From assembly GCA_947479085.1 (NCBI GenBank), contig CANJYB010000024.1, positions 1-59,942 on the forward strand: a DNA stretch of 59,942 nt. Reading direction: 5' to 3'. Origin of the DNA: Bacteroidota bacterium (GTDB lineage Bacteria; Bacteroidota; Bacteroidia; 2-12-FULL-35-15). Of this stretch, positions 1 through 59,942 are shown in pieces (the stretch's first letter is position 1; each line of letters begins with the position of its first letter). Made by a program: the position numbers and the translations under genes. The notes beneath the pieces are model-generated. The model had not been told where the DNA came from, made no database searches, and saw only the letters and a program-made list of their open reading frames with translations.

Positions 1-2255
1 CTATCGGAACATCCACCGGTATTAACTACAATTAACTTAACGCAATAATTACCTTCGGTGGCATAAGTATGGCCCGGAGAATTCAACAGCGAAGTATTGC
101 TAAGGCCGGAAGAAGGGTCGTCAAAATTCCAGGAATAAAAACTTCCTCCGTACGTGCTATTTACAAAAGTAACTGCTGTGTTTGGAGAAACGATGGAAGA
201 TGGAGATATAGTAAAATGTGCTACAGGTGTTGTGTCCACATGTATCAACCCATTATAATAGGTGGTTCCCCAGCATCCGAAACTTTTGCAGGAAATCTGA
301 ACATTGTAATTACCCGGATTGGCATAACAATGCAACGGATCAGAATCATCGCCTGCCGCTCCATCACCAAAAAAATAAGTTACCGAATCGCAATTGGTGC
401 CTGCCAGTTCATTGAACTGAATGCACAATGGTGCACATCCACTGGTTATATTGGCAGAGATTTGCGGAGTAGGTGTTGGAGCTATCACCACCGTTGCTAT
501 ATCTGTATCGGTGCATCCTGATGTGGAACCGGTAACGGTGTAACTGGTGGTGGTATTGGGCGATGCAGTGGCTGTATTAGTTCCTGTAACAGTAACTCCT
601 GAAGACCAGGTGTAAGAAGAAGCACCACTGGCCGTAAAGGTAGCCAAACCTCCCAGGCAGACCGTATCATCTGTTACCAGCACAGTAGGTGTGGCCAATG
701 CCCCAACAAGGATGGTATCGGAATCGGTGCCGCACTGGGCCGTTACGGTTACAAAATAAGTTCCGGGTGAGTTAACCGTTATGCTTGGATTGGTACTGGT
801 GGTACTCCACAAATAGCTGCCGGAGCCGCCTGTAGGTGTCAACACCAGACTTACTCCCGAACAAAGTGCAGTATCATTTCCCAATGCAATAGTGGGCGGA
901 GCCACTATATTGACTACCACTGTAACTGTATCAACAGGTGGAATAAGGGTAGCACCATAGGTGATGGCGTTTACTGTATAAGTACCCGGGCCAGTAAAAA
1001 TATGAAAAGGATGAAACAATGTAGAAGTATCAGCCAAACCAGTTGCAGGATTATCAAAGTTCCAGAAAACAGAATCGACTCCGGTGGTATCTGTTAATGA
1101 AAAATAAGTGGAATCGGTAACGCAGGTGTTAATAAAGGTAATGCCGGGCGCGTTAAAAAAAGATTGAATGATATTTGGCAAACCTCCCTGACCATTGAAT
1201 CCGGCAAGAGGAACCGCCACATCCGTATAATTACAGGAAGTTCCTAAACCATTGGGATTGGCAATACATGACAAATCGCCCTGGCTCCACTTGGTACCGT
1301 ATATTTTCCCATCTACGGCTAGTTGCAAAGCACCGTATCCAAAACCCGATGCGGCACTTCCGATAACAGTGGACGAAGCTATAATGGCTGCTGATGTAGG
1401 TAGGGTCATATTAAACTGAAGAATATCCAACGAGCTTTCTGAAGCTAAATAAAGTCTTCTTCCATCAGGCGAAAACTCTGCACCGTAAGGCAGGGTAAAA
1501 CTTGGAGTAAACGTAAAGTCGTTGGTTAATGCTCCTGTAGTGGTATTAAAACTAAGCACATCCACCGTATTGATGTAATCCCAAACGTTCACCATTTTGT
1601 TACTCTGGCTGTTAATTTTCATGTACCCTACTCCATCGCTTGCCCCATCGGATGTTCCGGTGGCATAAGTAGATGCGGTAAGATTTACTCCCGCAGAGGT
1701 TACTGAATAAACCAGATACACATTGCCTCCCCATTGATGCGAAATGACCCAGTAATCCTGGTTATTGGCCTGTTTTACTGCAGTTACTTTTTCTGAAACA
1801 GGTGTATGTATGGGTACATTTTTCAAACTGGTAACATCTCCTAATCCTCCGGCCAGTGTCATGTCTACTTCGGAATAGCGCAACCCGTTAGAACCTCCCA
1901 CAGCGGCAACTGTAAATATATAATAAATACTACTGCTGCCCGGCTTGGGAACTATGATGGCCGACTGAGAAGCACTCGGGTCACCCATCAAACCAAAACC
2001 ATTTGGCATGGCTATATTCAGACGGTTATACACTGTTATTCCATCGGTATAAAACAATAAAGCACCTGCACTGGTGGAAATGGAAGCGCATCCTTCCTGG
2101 GTATAAAGCGCCCCGGTGGTAAGCGCTACCGGCGAACCACTGTTAAAATCGAGCGCAGCATTGTTTCCAAAAAACCAGAAATTTCCTTGCCCCTGGGCAA
2201 ACACAAAAGATACCGAAACAAGCAATACGGCTGTCAGCAATAGTTTATTTTTCAT
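1..2255 (-). CDS. Secreted PKD/Ig-like repeat protein, N-terminal part (runs off left edge)
   Basis: The frame is open from an ATG at 2255 to the window edge, about 751 codons without a stop. Residues 1-21 are a signal peptide ending in VFAQ. Residues ~22-370 read like a beta-propeller-type domain (WFFGNNAALDF, YSEVDMTLAGG, FSPDGRRLYLASE). From ~380 there follow PKD/Ig-like modules with W-x-F-D and Y-x-V signatures (VFWNFDNPATG, YFFGDGAAGDDSD, YSWNFDDPSSG). By analogy with the giants at 41810-50029 it probably ends in a T9SS type B tail, but that part lies outside the window. Role inferred: cell-surface or secreted adhesin-like protein. The family of the N-terminal domain was not identified. 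Confidence 0.85.
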   Translation of the reverse strand, partial: MKNKLLLTAVLLVSVSFVFAQGQGNFWFFGNNAALDFNSGSPVALTTGALYTQEGCASISTSAGALLFYTDGITVYNRLNIAMPNGFGLMGDPSASQSAIIVPKPGSSSIYYIFTVAAVGGSNGLRYSEVDMTLAGGLGDVTSLKNVPIHTPVSEKVTAVKQANNQDYWVISHQWGGNVYLVYSVTSAGVNLTASTYATGTSDGASDGVGYMKINSQSNKMVNVWDYINTVDVLSFNTTTGALTNDFTFTPSFTLPYGAEFSPDGRRLYLASESSLDILQFNMTLPTSAAIIASSTVIGSAASGFGYGALQLAVDGKIYGTKWSQGDLSCIANPNGLGTSCNYTDVAVPLAGFNGQGGLPNIIQSFFNAPGITFINTCVTDSTYFSLTDTTGVDSVFWNFDNPATGLADTSTLFHPFHIFTGPGTYTVNAITYGATLIPPVDTVTVVVNIVAPPTIALGNDTALCSGVSLVLTPTGGSGSYLWSTTSTNPSITVNSPGTYFVTVTAQCGTDSDTILVGALATPTVLVTDDTVCLGGLATFTASGASSYTWSSGVTVTGTNTATASPNTTTSYTVTGSTSGCTDTDIATVVIAPTPTPQISANITSGCAPLCIQFNELAGTNCDSVTYFFGDGAAGDDSDPLHCYANPGNYNVQISCKSFGCWGTTYYNGLIHVDTTPVAHFTISPSSIVSPNTAVTFVNSTYGGSFYSWNFDDPSSGLSNTSLLNSPGHTYATEGNYCVKLIVVNTGGCSD

Positions 2256-2388
2256 GCGATAATTTTTTTAAACGTTTGTGAAAGTAGGTTTTTTTTTGAT
2301 TGCTTACTTACAAGTACATCTTGCTTCTCATTTATACAGACGCAAAAAAAGGGGAAATGGTTGCATGGGGTTAGTACCCCACTCCTTA

Positions 2389-2423
2389 ATCCCCTCCCCA
2401 AAGGAGAGGGGTAGCTGGTGAGC
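2389..2423. repeat. Palindromic CCCCTC/GAGGGG intergenic repeat, diverged copy
   Basis: CCCCTC and GAGAGGGG arms around a short loop, followed by GTAGCTGGTGA. It has the same design as the repeats at 20874, 21289 and 21414 around the DUF559 gene, but is clearly diverged in sequence. Confidence 0.55.
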
Positions 2424-2574
2424 TTCTTAAAATACTGGAGAAGAGTCCTATAAAAAACCTACCCTTTCCACTAATGCATGAAAAACCAGCATTTGCTAAC
2501 CGATTAAATTTGAATTTAGATTTAAAACAACTGTTACTTAACATATGAGGGGATAAACCGTTAACAAAATACTG

Positions 2575-2784
2575 CATTACTAGTGCAACAAAATAAATAT
2601 TTACATTAATTTTAATTCAGTTAAATAGAACACATATAATATCCACTTTAATATAGTATTTGTTACACTAAACATTTTAAATATTAATTACAATATATAC
2701 TTTGTTGTACTAAACAATTTAAATATTAATACTAATATTTTATCTGTTATGCAGAACATATTTAATATTATAGTAAATTTGTAA
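2575..2784. repeat. Phased array 1: five 42-bp (2 x 21-bp) AT-rich units
   Basis: Units begin at 2575, 2617, 2659, 2701 and 2743. The best-conserved pair (2659 and 2701) reads TTTGTTACACTAAACATTTT and TTTGTTGTACTAAACAATTT, each followed by a second 21-bp half starting AATATTAAT. The half-unit spacing is 21 bp throughout. All frames contain stops, so the array is not coding. It ends 114 bp before the gene at 2899. No promoter with both boxes was seen in the remaining leader. Confidence 0.75.
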
Positions 2785-2898
2785 TACGCTACACCAGCCA
2801 ACGATGGTTTTGGAAAGAATTTAATCGTTAAGTAGTAGCTGAACACGCATTTTTTAAACTATATATTATCTGAAATGATTGTTAACTAACTTATTACT

Positions 2899-3846
2899 AT
2901 GAAAACAATAAAAAGAACAATGCCCAGAAGCGATGAGGACAAAGCAATGGCCATTAACACAGCTAAAAGAGTAAAAGATTACATCCCACCAGCCAATATG
3001 CCGCTTACTTTAAGCACACAGGCATGGCTGGATTCGGTAGCTTTAACTTTAAGAAATGCTGACATGACCATAAGGATAGCCACCGTAAACCAAAAAAGCA
3101 ATAAACTTTTGACTGATAAAGCTTTTGCAAAGGCAAAGATGTTTATCAGTCATTATTTCCAGGCATTTAATAATGGGGTGGACAGGGGGCTGTTTCATAA
3201 AAGCAATCGTGCTTTATTTGGGTTGGCTGCCAATAGTGATGCGGTGCCTGTATTAACATCAAAAGAAAACATACGCTACTGGGGAGGACAAATAGCTTCG
3301 GGAGATGCGGAAAGAATAGCACAGGGAGGAGCTGCGATGAGCAACCCATCTGCTGCTGAGGTAAAAGAAGCAGTGGACGATTTCATTTTAAAGAACAGTG
3401 CGCTGAATGCAAACATAGGAGTATTGAACGAAGCCAAAAGGGTACTGAAAAAATTGCGCCCGGAAATAAAAAGACTGATAAAACAGATATGGAACGAAGT
3501 GGAAGTGTATTGCACCAACCAAACGGCTTCGGCCAGGCGCAGTTATGGAAGACGATGGGGAATAGTGTATGTGTCGGATGTTATCAATACTATAAAAATA
3601 TCGGTGGTAAATAAAACTAACGGTGAGCGCATTCCGAAAGCATTGATTACTGTTTTGCAAAGCAAGAAAAAATATACAGCCGATACGAATGGCAACCTGG
3701 CTATAAAAACGACTGTGAAGAAAAAAATAACATTGGATATTACGATGAAAGATTTTGAACCTGCGGAAGTGATTATTAAGTTCAATAAAAAGTTAGCTAC
3801 TTATGTAGAAAGAATTGAATTGAACCCGATAGTAACTTTGGTTTAA
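2899..3846 (+). CDS. Unknown cytoplasmic protein, helical N-terminus plus beta-sandwich-like C-terminus
   Basis: 315 aa, no signal peptide, rich in Lys and Ala. Residues ~30-215 look alpha-helical (AWLDSVALTLRNADMTIRIA; AKRVLKKLRPEIKRLIKQIW). Residues ~228-315 look like a carboxypeptidase-regulatory or Ig-like beta-sandwich (IKISVVNKTNGERIPKALITV, then TADTNGNLAIKT and ITLDITMKDFEPAEV). I do not recognise the family. It stands alone behind phased array 1, and shares this two-part layout and upstream array position with the genes at 17195 and 50998. ATG at 2899 is the first in-frame start after a stop-rich leader. Confidence 0.85.
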   Translation: MKTIKRTMPRSDEDKAMAINTAKRVKDYIPPANMPLTLSTQAWLDSVALTLRNADMTIRIATVNQKSNKLLTDKAFAKAKMFISHYFQAFNNGVDRGLFHKSNRALFGLAANSDAVPVLTSKENIRYWGGQIASGDAERIAQGGAAMSNPSAAEVKEAVDDFILKNSALNANIGVLNEAKRVLKKLRPEIKRLIKQIWNEVEVYCTNQTASARRSYGRRWGIVYVSDVINTIKISVVNKTNGERIPKALITVLQSKKKYTADTNGNLAIKTTVKKKITLDITMKDFEPAEVIIKFNKKLATYVERIELNPIVTLV

Positions 3847-3957
3847 ATAGGAAATGTTTTGGGGGAGGGGGAAGATTTGTTTACTTTTGGTGGGGAAATA
3901 AAATGAATTTTGTTTGATTGTTATTAAACAAAAAAGAATAATACAATTAAAAACAAA

Positions 3958-4041
3958 ATGAAGAAAAGGCATCTTTTATTTTTAATATTAATGGCTCTGT
4001 TTTACAACCAGATAATAATAGTTCAGGAAAGGCCTAATTAA
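3958..4041 (+). pseudogene. Signal-peptide-like remnant (27 codons)
   Basis: ATG AAG AAA AGG followed by a hydrophobic run (LLFLILMALFYN) and then a stop after 27 codons. It looks like the leader of a secreted protein whose body has been lost, just upstream of the T9SS gene at 4115. A genuine short peptide cannot be excluded. Confidence 0.35.
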
Positions 4042-4114
4042 TGCTGGGAATTTGATGAATAGGTAAATCAATCCGCGAGATAATTCAGTTTAAAAGATAT
4101 TATAAATTAAGAAA

Positions 4115-5044
4115 ATGAAAAAAACATTTACAATTGTTACCCTATTATTCATTAGTATGAATATCCAAGCTCAGACCTGTGGTTATGATTCAACAGGCAG
4201 TTGCGGGACAACTAACTTAACAACTATTGGTACTAATGATGATACAATTACTTATTTTCAGTATCCGGCACCATTTGGAAACTATTTTACTTCCGGATCC
4301 GAGCAGCATATTTATCGTGTTGCTGAACTTAATGCTGCTGGGATGATTGGGGCCTCAAAAATTGATGGCCTTGGTTTTTATGTTGTGGATACTCTTGGGG
4401 GATTTACTAATTACCATGAATTTACTATTACAATGGGCTGCACCACAGACTCCTCATTTTTTGACACTTCCGATATTCAAGGTCTTGTACCTGTTTTTCC
4501 TTCTTCTAATCATCACGTTTCTATCGGTTGGAATTTTTTCCATTTCCCAACCTCCTATACTTGGGATGGAATTTCTAACCTGGTTGTAGGAACTTGTTTT
4601 AACATGGGTCCTCCTTATCCTTTCTGGACAGGAAATTGCTTATCCATTAACTCTTCGACTTCCTATTTATCCTCCATTTCCAAGGCTTCTGACGGGTCTG
4701 ATCAATGCACCGACACGGCTCATTATTATTCCGCATATTATAAACATCCGATGATACAACTTAATTACTGTATGTCCACAATTGGAATAAATGAATTGGT
4801 AGGTGGTGCAGCCATCACAATATATCCTAACCCATTTACCAATCAAACCACAATTACTTTTAATGATAATCTAAAGCATACCATAAAAATCATGGATGTA
4901 TTAGGTAAGGAAATAAAAACCATGGCTAACCTTCAAGGAAAGGAAATAACAATAGACAAAGGCGAAATGCATGCAGGGATTTATTTTCTGCAAATAACAG
5001 ATCAGAATAAAAATGTGGTGAATAGGAAAATTGTAGTTGAATAA
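4115..5044 (+). CDS. T9SS type A secreted protein
   Basis: 309 aa. Signal peptide at residues 1-19 (ending NIQAQ). Residues ~25-215 form a Cys-containing beta-rich module with QYPAPFGNYFTSG, YRVAELNAAGMIG, ITMGCTT and WDGISNLVVGTCFN. The same module recurs inside both giants at 41810-45835 and 45953-50029. Residues ~225-309 are a type A sorting domain (ITIYPNPFTNQTTITF, IKIMDVLGKEIKT, GIYFLQITDQN, KIVVE), which directs export through the type IX system and surface attachment or release. The module's function is unknown. Followed by a strong hairpin terminator at 5075-5100. Confidence 0.9.
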   Translation: MKKTFTIVTLLFISMNIQAQTCGYDSTGSCGTTNLTTIGTNDDTITYFQYPAPFGNYFTSGSEQHIYRVAELNAAGMIGASKIDGLGFYVVDTLGGFTNYHEFTITMGCTTDSSFFDTSDIQGLVPVFPSSNHHVSIGWNFFHFPTSYTWDGISNLVVGTCFNMGPPYPFWTGNCLSINSSTSYLSSISKASDGSDQCTDTAHYYSAYYKHPMIQLNYCMSTIGINELVGGAAITIYPNPFTNQTTITFNDNLKHTIKIMDVLGKEIKTMANLQGKEITIDKGEMHAGIYFLQITDQNKNVVNRKIVVE

Positions 5045-5074
5045 GATTTAAACAAGTAGAATTTCATTTTTTCC

Positions 5075-5100
5075 TTTGCAGGTGTTTTTTCACCTGCAAA
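5075..5100 (+). terminator. Hairpin terminator after the gene at 4115
   Basis: Perfect 10-bp stem TTTGCAGGTG / CACCTGCAAA closing a six-T loop, 31 bp after the stop codon. The T tract sits in the loop rather than after the stem on the plus strand, so its efficiency is uncertain. Confidence 0.55.
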
Positions 5101-5107
5101 CAAAAGA

Positions 5108-5162
5108 AAGAAAAATACAGATGGCAAGTGTCAGCGTTTGTTGGTGAAAACACCAACAAAGG
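5108..5162. repeat. Hairpin repeat family A, copy 1
   Basis: Contains AAGTGTCAGCG followed by GTTTGTTGGTG AAAA CACCAACAAA, an about 10-bp stem with an AAAA loop. About 50 bp, including an A-rich leader, is repeated at 5796-5853, so the two copies bracket the gene at 5191. A third, shorter copy lies at 33374. Confidence 0.8.
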
Positions 5163-5190
5163 TTAAAGGAAAGAATGTTACTTTTGGGAA

Positions 5191-5742
5191 ATGAAAAAAC
5201 TATGTAGTTTAATTTTTGCTTTTATTATTATTCAAACAGGGAGTGCACAACCTAAAATTTTGCCACGTGCAAAAATTCTGTACAAAATTAAAATTAATAC
5301 TTCTGAAAACACTACCTTACACAAAGGAACATTATATAGTGTTAATGATAGCAGTGTCGTTTTAATTACTGACCCAGATCGTCATGCTACTAAAAGGAAT
5401 TCTGGTTCTGAAAAGAAGGTTATTGTTTCGGCCAATCAAATAGATTATATATTAATATGGAAAAAGAATAGAATGGGAAGATCTGTTTTGGCCTCAACTT
5501 GTATTGGAGGAATTATCGGTACCATAGTTGGTTATTCCACCGGTAACGACAAAACAGGTACCGTTTCATTTAATCCGGAAGAGAAAGCTCTTACCGGTTT
5601 TATAGGAGGTGCCATTCCTGGTGCTATCATAGGTTGTTTCATTGGTTCCTTTAAAATAAAGATACCGATAAATAAAAACATTGATATGCTTAAGAATAAA
5701 AGAGATTTCTTAGCTAGAAGAAGTGCTTTGGAAATGCCTTGA
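5191..5742 (+). CDS. Small envelope protein with glycine-rich membrane segments, unknown
   Basis: 183 aa. Signal peptide at residues 1-19 (ending TGSAQ). A short beta-rich part (LHKGTLYSVNDSSVVLI, ANQIDYILIW) is followed by two glycine-rich hydrophobic stretches at ~107-122 (TCIGGIIGTIVGYSTG) and ~136-152 (GFIGGAIPGAIIGCFIG), resembling glycine-zipper membrane segments. The start of the mature region resembles the envelope proteins at 15007 and 18100 only in general design. The gene is bracketed by hairpin repeats at 5108 and 5796. A TACTTTTG box lies 5 bp before the ATG, which would imply a leaderless mRNA if used. Confidence 0.8.
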   Translation: MKKLCSLIFAFIIIQTGSAQPKILPRAKILYKIKINTSENTTLHKGTLYSVNDSSVVLITDPDRHATKRNSGSEKKVIVSANQIDYILIWKKNRMGRSVLASTCIGGIIGTIVGYSTGNDKTGTVSFNPEEKALTGFIGGAIPGAIIGCFIGSFKIKIPINKNIDMLKNKRDFLARRSALEMP

Positions 5743-5795
5743 TAAAAGTTTTGTATTTCAGCCTTTGTTCGTGTTTTTTTTAGCTGAAAAAGATA

Positions 5796-5853
5796 GAAGG
5801 AAAAAATACAAATGACAAGTGTCAGCGTTTGTTGGTGAAAACACCAACAAAGG
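5796..5853. repeat. Hairpin repeat family A, copy 2
   Basis: Near-identical to copy 1 over about 50 bp, including AAGTGTCAGCG and the stem GTTTGTTGGTG / CACCAACAAA. It is in direct orientation relative to copy 1 and lies downstream of the gene at 5191. Confidence 0.8.
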
Positions 5854-5960
5854 CGAAATAGCTCTTTACTCCCATTCATCCCTACTAAAAGCCAACCATC
5901 AAATAAGTAACATCAAATCGTTTTATTTTCTACTTTTATCATCTTAAAAATAAAAACACA

Positions 5961-8090
5961 ATGATTAAAAAACTTCTACCTATGATTTTAGTTTCAGCAC
6001 TTGCAGCATGCAACGGTGGCGAGAAAAAAGAAACAACCGGCACTGCCTTAAAATATGTGCAGACCAGGAAATGCGATACTGTGGATACCTATTTCGGAAC
6101 CAAAGTAGCTGACCCGTACCGCTGGCTGGAAGATGATAAAAGTGCAGAAACAGGAGATTGGGTAAAAGCTCAGAACAAGGTAACGTTTGATTACCTGGCC
6201 ACTATTCCGTTTCGCGATAAAATAAAAGAACGCCTGACCAAGATATGGAACTTTGCCAAATGCAGTGCACCAAGCAAAAAGAAAAATTATTATTTCTACT
6301 CCAAAAATTCAGGAGTGCAAAACCAAAGCGTGCTGTATGTGCAGGAAGGATTAGCGGGCACACCTCGCATATTGCTTGACCCTAATACACTGGCGGCTGA
6401 TGGTACCGCTTCATTGGGAAGCACTTCGGTAAGTAAAGATGCAAAGTACATGGCATATACCATTAACCGTGCGGGCAGCGACTGGGAAGAAATTTTTGTA
6501 TTGGAAGTAGCTACCGGAAAACAACTGTCAGATAATATTAAATGGGTAAAGTTTTCTGACCTTGCCTGGAAAGGTGATGGATTCTATTATTCGGCTTACG
6601 ATGCACCTGGCAAGGATGCACATACGCTTTCGAATAAAAATGAATTTCATAAAGTGTATTATCATAAAGTGGGCACTGAACAAGCCAAAGACGAATTGGT
6701 TTATCAGGACAAGGAACATGCACAACGTAATTTTTCAGCAGCCACTACCGAAGATCAAAAACTTTTATTGCTGTACGGTACAGAATCTACTTCCGGAACT
6801 TCGCTTGCTGTAAAGGATTTAAGCAAACCTAATTCTGCTTTTGTAACACTTGTAGATAATTTTGAAAACAATTATGGTGTGGTGGATAATGTAGGGAACG
6901 ATTTATATGTGATAACAGATAAAGGTGCTCCTAAATACCAGTTATTGAAAATAGACATCACCAAAAAACCTGTATATGAAAACTGGGAAAAGATAATTCC
7001 TGAAAGCAATGATTTGCTGGAAAGTGTTTCGAACAGCAATGGAAAGTTTGTGGCTAAATATCTGAAAGATGTAACCAGCCGTTTATATATATTTGACAGA
7101 GCAGGAAAGAAAGAAAATGAAATTCAGTTGCCGGGCATTTGCAAGGTGGATGCCTTTGACAGTGACAAGGAAGATAGTCTTGCATTTTTTACTTACAAAA
7201 CTTTTACCGCTCCTGATGTTATTTACAAATACAATATTGTAACCAATAAAATGAACATCTGGTTTAAACCCGAAATTGATTTTAAGAGCGATGACTACGA
7301 AACCAATCAGGTGTTCTACACCAGCAAGGATGGGCAAAAAATTCCAATGTTTATTACCAGCAAAAAAGGATTGGTGTTGGATGGAAATAACCCTTGTTTC
7401 CTTTTTGGTTATGGTGGATTCAACTCTTATTATTCACCCGAATTCAGAACCGACAGGGCTATCTTTTTAGAAAATGGCGGAGTGTATGCTATCCCGGGTT
7501 TACGTGGTGGGGGAGATTATGGTGAAGACTGGCACAAGGCTGGTACCAAATGCCAGAAACAAAATGTATTTAATGATTTTATTGCAGCAGGCGAATACCT
7601 GATAAAAGAAAAATATACCTCGCATGATAAACTGGCTATCCATGGTCGTTCCAATGGAGGTTTACTTATAGGTGCGGTAATGACGCAGCGCCCGGATTTA
7701 GCAAAAGTGGCTATTCCAACCGTTGGGGTAATGGACATGTTGCGTTATCATAAATTCACCATTGGCTGGGCGTGGGCAAGCGATTATGGTAAAAGTGATA
7801 ACCAGGAAGAATTTAATTGTTTAATAAAATATTCCCCGCTTCATAATATTAAGGAAGCAGAATATCCGGCTACATTGGTTACCACTGGCGACCATGACGA
7901 CCGTGTGGTTCCTGCTCATTCATTTAAGTTTATAGCAACCCTACAGGAAAAGCAAAAAGGTAACAACCCTGTGCTGGTAAGAATTGACACCAATGCAGGG
8001 CATGGTTCAGGTAAACCGACTTCCAAACAAATTGATGAATACAGCGACATCTGGAGTTTTGTATTTTATAATTTAGGGATGAAATATTAG
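5961..8090 (+). CDS. Prolyl oligopeptidase family serine peptidase (S9A), lipoprotein
   Basis: 709 aa, the usual length for prolyl endopeptidase. The N-terminus MIKKLLPMILVSALAAC carries a lipobox (LAAC, Cys16), so it is predicted to be a membrane-anchored periplasmic or surface lipoprotein. Residues ~35-430 form the seven-bladed propeller region (DPYRWLEDDKS at its start) and ~430-709 the alpha/beta-hydrolase. The catalytic nucleophile is Ser564 in GRSNGG, the HDDRVVP motif at 645-651 supplies the Asp, and His681 lies in NAGHGSG. It cleaves short peptides after proline. Single gene, followed 29 bp later by the DUF1801 gene. Confidence 0.95.
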   Translation: MIKKLLPMILVSALAACNGGEKKETTGTALKYVQTRKCDTVDTYFGTKVADPYRWLEDDKSAETGDWVKAQNKVTFDYLATIPFRDKIKERLTKIWNFAKCSAPSKKKNYYFYSKNSGVQNQSVLYVQEGLAGTPRILLDPNTLAADGTASLGSTSVSKDAKYMAYTINRAGSDWEEIFVLEVATGKQLSDNIKWVKFSDLAWKGDGFYYSAYDAPGKDAHTLSNKNEFHKVYYHKVGTEQAKDELVYQDKEHAQRNFSAATTEDQKLLLLYGTESTSGTSLAVKDLSKPNSAFVTLVDNFENNYGVVDNVGNDLYVITDKGAPKYQLLKIDITKKPVYENWEKIIPESNDLLESVSNSNGKFVAKYLKDVTSRLYIFDRAGKKENEIQLPGICKVDAFDSDKEDSLAFFTYKTFTAPDVIYKYNIVTNKMNIWFKPEIDFKSDDYETNQVFYTSKDGQKIPMFITSKKGLVLDGNNPCFLFGYGGFNSYYSPEFRTDRAIFLENGGVYAIPGLRGGGDYGEDWHKAGTKCQKQNVFNDFIAAGEYLIKEKYTSHDKLAIHGRSNGGLLIGAVMTQRPDLAKVAIPTVGVMDMLRYHKFTIGWAWASDYGKSDNQEEFNCLIKYSPLHNIKEAEYPATLVTTGDHDDRVVPAHSFKFIATLQEKQKGNNPVLVRIDTNAGHGSGKPTSKQIDEYSDIWSFVFYNLGMKY

Positions 8091-8119
8091 GGTTCGGATA
8101 AAGAATAATTTAATTCATT

Positions 8120-8533
8120 ATGGCAGAGTTAAAAACAAAAAAAACAAAAATGAGTGTTGAAGATTTCATCAACACCATTGAGGACGAACAAAAGCGAAAG
8201 GACAGTTTCACCATTTTAAAAATGATGGAGCAGGTTACAAAAGAAAAAGCTAAAATGTGGGGACCAAGTATTATTGGTTTTTGCGATGTTCATCTTAAAT
8301 ATGAAAGCGGAAGGGAACTGGATTGGTTCAAGATTGGGTTCTCTCCGCGCAAAGCAAATTTGACTTTGTATATTTCAGGTGCTGTTAACAGTCAAACTGA
8401 ATTGATTAAAAAACTTGGAAAATATAAAACAAGTAAGGGTTGTTTATACATCAATAAACTTTCAGATATTGATCAGGACATACTGAAACAATTAATTGAA
8501 GAAGGTTTCAAGGAAAAGCCTTTTCATAAATGA
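8120..8533 (+). CDS. DUF1801 (YdhG-like) domain protein
   Basis: 137 aa. Matches the DUF1801 pattern closely: VEDFINTIEDEQKRKDS near the N-terminus, MWGPSIIGF, the KYESGRELDWFKIGFSPRK core, and LGKYKTSKGCLYINKL near the C-terminus. No signal peptide, so cytosolic; the biochemical function of the family is unknown to me. The end overlaps the end of convergent rlmH by 10 bp. Confidence 0.9.
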   Translation: MAELKTKKTKMSVEDFINTIEDEQKRKDSFTILKMMEQVTKEKAKMWGPSIIGFCDVHLKYESGRELDWFKIGFSPRKANLTLYISGAVNSQTELIKKLGKYKTSKGCLYINKLSDIDQDILKQLIEEGFKEKPFHK

Positions 8534-8997
8534 TGATAAGGTTCGTTCCGTAAAATAGTCATTGCCCTGTAAAGCTGCTCAACAAAAAATAACCTTACCA
8601 TTTGGTGGGAAAAGGTCATTTTAGACAGGGCTATTTTACCATTGGCCCTTTTGTATACTTCTTCCGAAAAACCATAAGGTCCGCCTACCACAAATATTAC
8701 ATTCTTTATTCCTGAATTCATTTCCTTCTGGATAAAATCCGAGAAACCAACCGAATTGTGCTCCTTTCCGTTTTCATCCAGCAAAATTAGTTTATCTGAA
8801 GGCTGAACTCCTTTGAGTATCAACTCTCCCTCCTTCTGCTTTTGTTGTTCAATGCTCAGGGCTTTTGTATTTTTAAGTGCAGGAATAACAATGGTTTCGA
8901 ACGAAATATAGTGTTTAAGCCTTTGTTCATAGACCGTGTAACCTTTAATTATATAATCGTCTTCTGTTTTTCCATTCAGGATAAGTGTTATTTTCAT
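8524..8997 (-). CDS. rlmH: 23S rRNA (pseudouridine1915-N3)-methyltransferase RlmH
   Basis: 157 aa, the normal SPOUT-family length. Diagnostic elements are the SAM-binding knot VIFVVGGPYGFSEEV, KIALSKMTFSHQMVRLFFVEQLYRA, and the C-terminal NEPYHHL. It methylates pseudouridine 1915 in helix 69 of 23S rRNA using SAM. Divergent from the gene at 9117, with 119 bp between them. Confidence 0.97.
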   Translation of the reverse strand: MKITLILNGKTEDDYIIKGYTVYEQRLKHYISFETIVIPALKNTKALSIEQQKQKEGELILKGVQPSDKLILLDENGKEHNSVGFSDFIQKEMNSGIKNVIFVVGGPYGFSEEVYKRANGKIALSKMTFSHQMVRLFFVEQLYRAMTILRNEPYHHL

Positions 8998-9116
8998 CTT
9001 TTAATTAGTATTTCGATGTAAAAAAACTATATTTTTGCTTCAGATTTACATTTAAGGCAAATTATTATTCACAGTATGGCTTAATAATTGCATAAATCCG
9101 GAAAACAAAATTAACA

Positions 9117-9503
9117 ATGAAAACCAAATCGCTGCTTATATTATTTATCATTTCCTTTTCCCTTTTATCTTTCAGGATAGATGTGATAGATGATGTTGCT
9201 TCAGCCATCCGCTCGGGTAACCCGAAAAACATTTCGAACTATTTTATTGAACACATCGATATGAAAATAATCGATAAGGAAGATGTGTACAGTAAACAAC
9301 AGGCCGAGATGATTTTAAAAGATTTTTTTGACAAACATTCGGTTAAATCATATACCGTTGCTCATAAAAGCGAACCTAAAAATGGTTCTCAATATGTTAT
9401 CGGAACATTGGATACTTCTAATGGGAAATTCAGAACCTACTTCTTAATAAAAACTACTGGAGACAAAACGCTGGTTCAGCAATTCAGAATTGAAAATGAG
9501 TAA
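9117..9503 (+). CDS. DUF4783 family secreted protein
   Basis: 128 aa. Signal peptide at ~1-21, then a compact NTF2-like pattern (VASAIRSGNPKNISNYF, EMILKDFFDKHSVKSY, GKFRTYFLIKTTGDKTLVQQFRIE) typical of DUF4783. In Bacteroidota this gene commonly precedes nadC, as here; its 3' end overlaps nadC by 8 bp, suggesting translational coupling. A TATTTTTG -10-like box lies at 9030-9037. Function unknown. Confidence 0.88.
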   Translation: MKTKSLLILFIISFSLLSFRIDVIDDVASAIRSGNPKNISNYFIEHIDMKIIDKEDVYSKQQAEMILKDFFDKHSVKSYTVAHKSEPKNGSQYVIGTLDTSNGKFRTYFLIKTTGDKTLVQQFRIENE

Positions 9504-10365
9504 ACAGTTATTACCCGAACGTATTTACCATTTCAATATTAATCAATTTATTTCCTCCGCATTAGCCGAAGATATGGGTGATGGTGACCATACATCCCTG
9601 GCCTGTATTCCTCATTCAGCAAAAGGTAAAGCACAATTACTGGTAAAAGAAAACGGTATCCTTGCGGGAGTTAAATTGGCTAAAGAAATTTTTAAATACG
9701 TTGATAAAACCTTAAAGGTAACCGTATTCATCAAGGATGGAAGTAGTATTAAAATTGGAGATATTGTATTAACTGTTGCAGGGAAATCTCAATCCATCCT
9801 GCTTGCAGAACGCCTTGTTTTAAACTGTATGCAGCGAATGAGCGGTATTGCCACTAAAACAAATAACCTGGTAAAACTTTGTGTAGATACCCATACAAAA
9901 GTAATAGATACCCGTAAAACAACACCCACCATCCGTGGTCTTGAAAAATGGGCTGTGGTTATTGGTGGAGGAGCCAATCACCGAATTGGCTTATATGATA
10001 TGATTATGATTAAAGATAATCATATTGACTATGCCGGAGGAATAAAACAAGCAATTGATGCTGCCAATAGTTATTTAAAAACAAAGAAGAAAAAACTTAA
10101 AATAGAAGTTGAAGCCCGCAATTTAGATGAAGTAAAACAAATACTTGCTATAGGAAATATTCATCGGATTATGTTGGATAATTTTTCTATTACTGATACA
10201 AAAAAGGCTGTGCAACTAATTAACCGAAAGTATGAAACGGAATCATCAGGTGGAATAACTGAAAAAACAATTGCTGCCTATGCAAAATGTGGGGTTGACT
10301 TTATTTCGGTTGGAGCGCTCACGCATAATATTAAAAGCCTTGATTTAAGTTTAAAAGCAATATAA
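9496..10365 (+). CDS. nadC: Nicotinate-nucleotide pyrophosphorylase (carboxylating)
   Basis: About 289 aa from the ATG at 9496; a TTG two codons earlier is possible. Converts quinolinate and PRPP to nicotinate mononucleotide in de novo NAD synthesis. Recognised by EDMGDGDHTS near the N-terminus, LLAERLVLNCMQRMSGIAT, the DTRKTTPTIRGLEKWAV segment, GGGANHRIGLYDMIMIKDNH, and the C-terminal ISVGALTH. Overlaps the DUF4783 gene and is followed 1 bp later by the YihY gene, so this is a three-gene operon. Confidence 0.97.
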   Translation: MSKQLLPERIYHFNINQFISSALAEDMGDGDHTSLACIPHSAKGKAQLLVKENGILAGVKLAKEIFKYVDKTLKVTVFIKDGSSIKIGDIVLTVAGKSQSILLAERLVLNCMQRMSGIATKTNNLVKLCVDTHTKVIDTRKTTPTIRGLEKWAVVIGGGANHRIGLYDMIMIKDNHIDYAGGIKQAIDAANSYLKTKKKKLKIEVEARNLDEVKQILAIGNIHRIMLDNFSITDTKKAVQLINRKYETESSGGITEKTIAAYAKCGVDFISVGALTHNIKSLDLSLKAI

Positions 10366-10366
10366 T

Positions 10367-11308
10367 ATGCGGCATAAACATATTAAAAGATACATACATT
10401 TCCGTCCTGTTTATAGTTTAATAAAAGCAAGTAAAAAAATTGTTTTGCCCGGATTTGAAGGATTATCCTTTTATATTGTTTCTAAATTTTTTTTTAAGGG
10501 GATTCAAAACGGAACACTAAATATAAGGGCTTCGTCATTATCGTTCAGTTTCTTCCTGGCTTTGTTTCCAGCTGTTATTTTTCTTTTTACTCTTATCCCC
10601 TATATTCCTATTGCACATTTCAAAGAAAATCTTTTTATGTTGATGCAAAACATGATGCCTAAGTCTGCTTTCGAAGCAACCAAGGATACCATAGTAGATA
10701 TTATTCAAAAAAGAAGAGGGGGCTTATTATCGATAGGTTTTTTCTCTGCGTTATATTTTTCCACCAATGGATTTAATGCAATGATAAACGCATTTAATGA
10801 AACTTATCATGAACTGGAAGCAAGGAACGTATGGCAACAGCGTTTGGTTTCTCTTTTTATGCTTATCATTTCCGTACTATTAATTACAATTACTATCTCC
10901 CTTTATATTGGAACGGAATACGGTTTAAAACATTTATCACACACTCATAGAGTATTATACTATGTATTACATTCCCTTAAATGGCTGATTTTATTCGGGC
11001 TTTGTTATTCCATCATTTCCTTTAATTACTACATGGGCCCAAAAAGAAAAAAGGGTTGGAGTTTTTTTTCTGCCGGCTCCATGTTTGCAACCATACTTAT
11101 TATACTTGCAACGATTACATTTTCTTACTATGTAAATAACTTCGGGAAGTACAACAAACTATATGGTTCTATTGGTTCTCTTATAGTGGTAATGATGATT
11201 ATTTATATCAACTCCCTGATTCTTCTTTTAGGGTTTGACTTGAATGCAAGTATTCATCATGCAAAAAAACACCATGAATCTTTAAACAGATTAAGGCCGG
11301 TTAAATAA
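10367..11308 (+). CDS. YihY/BrkB family inner-membrane protein
   Basis: 313 aa with about six hydrophobic segments. Family signatures include NIRASSLSFSFFLALFPAVIFLF, GGLLSIGFFSALYFSTNGFNAMINAFNETY and IYINSLILLLGFDLNAS. Older annotation as ribonuclease BN is not supported for this family. Starts 1 bp after nadC. Convergent with terC, 8-bp overlap. Confidence 0.93.
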   Translation: MRHKHIKRYIHFRPVYSLIKASKKIVLPGFEGLSFYIVSKFFFKGIQNGTLNIRASSLSFSFFLALFPAVIFLFTLIPYIPIAHFKENLFMLMQNMMPKSAFEATKDTIVDIIQKRRGGLLSIGFFSALYFSTNGFNAMINAFNETYHELEARNVWQQRLVSLFMLIISVLLITITISLYIGTEYGLKHLSHTHRVLYYVLHSLKWLILFGLCYSIISFNYYMGPKRKKGWSFFSAGSMFATILIILATITFSYYVNNFGKYNKLYGSIGSLIVVMMIIYINSLILLLGFDLNASIHHAKKHHESLNRLRPVK

Positions 11309-12068
11309 TATCGCGTTTATCGTTATTGGTATCTCGCTTTCGTTTTGCTGCCCTTCTTCGCATTCTTACATTCATCATTTCCACAAAGAATGAAAACGCA
11401 ATGGATATGTAAACAAATTTTTTATCTACTTCCTGATGGAAGGCCTCTAATACCAACATAACTCCAATCATTAACAAAAACGACAATGCGAGAATTTTAA
11501 TTGTTGGATTGTCGTTAATAAAGTCACTTACTTTACCTGAAAACAGAATCATAATTATCATTGCTATTATTACGGCAGCAATCATAATTAATAAATTACT
11601 TACTAATCCCACAGCAGTTAATATTGAATCGAAAGAAAAAACAATATCTATTAAAACTATCTGCAATACTATAGCGTTAAAACTTTCCTTCTTTAATTTT
11701 ATTCCTTCTTCATCATAACCTTCAACCTTGTTGTGCAATTCAATTGTTGTTTTATAAAGTAAAAAAACACCACCCCCAAATAAGATTAAATCTCTTCCGG
11801 TAACGCCAAAATCAGAAATAGTAAACAATGCATCTTTCAACCCGGCAATCCAGCTGATGCTGAAAAGTAATACTACTCGCATAATAAGAGCCAGCATCAA
11901 ACCAATAGTCCTTGCCTTTCCCTGCTGTGATTTGGGCAATTTGCCGGAAACAATAGAAATGAAAATTATGTTGTCAATTCCCAGGACAATCTCCAGCACT
12001 GATAAAGTAAGTAAACTAATTAAAGAACCGATGGAAAACAGTTCATGAAAATCCTGTGCTAAATGCAT
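11301..12068 (-). CDS. TerC family integral membrane protein
   Basis: 255 aa with about seven hydrophobic segments. The family core is present: LSVLEIVLGIDNIIFISIV with the Asp characteristic of TerC, IDIVFSFDSILTAVGL in the second half, and an ending with a basic tail (RRRAAKRKRD). TerC proteins are implicated in metal (notably manganese) export or tellurite resistance, but substrate cannot be told from sequence. Divergent from the PadR gene. Confidence 0.93.
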   Translation of the reverse strand: MHLAQDFHELFSIGSLISLLTLSVLEIVLGIDNIIFISIVSGKLPKSQQGKARTIGLMLALIMRVVLLFSISWIAGLKDALFTISDFGVTGRDLILFGGGVFLLYKTTIELHNKVEGYDEEGIKLKKESFNAIVLQIVLIDIVFSFDSILTAVGLVSNLLIMIAAVIIAMIIMILFSGKVSDFINDNPTIKILALSFLLMIGVMLVLEAFHQEVDKKFVYISIAFSFFVEMMNVRMRRRAAKRKRDTNNDKRDII

Positions 12069-12156
12069 ATTTTTATTATTTCTGCAAAAATACAGAGATT
12101 TTATCCAATTCTATGAAATTTTTTCTCGTTGTAAAACAGCGCTTTATAAATTATTT

Positions 12157-12200
12157 TAGTACTATGTGATACAAGGTACTACATTTTATATATATCTTTG
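12157..12200 (+). promoter_or_regulatory. Promoter and palindromic operator of the padR-pspC operon
   Basis: An imperfect palindrome TAGTACT-N10-AGGTACTA (about 12157-12181) is followed by TATCTTTG (12193-12200), a match to the Bacteroidota -7 box TAnnTTTG. The dyad overlaps the position expected for the -33 box, a classic layout for PadR autorepression. PadR binding is inferred. Confidence 0.7.
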
Positions 12201-12274
12201 CATCGTCAAATAGAAATAGTTGATTCGAGTAACATGTAAATTGATAAAAAATAAATTTTAAATAAATAATTACA

Positions 12275-12604
12275 ATGAATATAGAAAACACAAAAGCACA
12301 AATGAAAAAAGGTGTACTTGAGTTTTGTATTTTATCAGTGCTATCAAGCGGTGATCAATATCCTTCAGAAATAATTGAGAAGATGAAGGAAGCAAAACTT
12401 ATAGTAGTGGAAGGAACACTTTACCCTTTACTGATGCGATTAAAAAATGATGGATTGCTAAGTTACAGATGGGAAGAATCTTTATCAGGACCTCCCCGGA
12501 AATATTATAAGTTAACACCGGTAGGTAAACAATATCTGAAAGAATTAAAAACTACCTGGACAGAATTAGTAAATGCAGTAAATAAAACAATAGAAAAGAG
12601 ATAA
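12275..12604 (+). CDS. PadR family transcriptional regulator
   Basis: 109 aa winged-helix protein. Key segments: KKGVLEFCILSVLSSGDQYPSEIIEKMKE (first helices), VEGTLYPLLMRLKNDGLLSYRWEES (recognition helix and wing), GPPRKYYKLTPVGKQYL (wing end). PadR proteins are dimeric repressors released by ligand or stress signals. First gene of an operon with the PspC protein (48-bp gap). A palindrome 75-118 bp upstream is the likely operator. Confidence 0.95.
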   Translation: MNIENTKAQMKKGVLEFCILSVLSSGDQYPSEIIEKMKEAKLIVVEGTLYPLLMRLKNDGLLSYRWEESLSGPPRKYYKLTPVGKQYLKELKTTWTELVNAVNKTIEKR

Positions 12605-12652
12605 TTTCATAAACAAACGAAATAAATAAAATTAAAACCAAAAACTAACAAC

Positions 12653-14365
12653 ATGAACCGTACAATAACAATGAACTTAAGTGGCATTATTTTTCATATA
12701 GAAGAAGATGCGTATGACATACTCAATAAATATTTGAGTACTATTAAAGGATACTTTAAAGATTCCGAAGGTCGTGATGAAATAATGAATGACATTGAAG
12801 CGCGAATAGCCGAAATGTTACAGGAAAAAGTAAGTAAAGCCAAACAAGCTGTTTTACTTAGTGATGTGGAAGCTGTAATATCAGTAATGGGCAAACCAGA
12901 AGATTTTGCTGGAGATACACAGGATTCGGAAAAGAAAAACACAAGTGATTCTTCTTCGGAAGAGAATAAGTTTTCTTATCCGAATAACAAAAGAAGAAGA
13001 GTGTTCAGGGATGAAGACAATAAAATCCTTGGAGGAGTATGTGCTGGAGTGGCTAACTATTTTGATTTTGACCCCATCTGGATAAGGGGTGCATTTGCAA
13101 TCAGTTTTTTTGCTTTTGGTTCCGGATTTCTACTTTACATTATACTATGGATTATAATTCCTAAAGCAAAAACCACCGCAGAAAAACTGGAAATGCATGG
13201 GGAAAAAGTGGATGTTAACAATATAGGGAAAGCTGTAAACGATGAGTTTGAAGATTTCAAAAAAAGAATGAATGAATTTGGTGATAAAGCTAAATCTCCG
13301 GAAACAAAAGAACGAATAAGAACGACAGCACAGAAAGCTACCGATTTTATTGGTGATGTATTTCACAACATGATTCATGTTTTTGGAAAAATAATTGCCT
13401 TCCTACTGGTGTTTCTTGGCATCGCCTTAATGGTAGGTTTATTAGCTACCATTTTTGGAAGAGGAACAATTTCTGTATTTAATTCACCAACCAGCAATAT
13501 TCATTTCTCTATTTATGAATTCAGTTCTGCTGTATTGCCGAACGGAATGCCCATTGCTTTAATAATTATCGCGCTTATTCTTTTCTTTGGTGTGCCATTG
13601 TTATCACTTATTTATGCCGGTATCCGGCACTTGTTTGGTATTAAACATAAAAACAGGATAGTAAAATATACTGCAAATACGCTTTGGTTAGTTGGTTTAG
13701 GACTGGTTCTATATATTGGTTTCGAAATTGGAAATGATTTTTCGGAAGAAACATCTGTTAAACAAAAAATTGAAATAACCCAACCCACCGGAAGTGTTTT
13801 ACACCTTGATTTGAAACCTATGCCGGATGATGATATTGATCTTACTTATAATTACCGTCACCATAAAAAAGTAAAGTTAGGAGACTGGACCATGATGTCG
13901 AAAGATGAAAACAAATTCAGTATTGGATACCCTATTATGGATATTGTAAAAAGTGAAACAGATAGTTTTCAATTAGTAGTTGTAAAATCTGCCAATGGAT
14001 ATGACAAAAAAGAAGCTGCCTGGAGAGCAAAGAATATTGAATATTTCATTACGCAAAAAGATTCTTCCATTCTTTTTAATAGCTTTTTTGATATTAATAC
14101 CGTGGATAAACTTCGTGCACAGGATGTAAAAATAATTCTTAAAGTGCCGGTAAATAAAGTAATTTACCTTAGCAAGCGGATGGAAAGAATTATTTTTGAC
14201 ATTCATAATATAAACGATGCAATAGATAATGACATGGTAAACCGCAGATGGATAATGACCAATAGCGATTTGGAATGTATTGATTGTAATGGTTTAGAAA
14301 CTGTAAATAAAAACAAAAGCGATAATACACCGACTCCTGCTTCTACAGAAGAAACAAAAAAATAA
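12653..14365 (+). CDS. PspC domain membrane protein
   Basis: 570 aa. Residues 1-90 form a cytosolic helical region (MNDIEARIAEMLQEK, a permease-like Ig/HAAS-type helical domain). The PspC domain spans ~113-172 (FRDEDNKILGGVCAGVANYFDFDPIWIRGAF then a hydrophobic helix). Further membrane segments lie near 238-262, 298-322 and 340-358, and a large beta-rich extracytoplasmic C-terminal domain follows. Co-transcribed with padR, a frequent Bacteroidota pairing. Role inferred: envelope-stress sensing or response. Confidence 0.92.
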   Translation: MNRTITMNLSGIIFHIEEDAYDILNKYLSTIKGYFKDSEGRDEIMNDIEARIAEMLQEKVSKAKQAVLLSDVEAVISVMGKPEDFAGDTQDSEKKNTSDSSSEENKFSYPNNKRRRVFRDEDNKILGGVCAGVANYFDFDPIWIRGAFAISFFAFGSGFLLYIILWIIIPKAKTTAEKLEMHGEKVDVNNIGKAVNDEFEDFKKRMNEFGDKAKSPETKERIRTTAQKATDFIGDVFHNMIHVFGKIIAFLLVFLGIALMVGLLATIFGRGTISVFNSPTSNIHFSIYEFSSAVLPNGMPIALIIIALILFFGVPLLSLIYAGIRHLFGIKHKNRIVKYTANTLWLVGLGLVLYIGFEIGNDFSEETSVKQKIEITQPTGSVLHLDLKPMPDDDIDLTYNYRHHKKVKLGDWTMMSKDENKFSIGYPIMDIVKSETDSFQLVVVKSANGYDKKEAAWRAKNIEYFITQKDSSILFNSFFDINTVDKLRAQDVKIILKVPVNKVIYLSKRMERIIFDIHNINDAIDNDMVNRRWIMTNSDLECIDCNGLETVNKNKSDNTPTPASTEETKK

Positions 14366-14434
14366 TTTAACAATGTTGTAACTTTTAATAAATATCAATC
14401 GTCATACATACAAACAAATAAAACAACAAACCAA

Positions 14435-14755
14435 ATGAAAAAATTAATTCTAATTATGGCTATAGTACTGACAGGCTCAGTAATAGTTAACGCAGGCAAC
14501 GGAACAAAAATCAATAATGTTCTTTCAAAACATCTCCAGGTTCCTAACTATTTAAAAGGGGAAAAACTGAACGAAAAGGTTAATGTTCAATTTAAAATTA
14601 ACGCAGAAGGTAAAGCGACTGTAATGAACATAAAAACTGAAAACCCGGGACTAAAGAATTACATACAAGAGCAATTACCAAAAATTGCTTTTGATAATGT
14701 GAACGATAAACCAGAGGAAGTTTATTTTGTTGACATAAATTTTAAAGTACTGTAA
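14435..14755 (+). CDS. Small secreted protein, TonB-C-terminal-like fold candidate
   Basis: 106 aa. Signal peptide at 1-20 (ending VNAG). The remainder (LKGEKLNEKVNVQFKINAEGKATVMNIKTENPGLKNYIQEQLPKI then EVYFVDINFKVL) has the beta-alpha-beta pattern of the TonB C-terminal domain without a membrane anchor or proline-rich linker. Third gene after padR and pspC (69-bp gap), possibly the same transcript. Function unknown. Confidence 0.82.
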   Translation: MKKLILIMAIVLTGSVIVNAGNGTKINNVLSKHLQVPNYLKGEKLNEKVNVQFKINAEGKATVMNIKTENPGLKNYIQEQLPKIAFDNVNDKPEEVYFVDINFKVL

Positions 14756-14844
14756 CTTTCTGTTAATGTCAATCGTCTTACCTTTGATTGACAGTAAAAA
14801 AAATCTTTCCGAGGGGTAAATAAAATTCGTGCAAAGAAAATTAA

Positions 14845-14962
14845 GGGGAACAAGTTTGTAGCATTTCTTGTTCCCCGCCCCTTTCCTACATTAAAAAAAT
14901 AACCTTTACGAATTTACAAATTCAGCTTTATTAAAAGCAATTTGTAAATTCGTTTTTTTTAT
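14845..14962 (+). terminator. Two hairpins, the second with a T run
   Basis: GGGGAACAAG / CTTGTTCCCC around 14845-14877, then ACGAATTTACAAATT / AATTTGTAAATTCGT (about 14908-14953) followed by eight Ts. The second is a convincing intrinsic terminator closing the padR-pspC operon; the first may be a structured 3' end. Confidence 0.75.
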
Positions 14963-15006
14963 GCGTTATTTGTATTCTGATTTTAACTAAAACAATCTTA
15001 CATTTT

Positions 15007-15717
15007 ATGAAATACTTATTTTTATTTTCAGTTCTTCTTTTTCTTAGCAATTCAAACTTTGCACAGGACACCATTGTTAAACTCGATGGAAGTAAAATAG
15101 CCGCTAAGGTTATTGAAATCAATTCTTCGGATGTGAAGTATAAAAAATTCTCAATGCCGGACGGACCGACTTATGTGGAAAGTAAAAACAAAATTAGATT
15201 AATAAGATATTCGAATGGTAACCGGGATATTTTTGTTTCTGACGAAAAACAGGAAGAAAAAGCACCTGAGGTAGTGGTAAAGGATGATACCTACTATACT
15301 CCTCCGCCTGCACCCGTTTCTCTCAAGATAGAAGGGTATGACAGGCATTATAGTTAAAAGGAAAGTTCGATAGTGGAAGATGAAATGTATGGAATTCTTC
15401 TGCAAACAAAAGATAAAAAAATAATGCCTTTAGTAAAAAAAGCAAAGCATGCTAAAAAATTACAAAACATTGCTTATGGAACTTTTTTATTTGGAGCCGG
15501 TGCAACTATTTCAGTTCCTTTGTTTATTGTTTATGCCTATAATTACAATAATAATATAGGAACACAATTTACGCAATCGGAAAGAAACAAATATGGTATT
15601 TTGTCTATTGTAAGTATGGCTGGCACAATTGCATGCCCTATTACTGCTGGATATTTTTCAAATAAAAGAAAAGGGTATAACGAACAGGCTGTTCAACTTT
15701 ATAACCAGAAATATTAA
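15007..15717 (+). pseudogene. Envelope protein gene interrupted by an in-frame TAA
   Basis: Two consecutive open stretches (15007-15354 and 15358-15717) lie in the same frame, separated only by TAA at 15355-15357. Part one has a signal peptide (ending NFAQ) and the pattern QDTIVKLDGSKIAAKVIEINSSDVKYKKF...PTYVESKNKIRLIRYSNG. Part two begins KESSIVEDEMYGILL and has two hydrophobic segments (~FLFGAGATISVPLFIVY and SMAGTIACPITAGYF). Joined, they give a protein of about 236 residues of a kind common in Bacteroidota, so a nonsense mutation is the simplest reading. Re-initiation at the ATG at 15382 or a recent stop are alternatives. The small gene at 18100 is a relative of the first part. Confidence 0.7.
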
Positions 15718-16078
15718 TTTGTATTTTATTATTTTTTATTCTATTTTTGAAATCGCAAATAATAACAACAACTATTTTTTTTCAAAAAACTACATTTATA
15801 AACTATTCCTAATACCTCATTTTGCATGAAGAAACTACTACCCACTATTTTTAATTTGAATGCCCCATTAACTCTAAAACCAATTTCGTTTGATTTAAAC
15901 TTTACTATCTAAATTATCCGGGATTAGATTTGATGAAAAAAAACTCATTGGTTTAATATAATCCATCCCGGCTTCTGCCATAGCTCAGGAGTGTTTGCCT
16001 GCTATAATTACTAATTGCTAAAGGTGTTTACCCTTTGGGCCTGGCGGAGTTTTTTGTTTACTTAAACAGAAATCTTAA
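15718..16078. other. AT-rich intergenic region, no recognised feature
   Basis: 361 bp. A short G/C-richer stretch near 15970-16055 includes AAAGG-TGTTTA-CCCTTT, a small hairpin. No tRNA, riboswitch or coding signature was recognised. Confidence 0.5.
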
Positions 16079-16630
16079 ATGGAAAAGTGGGAAATTGTTT
16101 TTACAATTGAGTTTATTCATAATGGAAATTCGCCTGAAAACGAGAGCGATTTCGAACGTGCTGCTAACCCAAATGCAGCTGAATTAACTTTTCGTTTTCC
16201 TATAGATGCTGACACTGCAAATAAAATTAAAACCGGAGAAATAAAACTTGTACCAAATGCAAAAATTGTAACAACAGCTGAAACTATTGAAAAAGAAGAG
16301 CCGAAAAAGAAAAAGATTATTTTAGAAAATTCGCAAAAAAGAAAAGAAACAGAAGCACAGGAGATTATATACGTAAAGTCGGATAATATTTATTCGGACG
16401 TTTATACAACTGATAATGATTTTATCACTCTGTCAAAAAATCTGAAAGAAACAGAAAAGTATTTTGATTCCGCCCTGTTTTTAAGGGTTCACAGAAGTTA
16501 TCTAATTAATAAATGTCGGATAAAAAGCCACAGCAAAACCCCTGGAAAGTATGTTATATTGGATAACGACATAAAAATAAATATAGGCAAAACGCGTAAG
16601 GAAGCATTTTTTAAAGAGATGAAATTCTAA
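16079..16630 (+). CDS. LytTR-type DNA-binding regulator without receiver domain
   Basis: 183 aa. The C-terminal half (~93-183) is a LytTR domain: IIYVKSDNIYSDVYTTDNDFITLSKNLKETEKYF, then LFLRVHRSYLINKCRI and KINIGKTRKEAFFKEM. The N-terminal ~85 residues are not a response-regulator receiver; they read as a small beta-rich part (WEIVFTIEFIHNG, AELTFRFPIDADTANKIKTGEIKLV) plus a Lys-rich linker. So it is either constitutive or senses something other than phosphorylation. LytTR domains bind pairs of short direct repeats about 21 bp apart, and phased array 2 begins 155 bp downstream. Confidence 0.88.
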   Translation: MEKWEIVFTIEFIHNGNSPENESDFERAANPNAAELTFRFPIDADTANKIKTGEIKLVPNAKIVTTAETIEKEEPKKKKIILENSQKRKETEAQEIIYVKSDNIYSDVYTTDNDFITLSKNLKETEKYFDSALFLRVHRSYLINKCRIKSHSKTPGKYVILDNDIKINIGKTRKEAFFKEMKF

Positions 16631-16640
16631 AAAATGTGTC

Positions 16641-16680
16641 GTTCACAAGTTTTGGTGTCCGTTCACAAGTTTTGGTGTCC
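16641..16680. repeat. Perfect tandem duplication of a 20-bp unit
   Basis: GTTCACAAGTTTTGGTGTCC occurs twice head to tail, preceded by a partial unit (TGTGTC). It starts 11 bp after the LytTR stop codon. Perfect conservation contrasts with the degenerate array that follows. Confidence 0.9.
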
Positions 16681-16785
16681 TTTTGCTATTTTATATAATT
16701 ATGTTTACACCATAATTTCGGAATCGTTCTTAAAAATACAGACAGACAGAGGGTTTGGGAGGAGGAAGAAAAAGGTTAAAGTCAG

Positions 16786-17037
16786 AGTATGCACCTTTTT
16801 CTTCAAAGTGTGAACCTTTTTCGTGAAAGTATGCAAACTATTGATAAAAGTTTGCACTCTTTCGTTCAAAGTATGCAACCAATTGAAAATAGTTTGCACA
16901 CTTTCGGGCAAAGTATGCAAACTATTGATAAAAGTATGCAAACAATTCGTCAAAGTATGCACACTTTCGTTCAAAAGGTGCAATGTTTGGTAAAAAAGGT
17001 GCACACTCTGAAAAATAAAGTTCAGTACCTGGTAAAA
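16786..17037. repeat. Phased array 2: twelve 21-bp units
   Basis: Twelve contiguous 21-bp units with starts at 16786 + 21n and no indels. Core consensus AGTATGCAAACTATTGATAA. Two unit types roughly alternate: one with CAAACTATTGAT (16828, 16912; similar at 16870, 16933), one with CACACTTTCGTTC (16849, 16891, 16954). Units 10-12 drift to AAGGTGCA. The array could encode heptads (S-M-Q-T-I-D-K) on the plus strand and is also open on the minus strand, but the related array 3 is not open, so DNA- or RNA-level function is favoured. Ends 157 bp before the gene at 17195. Confidence 0.9.
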
Positions 17038-17194
17038 TTGAAACATACTATATAGTAATGGATGTTTCCCTGAAATGAAAAGCTGAACTGTTTATATAAA
17101 TGACTTTACCTTTTGAATGAAGTTATTTACCAATTAGTTTACTAAGAATACCAATAAATTAAAAAAAATAATAATTAATTAAAAACAAAAACAA

Positions 17195-17869
17195 ATGAAA
17201 ACCATTGTCAATTGCCTTCGCGAATTCGCAGGCTTAAAAGAAGCAGAACAACCCATCTATATGTATAGAATGGGTGCAGCATTAACTACTAATACACTCA
17301 TCTTTCCGGATATTCCTTATGCGGGAAGTGTGATTACTACTCATGCAGGCACATTAGGAGGCTTGCTTGCTCTCAAAGACAGCAGTGATACAGCAATGTC
17401 AAGTTATCTTACAGAATTGGCCACATGTGTACAAATGGTTGAAAAAAACTATGACGATATTGACCTGGTTGCACAAGGCGATGCAGAAATAGTAGCTAAA
17501 GCAGGTGTAAGAGGAACAAGTGTAAACACCACAAGAACAGGAAGTCCATCTGTTCCTGAAAATTTAAAGTACGCATTTGCTGACAATGCAGGGGAAATGT
17601 TGATAAGCTATGATGCCGACAAATTGGCTTACGGAGCAGTAATAGTAACTTATACAGACGAAGCGATAACAGTTGTAAAAAGCGGGAATACACAATTAAA
17701 AATAACTACTCCGGAGGGTAAAATTATTTTTGTTGATATTTCAACAACTATAAAAACAACAATTCAAAACTTGTTAAAAAAATCAGAAATAATGTCGGTT
17801 GTAGCTTTGTTTAATCCTAACGGTATATCGCCTGTGGCGAGTCCTAGTTCGGTAGTGGTGCCTAAATAA
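17195..17869 (+). CDS. Unknown cytoplasmic protein behind phased array 2
   Basis: 224 aa, no signal peptide. Residues ~35-120 look helical (MSSYLTELATCVQMVEKNYDDIDLVAQGDAEIVAKAGV), with the rest beta-rich and FnIII-like (NLKYAFADNAGEMLISYDADKLAYGAVIVTYTD; GNTQLKITTPEGKIIFVDIS). The layout, including an Ala-Gly turn at the helical/beta junction (AKAGV here, QAAGLEV in the protein at 50998), resembles the gene at 50998. Family not recognised. A hairpin terminator follows at 17895. The leader has TACCTTTTG, close to the -7 box. Confidence 0.85.
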   Translation: MKTIVNCLREFAGLKEAEQPIYMYRMGAALTTNTLIFPDIPYAGSVITTHAGTLGGLLALKDSSDTAMSSYLTELATCVQMVEKNYDDIDLVAQGDAEIVAKAGVRGTSVNTTRTGSPSVPENLKYAFADNAGEMLISYDADKLAYGAVIVTYTDEAITVVKSGNTQLKITTPEGKIIFVDISTTIKTTIQNLLKKSEIMSVVALFNPNGISPVASPSSVVVPK

Positions 17870-17894
17870 GTTTCAAGTTTTAAGTTTTAAGTTA

Positions 17895-17928
17895 AAAAAG
17901 CTTCGCAGAAATGCGGGGCTTTTTTTGT
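17895..17928 (+). terminator. Intrinsic terminator after the gene at 17195
   Basis: Stem AAAGCTTCGCA / TGCGGGGCTTT with loop GAAA, followed by a T run. Confidence 0.8.
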
Positions 17929-17937
17929 TTTCTTTTT

Positions 17938-18033
17938 TTAACCACAAAGAACACAAAGGGATTACACAAAGTTCGCTAAGGAAAAAAACTTTGTGTTCTT
18001 TGTGTATCTTTTCTTTGTGAACTTTGTGGTTAA
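17938..18033. repeat. Long inverted repeat of ACAAAG motifs
   Basis: Left arm TTAACCACAAAGAACACAAA and right arm (18013-18033) match over 19 of 21 positions as reverse complements, with a nested pair ACACAAAGTT / AACTTTGTGT inside. The same design, with different sequence, appears at 52598-52782 and 31809-31948. Confidence 0.8.
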
Positions 18034-18099
18034 TCTTTAAGGGCTTTTTTGTTTTTATTAATTATTAATGTAGTTTTGCTCTTGATTAAATAAAATTTC

Positions 18100-18333
18100 T
18101 TGAAAACAGCCATCCTTCTCCTCTTTACTGTTTTATTATCTGCAAAAATTTCTTTTTCGCAAGACACTTTATTAATGCGAAACAATACCATTATTTTAGC
18201 AAAAGTGCTCGAAGTGCTTCCTACGGAGGTAAAATACAATTGGAGCGTTACAAAAAATGGAATTACAAACAGTTTCAGGGATTCCGTTGTTTATACAGCG
18301 GGAGTTACGGGAAAATATAACCTTAACTATTAA
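18100..18333 (+). CDS. Short secreted protein related to the first part of 15007-15717
   Basis: 77 aa from a TTG start; no in-frame ATG is available because the nearest upstream ATG is followed at once by TAG. Signal peptide ends ISFSQ. The mature start DTLLMRNNTIILAKVLEVLPTEVKYNW aligns with DTIVKLDGSKIAAKVIEINSSDVKYKK in the protein at 15007. It lacks the second, membrane-associated half of that protein, so it is either a minimal member or a truncated relic. Confidence 0.6.
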   Translation: MKTAILLLFTVLLSAKISFSQDTLLMRNNTIILAKVLEVLPTEVKYNWSVTKNGITNSFRDSVVYTAGVTGKYNLNY

Positions 18334-18405
18334 TTCCTTTCCCCACACCTAAAAGCAGTTATTCTTTTCCTTATATTTGTAGAATAGATTAAAAAAACAT
18401 TCGTT

Positions 18406-20829
18406 ATGTCAAAATCAGAAGAAACAGCCATAGGAAAAACAAAAGTTTCCGAATATATACAGATAGTATTAAACGATTACCGCATAGCCTGCGAAAGCCG
18501 TGAAGCCAGCCTTATGGGCCGGAGAGAAGTGCTTACCGGTAAAGCCAAGTTCGGGATATTTGGTGATGGGAAAGAACTGGCACAGCTTGCCATGGCAAAA
18601 GTGTTTCAAAACGGTGATTTCCGTTCGGGCTATTACCGCGACCAAACCTTTATGTTTGCTACCGATAACCTTACTTTGCAGGAATGGTTTGCCGGTCTTT
18701 ACGGCCATACGGATGCTGATGCAGAACCTATGAGTGCAGGCCGACAAATGGGAGGACACTTTGCAACCCGCAGTATTAATGCTGACGGAACATGGAGGGA
18801 TTTGATGAAACAAAAAAATTCTTCTTCCGATATTTCTCCAACAGGTGGGCAAATGCCTCGTTTGGTTGGCCTGGCATTGGCTTCCAAACATTTTAAAAAC
18901 AATCCAGAATTACAGGCAGAACAGTTTCATAAGTTTTCTGACAAAGGAAACGAGATAGCTTTTGGAACCATTGGCGATGCCAGTACTTCCGAAGGTTTGT
19001 TTTGGGAATCGATAAATGCAGCAGGTGTAATGCAGATACCTATGCTGGTTTCTGTATGGGATGATGGTCATGGAATATCAGTTCCTAAAAAATATCAGAC
19101 TACCAAGGAAAGTATTTCGGAAGCATTGAAAGGCTTTCAGAGAGAAAACGGAAGTAACGGATACGAAATATTTAAAACCAAAGGCTGGGATTATGTTCAT
19201 TTATGTGAAACATACGAGAAGGCAGCTAAAGTTTGCAGAGAACAACATGTTCCTGTTTTAGTGCATGTGGAAGAAGTAACACAACCTCAAGGACACAGTA
19301 CATCCGGTTCTCACGAACGTTATAAATCAAAAGAACGCCTGCAATGGGAAACCGATTTTGATGGTATAAAAAAGATGCGTGAGTTTATTTTAAAGAACAA
19401 ACTGGCTGCTGAAGAAACGTTAAACGAAATGGAAGAAAGTGCAAAGAAAGTGGTTCGCGAAGCCAAAGCAGCTGCCTGGAACGCTTATCTTTCTCCTATT
19501 AAAAATGAACTGAAAGAAGTAAATGCATTGATGGACGAAATAGCTTCGCAATCAGAAAATGCAAGTTTTATTTCAAAAATAAAAAATGATTTGTATTCTA
19601 TCTTAGAACCAAACAGAAGAGATATTATAGTTGCCGCAAAAAGTGTGTTGCGACTAACAAGGAATGAAAACATAGTTGCAAAAAAACAATTATCCGATTG
19701 GTTAAGCGAATCTAAACTGGCGAATCATGACAGGTATAGTTCTTACTTGCAAAGCGAATCGGAGATGAATGCTTTAAATGTAAAACATGTTAATGCAGCA
19801 TTTGAAGGCGAAGAAAAAATGGTGGACGGAAGAGAATTGCTGAGAGAAAACTTTGATGCCATTCTTGCCAAATACCCTGAAGTAGTAATATTTGGTGAAG
19901 ATTCAGGCAAGATAGGAGGAGTTAACCAGGGACTGGAAGGCTTGCAGGCAAAGTATGGTGAGATAAGAGTTTTTGATACAGGAATAAGAGAAGCTACCAT
20001 CATGGGACAAGCAATAGGTTTGGCAATGCGTGGAATAAGACCCATTGCAGAGATTCAATACCTTGATTATTTATTGTATGCTTTGCAAATAATGAGCGAT
20101 GATTTGGCAACTGTTCAGTACAGAACCAAAGGTGCGCAAAAAGCCCCTGTAATCATCAGAACAAGAGGACATCGTTTGGAAGGTATTTGGCACAGCGGTT
20201 CGCCAATGGGAATGATTATTAATACCATTCGCGGAATTCATGTTTGTGTTCCAAGAAATATGCAACAGGCTGCAGGGTTTTACAATACCCTTTTGGCAGC
20301 CGATGAACCTGCATTGGTTATTGAACCACTGAATGGTTATCGTTTAAAAGAAAAACAACCCTCCAATTTGGGTGAATATAAAACTCCGCTTGGTATGGTG
20401 GAAACTATCAATGAAGGAACGGATGTAACACTGGTTACTTATGGCTCCTGCTGTCGTATTGCAATGGAAGCTGTTAAAATGCTTACCGAAACAGGGATTT
20501 CAGTAGAAGTAATAGATGTACAAACTTTACTTCCTTTTGATTTAAATCATTCCATTGTTGAATCAGTAAAGAAAACAAGTCGTTTGGTAGTGCTTGATGA
20601 AGATGTTCCCGGAGGAGCAAGTGCTTATATTTTGCAAAAGGTTTTAGAAGAGCAAAAAGCATATAAATATTTGGATTCTGAACCGACTACTATTTCAGCA
20701 AAAGACCATCGTCCGGCTTATGGAAGTGATGGAGATTACTTTTCGAAACCAAGTGCAGATGATGTGTTTGATGTAGTTTATGAATTGATGCAGGAAACAA
20801 ACCCTGGTAAGTTTCCTGGGATTTATTAA
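18406..20829 (+). CDS. 2-oxoacid dehydrogenase E1, fused alpha and beta subunits
   Basis: 807 aa. The alpha-like half (~1-400) contains the thiamine diphosphate motif GDASTSEGLFWESINAAG and WDDGHGISVPKKYQT. The beta-like half (~475-807) has VVIFGEDSGKIGGVNQGLEGL, DTGIREATIMGQAIGLAMRG and the C-terminal VVLDEDVPGGASAYI. Usually two genes, here one polypeptide. Decarboxylates branched-chain 2-oxoacids (or pyruvate), passing acyl groups to E2, which is not encoded nearby. A TATATTTG -7 box lies at 18372-18379. Confidence 0.95.
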   Translation: MSKSEETAIGKTKVSEYIQIVLNDYRIACESREASLMGRREVLTGKAKFGIFGDGKELAQLAMAKVFQNGDFRSGYYRDQTFMFATDNLTLQEWFAGLYGHTDADAEPMSAGRQMGGHFATRSINADGTWRDLMKQKNSSSDISPTGGQMPRLVGLALASKHFKNNPELQAEQFHKFSDKGNEIAFGTIGDASTSEGLFWESINAAGVMQIPMLVSVWDDGHGISVPKKYQTTKESISEALKGFQRENGSNGYEIFKTKGWDYVHLCETYEKAAKVCREQHVPVLVHVEEVTQPQGHSTSGSHERYKSKERLQWETDFDGIKKMREFILKNKLAAEETLNEMEESAKKVVREAKAAAWNAYLSPIKNELKEVNALMDEIASQSENASFISKIKNDLYSILEPNRRDIIVAAKSVLRLTRNENIVAKKQLSDWLSESKLANHDRYSSYLQSESEMNALNVKHVNAAFEGEEKMVDGRELLRENFDAILAKYPEVVIFGEDSGKIGGVNQGLEGLQAKYGEIRVFDTGIREATIMGQAIGLAMRGIRPIAEIQYLDYLLYALQIMSDDLATVQYRTKGAQKAPVIIRTRGHRLEGIWHSGSPMGMIINTIRGIHVCVPRNMQQAAGFYNTLLAADEPALVIEPLNGYRLKEKQPSNLGEYKTPLGMVETINEGTDVTLVTYGSCCRIAMEAVKMLTETGISVEVIDVQTLLPFDLNHSIVESVKKTSRLVVLDEDVPGGASAYILQKVLEEQKAYKYLDSEPTTISAKDHRPAYGSDGDYFSKPSADDVFDVVYELMQETNPGKFPGIY

Positions 20830-20873
20830 TTAAAAAAAATAATTCGTGTTTTTGGAAATGATCGTCCGGAAGC

Positions 20874-20906
20874 AATTCCCCTCTTGAGAGGGGGTAGGGG
20901 GTGTGT
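20874..20906. repeat. Palindromic repeat family B, copy 1 (plus orientation)
   Basis: AATTCCCCTCTTGAGAGGGG followed by GTAGGGGGTGTGT. Near-exact inverted partner at 21289-21319; same-strand copy at 21414-21445. Confidence 0.9.
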
Positions 20907-20917
20907 CATTAGAAAAG

Positions 20918-21331
20918 ATGAACCGAAGAATTATTCCATACAATCCAAACTTAAAACAGCTTGCCAGAGATCTTCGCAATAATAGTACTTTGGGAGAAAT
21001 CATCTTATGGAAAAAATTAAAAGGCAAACAGTTCTTTGGTTACGATTTCCATCGGCAAAAACCTTTGTTAGAATTTATAGTTGATTTTTATTGTGCTGAA
21101 TTAAATCTGGTTATTGAAATTGATGGGTATAGTCATCATAATGAAGATGCTTATTTTAAAGATATAAAAAAACAAAAAGAGTTGGAACAATACGACCTTC
21201 ACTTTTTAAGATTCACAGATCAAGAAATAAAAACTCAAATGCAAAATGTATTAAGGGCAATAGAAATTTATATAAATGATTATGAACAACACACCCCTAC
21301 CCCCTCTCAAGAGGGGAATGGCGCAACCTAA
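20918..21331 (+). CDS. DUF559 (restriction-endonuclease-like / Vsr-like) nuclease
   Basis: 137 aa from the ATG at 20918; an upstream GTG at 20903 would place the start inside the flanking repeat. Family motifs: KQLARDLRNNSTLGEIILWKKLKG, QFFGYDFHRQKPLLEFIVDFYC, LVIEIDGYSHHN (the Glu-x-Asp-Gly catalytic-type segment), and LRFTDQEI. The C-terminal residues HTPTPSQEGNGAT are encoded by the downstream palindromic repeat, so the gene body is bounded by inverted copies of that repeat. Predicted nuclease; its target is unknown. Confidence 0.9.
   Translation: MNRRIIPYNPNLKQLARDLRNNSTLGEIILWKKLKGKQFFGYDFHRQKPLLEFIVDFYCAELNLVIEIDGYSHHNEDAYFKDIKKQKELEQYDLHFLRFTDQEIKTQMQNVLRAIEIYINDYEQHTPTPSQEGNGAT
21289..21319. 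repeat. Palindromic repeat family B, copy 2 (minus orientation)
   Basis: Reverse complement of the copy at 20874 with a one-base length difference. It forms the last codons of the DUF559 gene. Confidence 0.9.
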
Positions 21332-21413
21332 CAACATCGGAATAATTTTAACTTATATTATTCCTAATTTAAAAGAATATTAAAAGAAAGAAACATCAAA
21401 ATCCGCAGACACT

Positions 21414-21445
21414 AATTCCCCTCTTGAGAGGGGCTAGGGGTGTGT
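21414..21445. repeat. Palindromic repeat family B, copy 3 (plus orientation)
   Basis: AATTCCCCTCTTGAGAGGGG then CTAGGGGTGTGT, 95 bp past the end of copy 2 and just before murQ. It has no nuclease gene of its own. Confidence 0.9.
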
Positions 21446-21457
21446 AACTAAGAACAA

Positions 21458-22303
21458 ATGAAACCAACCACCGAATCTTCATCCAAATACAATTCACTCG
21501 AAAAAATGAGTGTAAAGGAATTACTTAAAAGTATCAATAAAGAGGATAAAACCGTTCCTCTTGCAATTGAAAAAACACTTCCTAAAATAGAAAAGCTGGT
21601 AAATGTAATTGTAAAACAAATGAAACAAGGTGGACGTTTGTTTTATATTGGAGCTGGCACAAGCGGAAGGTTAGGAATAGTTGATGCCAGCGAATGCCCT
21701 CCTACCTATGGAGTGCCTCAGGGAATGGTTATTGGATTAATTGCCGGTGGAGACAGGGCAATAAGAAAGGCAGTTGAATTTGCAGAAGACGATACTGAAC
21801 AGGGCTGGAAAGATTTAAAAGAACATAAGATAAATTCTAAAGATGTGGTCATCGGGATTGCAGCATCAGGTTCAACTCCTTATGTTATTGGGGCTTTGGA
21901 GCAATGCAATAAAAATAATATTACAACAGGATGCATCGTTTGCAACTTAGGAAGTAATGTTGCCAAGGTTGCGAAACATAAAATTGAAGTGGTCGTAGGC
22001 CCTGAATTTGTTACCGGAAGTACTAGAATGAAGTCAGGTACGGCACAAAAATTAATTTTAAATATGATTTCCACTTCTGTAATGATAAAAATGGGAAGAG
22101 TGAAAGGAAATAAAATGGTGGACATGCAGCTAAGTAATAATAAACTGGTGGACAGAGGAACAAAAATGATTGCTGACGAATTAAAAATAGCGTACAATAA
22201 AGCAAACGATTTATTGAACCAATACGGTAGTGTTAGAAAAGCTGTAGATGCTTATAAAACAGTAGTTACAATTCCTTCAAAAAGAAAAACCCGCTCTTCT
22301 TAA
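21458..22303 (+). CDS. murQ: N-acetylmuramic acid 6-phosphate etherase
   Basis: 281 aa SIS-domain enzyme. Diagnostic segments: YIGAGTSGRLGIVDASECPPTYG, GIAASGSTPYVIGALE, the catalytic-region FAEDDTEQGWKDL, and GPEFVTGSTRMKSGTAQKLILNMIST. It cleaves the lactyl ether of MurNAc-6-P, giving GlcNAc-6-P and lactate, for peptidoglycan recycling. No MurNAc kinase or transporter is adjacent. The repeat at 21414 lies directly upstream. Confidence 0.96.
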   Translation: MKPTTESSSKYNSLEKMSVKELLKSINKEDKTVPLAIEKTLPKIEKLVNVIVKQMKQGGRLFYIGAGTSGRLGIVDASECPPTYGVPQGMVIGLIAGGDRAIRKAVEFAEDDTEQGWKDLKEHKINSKDVVIGIAASGSTPYVIGALEQCNKNNITTGCIVCNLGSNVAKVAKHKIEVVVGPEFVTGSTRMKSGTAQKLILNMISTSVMIKMGRVKGNKMVDMQLSNNKLVDRGTKMIADELKIAYNKANDLLNQYGSVRKAVDAYKTVVTIPSKRKTRSS

Positions 22304-22327
22304 TATTTAATTCCCTTGTAAAATTGT

Positions 22328-22354
22328 TTTGTCACTTACAGAATTGTAATTTTG
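22328..22354 (+). promoter_or_regulatory. Candidate promoter of the gene at 22379
   Basis: TAATTTTG (22347-22354) fits TAnnTTTG exactly. A TTTG at 22328-22331 is a possible -33 box, though the spacing (15 bp) is short. Because it overlaps the alternative TTG start at 22352, it supports translation from the ATG at 22379. Confidence 0.55.
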
Positions 22355-22378
22355 TATTTGGAAATAATTTTATTACAA

Positions 22379-22642
22379 ATGCTTTACAAAGGAAGAAATA
22401 AACATTCGCAGGAAGAACTTGAAGACTATATAGAAGAGTTAAGGGAAATCATTTTTGATGCTGAATTGAGACTGAAAGAAAAAAACAAAGTACACCAGGA
22501 ACTTGTTGAACTTACCAGGGATATTCATAACTCCTGTATCGACCTGGAAAAGAATCCTACTGAAATTGAATGTTTAAAGGTAGTAGAAAACATTAAAAAA
22601 TACCTGGAGGGATTTGCTCACGATAATAAACTCGAACTTTAA
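22379..22642 (+). CDS. Small coiled-coil cytoplasmic protein, unknown
   Basis: 87 aa from the ATG at 22379. Highly charged and helical (SQEELEDYIEELREIIFDAELRLKEKNKVHQELVELTRDIHN), no signal peptide, no recognised domain. Followed 18 bp later by another unknown gene, so probably the first gene of an operon with 22661 and 23230. Confidence 0.78.
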   Translation: MLYKGRNKHSQEELEDYIEELREIIFDAELRLKEKNKVHQELVELTRDIHNSCIDLEKNPTEIECLKVVENIKKYLEGFAHDNKLEL

Positions 22643-22660
22643 CTTTTAGATTTTGAAACC

Positions 22661-23230
22661 ATGCAGGATATAGAACCCTATTATAACTGGCGACATCATT
22701 ATATTGCATCTGAAGATGAACGTTCTCCTTTTTATGAAAGGGAGTATAGCGAATTTGAATATACTAATGCCATATACAATTACCTGATACATCCCCAATG
22801 GGATGATATCAACTCCCCTACCTTATACATTAAAATTCTTTCTGTTGATTATGACCAGAAGTTTGCAATCATTGAAATGATAGGCGAATGGAATGATTGC
22901 ATCAATAATGATATAATGACCTTGAAAAGGGATATCATTGAACCAATCATGGAACATGGGATAAATAAATTTATATTAATTGGCGAAAACATACTGAACT
23001 TTCATGCTTCTGATGATTGTTATTATGAAGAATGGTTTGAGGAAGTAGAAGACGGCTGGATAGCATTCCTAAATTTCAGGAAACATGTATTAGATGAATT
23101 TCAACAGGCAAATATTGATTATTATATTGTTTCAGGAGGCCAGTTGAATGATATTGCCTGGCGCACTTCTTCCCCGCAACAATTATTTGAAAAGGTAGAG
23201 CTCTTCGTTCAAAAAAGAATCGGAGCCTGA
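22661..23230 (+). CDS. Conserved-looking cytoplasmic protein, unknown
   Basis: 189 aa, acidic and aromatic-rich (YYNWRHHYIASEDERSPFYER; YYEEWFEEVEDGWIAFLNFRKHV; YYIVSGGQLNDIAWRT). No signal peptide or membrane segment. The alternating beta/alpha pattern (AIIEMIGEWNDC, INKFILIGENI, DYYIVSGG) suggests a STAS-like or Rossmann-like fold, but no family was recognised. The stop codon overlaps the next start by one base (TGATG), indicating translational coupling to a secreted protein. Confidence 0.85.
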   Translation: MQDIEPYYNWRHHYIASEDERSPFYEREYSEFEYTNAIYNYLIHPQWDDINSPTLYIKILSVDYDQKFAIIEMIGEWNDCINNDIMTLKRDIIEPIMEHGINKFILIGENILNFHASDDCYYEEWFEEVEDGWIAFLNFRKHVLDEFQQANIDYYIVSGGQLNDIAWRTSSPQQLFEKVELFVQKRIGA

Positions 23231-25254
23231 TGAATAAATTAATAGGTATTGTTTTTTTCTGTTTTATTCATCACTTTATTTTTTCCCAAATAGACACACT
23301 TGAATTTCAGAAAGGATATCCCGATTTGAAAAGCGATGCACTTACCCAATTAAAAAACTATCCTTCTCCCAGGTATGTACCCAATAATAATTTTTTGCGA
23401 TTATATAATTGGATGAGTCCTTATTATGCAGGAGGTGCAGGACAACCGGGAATTAAAATACCGGATGGAATAAAAAGAGGAGCAGAAATACAGGAAGAAT
23501 TGGCACTTAACTGGAACTATAATCTTGTTATTTCCAATCCGAGAATTGCTCCTAATGAAAAGGCACTTGCAGACCCTAACAATGCACTTTCTTCCTTTAT
23601 TAATCTCGCCAATAAGCATCCTGAAATTCCTTTAAGTGTCACCATTTTCTGGACACAAATACGACCTGACCTCTTTGGTGGCGATTATTATGAGCCCAAT
23701 ATTATGAGGGCAGATTATCCTGAATCTTATTATCTAAAAGATGCAAGAATTAACAAAACCAAAAGAGTAATAAGTTATGCAGCACCTGACTCTGTATTTA
23801 TTGAAGATGGTCTGGTGCAGAAAAAACAATTAGAAATTTTAATTAAACACTTAACCCGCCCCATTAATATTATTAATGAAAATGGAGAAGAGCCCCCAAA
23901 AGCTTACAAACCTTCACTACTGAACGAGGATAAATTACTTATTGCAGACAAAAAGAAATCAGGAATAAGTAGTTGGGAAAAATACATTGCAACAAAGAAA
24001 AAATATATTCGTCACCTCTACTCCTCTCAATTTATGGAAGGTATTCCTCAATTAAAGAATACTGCTTTTACCATTTACCAGGTGGAAGGTGGCCCAATTG
24101 ATAGATTTGATTGGGGTATATCCAAATCAAGTTGTTCTAAAATCAATGGAAATTATTATTCTACTCCCGATTTATATCCCCGCACACCTGACAATTGGAA
24201 AAACCGAAAAGGTGCTTGGCATGGTTGGAAATGGATAAATGACGGACGTAAAGTGGAAATAGCTGATGGAGATAAATTCTTTTCTCCTTTTGTAGCTGCC
24301 GGCTGGGCCACCAACCCTGAAGAAGACATGCGGCCAGCGCAATGGCTTGGTTTATTAAAATGTCTATCTGTTGTTGGAGCGGAGTTTTATTATACAGGGT
24401 ATTTTAATTTAAAGCAACCCTATTCCAAACCGGAAAATTACATCTGGCAAGCAGCTATGCCTGCTTATGCACAAGCAATAACTACTCACTATAGCAGTAT
24501 TTTCCGAAATGGAAATGTTTTGTTTGATTCAGATAAAAAACCAATTATTACCTATCCTGTAACCGAAGATGATGTGTTGGTAACAGTAAGAAAACACGAT
24601 TCCAAAGAGCAATATATCATTGCAGCAACCCTTCAACCAAACTCAAACACTGAACGTATTCCTCAAAATAAAAATATTGAAATTAAGATTGACGGAGAAT
24701 CTTTTTTAATAAATGTGAGAAGGCAGGGTAGCGTATATTTGTTAGACAAAACATCAAAACCTTATGTATTTTACCAGTTGGATAAATGGCATCAATATGA
24801 GCATCCATCCAGATGGAGAAAGGAATTGATTTACGAGGCAGAAGTTTTTGATACTTCCATTTCCCCCATTACTATAAAGACAAATTATAAAACAATTTAT
24901 GACAAAACCGATTTTACAGATGCTGTATCTTATATTTCACTTCTAAGTAAGCAATGGCTTGGATATAATATTAATTCAAAAGACATACAACGATTTTCAA
25001 ATAAGATATATATTATGATTCATTTAAAATGTAATGATAATATTGATGGTGAAATAAAAATAAATGACTGGAAAAAAGATTTCACTTCAGTAAAAAATGA
25101 AAATTGGAATTGGATGAAAACAGAAGTTCCTAAAGAAGTTTTTATGAATGGAAAAAGTTCGTTACTGAAAATTATTGATAGTTCTGGGGATTTAGAAATT
25201 GACAAAATAATAATCTCTGATTCTTGGGTTACTCCTGATTTGAAAAATTATTAA
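23230..25254 (+). CDS. Large secreted protein, glycoside-hydrolase-like layout, function unknown
   Basis: 674 aa. Signal peptide at 1-19 (ending FIFSQ). The central region is rich in Trp/Tyr (WMSPYYAGGAGQPGIKIPDG; VTIFWTQIRPDLFGGDYYEP; GAWHGWKWINDGRK; AAGWATNPEEDMRPAQWLGLLKCL), a composition typical of carbohydrate-active enzymes. The last ~140 residues (IYEAEVFDTS; VSYISLLSKQWLGYNIN; GDLEIDKIIISD) resemble a carbohydrate-binding beta-sandwich. No catalytic pair could be assigned and no T9SS tail is visible. Coupled to the gene at 22661. Overlaps the convergent gene at 25251 by 4 bp. Confidence 0.8.
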   Translation: MNKLIGIVFFCFIHHFIFSQIDTLEFQKGYPDLKSDALTQLKNYPSPRYVPNNNFLRLYNWMSPYYAGGAGQPGIKIPDGIKRGAEIQEELALNWNYNLVISNPRIAPNEKALADPNNALSSFINLANKHPEIPLSVTIFWTQIRPDLFGGDYYEPNIMRADYPESYYLKDARINKTKRVISYAAPDSVFIEDGLVQKKQLEILIKHLTRPINIINENGEEPPKAYKPSLLNEDKLLIADKKKSGISSWEKYIATKKKYIRHLYSSQFMEGIPQLKNTAFTIYQVEGGPIDRFDWGISKSSCSKINGNYYSTPDLYPRTPDNWKNRKGAWHGWKWINDGRKVEIADGDKFFSPFVAAGWATNPEEDMRPAQWLGLLKCLSVVGAEFYYTGYFNLKQPYSKPENYIWQAAMPAYAQAITTHYSSIFRNGNVLFDSDKKPIITYPVTEDDVLVTVRKHDSKEQYIIAATLQPNSNTERIPQNKNIEIKIDGESFLINVRRQGSVYLLDKTSKPYVFYQLDKWHQYEHPSRWRKELIYEAEVFDTSISPITIKTNYKTIYDKTDFTDAVSYISLLSKQWLGYNINSKDIQRFSNKIYIMIHLKCNDNIDGEIKINDWKKDFTSVKNENWNWMKTEVPKEVFMNGKSSLLKIIDSSGDLEIDKIIISDSWVTPDLKNY

Positions 25255-25547
25255 TTCAAAATTATTTTCTGCTCCACACTCCAGGCCTCTGCTTTAGCAG
25301 AAAACAAAATTTTGGTTCTGCTCCATACTGATTTAAATAATTCGGAGTTCCGATAATTTTCCAAATCATTGATTGATTGCCAGTAACTATAGGTAAAGTA
25401 TATATTAGGTGAGTCGATATCATTTAAAAGTTGGAGATGAGTGCAACCTTCAAAATTGCGGATAAGGAGTTTGGAAGAATCAAACAATTCTAAAAAGTCA
25501 TTCACCTTTTCCTTTTCGAAAGTCATTTTTACAATCCTGATAATCAT
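25251..25547 (-). CDS. ABM (antibiotic biosynthesis monooxygenase) domain protein
   Basis: 98 aa, one ferredoxin-like domain: MIIRIVKMTFEKEKVNDFLELF, EGCTHLQLLNDIDSPNIYFTYSYWQSINDLENYRNSELFKSVWSRTK. Small cytosolic dimers of this family act as quinol monooxygenases or heme-degrading enzymes; the substrate cannot be assigned here. Its start overlaps the stop of the SAM hydrolase gene by 4 bp (ATGA), so the pair is translationally coupled. Confidence 0.88.
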   Translation of the reverse strand: MIIRIVKMTFEKEKVNDFLELFDSSKLLIRNFEGCTHLQLLNDIDSPNIYFTYSYWQSINDLENYRNSELFKSVWSRTKILFSAKAEAWSVEQKIILN

Positions 25548-26305
25548 ATAAACTGAATAACGATGGTTGCATTGACTTTAAGTGCAAGGAGGCTGTCTGC
25601 ATTTCCCTGGTTAATGGCTATTTCTAGATAACCGGAAGAATTAAACAAAGCCAGTATTTCGCCTTGTGGAACGTTGCTGTAGCCGGTACTTAACTTATCT
25701 ATTTTATGGTTCCGCAACTCTATTTCAAATCCCCTTCCTTTTGCGGTTTGTTCGAACAATGCCTTGGTTATATTGGTAACCGAATTTCCGTATACATCCA
25801 CATAGGTTACTATGCCTCGTATTATATCACCCATTGGGGCGGCATTAAATGCAAGCATTTGGGTTACACTTTCCCGCTTTGTTCCAAGTTCTTCTATAGC
25901 CACTCCTTTAGCAAGCTGGCAGGCTGCTGTTGCAAATATATCGCGGGAAGGGAACACAGAATTGTTTTCCGGCAGGGCAATAATCTTTTCAATATCGTAT
26001 CCAAATAACAAAGAAAAAATACCACTGTCCGCTCCAATAAAGTAATGACCCTGCGCTAATACAATAAGGTGGGGAGTTTCTTTGGTATAATTTCCTTTTA
26101 CCCCAATAATATGAATACTACCTTTTGGGAAATTAACAAAAGCATTTTTCAATATAAAAGCCGTGTCAGGCAAGTGATACTTTTCGATAACATTCGAAAT
26201 ATCCACAATTTTAGCCTCCGGCAACTGACTTAAAATAGCACCTTTTACCGAACTCACATAATGATCTTTCAATCCAAAGTCGGTGGTGAGGGTGATGATT
26301 GGCAT
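25544..26305 (-). CDS. SAM hydroxide adenosyltransferase (DUF62 / S-adenosylmethionine hydrolase)
   Basis: 253 aa. N-terminal LTTDFGLKDHYVSSVKGAI carries the family TDFG-x-x-D motif, followed by IVDISNVIEKYHLPDTAFIL, GSIHIIGVKG, GHYFIGADSGIFSLLFG and a C-terminal beta-barrel domain (YVDVYGNSVTNI). Cleaves SAM to adenosine and methionine with hydroxide. Divergent from phoH. Confidence 0.93.
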   Translation of the reverse strand: MPIITLTTDFGLKDHYVSSVKGAILSQLPEAKIVDISNVIEKYHLPDTAFILKNAFVNFPKGSIHIIGVKGNYTKETPHLIVLAQGHYFIGADSGIFSLLFGYDIEKIIALPENNSVFPSRDIFATAACQLAKGVAIEELGTKRESVTQMLAFNAAPMGDIIRGIVTYVDVYGNSVTNITKALFEQTAKGRGFEIELRNHKIDKLSTGYSNVPQGEILALFNSSGYLEIAINQGNADSLLALKVNATIVIQFI

Positions 26306-26429
26306 TTGTTAGTAATTTGTAATTTTTTCTTAGTCCGTTTTACCTTTTCAATAGGCAAAAATATGTTATTTTCGTGCATTAAAATAAAAAAAGTATAAAG
26401 TACAAAGTATAAAGTCTATAACTTACCCA

Positions 26430-27386
26430 TTGATTGAACGAAAAATAGTATTAGAAGATATTGCACCTGTTGATTTGTATGGGGTGAACGATTCAAAACT
26501 CGAACTGATAAAAAAACGATTCCCGAATTTAAAAATTGTGGGAAGAGGCGAAACCATTAAGGTTAGCGGTGAGGAAGAAGATGTGAATCAAATGGAGATG
26601 GTAATAAATGTATTGACTGCTTATTACAATCGCTACGGCAACTTAACAAATAATGCTGTTGAGCAAATACTGGGTGGTACTGTAAACAGGAACGGAAGTA
26701 AGGAAAACGGAAATGCTGAAGGCAATGGTGATGATGTCTTGGTATTCGGCAATAGTGGTTTAATTATAAAAGCCCGCACCGAGAACCAGCGCAGAATGGT
26801 AGATAGCATTAATAAAAATGATATGATGTTTGCTATCGGTCCGGCAGGAACCGGTAAAACCTATACTGCTGTTGCATTGGCAGTACGTGCTTTAAAAAAC
26901 AAGGAAGTAAAAAAAATAATTCTGACAAGACCAGCGGTGGAAGCAGGAGAAAACCTTGGTTTCCTTCCGGGTGATTTAAAAGATAAACTCGACCCTTACC
27001 TGCAACCATTATATGATGCATTAGGCGATATGATAGCTCCTGAAAAACTCTCTTATTACATGGAAAACAGAGTTATCCAGATTGCTCCCCTTGCTTTTAT
27101 GCGTGGCAGAACATTGGACAATGCCTTTGTTATACTGGATGAAGCACAAAATGCTACCGAGGCACAATTGAAAATGTTCCTGACCAGGATGGGTAATTCA
27201 GCAAAGTTTGTAATTACCGGAGACATTACTCAGATAGATTTACCAAAGCACCAGCCTTCCGGTTTGCCTCATGCACAACGAATTTTGAAAAATGTAGATG
27301 GAATTAATTTCATTGAGTTGGATGGAACAGATGTAATACGTCACAAAATAGTGAAACGAATAATTGAAGAGTACGATAAGAAATGA
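26430..27386 (+). CDS. PhoH family ATPase (PhoH-like/YbeZ)
   Basis: 318 aa. N-terminal KH-like region (FPNLKIVGRGETIKVSGEEE), Walker A GPAGTGKT at 137-144, Walker B VILDEAQN, and EMVLT-type segment FLTRMGNSAKFVITGDITQIDLP. Translation appears to begin at TTG 26430 (MIERKIVLEDIAPVDLYG), because no in-frame ATG precedes the conserved N-terminus. Cytosolic ATPase linked to RNA metabolism and ribosome function. Upstream DNA holds short AAAGTATAAAGTAC tandem repeats. Confidence 0.94.
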   Translation: MIERKIVLEDIAPVDLYGVNDSKLELIKKRFPNLKIVGRGETIKVSGEEEDVNQMEMVINVLTAYYNRYGNLTNNAVEQILGGTVNRNGSKENGNAEGNGDDVLVFGNSGLIIKARTENQRRMVDSINKNDMMFAIGPAGTGKTYTAVALAVRALKNKEVKKIILTRPAVEAGENLGFLPGDLKDKLDPYLQPLYDALGDMIAPEKLSYYMENRVIQIAPLAFMRGRTLDNAFVILDEAQNATEAQLKMFLTRMGNSAKFVITGDITQIDLPKHQPSGLPHAQRILKNVDGINFIELDGTDVIRHKIVKRIIEEYDKK

Positions 27387-27524
27387 TTTGCTGATGTACC
27401 GATATGCTAATGTGCAGATAAAAAATAATGATTAACAAAACAATTTAACCCCGCATGGGCAAGACTTACAGCATTAAAACCGTTTAACAATAAAACCAAA
27501 TAACAATAAAACAACCTTAAAAAA

Positions 27525-28466
27525 ATGAACGCCATAACTGAAACCAAATTTAATTTTCCAAAACAAAAAAGTTTTTACAAAGGCAAAGTGCGCGATGTAT
27601 ATAATATTGACGACACGATGCTGGTAATGATTGTAAGCGACCGTATCTCTGCATTTGATGTGGTATTACCTCAGGGAATTCCTTACAAAGGACAAGTGTT
27701 AAACCAAATAGCTGCAAAATTTCTGAAAGCTACTGAAGACATTGTCCCCAATTGGGTGATTGCCGTTCCTGACCCGATGGTAACAGTAGGGCATTTCTGC
27801 GAACCTTTTAAAGTAGAAATGGTTATTCGTGGTTATTTATCAGGCCATGCATGGAGAGAATACAAAGCCGGAAAAAGAACAGTATGTGGTGTGGCCATGC
27901 CGGAAGGGATGAAAGAGAATGATAAATTTCCTGAACCTCTTCTTACACCAACCACCAAAGCATCTGTTGGACATGATGAAGACATTTCGAAAGAAGAAAT
28001 AATTAAACAGGGATTGGTAACCAAAGAAGATTACGAACAACTGGAAAAATATACCCGTGCCGTTTTTCAGAGAGGAACGGAGATAGCAGCCAGCATGGGT
28101 TTAATACTGGTGGATACTAAATACGAATTCGGGAAAAAGGATGGAAGAATATTTTTGATTGATGAAATTCATACTCCCGATTCGTCACGTTATTTTTACA
28201 AAGAAGGATACGAAGCTCGTCAGCAAAAGGGGGAAGCACAAAAACAATTGTCGAAAGAGTTTGTTCGCGAATGGTTAATGGCAAATGGTTTCCAGGGAAA
28301 AGACGGACAACAGGTTCCTGAAATGACAGATGCTATCTGTTCTTCCATTTCTGAAAGATACATTGAATTATATGAAAACATTGTGGGTGAAAAATTTGTA
28401 AAAGCCGATGTAAGCAACGTATTGGAAAGAGTGGAAAGAAATATTAATTCTTTTCTTAGTAAATAA
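27525..28466 (+). CDS. purC: Phosphoribosylaminoimidazole-succinocarboxamide synthase
   Basis: 313 aa, the longer SAICAR synthase type. Key elements: [11 protein letters not shown] (nucleotide site), [20 protein letters not shown], the [14 protein letters not shown] segment, [18 protein letters not shown]. Joins aspartate to CAIR in de novo purine synthesis. purE is in the same window (37867) but not linked. Confidence 0.97.
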
Positions 28467-28485
28467 TTAAACAAACATTACCCCT

Positions 28486-28518
28486 ACCCCTGTCAGGGTT
28501 TAAAACCCTGACAGGGGT
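28486..28518 (+). terminator. Palindromic repeat family C, copy 1, acting as purC terminator
   Basis: Perfect palindrome: ACCCCTGTCAGGGTTT then TAAAACCCTGACAGGGGT, followed by ATTTTTATC. Dispersed repeat: diverged copies at 41648 and 54396. Confidence 0.75.
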
Positions 28519-28544
28519 ATTTTTATCAATCCTATTTCTCAAAA

Positions 28545-28901
28545 ATGTTCTTCCAAAAAAAAACCACCTGGCATAAACTTTTCGAATCGGTTACCGATGC
28601 CAATATGCAGGTTCCTGAGGGAAGAGTTTTTACCATCCTGGTGAACAATAAAAAAATATGTGTTGCACATACTCCTGAAGGTTTTTTTGCAATACAGGAT
28701 AAATGTCCGCATAATGGAGCTTCCTTAGGAAATGGTTTTTGTACCGCTCAGGGAAGTATCGTTTGTCCTGTTCACCGGTATTCCTTTGATTTAAAAACAG
28801 GAAGAGCAACCAGTGGCGGTGGAGATGCTGCCCGGACTTACCCGCTGGAAACAAGAGATGACGGTATTTATATCGGCTTTGAAAAAACAGTTTGGTTTTA
28901 A
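28545..28901 (+). CDS. Rieske [2Fe-2S] ferredoxin-like protein
   Basis: 118 aa, a single Rieske domain. Cluster ligands C54-P-H56 and C74-P-V-H77 lie in KCPHNGASLGNGFC and IVCPVHRYSFDLKTG. No signal peptide, so a cytosolic electron carrier; its partner oxygenase or reductase is not encoded nearby. Confidence 0.93.
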   Translation: MFFQKKTTWHKLFESVTDANMQVPEGRVFTILVNNKKICVAHTPEGFFAIQDKCPHNGASLGNGFCTAQGSIVCPVHRYSFDLKTGRATSGGGDAARTYPLETRDDGIYIGFEKTVWF

Positions 28902-28981
28902 CTGCTAAGAAAACCTCCTTTAAATTCACACATCAAAATTAAACTTCCATAAACCTTCCCCGTCCTATTCGTAATCGAAAA

Positions 28982-29012
28982 TTTGTTTTTTCATTATAAA
29001 ACATTAGTTTTG
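28982..29012 (+). promoter_or_regulatory. Bacteroidota-type promoter for the gene at 29073
   Basis: TTTG at 28982-28985 and TAGTTTTG at 29005-29012, exactly 19 bp apart. This is a full match to the TTTG-N19-TAnnTTTG consensus, giving a leader of about 55 nt. Confidence 0.75.
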
Positions 29013-29072
29013 TTGTCGATTAATTTATAACGATTATAAAATCCGTATCAACCAATTAATAAAAACAATTAC

Positions 29073-30602
29073 ATGAAAAAACTTTACATCATTCTATTTT
29101 CTTTTGCAGGAATATTTTCCTTCAACTCTTCCAAAGCACAGCTTGAATACAAAGATGTGGCTCATATTTTTTACAGCAGATGCACTTCCTGCCATCACGA
29201 AAATCAACATGCTCCTTCCATGATGAATTACACAGAAACTCTAAACATGGGATATCTTTTAGCAGGACAATTAATAGCAAACACAATGCCTCCATGGCCT
29301 CCCGATACAACTTATACCCGCTTTGTACATGAGCACCTTATTACCGATACTGAAAAAAATGATTTGCTTAACTGGATCAATCATGGCTTTTTAATGGGAG
29401 ATACCACCCTAGCTCCACCTGCGCCCACTTACCAGCAATACCAATTGAACGGAACACCTGACCTGGTTTTAAGAACAGGAACCTTTGCAAGTAATGCCAA
29501 CACACAGGATGCATATAACTGCTTTTCGCTCCCAACCAACTTAAGCCAGGACAGAATTCTTCGTGCGTATGAAATTATTCCGGGCAATGTTCCTATTGTT
29601 CATCACGTGGTTGTCAATTTAGATTCAATGGGAACTACAACGAGCAGTCTGAGTGGAAATTGTTTTAACATTACAGGAGATATAGGTTTAGGCGGGTATG
29701 CACCGGGTGCTCCTCCAACAGTATTTCCCGGACAAGCTCCTTTAAAAGCAGGTATAAGAATAAGAGCCGGTTCCAAAATTGTTTTGCAAATACATTACCC
29801 TGCAGGCACAATGGGGCAAATAGACAGTACACAAATAAGATTGTATTTTTATCCAATTGGTACCACTAATGTTCGACCTATGTATGCTTCTGTTCCTTTG
29901 CAAAACTGGAGCCTTGATATTCCACCAAATACTACCAGAACATTTGCATCTACTTATTATGTTCCTTATCCTATTTCTGTTTTTGCAGCATTTCCACATT
30001 CGCATAAAATATGTACCAGCCTAATCAATTATGCTTATCAGGCTACCGATACCATTCCGCTCATTAAAATTAATAACTGGAGATTTGACTGGCAAGGGTA
30101 TTATACCTTTAAAAATATGGTAAAAATACCAAACGGTTACACCATTCGTTCCAGCCATTTTTACGACAACACAACAAACAACCTTAATAATCCTTTTAAT
30201 CCGCCAATACATGTATACGCAGGAACCAGCACCACTGACGAAATGTTATTTGATGCTTTCCAATGGATGTTTTACCTGCCGGGTGACGAGTTGATTGATG
30301 TGAATAGCATCCTGGAGAATGACCCTTTATTAGCTGGAGTAAATGAAAATAAAATGTCCGATTTAATTTCCAATGTATATCCTAATCCTTCATCCGACAA
30401 ACTGAATATTTATCTTTCAAAAAGATCTGATTATAAAATCAGTATTTCTACCATCGAAGGAAAAAATGTATTGTCTGCCAAAACCAACGAAGATTATTCT
30501 CAACTGGATGTTAAAGGTATATCAGCAGGAGTTTACATTCTTGATGCAAGAGATGTAAGATCAGGAGAACACTTTTCTAAAAAAATAATTATCTCCCATT
30601 AA
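29073..30602 (+). CDS. T9SS-exported copper type II monooxygenase-like protein with CxxCH motif
   Basis: 509 aa. Signal peptide at 1-23. C37-T-S-C40-H41 is a c-type heme motif in a short cytochrome-like domain (~24-115, ending in MPPWPPD and DLLNWINHG). Residues ~150-420 carry six residues in the positions and spacing of the copper ligands of peptidylglycine alpha-hydroxylating monooxygenase: H177, H178, H241 for one copper; H309, H311 (FPHSHK) and M391 for the other. The last ~80 residues are a T9SS type A tail (SNVYPNPSSDKLNIYL ... GVYILDARD ... IIISH). Predicted periplasmic or surface redox enzyme; substrate unknown. Confidence 0.88.
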   Translation: MKKLYIILFSFAGIFSFNSSKAQLEYKDVAHIFYSRCTSCHHENQHAPSMMNYTETLNMGYLLAGQLIANTMPPWPPDTTYTRFVHEHLITDTEKNDLLNWINHGFLMGDTTLAPPAPTYQQYQLNGTPDLVLRTGTFASNANTQDAYNCFSLPTNLSQDRILRAYEIIPGNVPIVHHVVVNLDSMGTTTSSLSGNCFNITGDIGLGGYAPGAPPTVFPGQAPLKAGIRIRAGSKIVLQIHYPAGTMGQIDSTQIRLYFYPIGTTNVRPMYASVPLQNWSLDIPPNTTRTFASTYYVPYPISVFAAFPHSHKICTSLINYAYQATDTIPLIKINNWRFDWQGYYTFKNMVKIPNGYTIRSSHFYDNTTNNLNNPFNPPIHVYAGTSTTDEMLFDAFQWMFYLPGDELIDVNSILENDPLLAGVNENKMSDLISNVYPNPSSDKLNIYLSKRSDYKISISTIEGKNVLSAKTNEDYSQLDVKGISAGVYILDARDVRSGEHFSKKIIISH

Positions 30603-30610
30603 AAAACTCA

Positions 30611-30650
30611 AAAAACAGTTTCCTTTTTTCGAAAGGGAAACTGTTTTTTT
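30611..30650 (+). terminator. Intrinsic terminator after the gene at 29073
   Basis: AAACAGTTTCC / GGGAAACTGTTT stem followed by a T run. Confidence 0.85.
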
Positions 30651-30667
30651 ATTCTTTTCTCTTACCA

Positions 30668-31783
30668 TTGAAAACAAAATTCCTTTTACTTTTTATTTTT
30701 ATAGCTTCTGCTTCGCTATCAGCTCAGGTCGATTCCATTTATCACCAGGGAGGTTACCGTACTTTTATTGTGCATCTTCCTGCGGGTTATAACCCTTCCG
30801 TTTCTTATCCCTTAATATTAAATTTTCATGGATATGGGTCCAATGCGCTTGAGCAGGAACTTTATTCAGGAATGGATGCCATAGCTGATACGGCAAAGTT
30901 TATAGTAGTTTATCCACAGGGAATAAATAATGCCTGGAACCTTGCAACAGGAGCTCCTGATGATATCGATTTTGCTGCTGTATTAATTGACTCGTTAAGA
31001 CAAATGTATTCGATAGATTCGGGATGTGTATATTCCACGGGGTTATCCAACGGTGCATTCCTTTCTTTTAATTTAGCCTGCTATCATGCTGATAAGTTTG
31101 CTGCTGTGGCTCCTGTTGCCGGCAATATGGCCTCACTTCAACAGGCAGTTTGTTTCCCTTCCAAAGGAATGCCAGTGCTCGAAATTCATGGTACCGCTGA
31201 TGCTATAGTAAGTTATAACGGCTCTACCGGCATTCCTACCGTTCCACAAACCATTGATTGGTGGGTTACCAAAAACGCATGCAACCCCACTCCTGTTATC
31301 ACTTCATTGCCCGACATAAATACTACTGATGGATGCACCGTTCAGAAATATACTTACAGCAATGGAATGGACAACAGCGAGGTGATTCATTAAAAAATAA
31401 CAGGTGGAGGACATACCTGGCAGGGTGCTATTCCTGTAGTTTCCCTTGGTGCTACCTGCCAGGATTTTAATGCAAGTGAAACCATCTGGTTATTCTTTCG
31501 TAAACATTGTGCTCACGTTACTTCTTTTGATGAACAGTTCATCAATGGTTTCAACGTTTTTCCAAATCCTTTTACCAACCAGATATCCATTTCTATTTCC
31601 TCTGCAATTAAAACCCCGGTTCAACTCAAAGTAATAAATACACTTGGACAAATTGTTTCAGAAAAAACAATTGCCGCTGTACCTGCTGACAATACAATTA
31701 CTATAGATGCCACATCACTTCCTGTTGGAATATATTTCATTCGCGTAAACAATTCTTCTTCTCGATTAATAAAAATAAATTAG
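30668..31783 (+). pseudogene. T9SS-exported PHB-depolymerase-like esterase interrupted by an in-frame TAA
   Basis: TTG start, signal peptide (ending SLSAQ), then an alpha/beta-hydrolase: PLILNFHGYGSNALEQE, FIVVYPQGINNAWN, the nucleophile elbow TGLSNGAFLSF, and EIHGTADAIVSYNG with the Asp. TAA at 31391-31393 cuts the frame after NSEVIH, but the same frame continues KITGGGHTWQGA, which supplies the catalytic His, and then a full T9SS type A tail (NGFNVFPNPFTNQISISIS ... GIYFIRVNN) to TAG at 31781-31783. In relatives the interrupted position usually reads H-Y-K, so TAC or TAT to TAA is the likely change. Product as sequenced would lack the catalytic His and the sorting tail. Confidence 0.8.
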
Positions 31784-31808
31784 GATACTCTCTGTTTAAC
31801 TCTTCTTT

Positions 31809-31948
31809 TTAAACACATAGTTTCATAGAAAAAGAAAACCTATAGTTCTTCTTCGAAGAATAAACATAGCCAGCTATGCGAATCCGCTCTTGCGGGTCTA
31901 TAAATACCTTTTTTTAAAAACCAAAACACTATGCACCTATGTGTTTAA
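31809..31948. repeat. Inverted-repeat element with TTAAACACATAG ends
   Basis: TTAAACACATAGTTTCATAG at the left and CTATGCACCTATGTGTTTAA at the right are reverse complements at 18 of 20 positions and enclose about 100 bp with an internal TTCTTCGAAGAA palindrome. No ORF. Looks like a miniature inverted-repeat element or structured RNA. Confidence 0.75.
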
Positions 31949-32044
31949 TTTTTTGAATTGTCTTTAGTTTTATTCTTTTCCCTGTATCTTTTTTTCATTT
32001 CTCCGTTATATCTATAAATAACAATTTAAAAAAAGGAGGGAAAA

Positions 32045-32905
32045 ATGAAAACTATCAGAAAAAGTATTTTAGTGTTGTTTGCTTTAAGCATAGCACTAAG
32101 CAGAGTAATGGCCATCGACTGTCTTTCGTTGGAAGAAGCAGGCAAACGCGGATTGGTGAAACTGGTGATAAAAAGTAAAGGTGGTTGCACAGGACAGGTC
32201 ATTGAAATGAAAATTAAAAACCTGGGGCATCAACTCCTCAACCTTAAACTGGAAGCCGGCCGAAGATTGGATTCCAAAAACGACAGCCAACAGGATATAC
32301 TCGTAACCAAATCCGAAGAATTTGCAGTAAGCAACAATGAAGACAAAACCCTGCATGTATACGGAATGTGTTGCCAGGCGCATAACAGCGGCCCAACAAA
32401 TAATTCAGAATATTCCATTGGAAGAATGGCCGACAGCAACCTTGTTAAGCTTGCCGAGTTCATTGATAAAAACAAATACTTTTCTTCCTGCGCTTCGCAA
32501 CATGCTATCTGGGCCATTTCCGATGGCAATTCCATAGGTGGTATTTCAGGAGATAATAAATACGAATCGGATAAACTTAAAAAATATGTTTCCAAACTTA
32601 CCGGAAGACCCATTCCCAAGTACAATGTAGATTATGCCATCGAAGGCAGTGACGAAACCATGGGAAGAGCCCGAAAGATTGAAGGCACATTCGAATACAC
32701 CCTACCCGCCAATGCCCATGTTTCGCTTGCCATTTACGACAGCACCGGCACATTGGTTCAAACATTGTTCAAAGAAGAAGCTCATCAGAGTGGCGATTAT
32801 AAATTATACTATACCTTTCGCACCGCCCACCTGGACCAGGGAACTTACTATGCCAGATTAAAAATGGATGGAATGACTCAGAAGGAAATGAAGATTGAAT
32901 TTTAA
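32045..32905 (+). CDS. Secreted protein of unknown family with C-terminal FlgD-like beta domain
   Basis: 286 aa. Signal peptide at 1-23 (ending RVMA). Residues ~24-165 contain five or six Cys (DCLSLEE, GGCTGQ, YGMCCQAHN, FSSCASQHAIWAISD), suggesting disulfides or a metal site in an exported domain. Residues ~210-286 form a FlgD/T9SS-tail-like Ig domain (GTFEYTLPANAHVSLAIYDSTGTLVQTLFKE ... GTYYARLKMDGM ... EMKIEF), but the usual YPNP motif is absent. A conspicuous purine-rich ribosome binding site (AAAGGAGGG) lies just upstream, unlike most genes here. Confidence 0.82.
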   Translation: MKTIRKSILVLFALSIALSRVMAIDCLSLEEAGKRGLVKLVIKSKGGCTGQVIEMKIKNLGHQLLNLKLEAGRRLDSKNDSQQDILVTKSEEFAVSNNEDKTLHVYGMCCQAHNSGPTNNSEYSIGRMADSNLVKLAEFIDKNKYFSSCASQHAIWAISDGNSIGGISGDNKYESDKLKKYVSKLTGRPIPKYNVDYAIEGSDETMGRARKIEGTFEYTLPANAHVSLAIYDSTGTLVQTLFKEEAHQSGDYKLYYTFRTAHLDQGTYYARLKMDGMTQKEMKIEF

Positions 32906-32951
32906 TAATAATTAGGGCGGGCAGGCAGTTTACCATTTCATTGTTTACTGT

Positions 32952-33090
32952 CTTCCCGCCCACACGCGGTATCTTTTTTTTAATCACCTTCTCCCTCCGA
33001 ATCCGGTCACTGAGCGAAGCCGAAGTGTTACTCCTTCAAACCTTCACAGCCAAAAAAAAAGGATACTTCGCGCGGGTCGGGTGCAGATTG
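32952..33090. repeat. Repeat family D, copy 1
   Basis: About 139 bp, from CTTCCCGCC through CGCGGTATCTTTTTTT, CTCCGAATCCGGTC, an A tract and GGATACTTCGCG to GCAGATTG. It is matched landmark by landmark, with equal length, by 41482-41621. Its ends (GGTATCTTTTTTT / AAAAAAAGGATACTTCGCG) form an imperfect inverted repeat. Confidence 0.8.
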
Positions 33091-33373
33091 GAAGTGTATC
33101 GCTTTTATTTTCGTTTCAGTAAGCACTTAAGTAAGACATTTTTTTCGTGTTCATGTTTCAAGGGTCATTGTTTAATTACTTTTCCGTTCTTTATAATTTC
33201 CTTTCTGTTACCCACTGTGTAAAGATACATTCCCTTTGCAAGTTATTCAGTGTATATTGTTGTTGTATTTACTGGTGACAAAATGGTAAAAAAATAAAAA
33301 AGGAAAGATGATGGTGTAGTGGCGGGCCGCCACCAAATAGTTTGTCATTCCGAAGCAATCGGAGCGCCATCGG

Positions 33374-33405
33374 GAGCGTTTGTTGATGAAAACATCAACT
33401 AGGGC
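33374..33405. repeat. Hairpin repeat family A, copy 3
   Basis: GAGCGTTTGTTGATGAAAAC followed by ATCAACTAGGGC. Relative to copies 1 and 2 the stem pair G-C has become A-T on both sides, so pairing is kept. Confidence 0.7.
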
Positions 33406-33570
33406 ATAAAATGACTTTTGGGCCTATGATTTTATTCCTGTCTTATCTCATTTTCCTATTCTGTCTTTTGGCCACTAAGGCCTGAAATTTTTATAAAATA
33501 CTGAAATTCATATATTTAAATCAATTTAGGTTTTTTTGGTTTTGGTTTCTGCTTATGCTTGGAGCGTTTG

Positions 33571-33788
33571 GGAGAGGTCAGAAAGCAATCCAGAGGACTA
33601 AATTTCCAATTTTGGGTACTCAGAAAGCAACCAATTGTTAAAAAATTTTGGATTTTAACAATTGGTGGCCTTTCCTTGGTAAGCGGATTTGCTTTTTGGG
33701 TAACCTAGAACAGTCCGCGCTTAGTAAATTTTTGCTTCCAGCTTAAGCTCGATTGGAAATTTAGTCCTAAAGAAAGGGTTTGCTCTCC
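33571..33788. repeat. Nested inverted-repeat element, candidate structured RNA or miniature element
   Basis: Outer arms GGAGAGG...CTCTCC; next AGGACTAAATTTCCAAT (33594-33610) with ATTGGAAATTTAGTCCT (33752-33768), a perfect 17-bp pair; inner CCAATTGTTAAAA (33631-33643) with TTTTAACAATTGG (33653-33665), a perfect 13-bp pair. TCAGAAAGCAA occurs twice on the left (33578, 33620), and TTTGCT motifs in inverted sense occur twice on the right. Confidence 0.8.
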
Positions 33789-34119
33789 AACAGGACTAAA
33801 AAACACAATGCTGATTTACCCCCTTTGAGCCCCGGGTTCCTTCCGGATTCAAACGGGAGCTATTCACATTTCACTCCTGCGGAGTGGCGGGTAATTGCAT
33901 TTTTGAATAGCTTACTTCAAGGTTTTGAAAAGTATTACCCTTTCCATCTAAACCCGATTGAAACGGAAATCCTTTTTCTTTTTTTATTTCAAAAAAAGAA
34001 AAAGATTGGAGAGTAAAGCGGGAAGACAATTAATAAATAGGCAGGGAGTATCTTTTCAAAAAAAAGTCAATTGCAATTGTACTACGCTTGTGGGGGAAAC
34101 ACCAAGGGCAATACTTAAT

Positions 34120-34875
34120 TTATTTATTCCTAATCATCATCACACTTCCTGCCCTGTCTGATAGTTCAACAAAACTTTCGGGAATTGTTTTCTTAAATTC
34201 ATTTACTGCCCTCACCACTCCTTCCCAGTTATGGTTATAATCATGAACAATGATAACTCCACCCGCAGAAAGTCGCGGATAAAAATAATGTAATGCAGCA
34301 ATGGTAGGTTGGTAAAGGTCAGCATCCAGGTGAACAAGGGCAAAGGTTTCTTCCTTCATTTCCTTTGTAGTTTCAGGGAAATATCCTTTGTAAAAATAAA
34401 CTGTATCGGTGTTTGTAAAAAGACTTTTAACGGTTTGTAAATTTGTATCAGCAAAATTACTTGTTTTGTATTTCTCTTCCTTACTTGTTTCTTTATCAAG
34501 GTCTGTTTGCACAAAACCTTCAAACGTATCGAACAGGTGGAGGTTTCGGGTGGTATCCATTTCATGAATAATTAAAGCAGTTTCTCCTTTATATACTCCC
34601 ACCTCTGCAAAAGCACCTGCAATATGTTCCCTTTTCAGGCGTTCTACCTGAAACCATAAATTATAAAACCTTACTTTATCCCTGTAGTTTCGTTCCAGTC
34701 TTTTTAATGCTTCGCTCAGTGTCCCGTTCTTTGTTGCTTCTTCCCAGTTATAAGGTTTACTTATTTTATACGACCACGAAGTTTCCATGATTTTAAAACC
34801 AAGAAAAAAAGCAATCAATATTAAAGCAATGCTGATGAGCTGAATGGTATCGATAGAAAGAAGAAATAAAAACAT
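34120..34875 (-). CDS. TylF/MycF-type SAM-dependent methyltransferase
   Basis: 251 aa. An N-terminal hydrophobic segment (~10-28, SIALILIAFFLGFKIM) anchors the protein. The catalytic part has AGAFAEVGVYKGETALIIHEM, HLFDTFEGFVQTD, ALVHLDADLYQPTIAALHYFYPRLSAGGVIIVHDY, all hallmarks of the macrocin O-methyltransferase family. The acceptor is unknown; a sugar or lipid-linked glycan is plausible given the membrane anchor. 1 bp separates it from the PAP2 gene. Confidence 0.92.
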   Translation of the reverse strand: MFLFLLSIDTIQLISIALILIAFFLGFKIMETSWSYKISKPYNWEEATKNGTLSEALKRLERNYRDKVRFYNLWFQVERLKREHIAGAFAEVGVYKGETALIIHEMDTTRNLHLFDTFEGFVQTDLDKETSKEEKYKTSNFADTNLQTVKSLFTNTDTVYFYKGYFPETTKEMKEETFALVHLDADLYQPTIAALHYFYPRLSAGGVIIVHDYNHNWEGVVRAVNEFKKTIPESFVELSDRAGSVMMIRNK

Positions 34876-34876
34876 A

Positions 34877-35449
34877 CTATGCAGGAATCCGGTTATTAAT
34901 ATTTGTGAACCATTTATACACTACCCAACCTATTATCATCCCCACCAATCCGCCTACTGCCACATCAGCAGGATAATGCACACCATTGTATATTCTGCTG
35001 TACGAAACAAAGGCCGCCCAGAAAAACACATATCCGCCAAAATATTTTATTCTCTTTCTGAAAAACAAAAACAGGAACATGGCCAATGCAAAAGTATTGG
35101 CAGCATGCGAAGAAACAAAACCATACGTTCCGCCACAGTCGCCATTCAAATGAACCTGTGGTTCCAGCAATATATTATGGCATGGCCGGAAGCGAAGAAA
35201 ATTATTTTTAAATAAATGATTGGATAGCTGGTCGCTCAGCAGGATTAATAAAAGCACAGCAAGCATTACCAGCCAGATGCGTTTACCGATATGGCGATAA
35301 ACAAGAAAACCAAAAAATAAATACAGTGGAATCCAGGCATACTTATCGCTTGCCCAATACATAATGTAATCGAAAAAAGCATTGTGCTTACCGTTTAAAA
35401 ACAAAAACAGTTTGGTGTCGAGGTCTTTTATAGATTCAATAAAACCCAT
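34877..35449 (-). CDS. PAP2 superfamily membrane phosphatase
   Basis: 190 aa, about five to six hydrophobic segments. The three-part phosphatase signature is present: KNNFLRFRPCHN, GFVSSHAANTFALA (catalytic SSHA), and SRIYNGVHYPADVAVGG. Probably dephosphorylates undecaprenyl or phosphatidyl pyrophosphates. Directly abuts obgE, and the following methyltransferase starts 1 bp after its stop. Confidence 0.94.
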   Translation of the reverse strand: MGFIESIKDLDTKLFLFLNGKHNAFFDYIMYWASDKYAWIPLYLFFGFLVYRHIGKRIWLVMLAVLLLILLSDQLSNHLFKNNFLRFRPCHNILLEPQVHLNGDCGGTYGFVSSHAANTFALAMFLFLFFRKRIKYFGGYVFFWAAFVSYSRIYNGVHYPADVAVGGLVGMIIGWVVYKWFTNINNRIPA

Positions 35450-36481
35450 TTAGTAATCAAACGAATTGTCTTTGCTGTTCAGCTGTTTCCATAGTTCATC
35501 TTTCAGCTCAATCAAACCTTGCTGCGTATGCGATGAAAAATAAATAACAGGAACTGTTTTCTTTTCCTTAAATCGTTTGTTGATGTCTTTCTTTACTTCT
35601 GCCAGTAGTTCTTCATCCAGCATGTCGCACTTGGAGATGGCTAACATTCTTTTTTTATGAATCAATTCGGGATTGTATTTATCCAGTTCGTTCAGTAATA
35701 TTTTATATTCCTTTATTATGTCATTTGCATCAGCAGGCACTAAAAACAACAAGGTAGAATTCCGTTCGATATGGCGCAGGAAACGAATACCCAAACCTTT
35801 TCCTTCACAGGCACCTTCAATGATACCGGGAATATCAGCCATTACAAATGATTTATAATCCCTGTATTTTATAATTCCAAGATTAGGAACAAGCGTGGTA
35901 AACGGATAGTTAGCAATCTCAGGTTTAGCTGCCGAAAGAACCGACAACAAAGTAGATTTACCGGCATTAGGAAAACCAACCAATCCAACATCAGCCAGTA
36001 CTTTTAATTCCAGGATTTTCCATTCCATTCTTCCGGGTACTCCCGGTTGCGCATACATAGGAGTTTGATTGGTAGATGTTTTGAAATGATCATTTCCCAA
36101 TCCGCCTTTTCCTCCGGGCACCACAATTTTTTCTTCCCCATCTTCCGTTATCTCTCCTTCTATCTCACCGGTCTCCGCATCACGTATAATAGTTCCCAAT
36201 GGCACATGCAAAATTTCATCCTTTCCTTCTGCCCCTGTTTTCTTGCTGCTGCCGCCACCTTCACCATCTTCAGCAATAATGTGTTTTCTGTATTTTAAAT
36301 GGATAAGTGTCCAGAACTGTTTGTCTCCGCGAACAATAACGTGTCCTCCTCTTCCTCCATCACCACCATCAGGTCCGCCTTTGGCAGTCAATTTGCTCCT
36401 GTGCAGGTGCATGGAACCGGCACCGCCCTTTCCCGAACGACAACATATTTTTACATAATCAACAAAGTTACTATCAGACAT
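35450..36481 (-). CDS. obgE: GTPase Obg/CgtA
   Basis: 343 aa. Glycine-rich Obg fold at 1-158 ([33 protein letters not shown]), then the G domain with G1 GFPNAGKST (169-177), [24 protein letters not shown] and SKCDML. Essential ribosome-associated GTPase. Lacks a long C-terminal OCT extension. First of the unit obgE-PAP2-methyltransferase, 81 bp after adk. Confidence 0.97.
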
Positions 36482-36562
36482 ATTTATATTTTTTGAATTT
36501 TAGAATTTCAGAGTTGTAGAATTGATTTCATTCTAAAAATCAACTACTATGAAAATCAAAAA

Positions 36563-37138
36563 TTATTTAACGGCATCAATCTCGTTGCATAGCATATTAA
36601 ATATTTCATCTATTTCGCCAATGCCGTGAATGCCTTTGTATTTGTTTTGTGCAGTAAAATAATCTTTCACCGGAAAAGTTTCGTTGTTATACACATTTAT
36701 TCTATTCTGAATTACTTCAGGGTTCTGGTCATCCGCTCTGCCGCTGTTTGCTCCTCTCAGTAACAAACGTTTTTTCAATTCTCCTTCTTCCACTTCAAGC
36801 GCAAGCATCATGGTGATGGAGGTAGACTTACTTTTTAATAAATTATCCAACGCTTCTGCCTGTGCTTTGGTGCGCGGGAAACCATCGAAAATAAAACCAT
36901 TTGCATCCGGATGTTTGTTTACTTCGCTTTCCAGCATTTTAATAGTTACTTCATCCGGCACCAGTTGACCTTTGTCCATATAGCTTTTAGCCAATGTCCC
37001 CAGTTCAGTTGCGCCTTTAATATTTGCACGAAATATATCTCCTGTTGAAAGGTGTATCAACTTATATTTATCAATTAATTTTTCGGATTGAGTTCCTTTG
37101 CCGGCTCCCGGAGGACCGAATAGTACAATGTTAAGCAT
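36563..37138 (-). CDS. adk: Adenylate kinase
   Basis: 191 aa, the short-LID form. P-loop FGPPGAGKGTQS, HLSTGDIFRANIK, FIFDGFPRTKAQAE, LLLRGANSGRADDQNPEVIQNRI. Interconverts ATP + AMP and 2 ADP. Lies between hpt and obgE on the same strand (51 and 81 bp gaps). Confidence 0.97.
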   Translation of the reverse strand: MLNIVLFGPPGAGKGTQSEKLIDKYKLIHLSTGDIFRANIKGATELGTLAKSYMDKGQLVPDEVTIKMLESEVNKHPDANGFIFDGFPRTKAQAEALDNLLKSKSTSITMMLALEVEEGELKKRLLLRGANSGRADDQNPEVIQNRINVYNNETFPVKDYFTAQNKYKGIHGIGEIDEIFNMLCNEIDAVK

Positions 37139-37189
37139 GTTTATTATTTTTTGGTTATTATTCCGCTACAGCGGTTCAATTTTGCAGAA

Positions 37190-37741
37190 TTATTTTTCCT
37201 CTTCCTTGTAATCCAATACGTAAATATCTTCCAGGTTGCGCCCCAATCCATCATAGTCTAAACCATAACCAACAAGGAAATCATTTGGAACAACAATAGC
37301 GGCATATTCAATAGGAACGGTTTTAGTATACGCTTCCGGTTTAAATAAAAGAGTTGCTACTTTAATTTCAGCAGCACCCAGTTCTGTTAATTGTTGCCAC
37401 ACATTCTCGATAGTAGAACCTGTATCCACAATGTCTTCCACTATCACCACGGTCCTTCCTTTAATATCCTCGTTCAGTCCTATCAATTGTTTCATCGTTC
37501 CGGTAGAAGACGTCCCTTCATAAGAAGCTACTTTAACAAACGAAATTTCACAATCAATTTTTATTTTCTTCATTAAATCTGAAGCAAACATAAACGAACC
37601 ATTTAATACTGCCAGAAACAGTGGCTTTTTATCTTTTAATTGTGTATTAATTTGTCTTGCAACATCGCCAACTGCCTTATTTATTTCAGTTGCTGCTATT
37701 TTTATTTTAAAAGAATGTCCGTGAATTACCACATTGCTCAT
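37190..37741 (-). CDS. hpt: Hypoxanthine phosphoribosyltransferase
   Basis: 183 aa from the ATG at 37741; a longer frame from a TTG at 37798 adds a non-conserved hydrophobic stretch and is rejected. The PRPP motif VVIVEDIVDTGSTIENV, NGSFMFASDLMKKI and FLVGYGLDYDGLGRNL are diagnostic. Salvages hypoxanthine and guanine. Divergent from purE, joining salvage and de novo purine genes back to back. Confidence 0.95.
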   Translation of the reverse strand: MSNVVIHGHSFKIKIAATEINKAVGDVARQINTQLKDKKPLFLAVLNGSFMFASDLMKKIKIDCEISFVKVASYEGTSSTGTMKQLIGLNEDIKGRTVVIVEDIVDTGSTIENVWQQLTELGAAEIKVATLLFKPEAYTKTVPIEYAAIVVPNDFLVGYGLDYDGLGRNLEDIYVLDYKEEEK

Positions 37742-37866
37742 ATAATCAAATTTTAAAAAAACGAAATTAAACAAAATAAGCCTATAAAAAACGTGCAATT
37801 AATTATTATGTAGTTATTAAAAAAGCTATTTTTACCACTTAACTTTAAAACCAAATCGCAATAAAA

Positions 37867-38379
37867 ATGACACCACGGGTAAGTATTATTATGGGCAGCA
37901 CATCAGATATGCCCATTATGCAGGAAGCAGCCAAAATTTTAAATGAGTTTAAAATCCCTTTTGAAATCAATGCATTGAGCGCACACCGTGTTCCGGAACA
38001 GGTAGCAGAGTTTGCTAAAAATGCACATTCAAAAGGAATAAGAGTAATCATTGCAGGAGCAGGCGGAGCAGCACATTTGCCGGGAGTAGTTGCAGCATTC
38101 ACACCCCTTCCGGTTATCGGAGTTCCTTGTCGTTCTTCTATTTCTATTGATGGCTGGGATTCTGTTTTATCTATTTTACAAATGCCTCCGGGAATTCCTG
38201 TAGCCACTGTTGCTTTGGATGGAGGACAAAATGCAGGTATACTTGCAGTTCAAATGCTCGCAACAGGTGATGAAGATTTATTGAAAAAAGTAATTGATTT
38301 CAAAGAAAATCTGAAAAACAAAATTTTAAAAGCCAATAAAGAACTCTCGGAAATTAAGTTTGAGTTTAAAACAAATTAA
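37867..38379 (+). CDS. purE: N5-carboxyaminoimidazole ribonucleotide mutase
   Basis: 170 aa class I PurE. VSIIMGSTSDMPIMQEA, the catalytic-loop INALSAHRVPEQ with its His, GAGGAAHLPGVVAAFTPLPVIGVP and QMPPGIPVATVALDGGQNAGILA. Converts N5-CAIR to CAIR. PurK is not adjacent. Confidence 0.97.
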   Translation: MTPRVSIIMGSTSDMPIMQEAAKILNEFKIPFEINALSAHRVPEQVAEFAKNAHSKGIRVIIAGAGGAAHLPGVVAAFTPLPVIGVPCRSSISIDGWDSVLSILQMPPGIPVATVALDGGQNAGILAVQMLATGDEDLLKKVIDFKENLKNKILKANKELSEIKFEFKTN

Positions 38380-38389
38380 TACATCCTGA

Positions 38390-39241
38390 ATGAAAAAACT
38401 TTATCCCCTCCTGTTCTTCCTTACCCTTGCATGTATTGCAAAATCGGGCAATGAAGACTTCCCTATTGGTGCCCGTTCATCAGCCATGGGAAACGCTTCC
38501 GTATCCTTAAGCGATGTATGGAGTGCTCATCATAACCAGGCGGGGTTAGGTTTTGTTCGTGATTATTCAGCCGGAGTATATTATGAAAATCGTTTTTTAT
38601 TAAAAGAATTAAGCACTAAAGGAGGAGCTATTGCTGTTCCTGTAAAAGGTGGAACCTTCGGATTCTGTGTCACCAGCTTTGGTTACCAGGCATACAGCGA
38701 AAACAAATACAGCCTTTCCTTCGCAAAAGCATTTGGAAATAAACTCTCAGCAGGTATAGCAATGGATTATTTAACCACTAAAATAGCTGAGGGATATGGA
38801 AGCAAAGGGGTTTTTGCCGCTGAAGTAGGCATTATTGCTAAACCAATTAAGAACTTAACCATCGGGGCTCATGTTTATAACCCCACCCGCGCCAAACTTG
38901 CTGAATACAATGAGGAGCGTTTGCCAACCATCATTCGCCTGGGCGGTAATTATAGCTTTTCTGATAAAGTAATTCTTGCCATTGAAACGGAAAAAGACAT
39001 TCAGAAAAAAGCCATCTTTAAAGGAGGTATAGAATACAAAGCGGTAAAGGAATTTTATCTCCGCATAGGTGTTGCTACCAATCCTACCTTAACTTGTTTT
39101 GGTTTCGGTGTAAATCTTAAAAATCTTAAAATTGATTTTGCTGCTAATTATCATCAGGTGCTTGGTATAAGCCCTCAGTTAAGCCTTACCTATTCCATAA
39201 AAAGAAATGAGAAAGGCGGAAGTGCGCCTGTTTCAAATTAA
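38390..39241 (+). CDS. PorV/PorQ-like outer-membrane beta-barrel protein
   Basis: 283 aa. Signal peptide at ~1-19. The mature start FPIGARSSAMGNASVSLSDVWSAHHNQAGLGFV is the N-terminal hallmark of the FadL-like PorV/PorQ/UPF0164 group, followed by alternating amphipathic strands (SLSFAKAFGNKLSAGIAMDYL, KNLTIGAHVYNPTRA). PorV and PorQ are T9SS shuttle or outer-membrane components; this protein is shorter, so a related barrel of unknown job is also possible. Starts 10 bp after purE. Confidence 0.75.
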   Translation: MKKLYPLLFFLTLACIAKSGNEDFPIGARSSAMGNASVSLSDVWSAHHNQAGLGFVRDYSAGVYYENRFLLKELSTKGGAIAVPVKGGTFGFCVTSFGYQAYSENKYSLSFAKAFGNKLSAGIAMDYLTTKIAEGYGSKGVFAAEVGIIAKPIKNLTIGAHVYNPTRAKLAEYNEERLPTIIRLGGNYSFSDKVILAIETEKDIQKKAIFKGGIEYKAVKEFYLRIGVATNPTLTCFGFGVNLKNLKIDFAANYHQVLGISPQLSLTYSIKRNEKGGSAPVSN

Positions 39242-39249
39242 TCCTGATA

Positions 39250-41439
39250 TTGAAAAAAATTCCAACATATTATTTCCTTGCTTCACTTTCATTGGTGCTT
39301 TGCTTTTCCTTTTCGGTAAAGGCACAGGACACTGTTCCCACAAAAACAGATGACAGCCAGATTCAACAACTATTGGAAAATGCTGCAGAAGACAACAATA
39401 CAGAAGAAGCAGATTATTCGGACCTGTTAGAGGCTTTAAACTATTTTAAGGAACACAGGATTAATCTGAATACCGCCAAGTCCGAAGATTTGCGACAGCT
39501 TAACTTACTTACCGATATACAGATTAATAACCTCTTGACCCATATCGACAAACATGGTAAACTAATTACTATTTATGAGTTGCAGGGTATAAATGGTTTT
39601 GATTTACAAACGATAAATAAAATATTACCTTACATAAAAGTGACGGACAATTTCGCTTCCTCCCATTTCAGTTTAAAAGAAATGTTTAAGAGCGGACAAA
39701 ACACCGTCACCATCAGATACAGCAGAGTCCTAGAACCGCAGGCTGGTAGTTCTTCCATTGATAGTGCAGCTTTATATAAAAGTCCTAACTCCCGGTATAT
39801 TGGCAGCCCTGACAAATTATATGCACGTTATCGTTTTACCTATGGAACAAATATAAGCTGGGGTATTACCGGAGAAAAAGACCCGGGAGAATTGTTTTTT
39901 AAAAATAATCAGCGTTTTAAGTACGACTGGTATGAACAATCATTAATCAGAAAATCGTATGATATAAACATCAACGGTGAACCAAAAATTATCAAAAACG
40001 GTTTCGATTTTTATTCCGCACATTTTTATTTACACAATATTAAATTCATCAAATCACTTGCTATTGGCGATTACCAGGTAACCTTCGGACAAGGGCTCAC
40101 CGCATGGACTTCCTACGCTCTTGGTAAAGGTTCTGATATTATCAGTATAAAAAAATCAGCATTAGGAATTCGTCCTTATACCTCCGTTGATGAAAACAAA
40201 TTTATGCGCGGTGCTGCCACCACCATTGGTTTCAAAGGATTTGAAGCTACCGGATTTTATTCCCGTAAACATGTGGATGCAAACGTAAGTGATACATTAG
40301 AGAACGGAGAAATAGCCGCTATTTCATCACTGGAAACTACCGGATACCACACCACACCTTCTGAAATTGCAGATAAACATGCCATACTTCAAACCATATT
40401 CGGTGGTAATTTATCCTACAAAGGAAGGAAATTTAATATCGGGCTTACGGCAGTTAATTACAAACTGAGTCATGCGTTTAATCGTTCCCTGTCTCATTAC
40501 AGTCAATTCGAATTTTCAGATTCAGCCAACACCAATGCAGGATTAAATTATAATTTTATCCTACGCAATTTTAATTTCTTTGGCGAAGAAGCCATCAGTC
40601 AGAACGGAGGAAAAGCCTTTCTGAATGGCGCACTCATTAGCCTCGATTCGCGGCTATCCTTAACCATTCTTCATCGTTATTACGAACGGAACTATCAAAA
40701 CCTGTTAAGCACAGGCTTTGCCGAAAACACCACAGCAGCCAATGAAAAAGGTTTATACATCGGGGTGGTTGCCAAACCAAGCAATGTCACCACACTTACC
40801 GCCTTTTACGACCGCTTCGAATTTCCCTGGCTCAAATTCCAGGTCAATGCACCATCCCATGGAAATGATTTTATGGCACAGTTTAATTATACGCCCAATA
40901 AAAAAACAGATATGTATATCCGCATTCGTCAGCGCAACAAAGAAAAAAACACCCCTTCTGCGGATGCCCTTATAGATTACCTCGACCCGGTAAAACAAAC
41001 CAACTATCGTATAGATATAGCCTACACCATACTTCCATCTATCAAATTAAAAAACCGTGTCGAGCTGATAGATTATAAATTAGGAGACAATAAAACACAG
41101 AAAGGATACCTGGTTTATCAGGACATCACCTTTAATAAATTAGGCAAGCCTCTTTCGGCTACTTTGCGTTATGCCTTATTTCAAACGGACAGCTACGATG
41201 CCCGCATCTATGCCTACGAAAACGATGTGCCCGGCTCCTACTCCATCCCAGCCTATTATTACCGCGGCTCCCGTTTTTATTTAATGCTTGATTATAATGT
41301 TACACGCAAAATAGAAGTCTGGCTTCGTTTCTCCCAAACCTTCTATGATAACCAAAACATAATAAGCGCAGGCGGATTAACCGAAATAAACGGAAAAACA
41401 AAATCCGAAATAAGAGCACAGGTTAGATTCAAATTTTAA
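39250..41439 (+). CDS. Secreted helix-hairpin-helix plus beta-barrel-like protein
   Basis: 729 aa from a TTG start. Signal peptide (ending SVKAQ), an acidic stretch, then a ComEA-type helix-hairpin-helix tandem at ~65-130 (INLNTAKSEDLRQLNLLTDIQINNLLTHIDKHGKLITIYELQGINGFDLQTINKILPYI). The remaining ~590 residues alternate polar and aromatic residues like an outer-membrane barrel (YRFTYGTNISWGITGEKD, FLNGALISLDSRLSLTILHRYYERNY) and end in IRAQVRFKF, a barrel-type C-terminal Phe. 8 bp from the preceding barrel gene, so likely co-transcribed. The DNA-binding connotation of HhH suggests a uptake-related role, but that is speculation. Confidence 0.82.
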   Translation: MKKIPTYYFLASLSLVLCFSFSVKAQDTVPTKTDDSQIQQLLENAAEDNNTEEADYSDLLEALNYFKEHRINLNTAKSEDLRQLNLLTDIQINNLLTHIDKHGKLITIYELQGINGFDLQTINKILPYIKVTDNFASSHFSLKEMFKSGQNTVTIRYSRVLEPQAGSSSIDSAALYKSPNSRYIGSPDKLYARYRFTYGTNISWGITGEKDPGELFFKNNQRFKYDWYEQSLIRKSYDININGEPKIIKNGFDFYSAHFYLHNIKFIKSLAIGDYQVTFGQGLTAWTSYALGKGSDIISIKKSALGIRPYTSVDENKFMRGAATTIGFKGFEATGFYSRKHVDANVSDTLENGEIAAISSLETTGYHTTPSEIADKHAILQTIFGGNLSYKGRKFNIGLTAVNYKLSHAFNRSLSHYSQFEFSDSANTNAGLNYNFILRNFNFFGEEAISQNGGKAFLNGALISLDSRLSLTILHRYYERNYQNLLSTGFAENTTAANEKGLYIGVVAKPSNVTTLTAFYDRFEFPWLKFQVNAPSHGNDFMAQFNYTPNKKTDMYIRIRQRNKEKNTPSADALIDYLDPVKQTNYRIDIAYTILPSIKLKNRVELIDYKLGDNKTQKGYLVYQDITFNKLGKPLSATLRYALFQTDSYDARIYAYENDVPGSYSIPAYYYRGSRFYLMLDYNVTRKIEVWLRFSQTFYDNQNIISAGGLTEINGKTKSEIRAQVRFKF

Positions 41440-41481
41440 TTTTTTTGGAGCGGAAACCTTACCGCTTCGCACAAAACCTTC

Positions 41482-41621
41482 TTCCCGTCCTCACGAGGTA
41501 TCTTTTTTTATGCAGCCTCTCCCCTCCGAATCCGGTCCTTTCCGGATTTGGAGGTTTTTATTACTACATAACCTTTCAAGCAATAAAAAAATGATACTTC
41601 GCGGAGGCTGGCCGCAGATTG
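41482..41621. repeat. Repeat family D, copy 2
   Basis: Landmarks CTTCCCGTCC, ACGAGGTATCTTTTTTT, CCCTCCGAATCCGGTC, an A tract, GATACTTCGCGGAGG and GCAGATTG occur in the same order and spacing as in 32952-33090, though the middle differs. Confidence 0.8.
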
Positions 41622-41647
41622 ATTGTTCATTCCTTTGTCGAACGCTA

Positions 41648-41680
41648 ACCCCTGCCAGGGTGATGAACCCTGACAGGGGT
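41648..41680. repeat. Palindromic repeat family C, copy 2
   Basis: ACCCCTGCCAGGGT and ACCCTGACAGGGGT arms around a short loop; same family as 28486 and 54396. Confidence 0.8.
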
Positions 41681-41753
41681 AAAATGCGAATCTCCATAAT
41701 TCATAAGAAGATCCGGGGATATAGTGTTGCCTCAACTCCCCAATTAGCCTAAC

Positions 41754-41788
41754 AAAAAAACGCCTGTTTCAATTTCTCGAAACAGGCG
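41754..41788 (-). terminator. Intrinsic terminator of the giant gene at 41810
   Basis: Stem CGCCTGTTTC / GAAACAGGCG (41761-41788). Read on the minus strand it is followed by seven Ts (41754-41760). Confidence 0.9.
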
Positions 41789-41809
41789 CTCTCTTAACTA
41801 AAACTTCTT

Positions 41810-44800
41810 TTATTTCAAAAGGGTAACATGCCCAATATATTCATGGCCCAAACCTTTCCAATCTTTTAAGTTAATCTTGTAAACATATACACCCAAATCT
41901 ACTACTTCACCTGTATTAAACTTCCTTCCGTTCCATCCCTTCGTAAAATCATTCGTATAGAATATTCGTTCACCCCAGCGGTTGAAGATGGACATCTCGA
42001 AACCGTCTGCCAGAATATTTGTTCCTTTTAACATAAACTCATCATTCAAACCATTCTCATCATTAGGAGAAAAACTATTTGGAATATAGCAGGTGAGAAT
42101 CGGGTCAATAACAATGGTATGTGCTGTTGTATCAACACATCCGTTAATATTACTTACTATTAACTGAACAAAATACGAACCGGTATCAGCATACGTATAA
42201 CTTGGATTCTGAAGGGAGGAGAAAGCACCTGTCCCAAACGTCCATGCCCAATTATCAATCACCCCTGTAGAATGGTCGTGGAAATGAATTTCAGGAGACA
42301 TAATATCTGTCGGTTGAGGAGTAGCGGTAAACAATGCCACAGGTTGAGAATAAATAGTTATTAAACCAACTTGAGTTACCGAGTCCTTACAACCATAAGT
42401 ATTTATATACGTTAAAGTAACATCATAAGGAACCCCTGCATTATACATTAAATAAGTATTTGACGCATTAGCAGCAGTTGAAGTATTACCATCTCCAAAA
42501 TTCCAGAGGTAATTTCCTCCCGGCTGATCTACTGTGCTCACAAAATTAATTGTAGTCGGTTCACAACCAATGGTAATATCAGGAGTAAAAGTAATAACCG
42601 GAAGTGCTATAACTGTAATAGTAGTGGAAGCAGTATCACCACAGAAAGCAGTTAAATAATGGTAAACTGTATGCGTACCTGCACCTGCAAGAGATGGAGT
42701 AAATACACCGGAAACTGACATTCCTGGTCCTCCCCAAGTTCCACCTACCCCTATGGAAGATAATTGAACAGGAGCGGCATCAATACAATAAGGTCCACCT
42801 GCAGGGTTAATGGTAGCATCTACCTGTTGAGTAACACTTACCAAAGCAGTATCTCTTGAATAACAAGGAGTATAAATAGTATAGGTTACTATGTTGGTAT
42901 TACCCGCTAACCCTGGTAAACTTGGATCAAATGTTCCATTTATTGTATCTGTAATACCATATCCCGACCAGCTACCGGTTCCTGTTGCAGCTGTTAGAGT
43001 TATTGAATTATAAGAAGTGCATAATGGAGGAATAGGTGCAATAGTTGGATTTAATGTATTGGATACAATAATGGTGTCAATCACATCTCCTGATCCACAA
43101 GGGCCGATAGGAACGACATAATGAACATAATGAGTTCCCACACCTGCCACTGCCGGGTTAAAAACCCCTAAATAAGAATCCGTAATTCCGGGTCCTGAGA
43201 AAGATCCTGTACCAAGTGGTACCGAAATAATAAGCGTGTCTGCAGGACTGGCTGTACAATATGGTCCTGCCGGGTCTATATGCATATTAGCAATATCCGT
43301 AACCCCCACATGAACTGTATCAATGGCCGAACAGCCTCCGTTAATATTTGTAACTACAACCTGAAAATCAGTTATAACAAGAGGAGACCCTGTAGTACTT
43401 TGCGCAGTAGCATTTGCTATGTTTCCACCTGCAGGAAAGGAAGTCCATTGATAAGTGAAATTGGCAGGATTCTGAAAGGTATTACACGCTTCGAATCTAA
43501 TATCCGGCCGGTCCAAATAATTAGTTGGACTAGTAAATGTACAACCTACACCAGGATCCTGAAATTGCAAAATAACAGAATTGAAAGCGGTGGGAGTTTT
43601 TAAAAGTTCATCAGTACCTGTCCACGAAGCATTGTTGTAACATGCTTCCACAATGATATTGGAAACCCCATCCCATTCGTAAGCGGTAGTAAAATTAAAT
43701 ACATTCCATCCCAAAGTAGTGGAATAGGCTACAGGACCGTAAACAGGCGTTAATCCCGTTTGAAAAGTACTAAGCGAGGCTAAGTTGGTACAACCTATTT
43801 GAATCGAAAAACCATTGTAAGGTATAGAACTACTTTTCTGAGTGACATTCCAAGCAAGGGAATTGATTTTTCCACCGGCAAAACCAAGGGCTGTTAATTC
43901 GGCAGCAGTGTATAACATCTGCATTCTGCCGTTATCCCAGAAGCCTGTAAAAGGAGTAGGATAGGTGGTAAATGCAGCTGTTGTTCCGTTTCCAATCAAA
44001 TAAGGTGTGGTGGAAGCACATGGTCCACTTGTAGTGGCACCACAGGTTGCCGGAATACCGCTTCCTGTAAAGGTTACCCACAAATTTGCTGTGCCGCTGC
44101 AGAAAGAGGTATCATTATGTGCTAAAATAGTTGGAGCCGGCTGGGAAGTAACAGTTACCGGAGCCGAAACTCCTGTGCATCCAAACGCATCTGTAACGGT
44201 TAACGTGTAAGTTCCTGCTCCAACTGTTATTGAACTAGTGTTGGCTCCGTTCGACCATGAATAACTGGCATATATTAAAGAGTCGCAGGTTAAAGTAGTT
44301 GTACCAGTACCGCAAGCCGTAATTGTCGGACCTAAAATTGACGGTGTGGGCAAAGAGTGCACCACCACATTTACTCCTACTGTGGCCTGGCAACTTTGCA
44401 TTACACAGTGAACTGAATAATAGCCGGGAGTAGAAACTGTAATGGAAGTTGCAGTTGAGCCAGTTGACCAAAGATAAGAATCATAATTAATAGGATTACA
44501 TGACAAAACAGTACTACTACCTCCGCATAGTGACAGCACCCCCGAAATAATGGGCGATAACTGTGATACAGTACTGGTATCTATATATATGGTGGCATTA
44601 ATAATGGTAGTATCTGAAGGAACCCCATTATCCCAGGCTGTAAAAGTAATAACATGATAACCCGCATTGGCTCCTGAACCAATAATCTGAACCTGCGCAT
44701 CGCACGTGTTTCCCGGAATAATTGGCAATACGGTTGCCCCAGTCAAACCATTTAAATTAACTGTACAATTGGTTATTTGATTAAGCTCTGGAGAAAGAAA

Positions 44801-45835
44801 GAATGCATCCACAATAGCAGTATCGTTCAGTCCGCATACTCTCACTGTATCACAATTATTTAATGTGCTACAGATAGGTGGAATATTTTGAGCAGCATTA
44901 CAAACATTAAAATAAAAAGTTTTATTGGTTAACCAGCCAATCTGATTGTTAGTAGCAGTTGGAGAAAAGAAAGTTGTACCCGGAGAGTCAAATCCCCCTA
45001 TCTGGGTAAATCCAATTCCATTACCCTGATTAATTCCAACAATAGCAGCCGAACCACCAAACCCACCTGCTCCACCGGAAGCAGTACCTGTGGTCCATTG
45101 CATTTGACCGTAATTCATACCAATATTATTACCCGGAGGTAAAATGGGATCGGAACCGTTGGTAATAATTACCTGGAATGTATTAAACAGTGTGTTCTCG
45201 CAATAAAAACTGGTAACGTCTGTCCAGGTAACAATAAAATGGGAGTTGGTCGTTTCAGAACATACTGTTCCGTTATCAGGAGGAACGCAACCGGTTTGAA
45301 CATCAGCCCAAAAAGGAGCTATCATATCAAACCCCACTGTTGGAAATGGGACAGGCACAAATGTCCCTACAGGACCACTAAATGATAGATTTCCGTTATT
45401 ATTCAGATATACCTGGGTTTCATTTGTTCCATAAAAACAAAAGTTAAAAGGTAATGGAAGGGCAGCAGAACTGCAATCATCACATGGAGTTAAGTTATAA
45501 ACATTAGCTGCTCCTCCTTGACCGCAAGGTACAAGTGCCCCGCATCCGGCAGGGTTTGGTTGGGGGGAACGAACATTTGAACCGGAGCCAAGTCTCTTCT
45601 CATTTCCAGATATATAAAAATTAGGAGATTGCTTTTTTATCTGCTGCAGACGTGCTTTCATATCTTTATCCTTCTGCTCCTCGGTTCTGGTATCAGGAGG
45701 TAATGAATTCGGCAAGGTGCCATTGGCCTTCATCTGTTTATATAAAGGACTATCTACAATCGGCATATTATTTTGTGAAATTGCAGACATAATAAATAGA
45801 AGGCAAAAAAATAGGCAGGAGATAAAAGTTTTCAT
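41810..45835 (-). CDS. T9SS type B giant surface protein with nidogen-like head
   Basis: 1341 aa. Signal peptide at ~1-20, then a nidogen-like domain (~105-310): LPLPFNFCFYGTNETQVYLNNNGNLSF, IAPFWADVQTG, NSHFIVTWTDVTSF, FNTFQVIITNG. Ig-like repeats follow, then the YPTPF...WDGVSN module also found in the protein at 4115, further Ig-like repeats, two PKD domains (NYLWNFGDGNTST; NWAWTFGTGAFS), and a C-terminal CHU_C sorting domain (~1255-1341: CYIPNSFSPNDENGLNDEF ... MSIFNRWGERIFYTN ... VYVYKINLKDWKG). Predicted adhesin-like. Tandem paralogue of the next gene; the C-terminal ~600 residues are very similar, the heads are not. Confidence 0.92.
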   Translation of the reverse strand: MKTFISCLFFCLLFIMSAISQNNMPIVDSPLYKQMKANGTLPNSLPPDTRTEEQKDKDMKARLQQIKKQSPNFYISGNEKRLGSGSNVRSPQPNPAGCGALVPCGQGGAANVYNLTPCDDCSSAALPLPFNFCFYGTNETQVYLNNNGNLSFSGPVGTFVPVPFPTVGFDMIAPFWADVQTGCVPPDNGTVCSETTNSHFIVTWTDVTSFYCENTLFNTFQVIITNGSDPILPPGNNIGMNYGQMQWTTGTASGGAGGFGGSAAIVGINQGNGIGFTQIGGFDSPGTTFFSPTATNNQIGWLTNKTFYFNVCNAAQNIPPICSTLNNCDTVRVCGLNDTAIVDAFFLSPELNQITNCTVNLNGLTGATVLPIIPGNTCDAQVQIIGSGANAGYHVITFTAWDNGVPSDTTIINATIYIDTSTVSQLSPIISGVLSLCGGSSTVLSCNPINYDSYLWSTGSTATSITVSTPGYYSVHCVMQSCQATVGVNVVVHSLPTPSILGPTITACGTGTTTLTCDSLIYASYSWSNGANTSSITVGAGTYTLTVTDAFGCTGVSAPVTVTSQPAPTILAHNDTSFCSGTANLWVTFTGSGIPATCGATTSGPCASTTPYLIGNGTTAAFTTYPTPFTGFWDNGRMQMLYTAAELTALGFAGGKINSLAWNVTQKSSSIPYNGFSIQIGCTNLASLSTFQTGLTPVYGPVAYSTTLGWNVFNFTTAYEWDGVSNIIVEACYNNASWTGTDELLKTPTAFNSVILQFQDPGVGCTFTSPTNYLDRPDIRFEACNTFQNPANFTYQWTSFPAGGNIANATAQSTTGSPLVITDFQVVVTNINGGCSAIDTVHVGVTDIANMHIDPAGPYCTASPADTLIISVPLGTGSFSGPGITDSYLGVFNPAVAGVGTHYVHYVVPIGPCGSGDVIDTIIVSNTLNPTIAPIPPLCTSYNSITLTAATGTGSWSGYGITDTINGTFDPSLPGLAGNTNIVTYTIYTPCYSRDTALVSVTQQVDATINPAGGPYCIDAAPVQLSSIGVGGTWGGPGMSVSGVFTPSLAGAGTHTVYHYLTAFCGDTASTTITVIALPVITFTPDITIGCEPTTINFVSTVDQPGGNYLWNFGDGNTSTAANASNTYLMYNAGVPYDVTLTYINTYGCKDSVTQVGLITIYSQPVALFTATPQPTDIMSPEIHFHDHSTGVIDNWAWTFGTGAFSSLQNPSYTYADTGSYFVQLIVSNINGCVDTTAHTIVIDPILTCYIPNSFSPNDENGLNDEFMLKGTNILADGFEMSIFNRWGERIFYTNDFTKGWNGRKFNTGEVVDLGVYVYKINLKDWKGLGHEYIGHVTLLK

Positions 45836-45903
45836 TTTTGTAATCTTAATTTAATGGTAATGGGCAATCATAGGAATTTGAATTAAATAGTTCTTATAAA
45901 ATA

Positions 45904-45933
45904 AACATTCGCAGAATGTGCTCTGCGAATGTT
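45904..45933 (-). terminator. Hairpin between the two giant genes
   Basis: AACATTCGCAGA / TCTGCGAATGTT perfect 12-bp stem, 20 bp past the stop of the upstream giant; weak T tract on the minus strand. Confidence 0.65.
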
Positions 45934-45952
45934 TATTATTAATATTCCGGTG

Positions 45953-48900
45953 TTATCTTATCAAATTAATATGTCCTACATATTCATGAGATAAACCTTT
46001 CCAGTCTACCAGATGTATTTTGTATACATAAGTTCCCAGCTCTAATGGCTCTCCTGTATTTCCTCTTCTTCCGTTCCATCCTTTTAATATATCGGTAGAA
46101 CTGAAAATACGTTCACCCCAACGGTTAAAGATTAACATTTCGAAACCATCTGTTTGTATATTAGTTCCTGCCATTCGCCATTCGTCATTCTCTCCATTTT
46201 CATCCGGAGTAAATGAGTTAGGGAACCAACAAGTCATAATCGGATCAATTACAATAATGTGATTAATGGTATCAGCACATGGCCCTAATGTATTGGTAAC
46301 AATTAACTGCACATTGTATGACCCTGAATCAGGATATGTATACTGAGGATTTTGATACGATGAACCGGCTACTCCGTTTCCAAATGTCCATGCCCAGGTA
46401 TCAATTACTCCTGTAGAATGGTCGTGGAAATGTATTTCGGGATTAGTAATATCTGTTGGCTGCGGTGTAGCATTAAAGCTGGCCACAGGCTGAGAGAAGA
46501 TGGTAATCATTCCTGTATTGGTTACAGATGAGATACAACCGTTTGTATTGGTGTAAGTGAAGGAAACATCATAAGGGTTTCCTCCATTATAGCTGGTATA
46601 AGTGTATGATGGGTTACAAGCAGTAGATGTGGTTCCGTTTCCGAAATTCCAAAAACAAGTTCCTCCCGGTTGGTCTGTTGTACCTGTAAACTGAATGGTA
46701 GTTGGTTCACAACCGCCCGGCAAATCAGACGAAATGGAAATAACAGGTAATGCTATTACAGTCACCGTTGTAAAGGCGGTATCTCCACAGAAACCAGTCA
46801 GGTAATGATATAAAGTATGAGTACCTGCTCCTGCCAATGAAGGAGTGAACAGACCTGTGCCTGAGATTCCCGGCCCACCCCATGTTCCGCCAGGACCAAT
46901 AGATGAGGTTAATTGATAAGGTGCTGCGTCTATACAGAATGGGTTTAACAATACACTGTCAATAGTAGCATCTACCTGTTGGGTAACACTTACAATGGCA
47001 GTATCCTGAGAGTAGCAAGGGAAATAAATAGTATAAGTTACTATATTAGTGTTTCCCGCAAGCCCCGGTAATGTTGGGTCGAATGTTCCGTTAATAGTGT
47101 CAGTAATACCGTAACCAGACCAGCTTCCTCCTGCTGTTGCAGCAGATAAAGTAATCGTGTTATAAGAAGTACACAATGGAGGTATTGGAGCAATAGTAGG
47201 GTCAAATGTATTGGCCACCACAATTACTATTGAAGTATCTCCCACACCGCAAAGTCCGCTGGAAACGGTATAATGAATGGTATGATTTCCAACTCCAGCT
47301 GTCACTGGGTCAAACGTTCCAAGATTAGTATCAATAATACCCGGACCAGAGAAAACTCCTGTTCCTATTGGCACAGATACCTGTAATGTATCCAATGTAC
47401 TTGCAGTACAATATGGTCCTGCTGGTGTGATGTGCATAGTAGCAATGCTAATTAAATCCACATGTACGGTATCAATATCAGTACATCCTCCGTTCACACT
47501 GGTTACCACAACCTGGTAATCAGTTATTGCAGTAGGCGAAGCGGTAGTGTTTTGTGCTGTATCGTTTGCAATGGTACCATTCAAAGGAAATGCTGTCCAC
47601 TGATAGGAAAAATCAGCAGGATTTGGAATTATGGAGCAAGTATGGAATCGCATATCAGGATGAATATTAGCTGAATTTGAAAAACCAGTTGGTCCTCCAC
47701 ATTGGTCCTGTGTATCACTCAACCACCATTGGCTTGACGTATAAGTTGTAGCAGTTTGAGTAGATTGTAAATTATAAGTATAATTTGAATAAGGAGGTCC
47801 GTTTGTAAAACATACTTCAATTATAACATTTGAAATACCATCCCATTGAAAAGCATTTGTTAACATAAAAGTATTCCACCCCATAGTGGCATTAACTGTT
47901 TGAGGAGTAAAAACAGTGAATAAGCCTGCCTGGAAAACAGGAGCTCCCGAATTAAATGTAGTTAAATTGGTTCCACCCATCTTAATGGTAAAAGATGGAT
48001 AAGTGGTAATGGCGGTAGGGTTAATACCTGTGACATTCCAATCAATCTCGTCAATTATACCACCTATTACACCGGCTGCATTCAATTCAGCAGCAGTATA
48101 TAAATACTGTTGAACAGCTGAGGTATACCAATTACCAAAAGGCGCAGGATATTGTGTATCGGTATTTGACATATTATTATTACCAAGAATAGTAACAGTA
48201 GCATTTCCATTACATCCACCGGTTGGACTTAAACCGCAAACCGGAGGAATTCCACCACCGTTGAAAGTAACATTCAAAGTTGCATTTCCAGAACAGAAAG
48301 AAGTATCGTTACTTACTGTAATATCAGGTGCAAAGGCCGGAGCCACAATGATAGATATATTACTATGATGAACACAACCGGAAGGGCTAGTAACGGTTAC
48401 CATATAATTATAAGTGCCCGGACTGCTAAAAGATGCTGTAGGGTTTGCAATATTTACATTGTTCAAATTAGTTGCCGGTGACCACAAATACGTATATGAA
48501 GCAGGGTTACCCGAAGAAATATTAGTAACGTTTAGCTGAACAGGGTCGAGCAAACAGGTGCTTCCTGAACTCTGAGTAACAGTATATGTAAAATCAGGAA
48601 CAACAAAAACAGTAACTGTATCTGTTAATACACAGCCGGCAGAACCATTAGTAATAAGTATATAGGTTGTGGTTGCTGTAGGTGTAATTACCGGATTCTG
48701 ACAGGTATCGCACGAGAAATTCTGCATAGGACCATTTAAAATCATTGGAGGACCACTAAGTACGGTCCAGTTAAACTGAGTTCCCGGACCACCAGCCTGC
48801 CATAAGGTATCTGGCTGACCGGCACAAATGGTATGGTCGCTTCCCGCAAAAGTAGCTGGCAAAATCATCATAATGTAATTGACCGTTTGCTGGCCCGTAA

Positions 48901-50029
48901 CAGGGCAGGCATTGTCTGTAATGGTTACCGCAAAAGTAGTAAACGTATTTGCGGTTCCCAATGGAGCATTCCAGCTAACAGAAATAGTAATAGGATTAGT
49001 ACCGGTACTGGTTATAATTGCACCTGGCATAACTTGTTGGATATTGGAGGTATAAGCAAGAATATCGGCAGGATCAGGGTCACTAAAACTGAATTGGAAA
49101 GAAAACGGAACATTTTCACAAACCTGCACACCGTTTGGTGGCAAAATAGTAGCCCCAAAACCAACAAGGTTGGTTACAGCACCTGAATTACAGGAAACCA
49201 CCTGGTTAGTGCAATTTACAACCACCATTTGAATATCTCTAATTACAGTGCCTATTACCACTCCGTTAATATCTCTCTCCGTAACCTGAAAAACCACCAC
49301 AAAATTTCCAATCATAGTAGGGCTGAATTGAATTAATCCGTTTCCGGGAAGGATAGTAATTCCAGGCATTGGAACTGCACCGGTATATCCTGCAGCATAA
49401 GTTATCGGGGTAATAGCATCTGTACTCATTGCATCCACAAATGCAAAGCTCAATGAATTTCCATCTGTTTCAACAACTCCTGGACTGTAACAAACTGTTT
49501 GACCAACACAAAGATAAGGCAATGGTTGAGAAGTGAAATAAGGAGAATTATTGGTAGGTGCTACAAGGTTATTTAAAGTAGCATAAAATGTAAAGCTATC
49601 GTAATTAGGAGCATTTATTGAAATATTTCTGCAGCAGGAAGTATGGAAAAACGTCCAGTTACTGCATTGTCCAGGTAATGTAACCACAGCCGAATATACG
49701 TTCTTCTTGTTTCCCGGAATAGTTCCTCCATTGCAGGTACTGCTGGACATTGAACTTGGACAAAGCTGAGAAACTTCAAACGCAGTGTCCAGATTTACCG
49801 TGAAATTCAAATCTGTAAAACCACCATTATTGGTAGTACCCATCTGAGCAGTCGGGCCCGGATCGAAAGAGGCACAATCCCAATATAAAACCAAGGTAAC
49901 CTTAAACTGGTTGACACCTACATTCTCATACCTTACTTCACCACCCGAAACGTGAGATGCAGAAGCTATTTTAGGTATTGCGCTCAATAGGACTACTATG
50001 GCGAAAAGCTGAGTTAATTTTTTTAACAT
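45953..50029 (-). CDS. T9SS type B giant surface protein, paralogue with a different head
   Basis: 1358 aa from the ATG at 50029, which places a normal signal peptide (LTQLFAIVVLLSAIPKIASA) at the N-terminus; an ATG at 50080 would add 17 hydrophilic residues before it. The head (~25-290) begins SHVSGGEVRYENVGVNQFKV and contains YWDCASFDPGP and FFHTSCCRNISI, unlike the nidogen head of its neighbour. Then Ig/PKD repeats, the QYPAPFGNWYTSAVQQYLYTAAELNAAG...WDGISNVIIEVCF module, two PKD domains and a CHU_C tail (CWFPNSFTPDENGENDEWR ... MLIFNRWGERIFSSTD ... YVGHINLIR). Confidence 0.92.
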   Translation of the reverse strand: MLKKLTQLFAIVVLLSAIPKIASASHVSGGEVRYENVGVNQFKVTLVLYWDCASFDPGPTAQMGTTNNGGFTDLNFTVNLDTAFEVSQLCPSSMSSSTCNGGTIPGNKKNVYSAVVTLPGQCSNWTFFHTSCCRNISINAPNYDSFTFYATLNNLVAPTNNSPYFTSQPLPYLCVGQTVCYSPGVVETDGNSLSFAFVDAMSTDAITPITYAAGYTGAVPMPGITILPGNGLIQFSPTMIGNFVVVFQVTERDINGVVIGTVIRDIQMVVVNCTNQVVSCNSGAVTNLVGFGATILPPNGVQVCENVPFSFQFSFSDPDPADILAYTSNIQQVMPGAIITSTGTNPITISVSWNAPLGTANTFTTFAVTITDNACPVTGQQTVNYIMMILPATFAGSDHTICAGQPDTLWQAGGPGTQFNWTVLSGPPMILNGPMQNFSCDTCQNPVITPTATTTYILITNGSAGCVLTDTVTVFVVPDFTYTVTQSSGSTCLLDPVQLNVTNISSGNPASYTYLWSPATNLNNVNIANPTASFSSPGTYNYMVTVTSPSGCVHHSNISIIVAPAFAPDITVSNDTSFCSGNATLNVTFNGGGIPPVCGLSPTGGCNGNATVTILGNNNMSNTDTQYPAPFGNWYTSAVQQYLYTAAELNAAGVIGGIIDEIDWNVTGINPTAITTYPSFTIKMGGTNLTTFNSGAPVFQAGLFTVFTPQTVNATMGWNTFMLTNAFQWDGISNVIIEVCFTNGPPYSNYTYNLQSTQTATTYTSSQWWLSDTQDQCGGPTGFSNSANIHPDMRFHTCSIIPNPADFSYQWTAFPLNGTIANDTAQNTTASPTAITDYQVVVTSVNGGCTDIDTVHVDLISIATMHITPAGPYCTASTLDTLQVSVPIGTGVFSGPGIIDTNLGTFDPVTAGVGNHTIHYTVSSGLCGVGDTSIVIVVANTFDPTIAPIPPLCTSYNTITLSAATAGGSWSGYGITDTINGTFDPTLPGLAGNTNIVTYTIYFPCYSQDTAIVSVTQQVDATIDSVLLNPFCIDAAPYQLTSSIGPGGTWGGPGISGTGLFTPSLAGAGTHTLYHYLTGFCGDTAFTTVTVIALPVISISSDLPGGCEPTTIQFTGTTDQPGGTCFWNFGNGTTSTACNPSYTYTSYNGGNPYDVSFTYTNTNGCISSVTNTGMITIFSQPVASFNATPQPTDITNPEIHFHDHSTGVIDTWAWTFGNGVAGSSYQNPQYTYPDSGSYNVQLIVTNTLGPCADTINHIIVIDPIMTCWFPNSFTPDENGENDEWRMAGTNIQTDGFEMLIFNRWGERIFSSTDILKGWNGRRGNTGEPLELGTYVYKIHLVDWKGLSHEYVGHINLIR

Positions 50030-50080
50030 GTTTGTTTGATTTTTGAAGTTTTTATTTTGATTCTTATTTTTACTATTCAT

Positions 50081-50997
50081 TTTGTTAAACGCTGTGCTAA
50101 ATTACTAATAATTTTATGTTAAAATTGAAAAAGATTAAAAAATTTTAAAATCAGAGGCAACCTTTTAATGCCCTCTACGTCTATGGATGCCAAAAATTTG
50201 CAGAAGGTTGCATGGATTTTCTAATATTTCTTACTTTTTTTAGGATATTTTCATTTTATTTACGGTAAAAACTTAAAATTAAACATTAACATACTGAATA
50301 ACAGCATATAACAACAATTGCTTTTTATTTAAAAAAACCGCTCATTTCTAAAAAAATAATGAGGTTTGTTTTCGGATTCCGGAGTTTTATTCATTTAAAA
50401 AAAGGCGCCTTTTTATTCACTTCTCCTTTTTCTACCAAAATAGGTTTCCGGAGTGAATTAAATCCCACTTTTTTATTATTAAAGTGGTTTATAACTCAAC
50501 CTGCAAATTAATCAAGAAATGAAAATGTGCCTTGTCCTCCCTCCCAAACGTTTTAACCTCTCTCCGGAACATTGGGAATGACCTCCGACTGCCTCGGAGG
50601 TCTGGCAAAGTGATTTAGATGTCTGGCAAAGTTGATTTAACCAACAGCAAAGTCGATTGAAGGAAGAGCAAACTCTATGTGTTAATCAGAACAGTGATTA
50701 GTAGGTGAAGCAAAGTGATTCGGAGTAAGGACAAACTCAATGTGCGGTCTATAATAAACTCCGGGAGGCTTGCAAAAGATACCGGGAGAGACCTACACTG
50801 GTTTATTAACTTTCCGAAATAAGATTTTTGAATAATTGCTAACACTAAAAACCCTTTATTAATAGGCTATTCATGCACTATTTTTGTTAAAAACGGTACA
50901 CAGTAAATCCATATATATAGAGGGCCGTGTTTAAAGTTGAATTATTTGCTGTTCTGAAAAATAAAATTAATAGTATTAACATTTAAAACTTAAAAAA
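50081..50997. other. Noncoding region carrying phased array 3
   Basis: 917 bp without a convincing gene. The first ~450 bp are AT-rich with no recognised motif. The array occupies 50538-50789. TATTTTTG at 50879-50886 fits the -7 box and is the likely promoter element for the gene at 50998 (leader about 105 nt). Confidence 0.6.
50538..50789. repeat. Phased array 3: 21-bp units, degenerate at both ends
   Basis: Units start at 50601 + 21n without indels: TCTGGCAAAGTGATTTAGAT, TCTGGCAAAGTTGATTTAAC, AACAGCAAAGTCGATTGAAG, and so on to 50789. Core GCAAAGTGATT; alternating variants carry CAAACTCTATGTG (50664) and CAAACTCAATGTG (50727). With the weak units in front, the array spans 252 bp, the same as array 2. 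Stops occur in every frame, so it does not encode a repeat protein. Confidence 0.82.
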
Positions 50998-51618
50998 ATG
51001 GCAAGCAAACGACCCATCGCAGTGCTAAAAGCACCTAAGCCGATAGACAAGTTTATTTTTAAAGTTCGGGCTTTGATTATTAACTTATTATTGAATCCCG
51101 GTTATTTCAGCGCAATTATACCAGTTCCGGCCACGGTTACACTCAATGTAAATGACCTGGAATTAAAACAAGGCAAAGTGGTGGCCCGGAAAGTAGGAGC
51201 TGCTGCTTTGCGAAATACTGCACTTACACTGGTGAAGACCAATGTATATGACCTGGTAGCGCAAATTCAGTCGCTGGCTGATAATGCAGCAAACGAAGAA
51301 GAAGCCATTGCCATTATTCAGGCAGCAGGGTTAGAAGTAAAGCAAAACGGAGTAAGAATAAAGCCCGCTTTTGAAGCAAAATGCAAAGCAGGACTTTCTG
51401 GAGTTGTTTTTGTGAGGATGAAAAAAGTACCACGAGCTTCCTACGACTGGCAGGTTTCTTACGACAATGGCACCACCTGGGTACCATTGCCCGGAACCCG
51501 ACCTGCTGACAACATTATGGAAGGAATTACCCCGGGAACGAAACTTGTATTTCGCGGGCGGGCTAATGTTGATTACAAAGCAGGTGTTTGGATGACAGCC
51601 AGCGTGATAGTGGTCTAA
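50998..51618 (+). CDS. Unknown cytoplasmic protein behind phased array 3, FnIII-like C-terminus
   Basis: 206 aa, no signal peptide, basic N-terminus. Residues ~45-118 are helical (KVGAAALRNTALTLVKTNVYDLVAQIQSLADNAANEEEAIAIIQAAGLEV). Residues ~125-206 look like a fibronectin type III domain (KPAFEAKCKAGLSGVVFVRMKKVPRASYDWQVSYDNGTTWVPLP ... LVFRGRANVDYKAGVWMTASVIVV). Family not recognised by name. The layout parallels the gene at 17195 (helical half, AG-turn, beta half). A hairpin terminator follows at 51684. Confidence 0.86.
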   Translation: MASKRPIAVLKAPKPIDKFIFKVRALIINLLLNPGYFSAIIPVPATVTLNVNDLELKQGKVVARKVGAAALRNTALTLVKTNVYDLVAQIQSLADNAANEEEAIAIIQAAGLEVKQNGVRIKPAFEAKCKAGLSGVVFVRMKKVPRASYDWQVSYDNGTTWVPLPGTRPADNIMEGITPGTKLVFRGRANVDYKAGVWMTASVIVV

Positions 51619-51683
51619 ATACCATTCTTTTCATAATTCATTTAATTTTAGATTCCTCACTTAAATTATTAAAGAGGTTCAAT

Positions 51684-51722
51684 AAAAAAATCCTGCTAGC
51701 TATATCTAAGCAGGATTTTTTT
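51684..51722 (+). terminator. Intrinsic terminator after the gene at 50998
   Basis: AAATCCTGCT / AGCAGGATTT stem with an A run before and a T run after; bidirectional in form. Confidence 0.85.
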
Positions 51723-51759
51723 ATTCTATCCATTCTTTATTTTCACTTACTTTCGCAAC

Positions 51760-52545
51760 ATGAAAAAACTTTTCCTGGTTTATTCTTACTTTCTATATCG
51801 CCTCAGGGCTACCAATACGCATGGGGTGCATTCGCCTTTTGTTTTTAATTTATTAAATGATGTTATTTATAATGACAAGGAGTATTACATATATAATGAA
51901 ATAGAAACGCTCAGAAAACAATTGCTCGAAAATGAAAATACCGTGGAATGTATAGATTTGGGGGCAGGTTCGTTAAACTCTCAAAGTCGAAAAAGAAGTA
52001 TTAAGCATCATGCATTATTTTCTGCCAAGCCCCCCAAATATGCACAGCTTATTTTCAGAATGGTGAATCATTTTCAGCCTTCGGTAATAATAGAATTAGG
52101 AACTTCATTGGGCATCACCACCGCCTATATTTCAAAAGGAAATTCGAAAGTCAAGGTAATTACCATTGAAGGTTGTAAGGAAATAGCTGACATTGCACGG
52201 CAAAATTTTAAACAACTTGAAATAAATAATGTGGAACCGATAACCGGTAATTTTGATTCGGAGCTTCCAGCCATTTTAACAAAAATAAAAAATACAGATT
52301 TTGTTTTTTTTGATGGAAACCACAGGAAGGAGGCTACATTAAATTATTTTTATCAATGCCTGGAAAAAGCTAATGAGCATAGCATTTTTATTTTCGATGA
52401 CATCTACTGGTCGCTCGAAATGAAAGACGCATGGAATGAAATAAAGAAAAACAAAGAAGTAACTGTTTCACTCGACCTGTTTTATATGGGAATAATTTTT
52501 TTCAGGAAAGAACAGGTAAAGCAGGATTTTGTGATACGGTTTTAA
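51760..52545 (+). CDS. Class I SAM-dependent methyltransferase
   Basis: 261 aa. The SAM-binding motif I is VIIELGTSLGITTAYISK (~112-129), with acidic VITIEGCKEIADIARQNF after it, and FVFFDGNHRKEATLNYFYQCL and SIFIFDDIYWS further on, as in the methyltransferase_24 group. The N-terminal NTHGVHSPFVFNLLNDVIY is typical of a Bacteroidota subgroup. Substrate unknown. TACTTTCG near 51749 is a possible -7 box. Confidence 0.92.
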   Translation: MKKLFLVYSYFLYRLRATNTHGVHSPFVFNLLNDVIYNDKEYYIYNEIETLRKQLLENENTVECIDLGAGSLNSQSRKRSIKHHALFSAKPPKYAQLIFRMVNHFQPSVIIELGTSLGITTAYISKGNSKVKVITIEGCKEIADIARQNFKQLEINNVEPITGNFDSELPAILTKIKNTDFVFFDGNHRKEATLNYFYQCLEKANEHSIFIFDDIYWSLEMKDAWNEIKKNKEVTVSLDLFYMGIIFFRKEQVKQDFVIRF

Positions 52546-52597
52546 AATGCTGCTCGCAAAGGCGATTTAAAAAGGTGTCACGCAAAGAGTAAAAAAA

Positions 52598-52782
52598 GAT
52601 GTCACGCAAAGACGCAAAGAACGCAAAGTTTAAATACAATTATTAATACATTCTTTGCGAACTTTGCCTGATAATTTCTAGAATCTTTTCTTTGCGGACT
52701 TTGCGTCTCTGCGTGATACAATAGAAAATTCTTTATTGCAAAATAATCCAGGATATTTCCTTTGCGGTCTTTGCGTGACATC
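52598..52782. repeat. Inverted-repeat element of CGCAAAG motifs
   Basis: GATGTCACGCAAAGACGCAA (52598) is matched by the reverse complement of 52760-52782 with one indel; a second inverted copy (CTTTGCGGACTTTGCGTCTC) lies at 52690. Smaller CGCAAAG units continue to the left. No ORF. Confidence 0.8.
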
Positions 52783-52794
52783 TTTCGGGAATTA

Positions 52795-53313
52795 TCAAAA
52801 CTCTCCCAGGTATCTTGTCTTGATAATATTTACATGATGTACCGCATGTCCGGCAATCATAAATAAAATAGCACGAACAGAAACCTCTCTTCCATTGGCA
52901 GTCCCTGTAGCATCCAGCGCCTCCTGATTAAAGCATTTAAAAAGAGCGATATTAGACTCGCGAACCACAGCAAATTCATGGGCAAGGTCGTACATAGTTC
53001 TGTTTTTGAAGTTGGCGTTGGCCACATAATAATTTTCATCAAAACCAGGCAACGGAGTTTTGTCCTTCCGTGCAAAACACAAAGCCCGAAAAGCCATAAT
53101 CCGTTCTGTATCTATAATGTGACCAATAACTTCTTTGGGTGTCCACTTTCCCGGGGCATAGGCAAAGTCTTCTTTCTCTTCCGAAATTTCTGAAATCAAT
53201 TCCTGGATATCAATCACCTGCTCGTCCAGCACTTTCAGGATATTGTCAGACTTTATATGGTCGATGTAGAGTTTAAAATAAGGAGGATATTCTGAAGGTT
53301 CCGGATATTTCAT
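52795..53313 (-). CDS. DinB family protein
   Basis: 172 aa four-helix DinB fold. FAYAPGKWTPKEVIGHIIDTERIMAFRALCFARKDKTPLPGFDENYY carries the first His ligand (GHIIDTE), and IAGHAVHHVNIIKTRY supplies the C-terminal His pair, so the metal site (three His) is intact. Possibly a metal-dependent thiol or hydrolase activity; substrate unknown. 18 bp after apaG, same strand. Confidence 0.92.
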   Translation of the reverse strand: MKYPEPSEYPPYFKLYIDHIKSDNILKVLDEQVIDIQELISEISEEKEDFAYAPGKWTPKEVIGHIIDTERIMAFRALCFARKDKTPLPGFDENYYVANANFKNRTMYDLAHEFAVVRESNIALFKCFNQEALDATGTANGREVSVRAILFMIAGHAVHHVNIIKTRYLGEF

Positions 53314-53331
53314 ACTCGTTTTAATGGGTTT

Positions 53332-53727
53332 TTAATTCAGACGCTGGGGAACAATTAATTCGAACTCAGGGATGGCAACATGAAAGCGGGATTTATCAAT
53401 CAATCGCTCCATCATATACGTTCCGCTCATCTTTCCCATATCAGTTGTTAAGCTGCAGGCCGATTCGTATTCGAATACTGCACCCGGCTCCAGTATAGGT
53501 TGTTCGCCTATTACACCTTCGCCATCCACCTCGCTATGTTCGCTGCTGGAATCGAAAATATCCCAGTGTCGCGAAATCAGCTTAACGGTGTATTCGCTTT
53601 TGTTTTCAATAGTAATATGATAGGAAAATAAAAAATGCTGGTGGTTAACCACCGAATGTTCACTTTGAAATTTAGTATCCACACTGATATGAATTCCGTG
53701 CGTTACTTTGCTGGCTTGAGTTCCCAT
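53332..53727 (-). CDS. apaG: ApaG family protein
   Basis: 131 aa, a single FnIII-like ApaG domain. HFLFSYHITIENKSEYTVKLISRHWDIFDSS, GVIGEQPILEPGAVFEYESACSLTTDMGKMSGTYMM are the family core. Cytosolic; linked in enterobacteria to Mg/Co homeostasis and to pyrophosphate binding, precise role unclear. Confidence 0.93.
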   Translation of the reverse strand: MGTQASKVTHGIHISVDTKFQSEHSVVNHQHFLFSYHITIENKSEYTVKLISRHWDIFDSSSEHSEVDGEGVIGEQPILEPGAVFEYESACSLTTDMGKMSGTYMMERLIDKSRFHVAIPEFELIVPQRLN

Positions 53728-53882
53728 TACATTTACAAATTAAACTGTTTTTAAAATGCGATGCAATATTAAACATTTCTTTTACAAACAAACAAAAATT
53801 TTGAAAAATGATTTGAACAGGAGAAAGGCTGGTGACAGATTTGAGAACCATAGCAATGAATTCCTTTCGAAAGAAAAACAAT

Positions 53883-54341
53883 TTATGGTTTACGATATCG
53901 CACTACCTCTACCCCAAATTTCCTAAGAAAATCAACCCCCTCATCCGATGGCAATCCTTTAAAATCTGCATAGGAATTAATAAAGAACACTTTTTTAATT
54001 CCTATTGTAAATATTATTCTTGCACAGGCAATGCAGGGAGAAAGAGTAACATATAATGTGCAATCCTGGATAGACACATTATTTTTAGAAGCATACAAAA
54101 TAGCATTTTGTTCGGCATGAAGCGCAAGCGAACAACTGCCCTTGCTGTCTCTCGGGCAACCTTGCTCTCCGAATTCAGTATCGCAGTTATGCGTTCCGGC
54201 AGGCGGACCATTATAACCAACCGAAATAATCCGGGTATCTTTTGTAAGCACTGCGCCTACCTTTGCTTTTACACAATGCGAGCGTTTGGAAAGGTTTTCG
54301 GCCAGTTCCATATATATATCATCAAAAGTTGGTTTTGTCAT
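53883..54341 (-). CDS. dCMP deaminase
   Basis: 152 aa zinc deaminase. LALHAEQNAILYA supplies the His and Glu, and SPCIACARIIF the PCxxC cysteines; VGAVLTKDTRIISVGYNGPPAGTHNC is the dCMP-specific segment. Converts dCMP to dUMP for thymidylate synthesis. The -7-like box TACCTTTG (minus strand, 54371-54378) lies about 30 bp upstream. Confidence 0.94.
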   Translation of the reverse strand: MTKPTFDDIYMELAENLSKRSHCVKAKVGAVLTKDTRIISVGYNGPPAGTHNCDTEFGEQGCPRDSKGSCSLALHAEQNAILYASKNNVSIQDCTLYVTLSPCIACARIIFTIGIKKVFFINSYADFKGLPSDEGVDFLRKFGVEVVRYRKP

Positions 54342-54395
54342 TTAGTTATAAAGAAAGTTTTTATTCGATGCAAAGGTATTTAATATATTAACAAT

Positions 54396-54428
54396 GCCCT
54401 TGTCAGGGTTTGAAACCCTGATAGGAGT
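54396..54428. repeat. Palindromic repeat family C, copy 3 (diverged)
   Basis: GCCCTTGTCAGGGTTT and AAACCCTGATAGGAGT. Lies between dCMP deaminase and xth, with imperfect arms compared with the copy at 28486. Confidence 0.7.
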
Positions 54429-54442
54429 AAATCTTAATTACA

Positions 54443-55210
54443 TTAAAAATCTATTTCAAGTACGACAGGGCAATGGTCGGAATGAACCGCATCCGGTAGT
54501 ATAACCGCCCTTTTCATTTTAGATTCAAGATTAGTACTTACCAGGTTATAATCAATCCTCCATCCTAGATTTTTTCCTCTCGCACCTTGCCGGAATGTCC
54601 ACCAGGTATAATTATGTGGCTCTTTATTAAAGTGGCGAAAACTATCTACAAAACCCGATTTCATAAATGAATCAATCCAGTCTCTTTCTTCCGGCAAAAA
54701 GCCACTGCTGTTGGCATTGCTTTTCGGATTATGAATATCAATAGGCTGGTGACATATATTGTAATCACCACTTATTATAAGCTTTGGACGTTGCTTTTTC
54801 AGCTCATTAATGTATTTTTGGAAATCTGCGAGCCATTTCATTTTAAATGCCTGGCGTTCTTCCCCGCTGCTGCCGCTCGGATGATAAACACTCATCACAG
54901 AAATATCTCCGTAATCCACCCGTATTACGCGTCCTTCAAAATCGTATTCAGGTATTCCGCAACCGTATTCAATATGGTCAGGTTTTTGTTTTGTAAAAAT
55001 AGCCACCCCGCTATAACCTTTTTTCTGCGCAGGATACCAGTAATGATGATAGCCGGCATCTTCAAATATTTTTAAATCCAGCTGGCCAGGTTCTGCTTTT
55101 AATTCCTGGAAGCATAAAATATCCGGATCAACGGCCTTTATCCATTCCATTAATCCTTTGGTCATGGCCGAACGAATGCCATTTAAATTATACGATACAA
55201 TTTTTTTCAT
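54443..55210 (-). CDS. xth: Exodeoxyribonuclease III (AP endonuclease)
   Basis: 255 aa. SYNLNGIRSAMTKG, LCFQELKAEPGQ (metal-binding Glu), GDYNICHQPIDIHNPKSN, WRIDYNLVS and the terminal HSDHCPVVLEI with the catalytic His match the ExoIII family. Removes abasic sites and 3' blocks in base excision repair. TACTTTTG on the minus strand is a candidate -7 box. Divergent from the giant gene at 55257. Confidence 0.96.
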   Translation of the reverse strand: MKKIVSYNLNGIRSAMTKGLMEWIKAVDPDILCFQELKAEPGQLDLKIFEDAGYHHYWYPAQKKGYSGVAIFTKQKPDHIEYGCGIPEYDFEGRVIRVDYGDISVMSVYHPSGSSGEERQAFKMKWLADFQKYINELKKQRPKLIISGDYNICHQPIDIHNPKSNANSSGFLPEERDWIDSFMKSGFVDSFRHFNKEPHNYTWWTFRQGARGKNLGWRIDYNLVSTNLESKMKRAVILPDAVHSDHCPVVLEIDF

Positions 55211-55256
55211 CTTTTAGCGTTAATTATGAGTGAACAAAAGTATAAAATGATTTTGT

Positions 55257-58200
55257 TTGCACATAATTAGTACTTTTAAATCTGTGATTTTTCGTAAGTA
55301 TATACTTTTTCTGTTATTAGGATTGTTCTGCCAAGTCAGTTACGGGCAAATAGCCAGTAACAAGCGTACCAAACAATTGTCTCTGTCAAATGATACCATT
55401 CAACTGGACACCTTAAGTATTGTCCTAGGTTCAATCAAACTTGCAACAGCAGATGGAAATTTGCTTGATACGGCATTTTATAAAATAAATTATGCCGAAG
55501 GGAAAATAATAGTAAACAGAAAAAAATTATCAGAAAATAATCCGGGAATAACTTCCATTATTTCCTCTTACCAAACGTTCCCCTACCTATTTTCAGAAAC
55601 GACAAAGCATAAAGACATCAATCGCATTAAACCCGATTTGTTTGGCAATGCAAATCCATTCAGCTACAATATAGAATCTAAAAACGATGATATATTTAAG
55701 ATGGATGGTTTAAACAAAAGTGGAAGTATCTCCAGGGGATTTACTGTTGGAAACAACCAGGACATGATTGTGAACTCGAACCTTAACCTGCAGCTATCCG
55801 GCCATTTGAATAACAATATAGATATCTTAATGGCAGCTACCGACAATAACATTCCTATTCAGGCAGAAGGAAACACGCAACAATTGCAGGAGTTTGACAA
55901 GGTATTTATCCAGTTATCCAATTCCACTTCCAAATTAATTGCCGGTGATTTTCAGTTGACACGACCTACAGGATATTTCATGAACTTTAATAAAAAAGCA
56001 CAAGGCGTAAGCTTTTCAACGGCTCAAAAAGTTAATGCTGAAAATAAAGACAAAACAAAACAGGGACTATATAAAACTTCATTAAGCGCTGCTGTTTCCC
56101 GCGGAAAATTTGCAAAAAATCAGATACAGGGAATAGAAAGCAACCAGGGGCCCTATCGTTTAAGAGGTGCCGAAAACGAATCCTTTATTGTTGTTTTATC
56201 CGGTTCTGAAAAAGTATATATTGACGGAAGGCTTTTGGTAAGAGGCCAGGAAAATGATTATACCATTAACTACAATACAGCCGAACTGATATTTACCGCC
56301 AAACAATTAATAACAAAAGATAAACGTATAGTGGTTGAATTTCAATATTCAGATAAAAACTATTCCCGCTCTCTGGTTCATTTTGCAAATGATTATGAAC
56401 AAAACAAGTTAAAACTTCACCTTCATGTTTATTCAGAACAGGACAGTAAAAACCAGTCGCTGCAGCAAACCTTATCAGATGACGATAAACAATTATTATC
56501 CCGCATCGGTGATACATTATCTCTTGCTGTAAAAACAAGCATAGACAGTGTAGGTTATAATAATAAGGAGATATTATATATAAAAAGAGATACGACTATT
56601 GGGATTTATTCTTATCACATTCTGGTTTATAAGCCCGACAGCATAGGAGTGGGTTATTACCGCGTTACATTCAGCAATGTAGGTTTAGGAAAAGGTCATT
56701 ACAATCAGATAACAAGCAGTGCAAACGGAAAAGTATTTCAATGGATTGCTCCTACTGCTAATGGTGATTCATTGCATGGAAGTTATGAACCCGTGATGCA
56801 AATAATCACTCCAAAGAAAAAACAAATGATGACTGCCGGTTTCGAATATGCCATCAATAAAAATACCAACCTGGCGGTAGAAGCTGCTGTAACCAACAAT
56901 GACCTGAATACTTTCTCTGGTGCAAACAGTAATGATGATGTAGGATACGCTTTAAAAATGAACCTTGATAATAAATTTCCTTTGTCACATAAAAGCTCGA
57001 CAGATACAGCAAAGAGCCCATTTTTACTTATAACAAATGTTAATTACGAATACGTTCAGAAGTACTTTTCACCAATTGAACGTTACCGTAACGTTGAATT
57101 TGAGCGGGACTGGAACAGAGGAAGCGCGAATGTGGACGATGACCAGCACATCATTGGCGCTGGAATAGGCATTTTAAAAAAGGACTTGGGAACGGCAGGT
57201 TACCGATTTAATTCTTTTCTGGAAGGCGTAAAATACAATGGTTACAGACATAATGCAAATTTCAATCTTTCCAAAAAAGGCTTTACTATTAATTACGATG
57301 GTAGCTTACTAACTTCTGAAAGTAATGTCGCAACTAATTCAGTTAACACCAATTTCTACAGGCATAAAAGTGGTATCTCCCAAAAAATAAAACGTATTAC
57401 CATTGGTGTAAAAGATGAATTTGAACAAAATAAATTTTCGTTGGGAAGAAGAGATTCATTACTTTCCAACAGTTATCTTTTTTGGGAATGGCAGGCTTTT
57501 GCACAAAATGCGGATACAACTAAGATCCGGTATGGAATTAATTACAAAGAACGAAGAGATTTCGCGGTAAAAATAGATACACTGGAAAAGAACACTTCTT
57601 TTACAAAATCAACCTACGCGCAAAATTACAGTGGCTTTTTTGAAATTATGAAAAATCCAAACAGCCAGTTAAAACTGAACGCTACGTACCGAAAACTTAC
57701 AATTGAACCAAACGCTGTCACCTCGCAACAACCTGACAATTCATTAGTGGGAAGGATTGAGTACAATTTTAAATTAATGAAAGGCTTAGTGTCTTCCAAT
57801 TCATTTTATGAAATAGGTTCCGGACTCGAAGTAAAAAAGGAATATTCTTATATTAAAGTAGATCCGGGTTTGGGTATTTACATGTGGATAGATTACAACA
57901 GAGATAGCATAAAAACCCTGAATGAGTTTGAAGTTGCGCCTACTCCCAGCCAGGGAGAATATATTAAAGTGTTTACTCCATCCAATAGTTATATCAAAAC
58001 ATACAACAACCAATTTAGCGAAGTATTAACAATAAAACCCTCCGTATTATGGGAAACAAAAACAGGATTCAAAAAATTCATTTCGCGTTTCTCCGACCAG
58101 ACTTCTTACAGGGTGGATAGAAAATCTACAAATGATAACCTCGCAATTGCCTATAATCCGTTTCTGGGATTAATAACCGATTCTTTATTGCGAGACAGCA

Positions 58201-58868
58201 CCATTAAAACACTTAATTCATCTTTCAGGAATACATTAACCATTAATCAGCAGAGTTCTGTTTTTGGTTTGGATTTATCTTACCAGGATATTCGAAATAT
58301 TTCATTAAGTGTTAATGGGCTTGATTCCCGTCAAAACACTTTTGAAGAGGCTCGCGCCAGGTGGAATATTATACAACAGTTAAGCTGGAATTTCGATGGA
58401 ATTTATGGAAACAAGAAAAGCAAGTCCGGTTATTTCGCATCCCGGGATTTCGATATTCTTTATTTTTCAACTGAGCCAAAATTAAATTACCAGCCCAATA
58501 CTTCTTTCCGAATAAGTGTTTCCTTTAAATACACAGATAAAATAAACAGAAGCCAGGAGATTGACTCATTAAATCTTCATGCTACCATGCAGGATTATGG
58601 AGCCGAAGTAAAATGGAACGTTCTGAACAAAGGAAGTTTAAATTTCAAGGCAGATTTTATCCAAATAACATTTAACGGTGCGCAAAACACATCCCTCGCT
58701 TTTGAAATGTTAGATGCACTTAAAACAGGGCAGAATATTACCTGGGGACTTTCTTACCAACGGAATTTATCTTCCAATTTACAATTAAGTATTACTTATG
58801 ATGGTCGTAAATCAGAGGGAAACAAAGCCATTCATATTGGAGGAGCGCAATTGAGAGCTTATTTTTAA
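55257..58868 (+). CDS. Very large outer-membrane/surface protein, unknown family
   Basis: 1203 aa. No ATG precedes the signal peptide (ILFLLLGLFCQVSYGQ); translation must begin at TTG 55257 or, more likely, GTG 55284. Residues ~100-400 include GSISRGFTVGNNQDMIVNSNLNLQLSGHL, VSRGKFAKNQIQGIESNQGPYRLRG and KRIVVEFQYSDKNYSRSL, a pattern seen in conserved Bacteroidota surface proteins. The C-terminal ~700 residues alternate aromatic and polar residues like a large beta-barrel (GLSYQRNLSSNLQLSITYDGRK) and end in AQLRAYF, a barrel-type terminal Phe. Function unknown. Confidence 0.82.
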   Translation: MHIISTFKSVIFRKYILFLLLGLFCQVSYGQIASNKRTKQLSLSNDTIQLDTLSIVLGSIKLATADGNLLDTAFYKINYAEGKIIVNRKKLSENNPGITSIISSYQTFPYLFSETTKHKDINRIKPDLFGNANPFSYNIESKNDDIFKMDGLNKSGSISRGFTVGNNQDMIVNSNLNLQLSGHLNNNIDILMAATDNNIPIQAEGNTQQLQEFDKVFIQLSNSTSKLIAGDFQLTRPTGYFMNFNKKAQGVSFSTAQKVNAENKDKTKQGLYKTSLSAAVSRGKFAKNQIQGIESNQGPYRLRGAENESFIVVLSGSEKVYIDGRLLVRGQENDYTINYNTAELIFTAKQLITKDKRIVVEFQYSDKNYSRSLVHFANDYEQNKLKLHLHVYSEQDSKNQSLQQTLSDDDKQLLSRIGDTLSLAVKTSIDSVGYNNKEILYIKRDTTIGIYSYHILVYKPDSIGVGYYRVTFSNVGLGKGHYNQITSSANGKVFQWIAPTANGDSLHGSYEPVMQIITPKKKQMMTAGFEYAINKNTNLAVEAAVTNNDLNTFSGANSNDDVGYALKMNLDNKFPLSHKSSTDTAKSPFLLITNVNYEYVQKYFSPIERYRNVEFERDWNRGSANVDDDQHIIGAGIGILKKDLGTAGYRFNSFLEGVKYNGYRHNANFNLSKKGFTINYDGSLLTSESNVATNSVNTNFYRHKSGISQKIKRITIGVKDEFEQNKFSLGRRDSLLSNSYLFWEWQAFAQNADTTKIRYGINYKERRDFAVKIDTLEKNTSFTKSTYAQNYSGFFEIMKNPNSQLKLNATYRKLTIEPNAVTSQQPDNSLVGRIEYNFKLMKGLVSSNSFYEIGSGLEVKKEYSYIKVDPGLGIYMWIDYNRDSIKTLNEFEVAPTPSQGEYIKVFTPSNSYIKTYNNQFSEVLTIKPSVLWETKTGFKKFISRFSDQTSYRVDRKSTNDNLAIAYNPFLGLITDSLLRDSTIKTLNSSFRNTLTINQQSSVFGLDLSYQDIRNISLSVNGLDSRQNTFEEARARWNIIQQLSWNFDGIYGNKKSKSGYFASRDFDILYFSTEPKLNYQPNTSFRISVSFKYTDKINRSQEIDSLNLHATMQDYGAEVKWNVLNKGSLNFKADFIQITFNGAQNTSLAFEMLDALKTGQNITWGLSYQRNLSSNLQLSITYDGRKSEGNKAIHIGGAQLRAYF

Positions 58869-59047
58869 TCCTATTTCGCAATCATGATATTCATTTCAAT
58901 GTTTAGAAATTCTTGAAAACTTCTTTTCTGATTTTTGTTTTTAGTATCAATATTTAATTAGGTTTGTCGTTAATAATTTTCTTCCAAAGAAAGAATTCGT
59001 TTAAAACCCTTTGGATGAATTAAAATTAATAGAACAAACTCTCGAAT

Positions 59048-59356
59048 ATGAAAAAACTTATAGTGTTTGCAGTATTTCTGATTGGAATATGTACCTCTTC
59101 TTTCGGACAGGAAGCAGGCAAAGAAACGACCGCTAAAAAAGAAGGATTTTTCCATCGTATATTTCATCGGGACAATAAACCACGTGCCCAGATGCACCAT
59201 TTTGATAGAGCAAAAAAAGATCCCAATATGAAACATAATGGAACCGCTTTTTGGAATAAACGAAGAAAAGCCAGTAAGTACAAAGTGGATGGTGATGGAT
59301 TCTCAACTCCTTCAAGTGGCAATGGTAAAAGAGGCAAAAAAGGCGGAGTAAAATAA
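59048..59356 (+). CDS. Small, very basic secreted protein
   Basis: 102 aa. Signal peptide at 1-20 (ending SSFGQ). The mature part is strongly basic with His-rich segments (FFHRIFHRDNKPRAQMHHFDRAKK) and a Gly/Lys-rich tail (SSGNGKRGKKGGVK). No recognised domain; could be a metal- or nucleic-acid-binding exported peptide, which is inference. Confidence 0.7.
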   Translation: MKKLIVFAVFLIGICTSSFGQEAGKETTAKKEGFFHRIFHRDNKPRAQMHHFDRAKKDPNMKHNGTAFWNKRRKASKYKVDGDGFSTPSSGNGKRGKKGGVK

Positions 59357-59819
59357 TTCCCCATTACTTTCTTATCTATTAACTTTTTTGAAGTTCTTTT
59401 CAATTGGAGAAGAAAAGAGTTTTTTGTGGCTTGCTTTTCTCAGGCAAACTTCTTATTTCTTCTCATCCAAGTACTTTTACTGAATTCACATAAAGGAAAT
59501 TATTTTTACCTTTTACACTGCTCGATTTTACACCCGAATCTTTTCTTAAAATAAATTCCTTCCTTTTTTGTTATAAAATATCAAACCATTTCATCCCCCT
59601 TTCTCTGTAAAAATTTCATGTAAAATTTTTCTTTGCCCCTTTCGCTTAACAAAAAAACAGCTTGGTGCATTCATTATTATTATTAAAATACCAAATGATT
59701 CACTTTGCTTACAATCCTTCTTCCTTGCGTTAATTCTTAGACGATAAGTATCCTGTAAAAAAGAAACTCCCCCTCCCGGATATTCCGAAAGGGGGAGTTC
59801 TTTTAAATTAACTTTATTC
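59357..59819. other. AT-rich intergenic region with a bidirectional terminator
   Basis: No ORF. Near 59764-59800 AACTCCCCCT / AGGGGGAGTT forms a stem with A/T runs on both sides, a likely terminator for the minus-strand T9SS gene at 59820. Confidence 0.6.
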
Positions 59820-59942
59820 TTATTGTTTAATCACCGTTTGAGAGTGGATAACATTTGAATTAACATCTAATAATCTCACGAAATACATTCCGTTTTTGAA
59901 ATCTTCAATGTTGGTTTTCATTGTATTTGTTCCGCTCACCAA
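59820..59942 (-). CDS. C-terminal end of a T9SS type A protein (runs off right edge)
   Basis: The last 40 codons read GTNTMKTNIEDFKNGMYFVRLLDVNSNVIHSQTVIKQ, the typical G-M-Y-F-V-R-x end of a type A sorting domain. The body of the protein lies beyond the window. Confidence 0.85.
   Translation of the reverse strand: MVSGTNTMKTNIEDFKNGMYFVRLLDVNSNVIHSQTVIKQ

Follow-up and report, generated by a model that had tools for sequence, protein, structure and literature searches.

LytTR regulators such as AgrA and HdrR bind direct repeats that lie mostly 12 bp apart and that show low sequence conservation and conserved spacing, according to the sections of PMC6193735 dealing with these sites; their half-site consensus is given as WMMGTTNRK in the corresponding part of PMC8826819. 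In Streptomyces, BldC forms head-to-tail multimers on DNA direct repeats, with sites of varying length and strong distortion of the DNA (PMC5859096). Porphyromonas gingivalis carries the intergenic tandem repeats BrickBuilt and MITE464/PgRS, of 23 and 41 nt, and the number of repeats varies between strains, as summarized in parts of PMC4596501. Finally, TAACTGA heptamers form genome-wide, mostly intergenic direct repeats in Beggiatoaceae, Cyanobacteria, and some Bacteroidetes, and in the main genome studied they lie close to start codons (excerpts of PMC4679880).

In the present study, we analyzed the window, i.e., the whole stretch of 59,942 nucleotides from a Bacteroidota bacterium (GCA_947479085.1, contig CANJYB010000024.1), starting from an array of 21-bp units for which the initial annotation had proposed binding by a LytTR protein. 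Most of the examined relatives of the gene downstream of this array are accompanied by runs with the same spacing, though mostly with other repeated sequences, and this points to a kind of genetic control module that has not been described.

Results

The array and its flanking genes

The array (16786–17037, no strand assigned) consists of twelve 21-bp units of two alternating types, with a local consensus of about AAAGTATGCAAACTATTGATA; on visual inspection, degeneracy is greatest in the two units at the start and the three at the end, and in a wider scan the periodic region extends over 16759–17075. Identity within the array is 0.645 at lag 21, 0.686 at lag 42, and 0.619 at lag 63, against 0.12–0.40 at the other lags in the examined range of 1–69. 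Such peaks are the pattern expected of an indel-free run, and the higher identity at lag 42 than at lag 21 fits two alternating unit types. Over the whole window, lag-21 identity has a mean of 0.287 (SD 0.042); the best 250-bp stretch, at 0.651, is located at the array, and the highest lag-21 value in first-order Markov simulations (n = 50) was 0.41. The earlier description of twelve contiguous, indel-free units of two alternating types is thus borne out, and so is the autocorrelation check that accompanied it. The unit pattern occurs at 3 other sites in the genome versus 8 for a reversed control pattern, i.e., the unit shows no enrichment elsewhere, and a single regulon motif common to the genome was therefore rejected. 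Half-turn A-tract phasing was not seen either, with no W/S or R/Y signal at 10–11 bp.

The array does lie, as initially annotated, between a receiver-less LytTR gene and the gene at 17195. The former (16079–16630, + strand) encodes a 183-aa protein with PF04397 as the sole Pfam match (E = 3.2e-13). Directly past its stop codon and before the main array, a separate 20-bp repeat is found at 16636–16680 (2.3 copies, 96% matches). Elsewhere in the window, positions 33946–34029 match the Flavo-1 RNA (RF01705; 67.7 bits, E = 1e-12).

The downstream orphan gene (17195–17869, + strand) encodes a 224-aa protein that belongs to no Pfam family. In AlphaFold models, the N-terminal helical domain, modelled alone as a fragment, reached a pLDDT of 93.5, and the whole protein 76.6, with about 55–74 in the C-terminal part. 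The C-terminal domain is FN3-like by Foldseek (best E = 1.9e-6), and the family profile A2 matched FN3 chains; the family is thus predicted to combine an N-terminal helical domain with a C-terminal FN3 fold. Protein similarity searches identified homologues in 7 of 59 genomes, including the source genome, and, at the level of the class, in 24 of 395, with at most 6 matches per genome. In a broader search of the phylum, most matches were partial, covering the FN3 half, many of them in long proteins, and the near-full-length ones were kept. In one homologue (L038, 8145–8818), the 224-aa gene is broken into two reading frames that overlap, and a strong 21-bp array lies beside it. In tblastn searches of plasmid and phage collections, the family member L076 had no match, and no viral contig was confirmed for the family alignment A1; a plasmid or phage origin was accordingly rejected. 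In an iteron origin, a replication initiator gene adjoins the repeats. Here, no such gene was recognized: the downstream gene has no Pfam family, and L076 has no match among plasmids and phages.

Arrays recur beside homologous genes, and the period is the constant

An upstream periodic stretch (identity ≥0.55) was present in 65 of 79 homologues of the orphan gene, all distinct, found by protein similarity and with at least 250 bp of upstream sequence; duplicates and L036 (141 bp upstream) were left out, and the broken copy L038, which has an array, is absent as its N-terminal piece falls under the 100-residue ORF limit. Among lags of 10–45, the best lag of the 65 arrays was 21 (20 arrays), 42 (38), 41 (2), 43 (2), 44 (2), or 40 (1). 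All 8 members from the source genome have an array upstream. As for the 14 homologues without one, an array lies further upstream in L127, and directly 3′ of the stop codon in L062, L145, and L146, which are all three family members found in genome G219; the remaining 10 have no array reaching the threshold in any part of the retrieved sequence. Some of the loci behind profile A2 were afterwards scored among the 79; many of the scored loci had first been found with A1 or the single protein, and others with A2. A control of 274 ORFs was set aside because some of its genes lie beside an array that also belongs to a family member.

The association proved predictive. A second window array with a period of 21 (50571–50706, no strand assigned, identity 0.60) turned out to precede a divergent, 206-aa family member (50998–51618, + strand), with an HMM match at E = 1e-35 to profile A2, of which this protein is itself one row. 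In a later set of 20 homologues of the L125 protein from its genus, all 19 testable loci (L220, with 83 bp upstream, was left out) had a best lag of 21 or 42 among lags of 10–60, at identities of 0.60–0.94. The association spans several genera and classes. Units of 22 bp or double units of 43/44 bp occur in L065, L068, and L072 (f9 genomes) and in L130 (one f4 genome), and at L040, 7-bp and 14-bp microsatellite arrays (8617–8940 and 10697–10979) are found near a family gene with a near-perfect 21-bp array. In relatives with altered units the spacing has stayed the same, and the period behaves like a feature of DNA spacing.

Arrays elsewhere in the window and the genome

The window holds three arrays, each upstream of an uncharacterized gene. 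The third (2580–2812, no strand assigned, period 42, identity 0.73) precedes a gene for a 315-aa protein (2899–3846, + strand) whose C-terminal stretch resembles CarbopepD_reg but scores below the Pfam cut-off. This gene has 4 paralogues in the genome, all with upstream 42-bp arrays (0.56–0.93), and two paralogues of a further family have such arrays as well. These paralogues of two families thus have upstream 42-bp arrays in 6 of 6 cases, of which two are weak (0.56). A third family has an array within about 600 bp in 4 of 6 members, about 1 kb upstream in one, and none in one. The four profile pairs compared among A2, A4, A5, and A6 revealed no homology, and common ancestry of all array-linked proteins is not shown.

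In 400 kb of sampled stretches from the same genome, 22 arrays of 21 or 41–43 bp were counted versus 6 for the remaining periods between 10 and 60. By our reading, about half of the 18 arrays among those listed adjoin uncharacterized proteins of 170–320 residues and the rest ordinary genes. Since random genome stretches hold many more arrays, some of them beside ordinary genes, an array exclusive to the FN3-like family was rejected. In other genomes, about 178 kb of flanking sequence at a distance from family genes held 1 array of such a period; this background omits L035, L040–L042, and L051, with L041 and L042 having been fetched by array similarity.

Over 460 kb of the source genome, unfiltered, 22 of 24 arrays were intergenic, against 3 of 9 repeats with other periods. 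The two exceptions, which include the window array, fall within open frames (197 and 113 residues) that consist largely of the array itself, and once open frames made of repeats were dropped for all periods alike, the counts became 24 of 24 versus 3 of 9; an earlier count had dropped open frames mostly inside 21/42-bp arrays, not those inside other repeats. None of 23 arrays lay between convergent genes, an avoidance that is not significant because about 8% of intergenic bases counted as convergent. Elsewhere, L041, L042, L062, and L145 have arrays between convergent genes. Those of L041 (4866–5249) and L042 (9778–10052) consist of GGTGCACC-type units, and profiles A1 and A2 detected neither a family gene nor a remnant there. 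Extrapolated from 24 arrays in 460 kb, the genome as a whole may contain about two hundred of them, which would be private operators if the broadest reading below is right.

Unit sequences turn over

Unit sequences mostly differ from locus to locus, and the period stays. Array similarity exceeded 0.62 in 9 of 13 pairs with proteins more than 80% identical, in none of 10 pairs at 60–80%, in 22% of 32 pairs at 50–60%, and in 1–4% of more distant pairs. At the syntenic counterpart L031, which has the same neighboring genes, the proteins are 56% identical and the unit is visibly different, with an array similarity of 0.63, just above the 95th percentile of the background (0.618). L125 and L126 are two modules in one genome, with orphan proteins that differ at 13 of 208 residues and 423 bp up to the array that are 90% identical. 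Their units differ alike throughout the array, a case of concerted evolution; the common positions are, by our reading, AACACAG, five bases, and TTTTG.

Regulator genes beside the arrays

The neighbors of 63 arrays were compared, out of a set of 70 (65 of the 79 family loci and 5 of 7 others, at a threshold there of 0.62 over 63 bp), 7 of which lack an ORF upstream within the sequence retrieved. The nearest upstream ORF is a recognized DNA-binding regulator at 19 or more of the 63 loci, some of them orthologous: LytTR in 6, GerE in 4, HTH_3 in 4, HxlR in 2, AraC type in 2, and a sigma-70-region-4 protein in L113. Hence the folds differ (LytTR, XRE, LuxR, HxlR, and AraC), and in up to 44 of the 63 loci the upstream neighbor is not among the recognized regulators. 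ORFs were called crudely, family counts are read as distinct proteins, and the upstream families are the best 25 of 66. Downstream, none of these families appeared among the best 25 of 149 for 66 neighbors, although single regulators may exist among these neighbors. The later set provided 16 upstream ORFs, and 5 of the 10 that were scanned, mostly ones resembling regulators, are regulators (Pfam, E 0.05).

In the source genome, an array lies within the fetched 1.5 kb of 9 of 19 LytTR domains. Arrays flank 5 of 6 short LytTR genes (130–193 aa, taken as receiver-less by their length) versus 3 of 12 longer ones, and the ninth domain with an array has no called ORF; the window LytTR gene is therefore a credible partner of its array. 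Consensus matching gave a different answer. Single WMMGTTNRK sites are present in the window array, one of them perfect, but pairs (at least 8 of 9 matches) at 21-bp spacing number 0, with a mean of 0.92 in column-permuted versions, and only 2 of 8 LytTR-linked arrays have phased half-site pairs above permutation. The initial proposal of an unusually large LytTR operator accordingly stands in part: the adjacency to short LytTR genes and the DNA-like period speak for it, and the lack of phased consensus pairs in the window array against it. LytTR is, moreover, one of several folds, and most arrays have no recognized regulator upstream. We consider LytTR binding at the window array plausible.

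Evidence that a regulator reads its own array is mixed. In the C-terminus shared by the LuxR-type regulators of L125 and L126, 13 of 22 HTH residues differ versus 6 of 60 flanking ones (Fisher p = 1.4e-5), in a pair that was noticed first, with HTH bounds set by eye and a shortened L125 regulator ORF. L058 and L064 have a conserved HTH (5 of 33 residues changed versus 24 of 61, p = 0.019) and related arrays (0.63, above 0.618). Orphan proteins of L061 and L064 are 83% identical, their regulators 32% identical, and their arrays unrelated (0.56). On the other side, L205 and L207 have similar recognition helices and unrelated arrays (0.50), L207 and L218 have related arrays (0.68) and regulators that are 33% identical, and the related arrays of L033/L037 and L034/L037 (0.68 and 0.69) lie beside HxlR and XRE regulators; an HTH excess in L133/L136 was not significant (p = 0.15). 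A simple rule by which the array follows the recognition helix was rejected, with L125/L126 and L058/L064 for it and L205/L207, L207/L218, and L033/L034/L037 against. Given these opposing pairs and the absence of a phased pair in the window array, the pairing of regulator and array is likely but unproven.

Discussion

The recurring arrangement is best explained as a three-part module, composed of a small regulator gene, a locus-specific 21/42-bp array, and an orphan gene. We propose, tentatively and at somewhat less than an even chance, that the array offers the neighboring regulator many binding sites in helical phase, as a platform from which the orphan gene is controlled. The likely binder of the window array would be the LytTR protein encoded just upstream. 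With one unit per two helical turns, every bound subunit would face the same side of the DNA, which could allow cooperative binding and the bending or wrapping of about 250 bp next to the orphan gene, and the bent or wrapped array might in turn switch expression of that gene; binding, cooperativity, and control are what we infer from the arrangement. The unit sequence would drift as a block, given that the array presumably evolves in concert and its reader changes along with it, with only the spacing fixed. Weighing against this explanation are the arrays between convergent genes and those downstream of the orphan gene in G219, where no promoter is expected.

Other explanations place the function in a product of the repeats. 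The initial annotation had offered a heptad-repeat protein, noting that the plus-strand frame is open over the window array. It is (88 aa), but the minus strand is open too (113 aa), and the openness of the plus frame is therefore not specific. Across 25 arrays, with edges loosely cut, no strand and frame stays open in all of them; the open frame switches strand between loci, L029 and L070 are among the arrays with stops in all six frames, none of the 25 shows codon periodicity of its variable positions (lowest P = 0.09), and periods of 20, 22, 41, 43, and 44 bp break the reading frame. The arrays are non-coding, and translation of a heptad protein is hardly credible. A repeat RNA, transcribed within the orphan gene's untranslated region and acting after transcription, would fit arrays both upstream and directly downstream of the gene, as well as a slightly A-rich sense strand (AT skew 0.09, SE 0.02), and 68 arrays indeed fold better than their column-permuted versions (z = −2.14). 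However, the antisense excess is equal (z = −2.07), as expected for DNA dyads, of which the consensus units show an excess (Stouffer Z = 4.9; 70 arrays, related loci counted separately). With no compensatory change between units at the dyads (z = 1.0 and 1.2), no Rfam family over the window array at the gathering threshold, and a fixed two-turn DNA period that would be unexpected for RNA, we regard this explanation as quite improbable. The orphan protein could instead bind the array itself, in an autoregulated or partition-like element, as arrays accompany the gene whether upstream or downstream; its helical domain, however, has no confident PDB match (best E = 0.39), and the L125 and L126 orphan proteins are 94% identical yet their arrays have changed, which makes this very unlikely.

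Two further explanations dispense with a dedicated reader. Phased DNA that is curved or easily wrapped might be read in trans by one general architectural protein, whatever the unit sequence. The fixed period and largely free sequence are consistent with this, as is RemA, a protein with a LytTR-related domain that binds repetitive DNA of poor conservation and that has been proposed to wrap this DNA (relevant parts of PMC8481266). In a wedge model, 54 arrays were more curved (end-to-end/contour 0.905) than column-permuted (0.927), unrepeated shuffled (0.953), or rephased (0.950–0.963) versions. Yet a two-turn repeat adds the bends of its units in phase and so curves with any unit, and the excess over permuted units is small (mean rank 0.41, SE 0.044). 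The RemA family, PF04025, has no match in the source genome, and the adjoining regulator genes would be left unexplained; we therefore think this reading unlikely. The arrays might also be minisatellites, comparable to the MITE-linked repeats of Porphyromonas, that spread or persist selfishly and play no part in the neighboring gene. Concerted evolution, arrays beside ordinary genes, and the tandem repeats of 22, 23, and 41 nt reported for P. gingivalis (parts of PMC4596501) agree with such an origin. Against it, units that differ between loci argue that no single element was copied, the arrays are tied to a protein family in several genera and classes, and only 1 such array was met in about 178 kb of other genomes away from family genes. 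A selfish origin is, in our judgment, improbable.

If the regulator-bound platform is retained as the preferred explanation, it might extend to a phylum-wide class of modules in which geometry rather than sequence is conserved, the regulator is exchangeable and may have any DNA-binding fold, and the array is rewritten together with its reader; this broader proposal is a possible but doubtful one. Such modules would be natural experiments in the joint change of a regulator and a dozen sites, and the arrays give a handle on families of uncharacterized proteins.

The architecture is real, repeated, and, as far as searched, undescribed: a full-text search of the open-licence literature for repeats and LytTR sites returned no description of it among the matches listed. 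Among the systems consulted, the TAACTGA heptamers and the repeats of P. gingivalis come closest. The heptamers resemble the arrays as genome-wide, mostly intergenic direct repeats, but consist of one fixed 7-bp sequence, and the excerpts of PMC4679880 mention neither a 21-bp rule nor an orphan protein family. BrickBuilt and MITE464/PgRS are likewise intergenic tandem repeats of the same phylum, whereas their copies have one sequence in common, along with IS5-type terminal inverted repeats (parts of PMC4596501), and the units here are mostly each locus's own. With 3 sites versus 8 for the control and different units at other loci, the arrays lack the common repeat sequence expected of a MITE minisatellite of the BrickBuilt type. 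RemA of Bacillus is comparable in its proposed wrapping of poorly conserved repeats through a LytTR-related domain (parts of PMC8481266), and differs in that its family is the one without a match in the source genome. BldC offers an analogy to the proposed platform in its cooperative filament on direct repeats, but it is a MerR-like protein, and the abstract and section headings of PMC5859096 mention no locus-specific array beside an orphan gene. Another analogy is given by the LytTR operators, with 9-bp repeats that yield a spacing of about 21 bp (sections of PMC6193735 on these sites) and with a LytTR gene adjoining the window array; known operators comprise one pair by a promoter, whereas the window array has a dozen units without a phased consensus pair, and other arrays here adjoin regulators of other folds. 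The newness thus lies in the architecture, and, if the best explanation holds, each array would use a known principle, the cooperative binding of a regulator to phased repeats.
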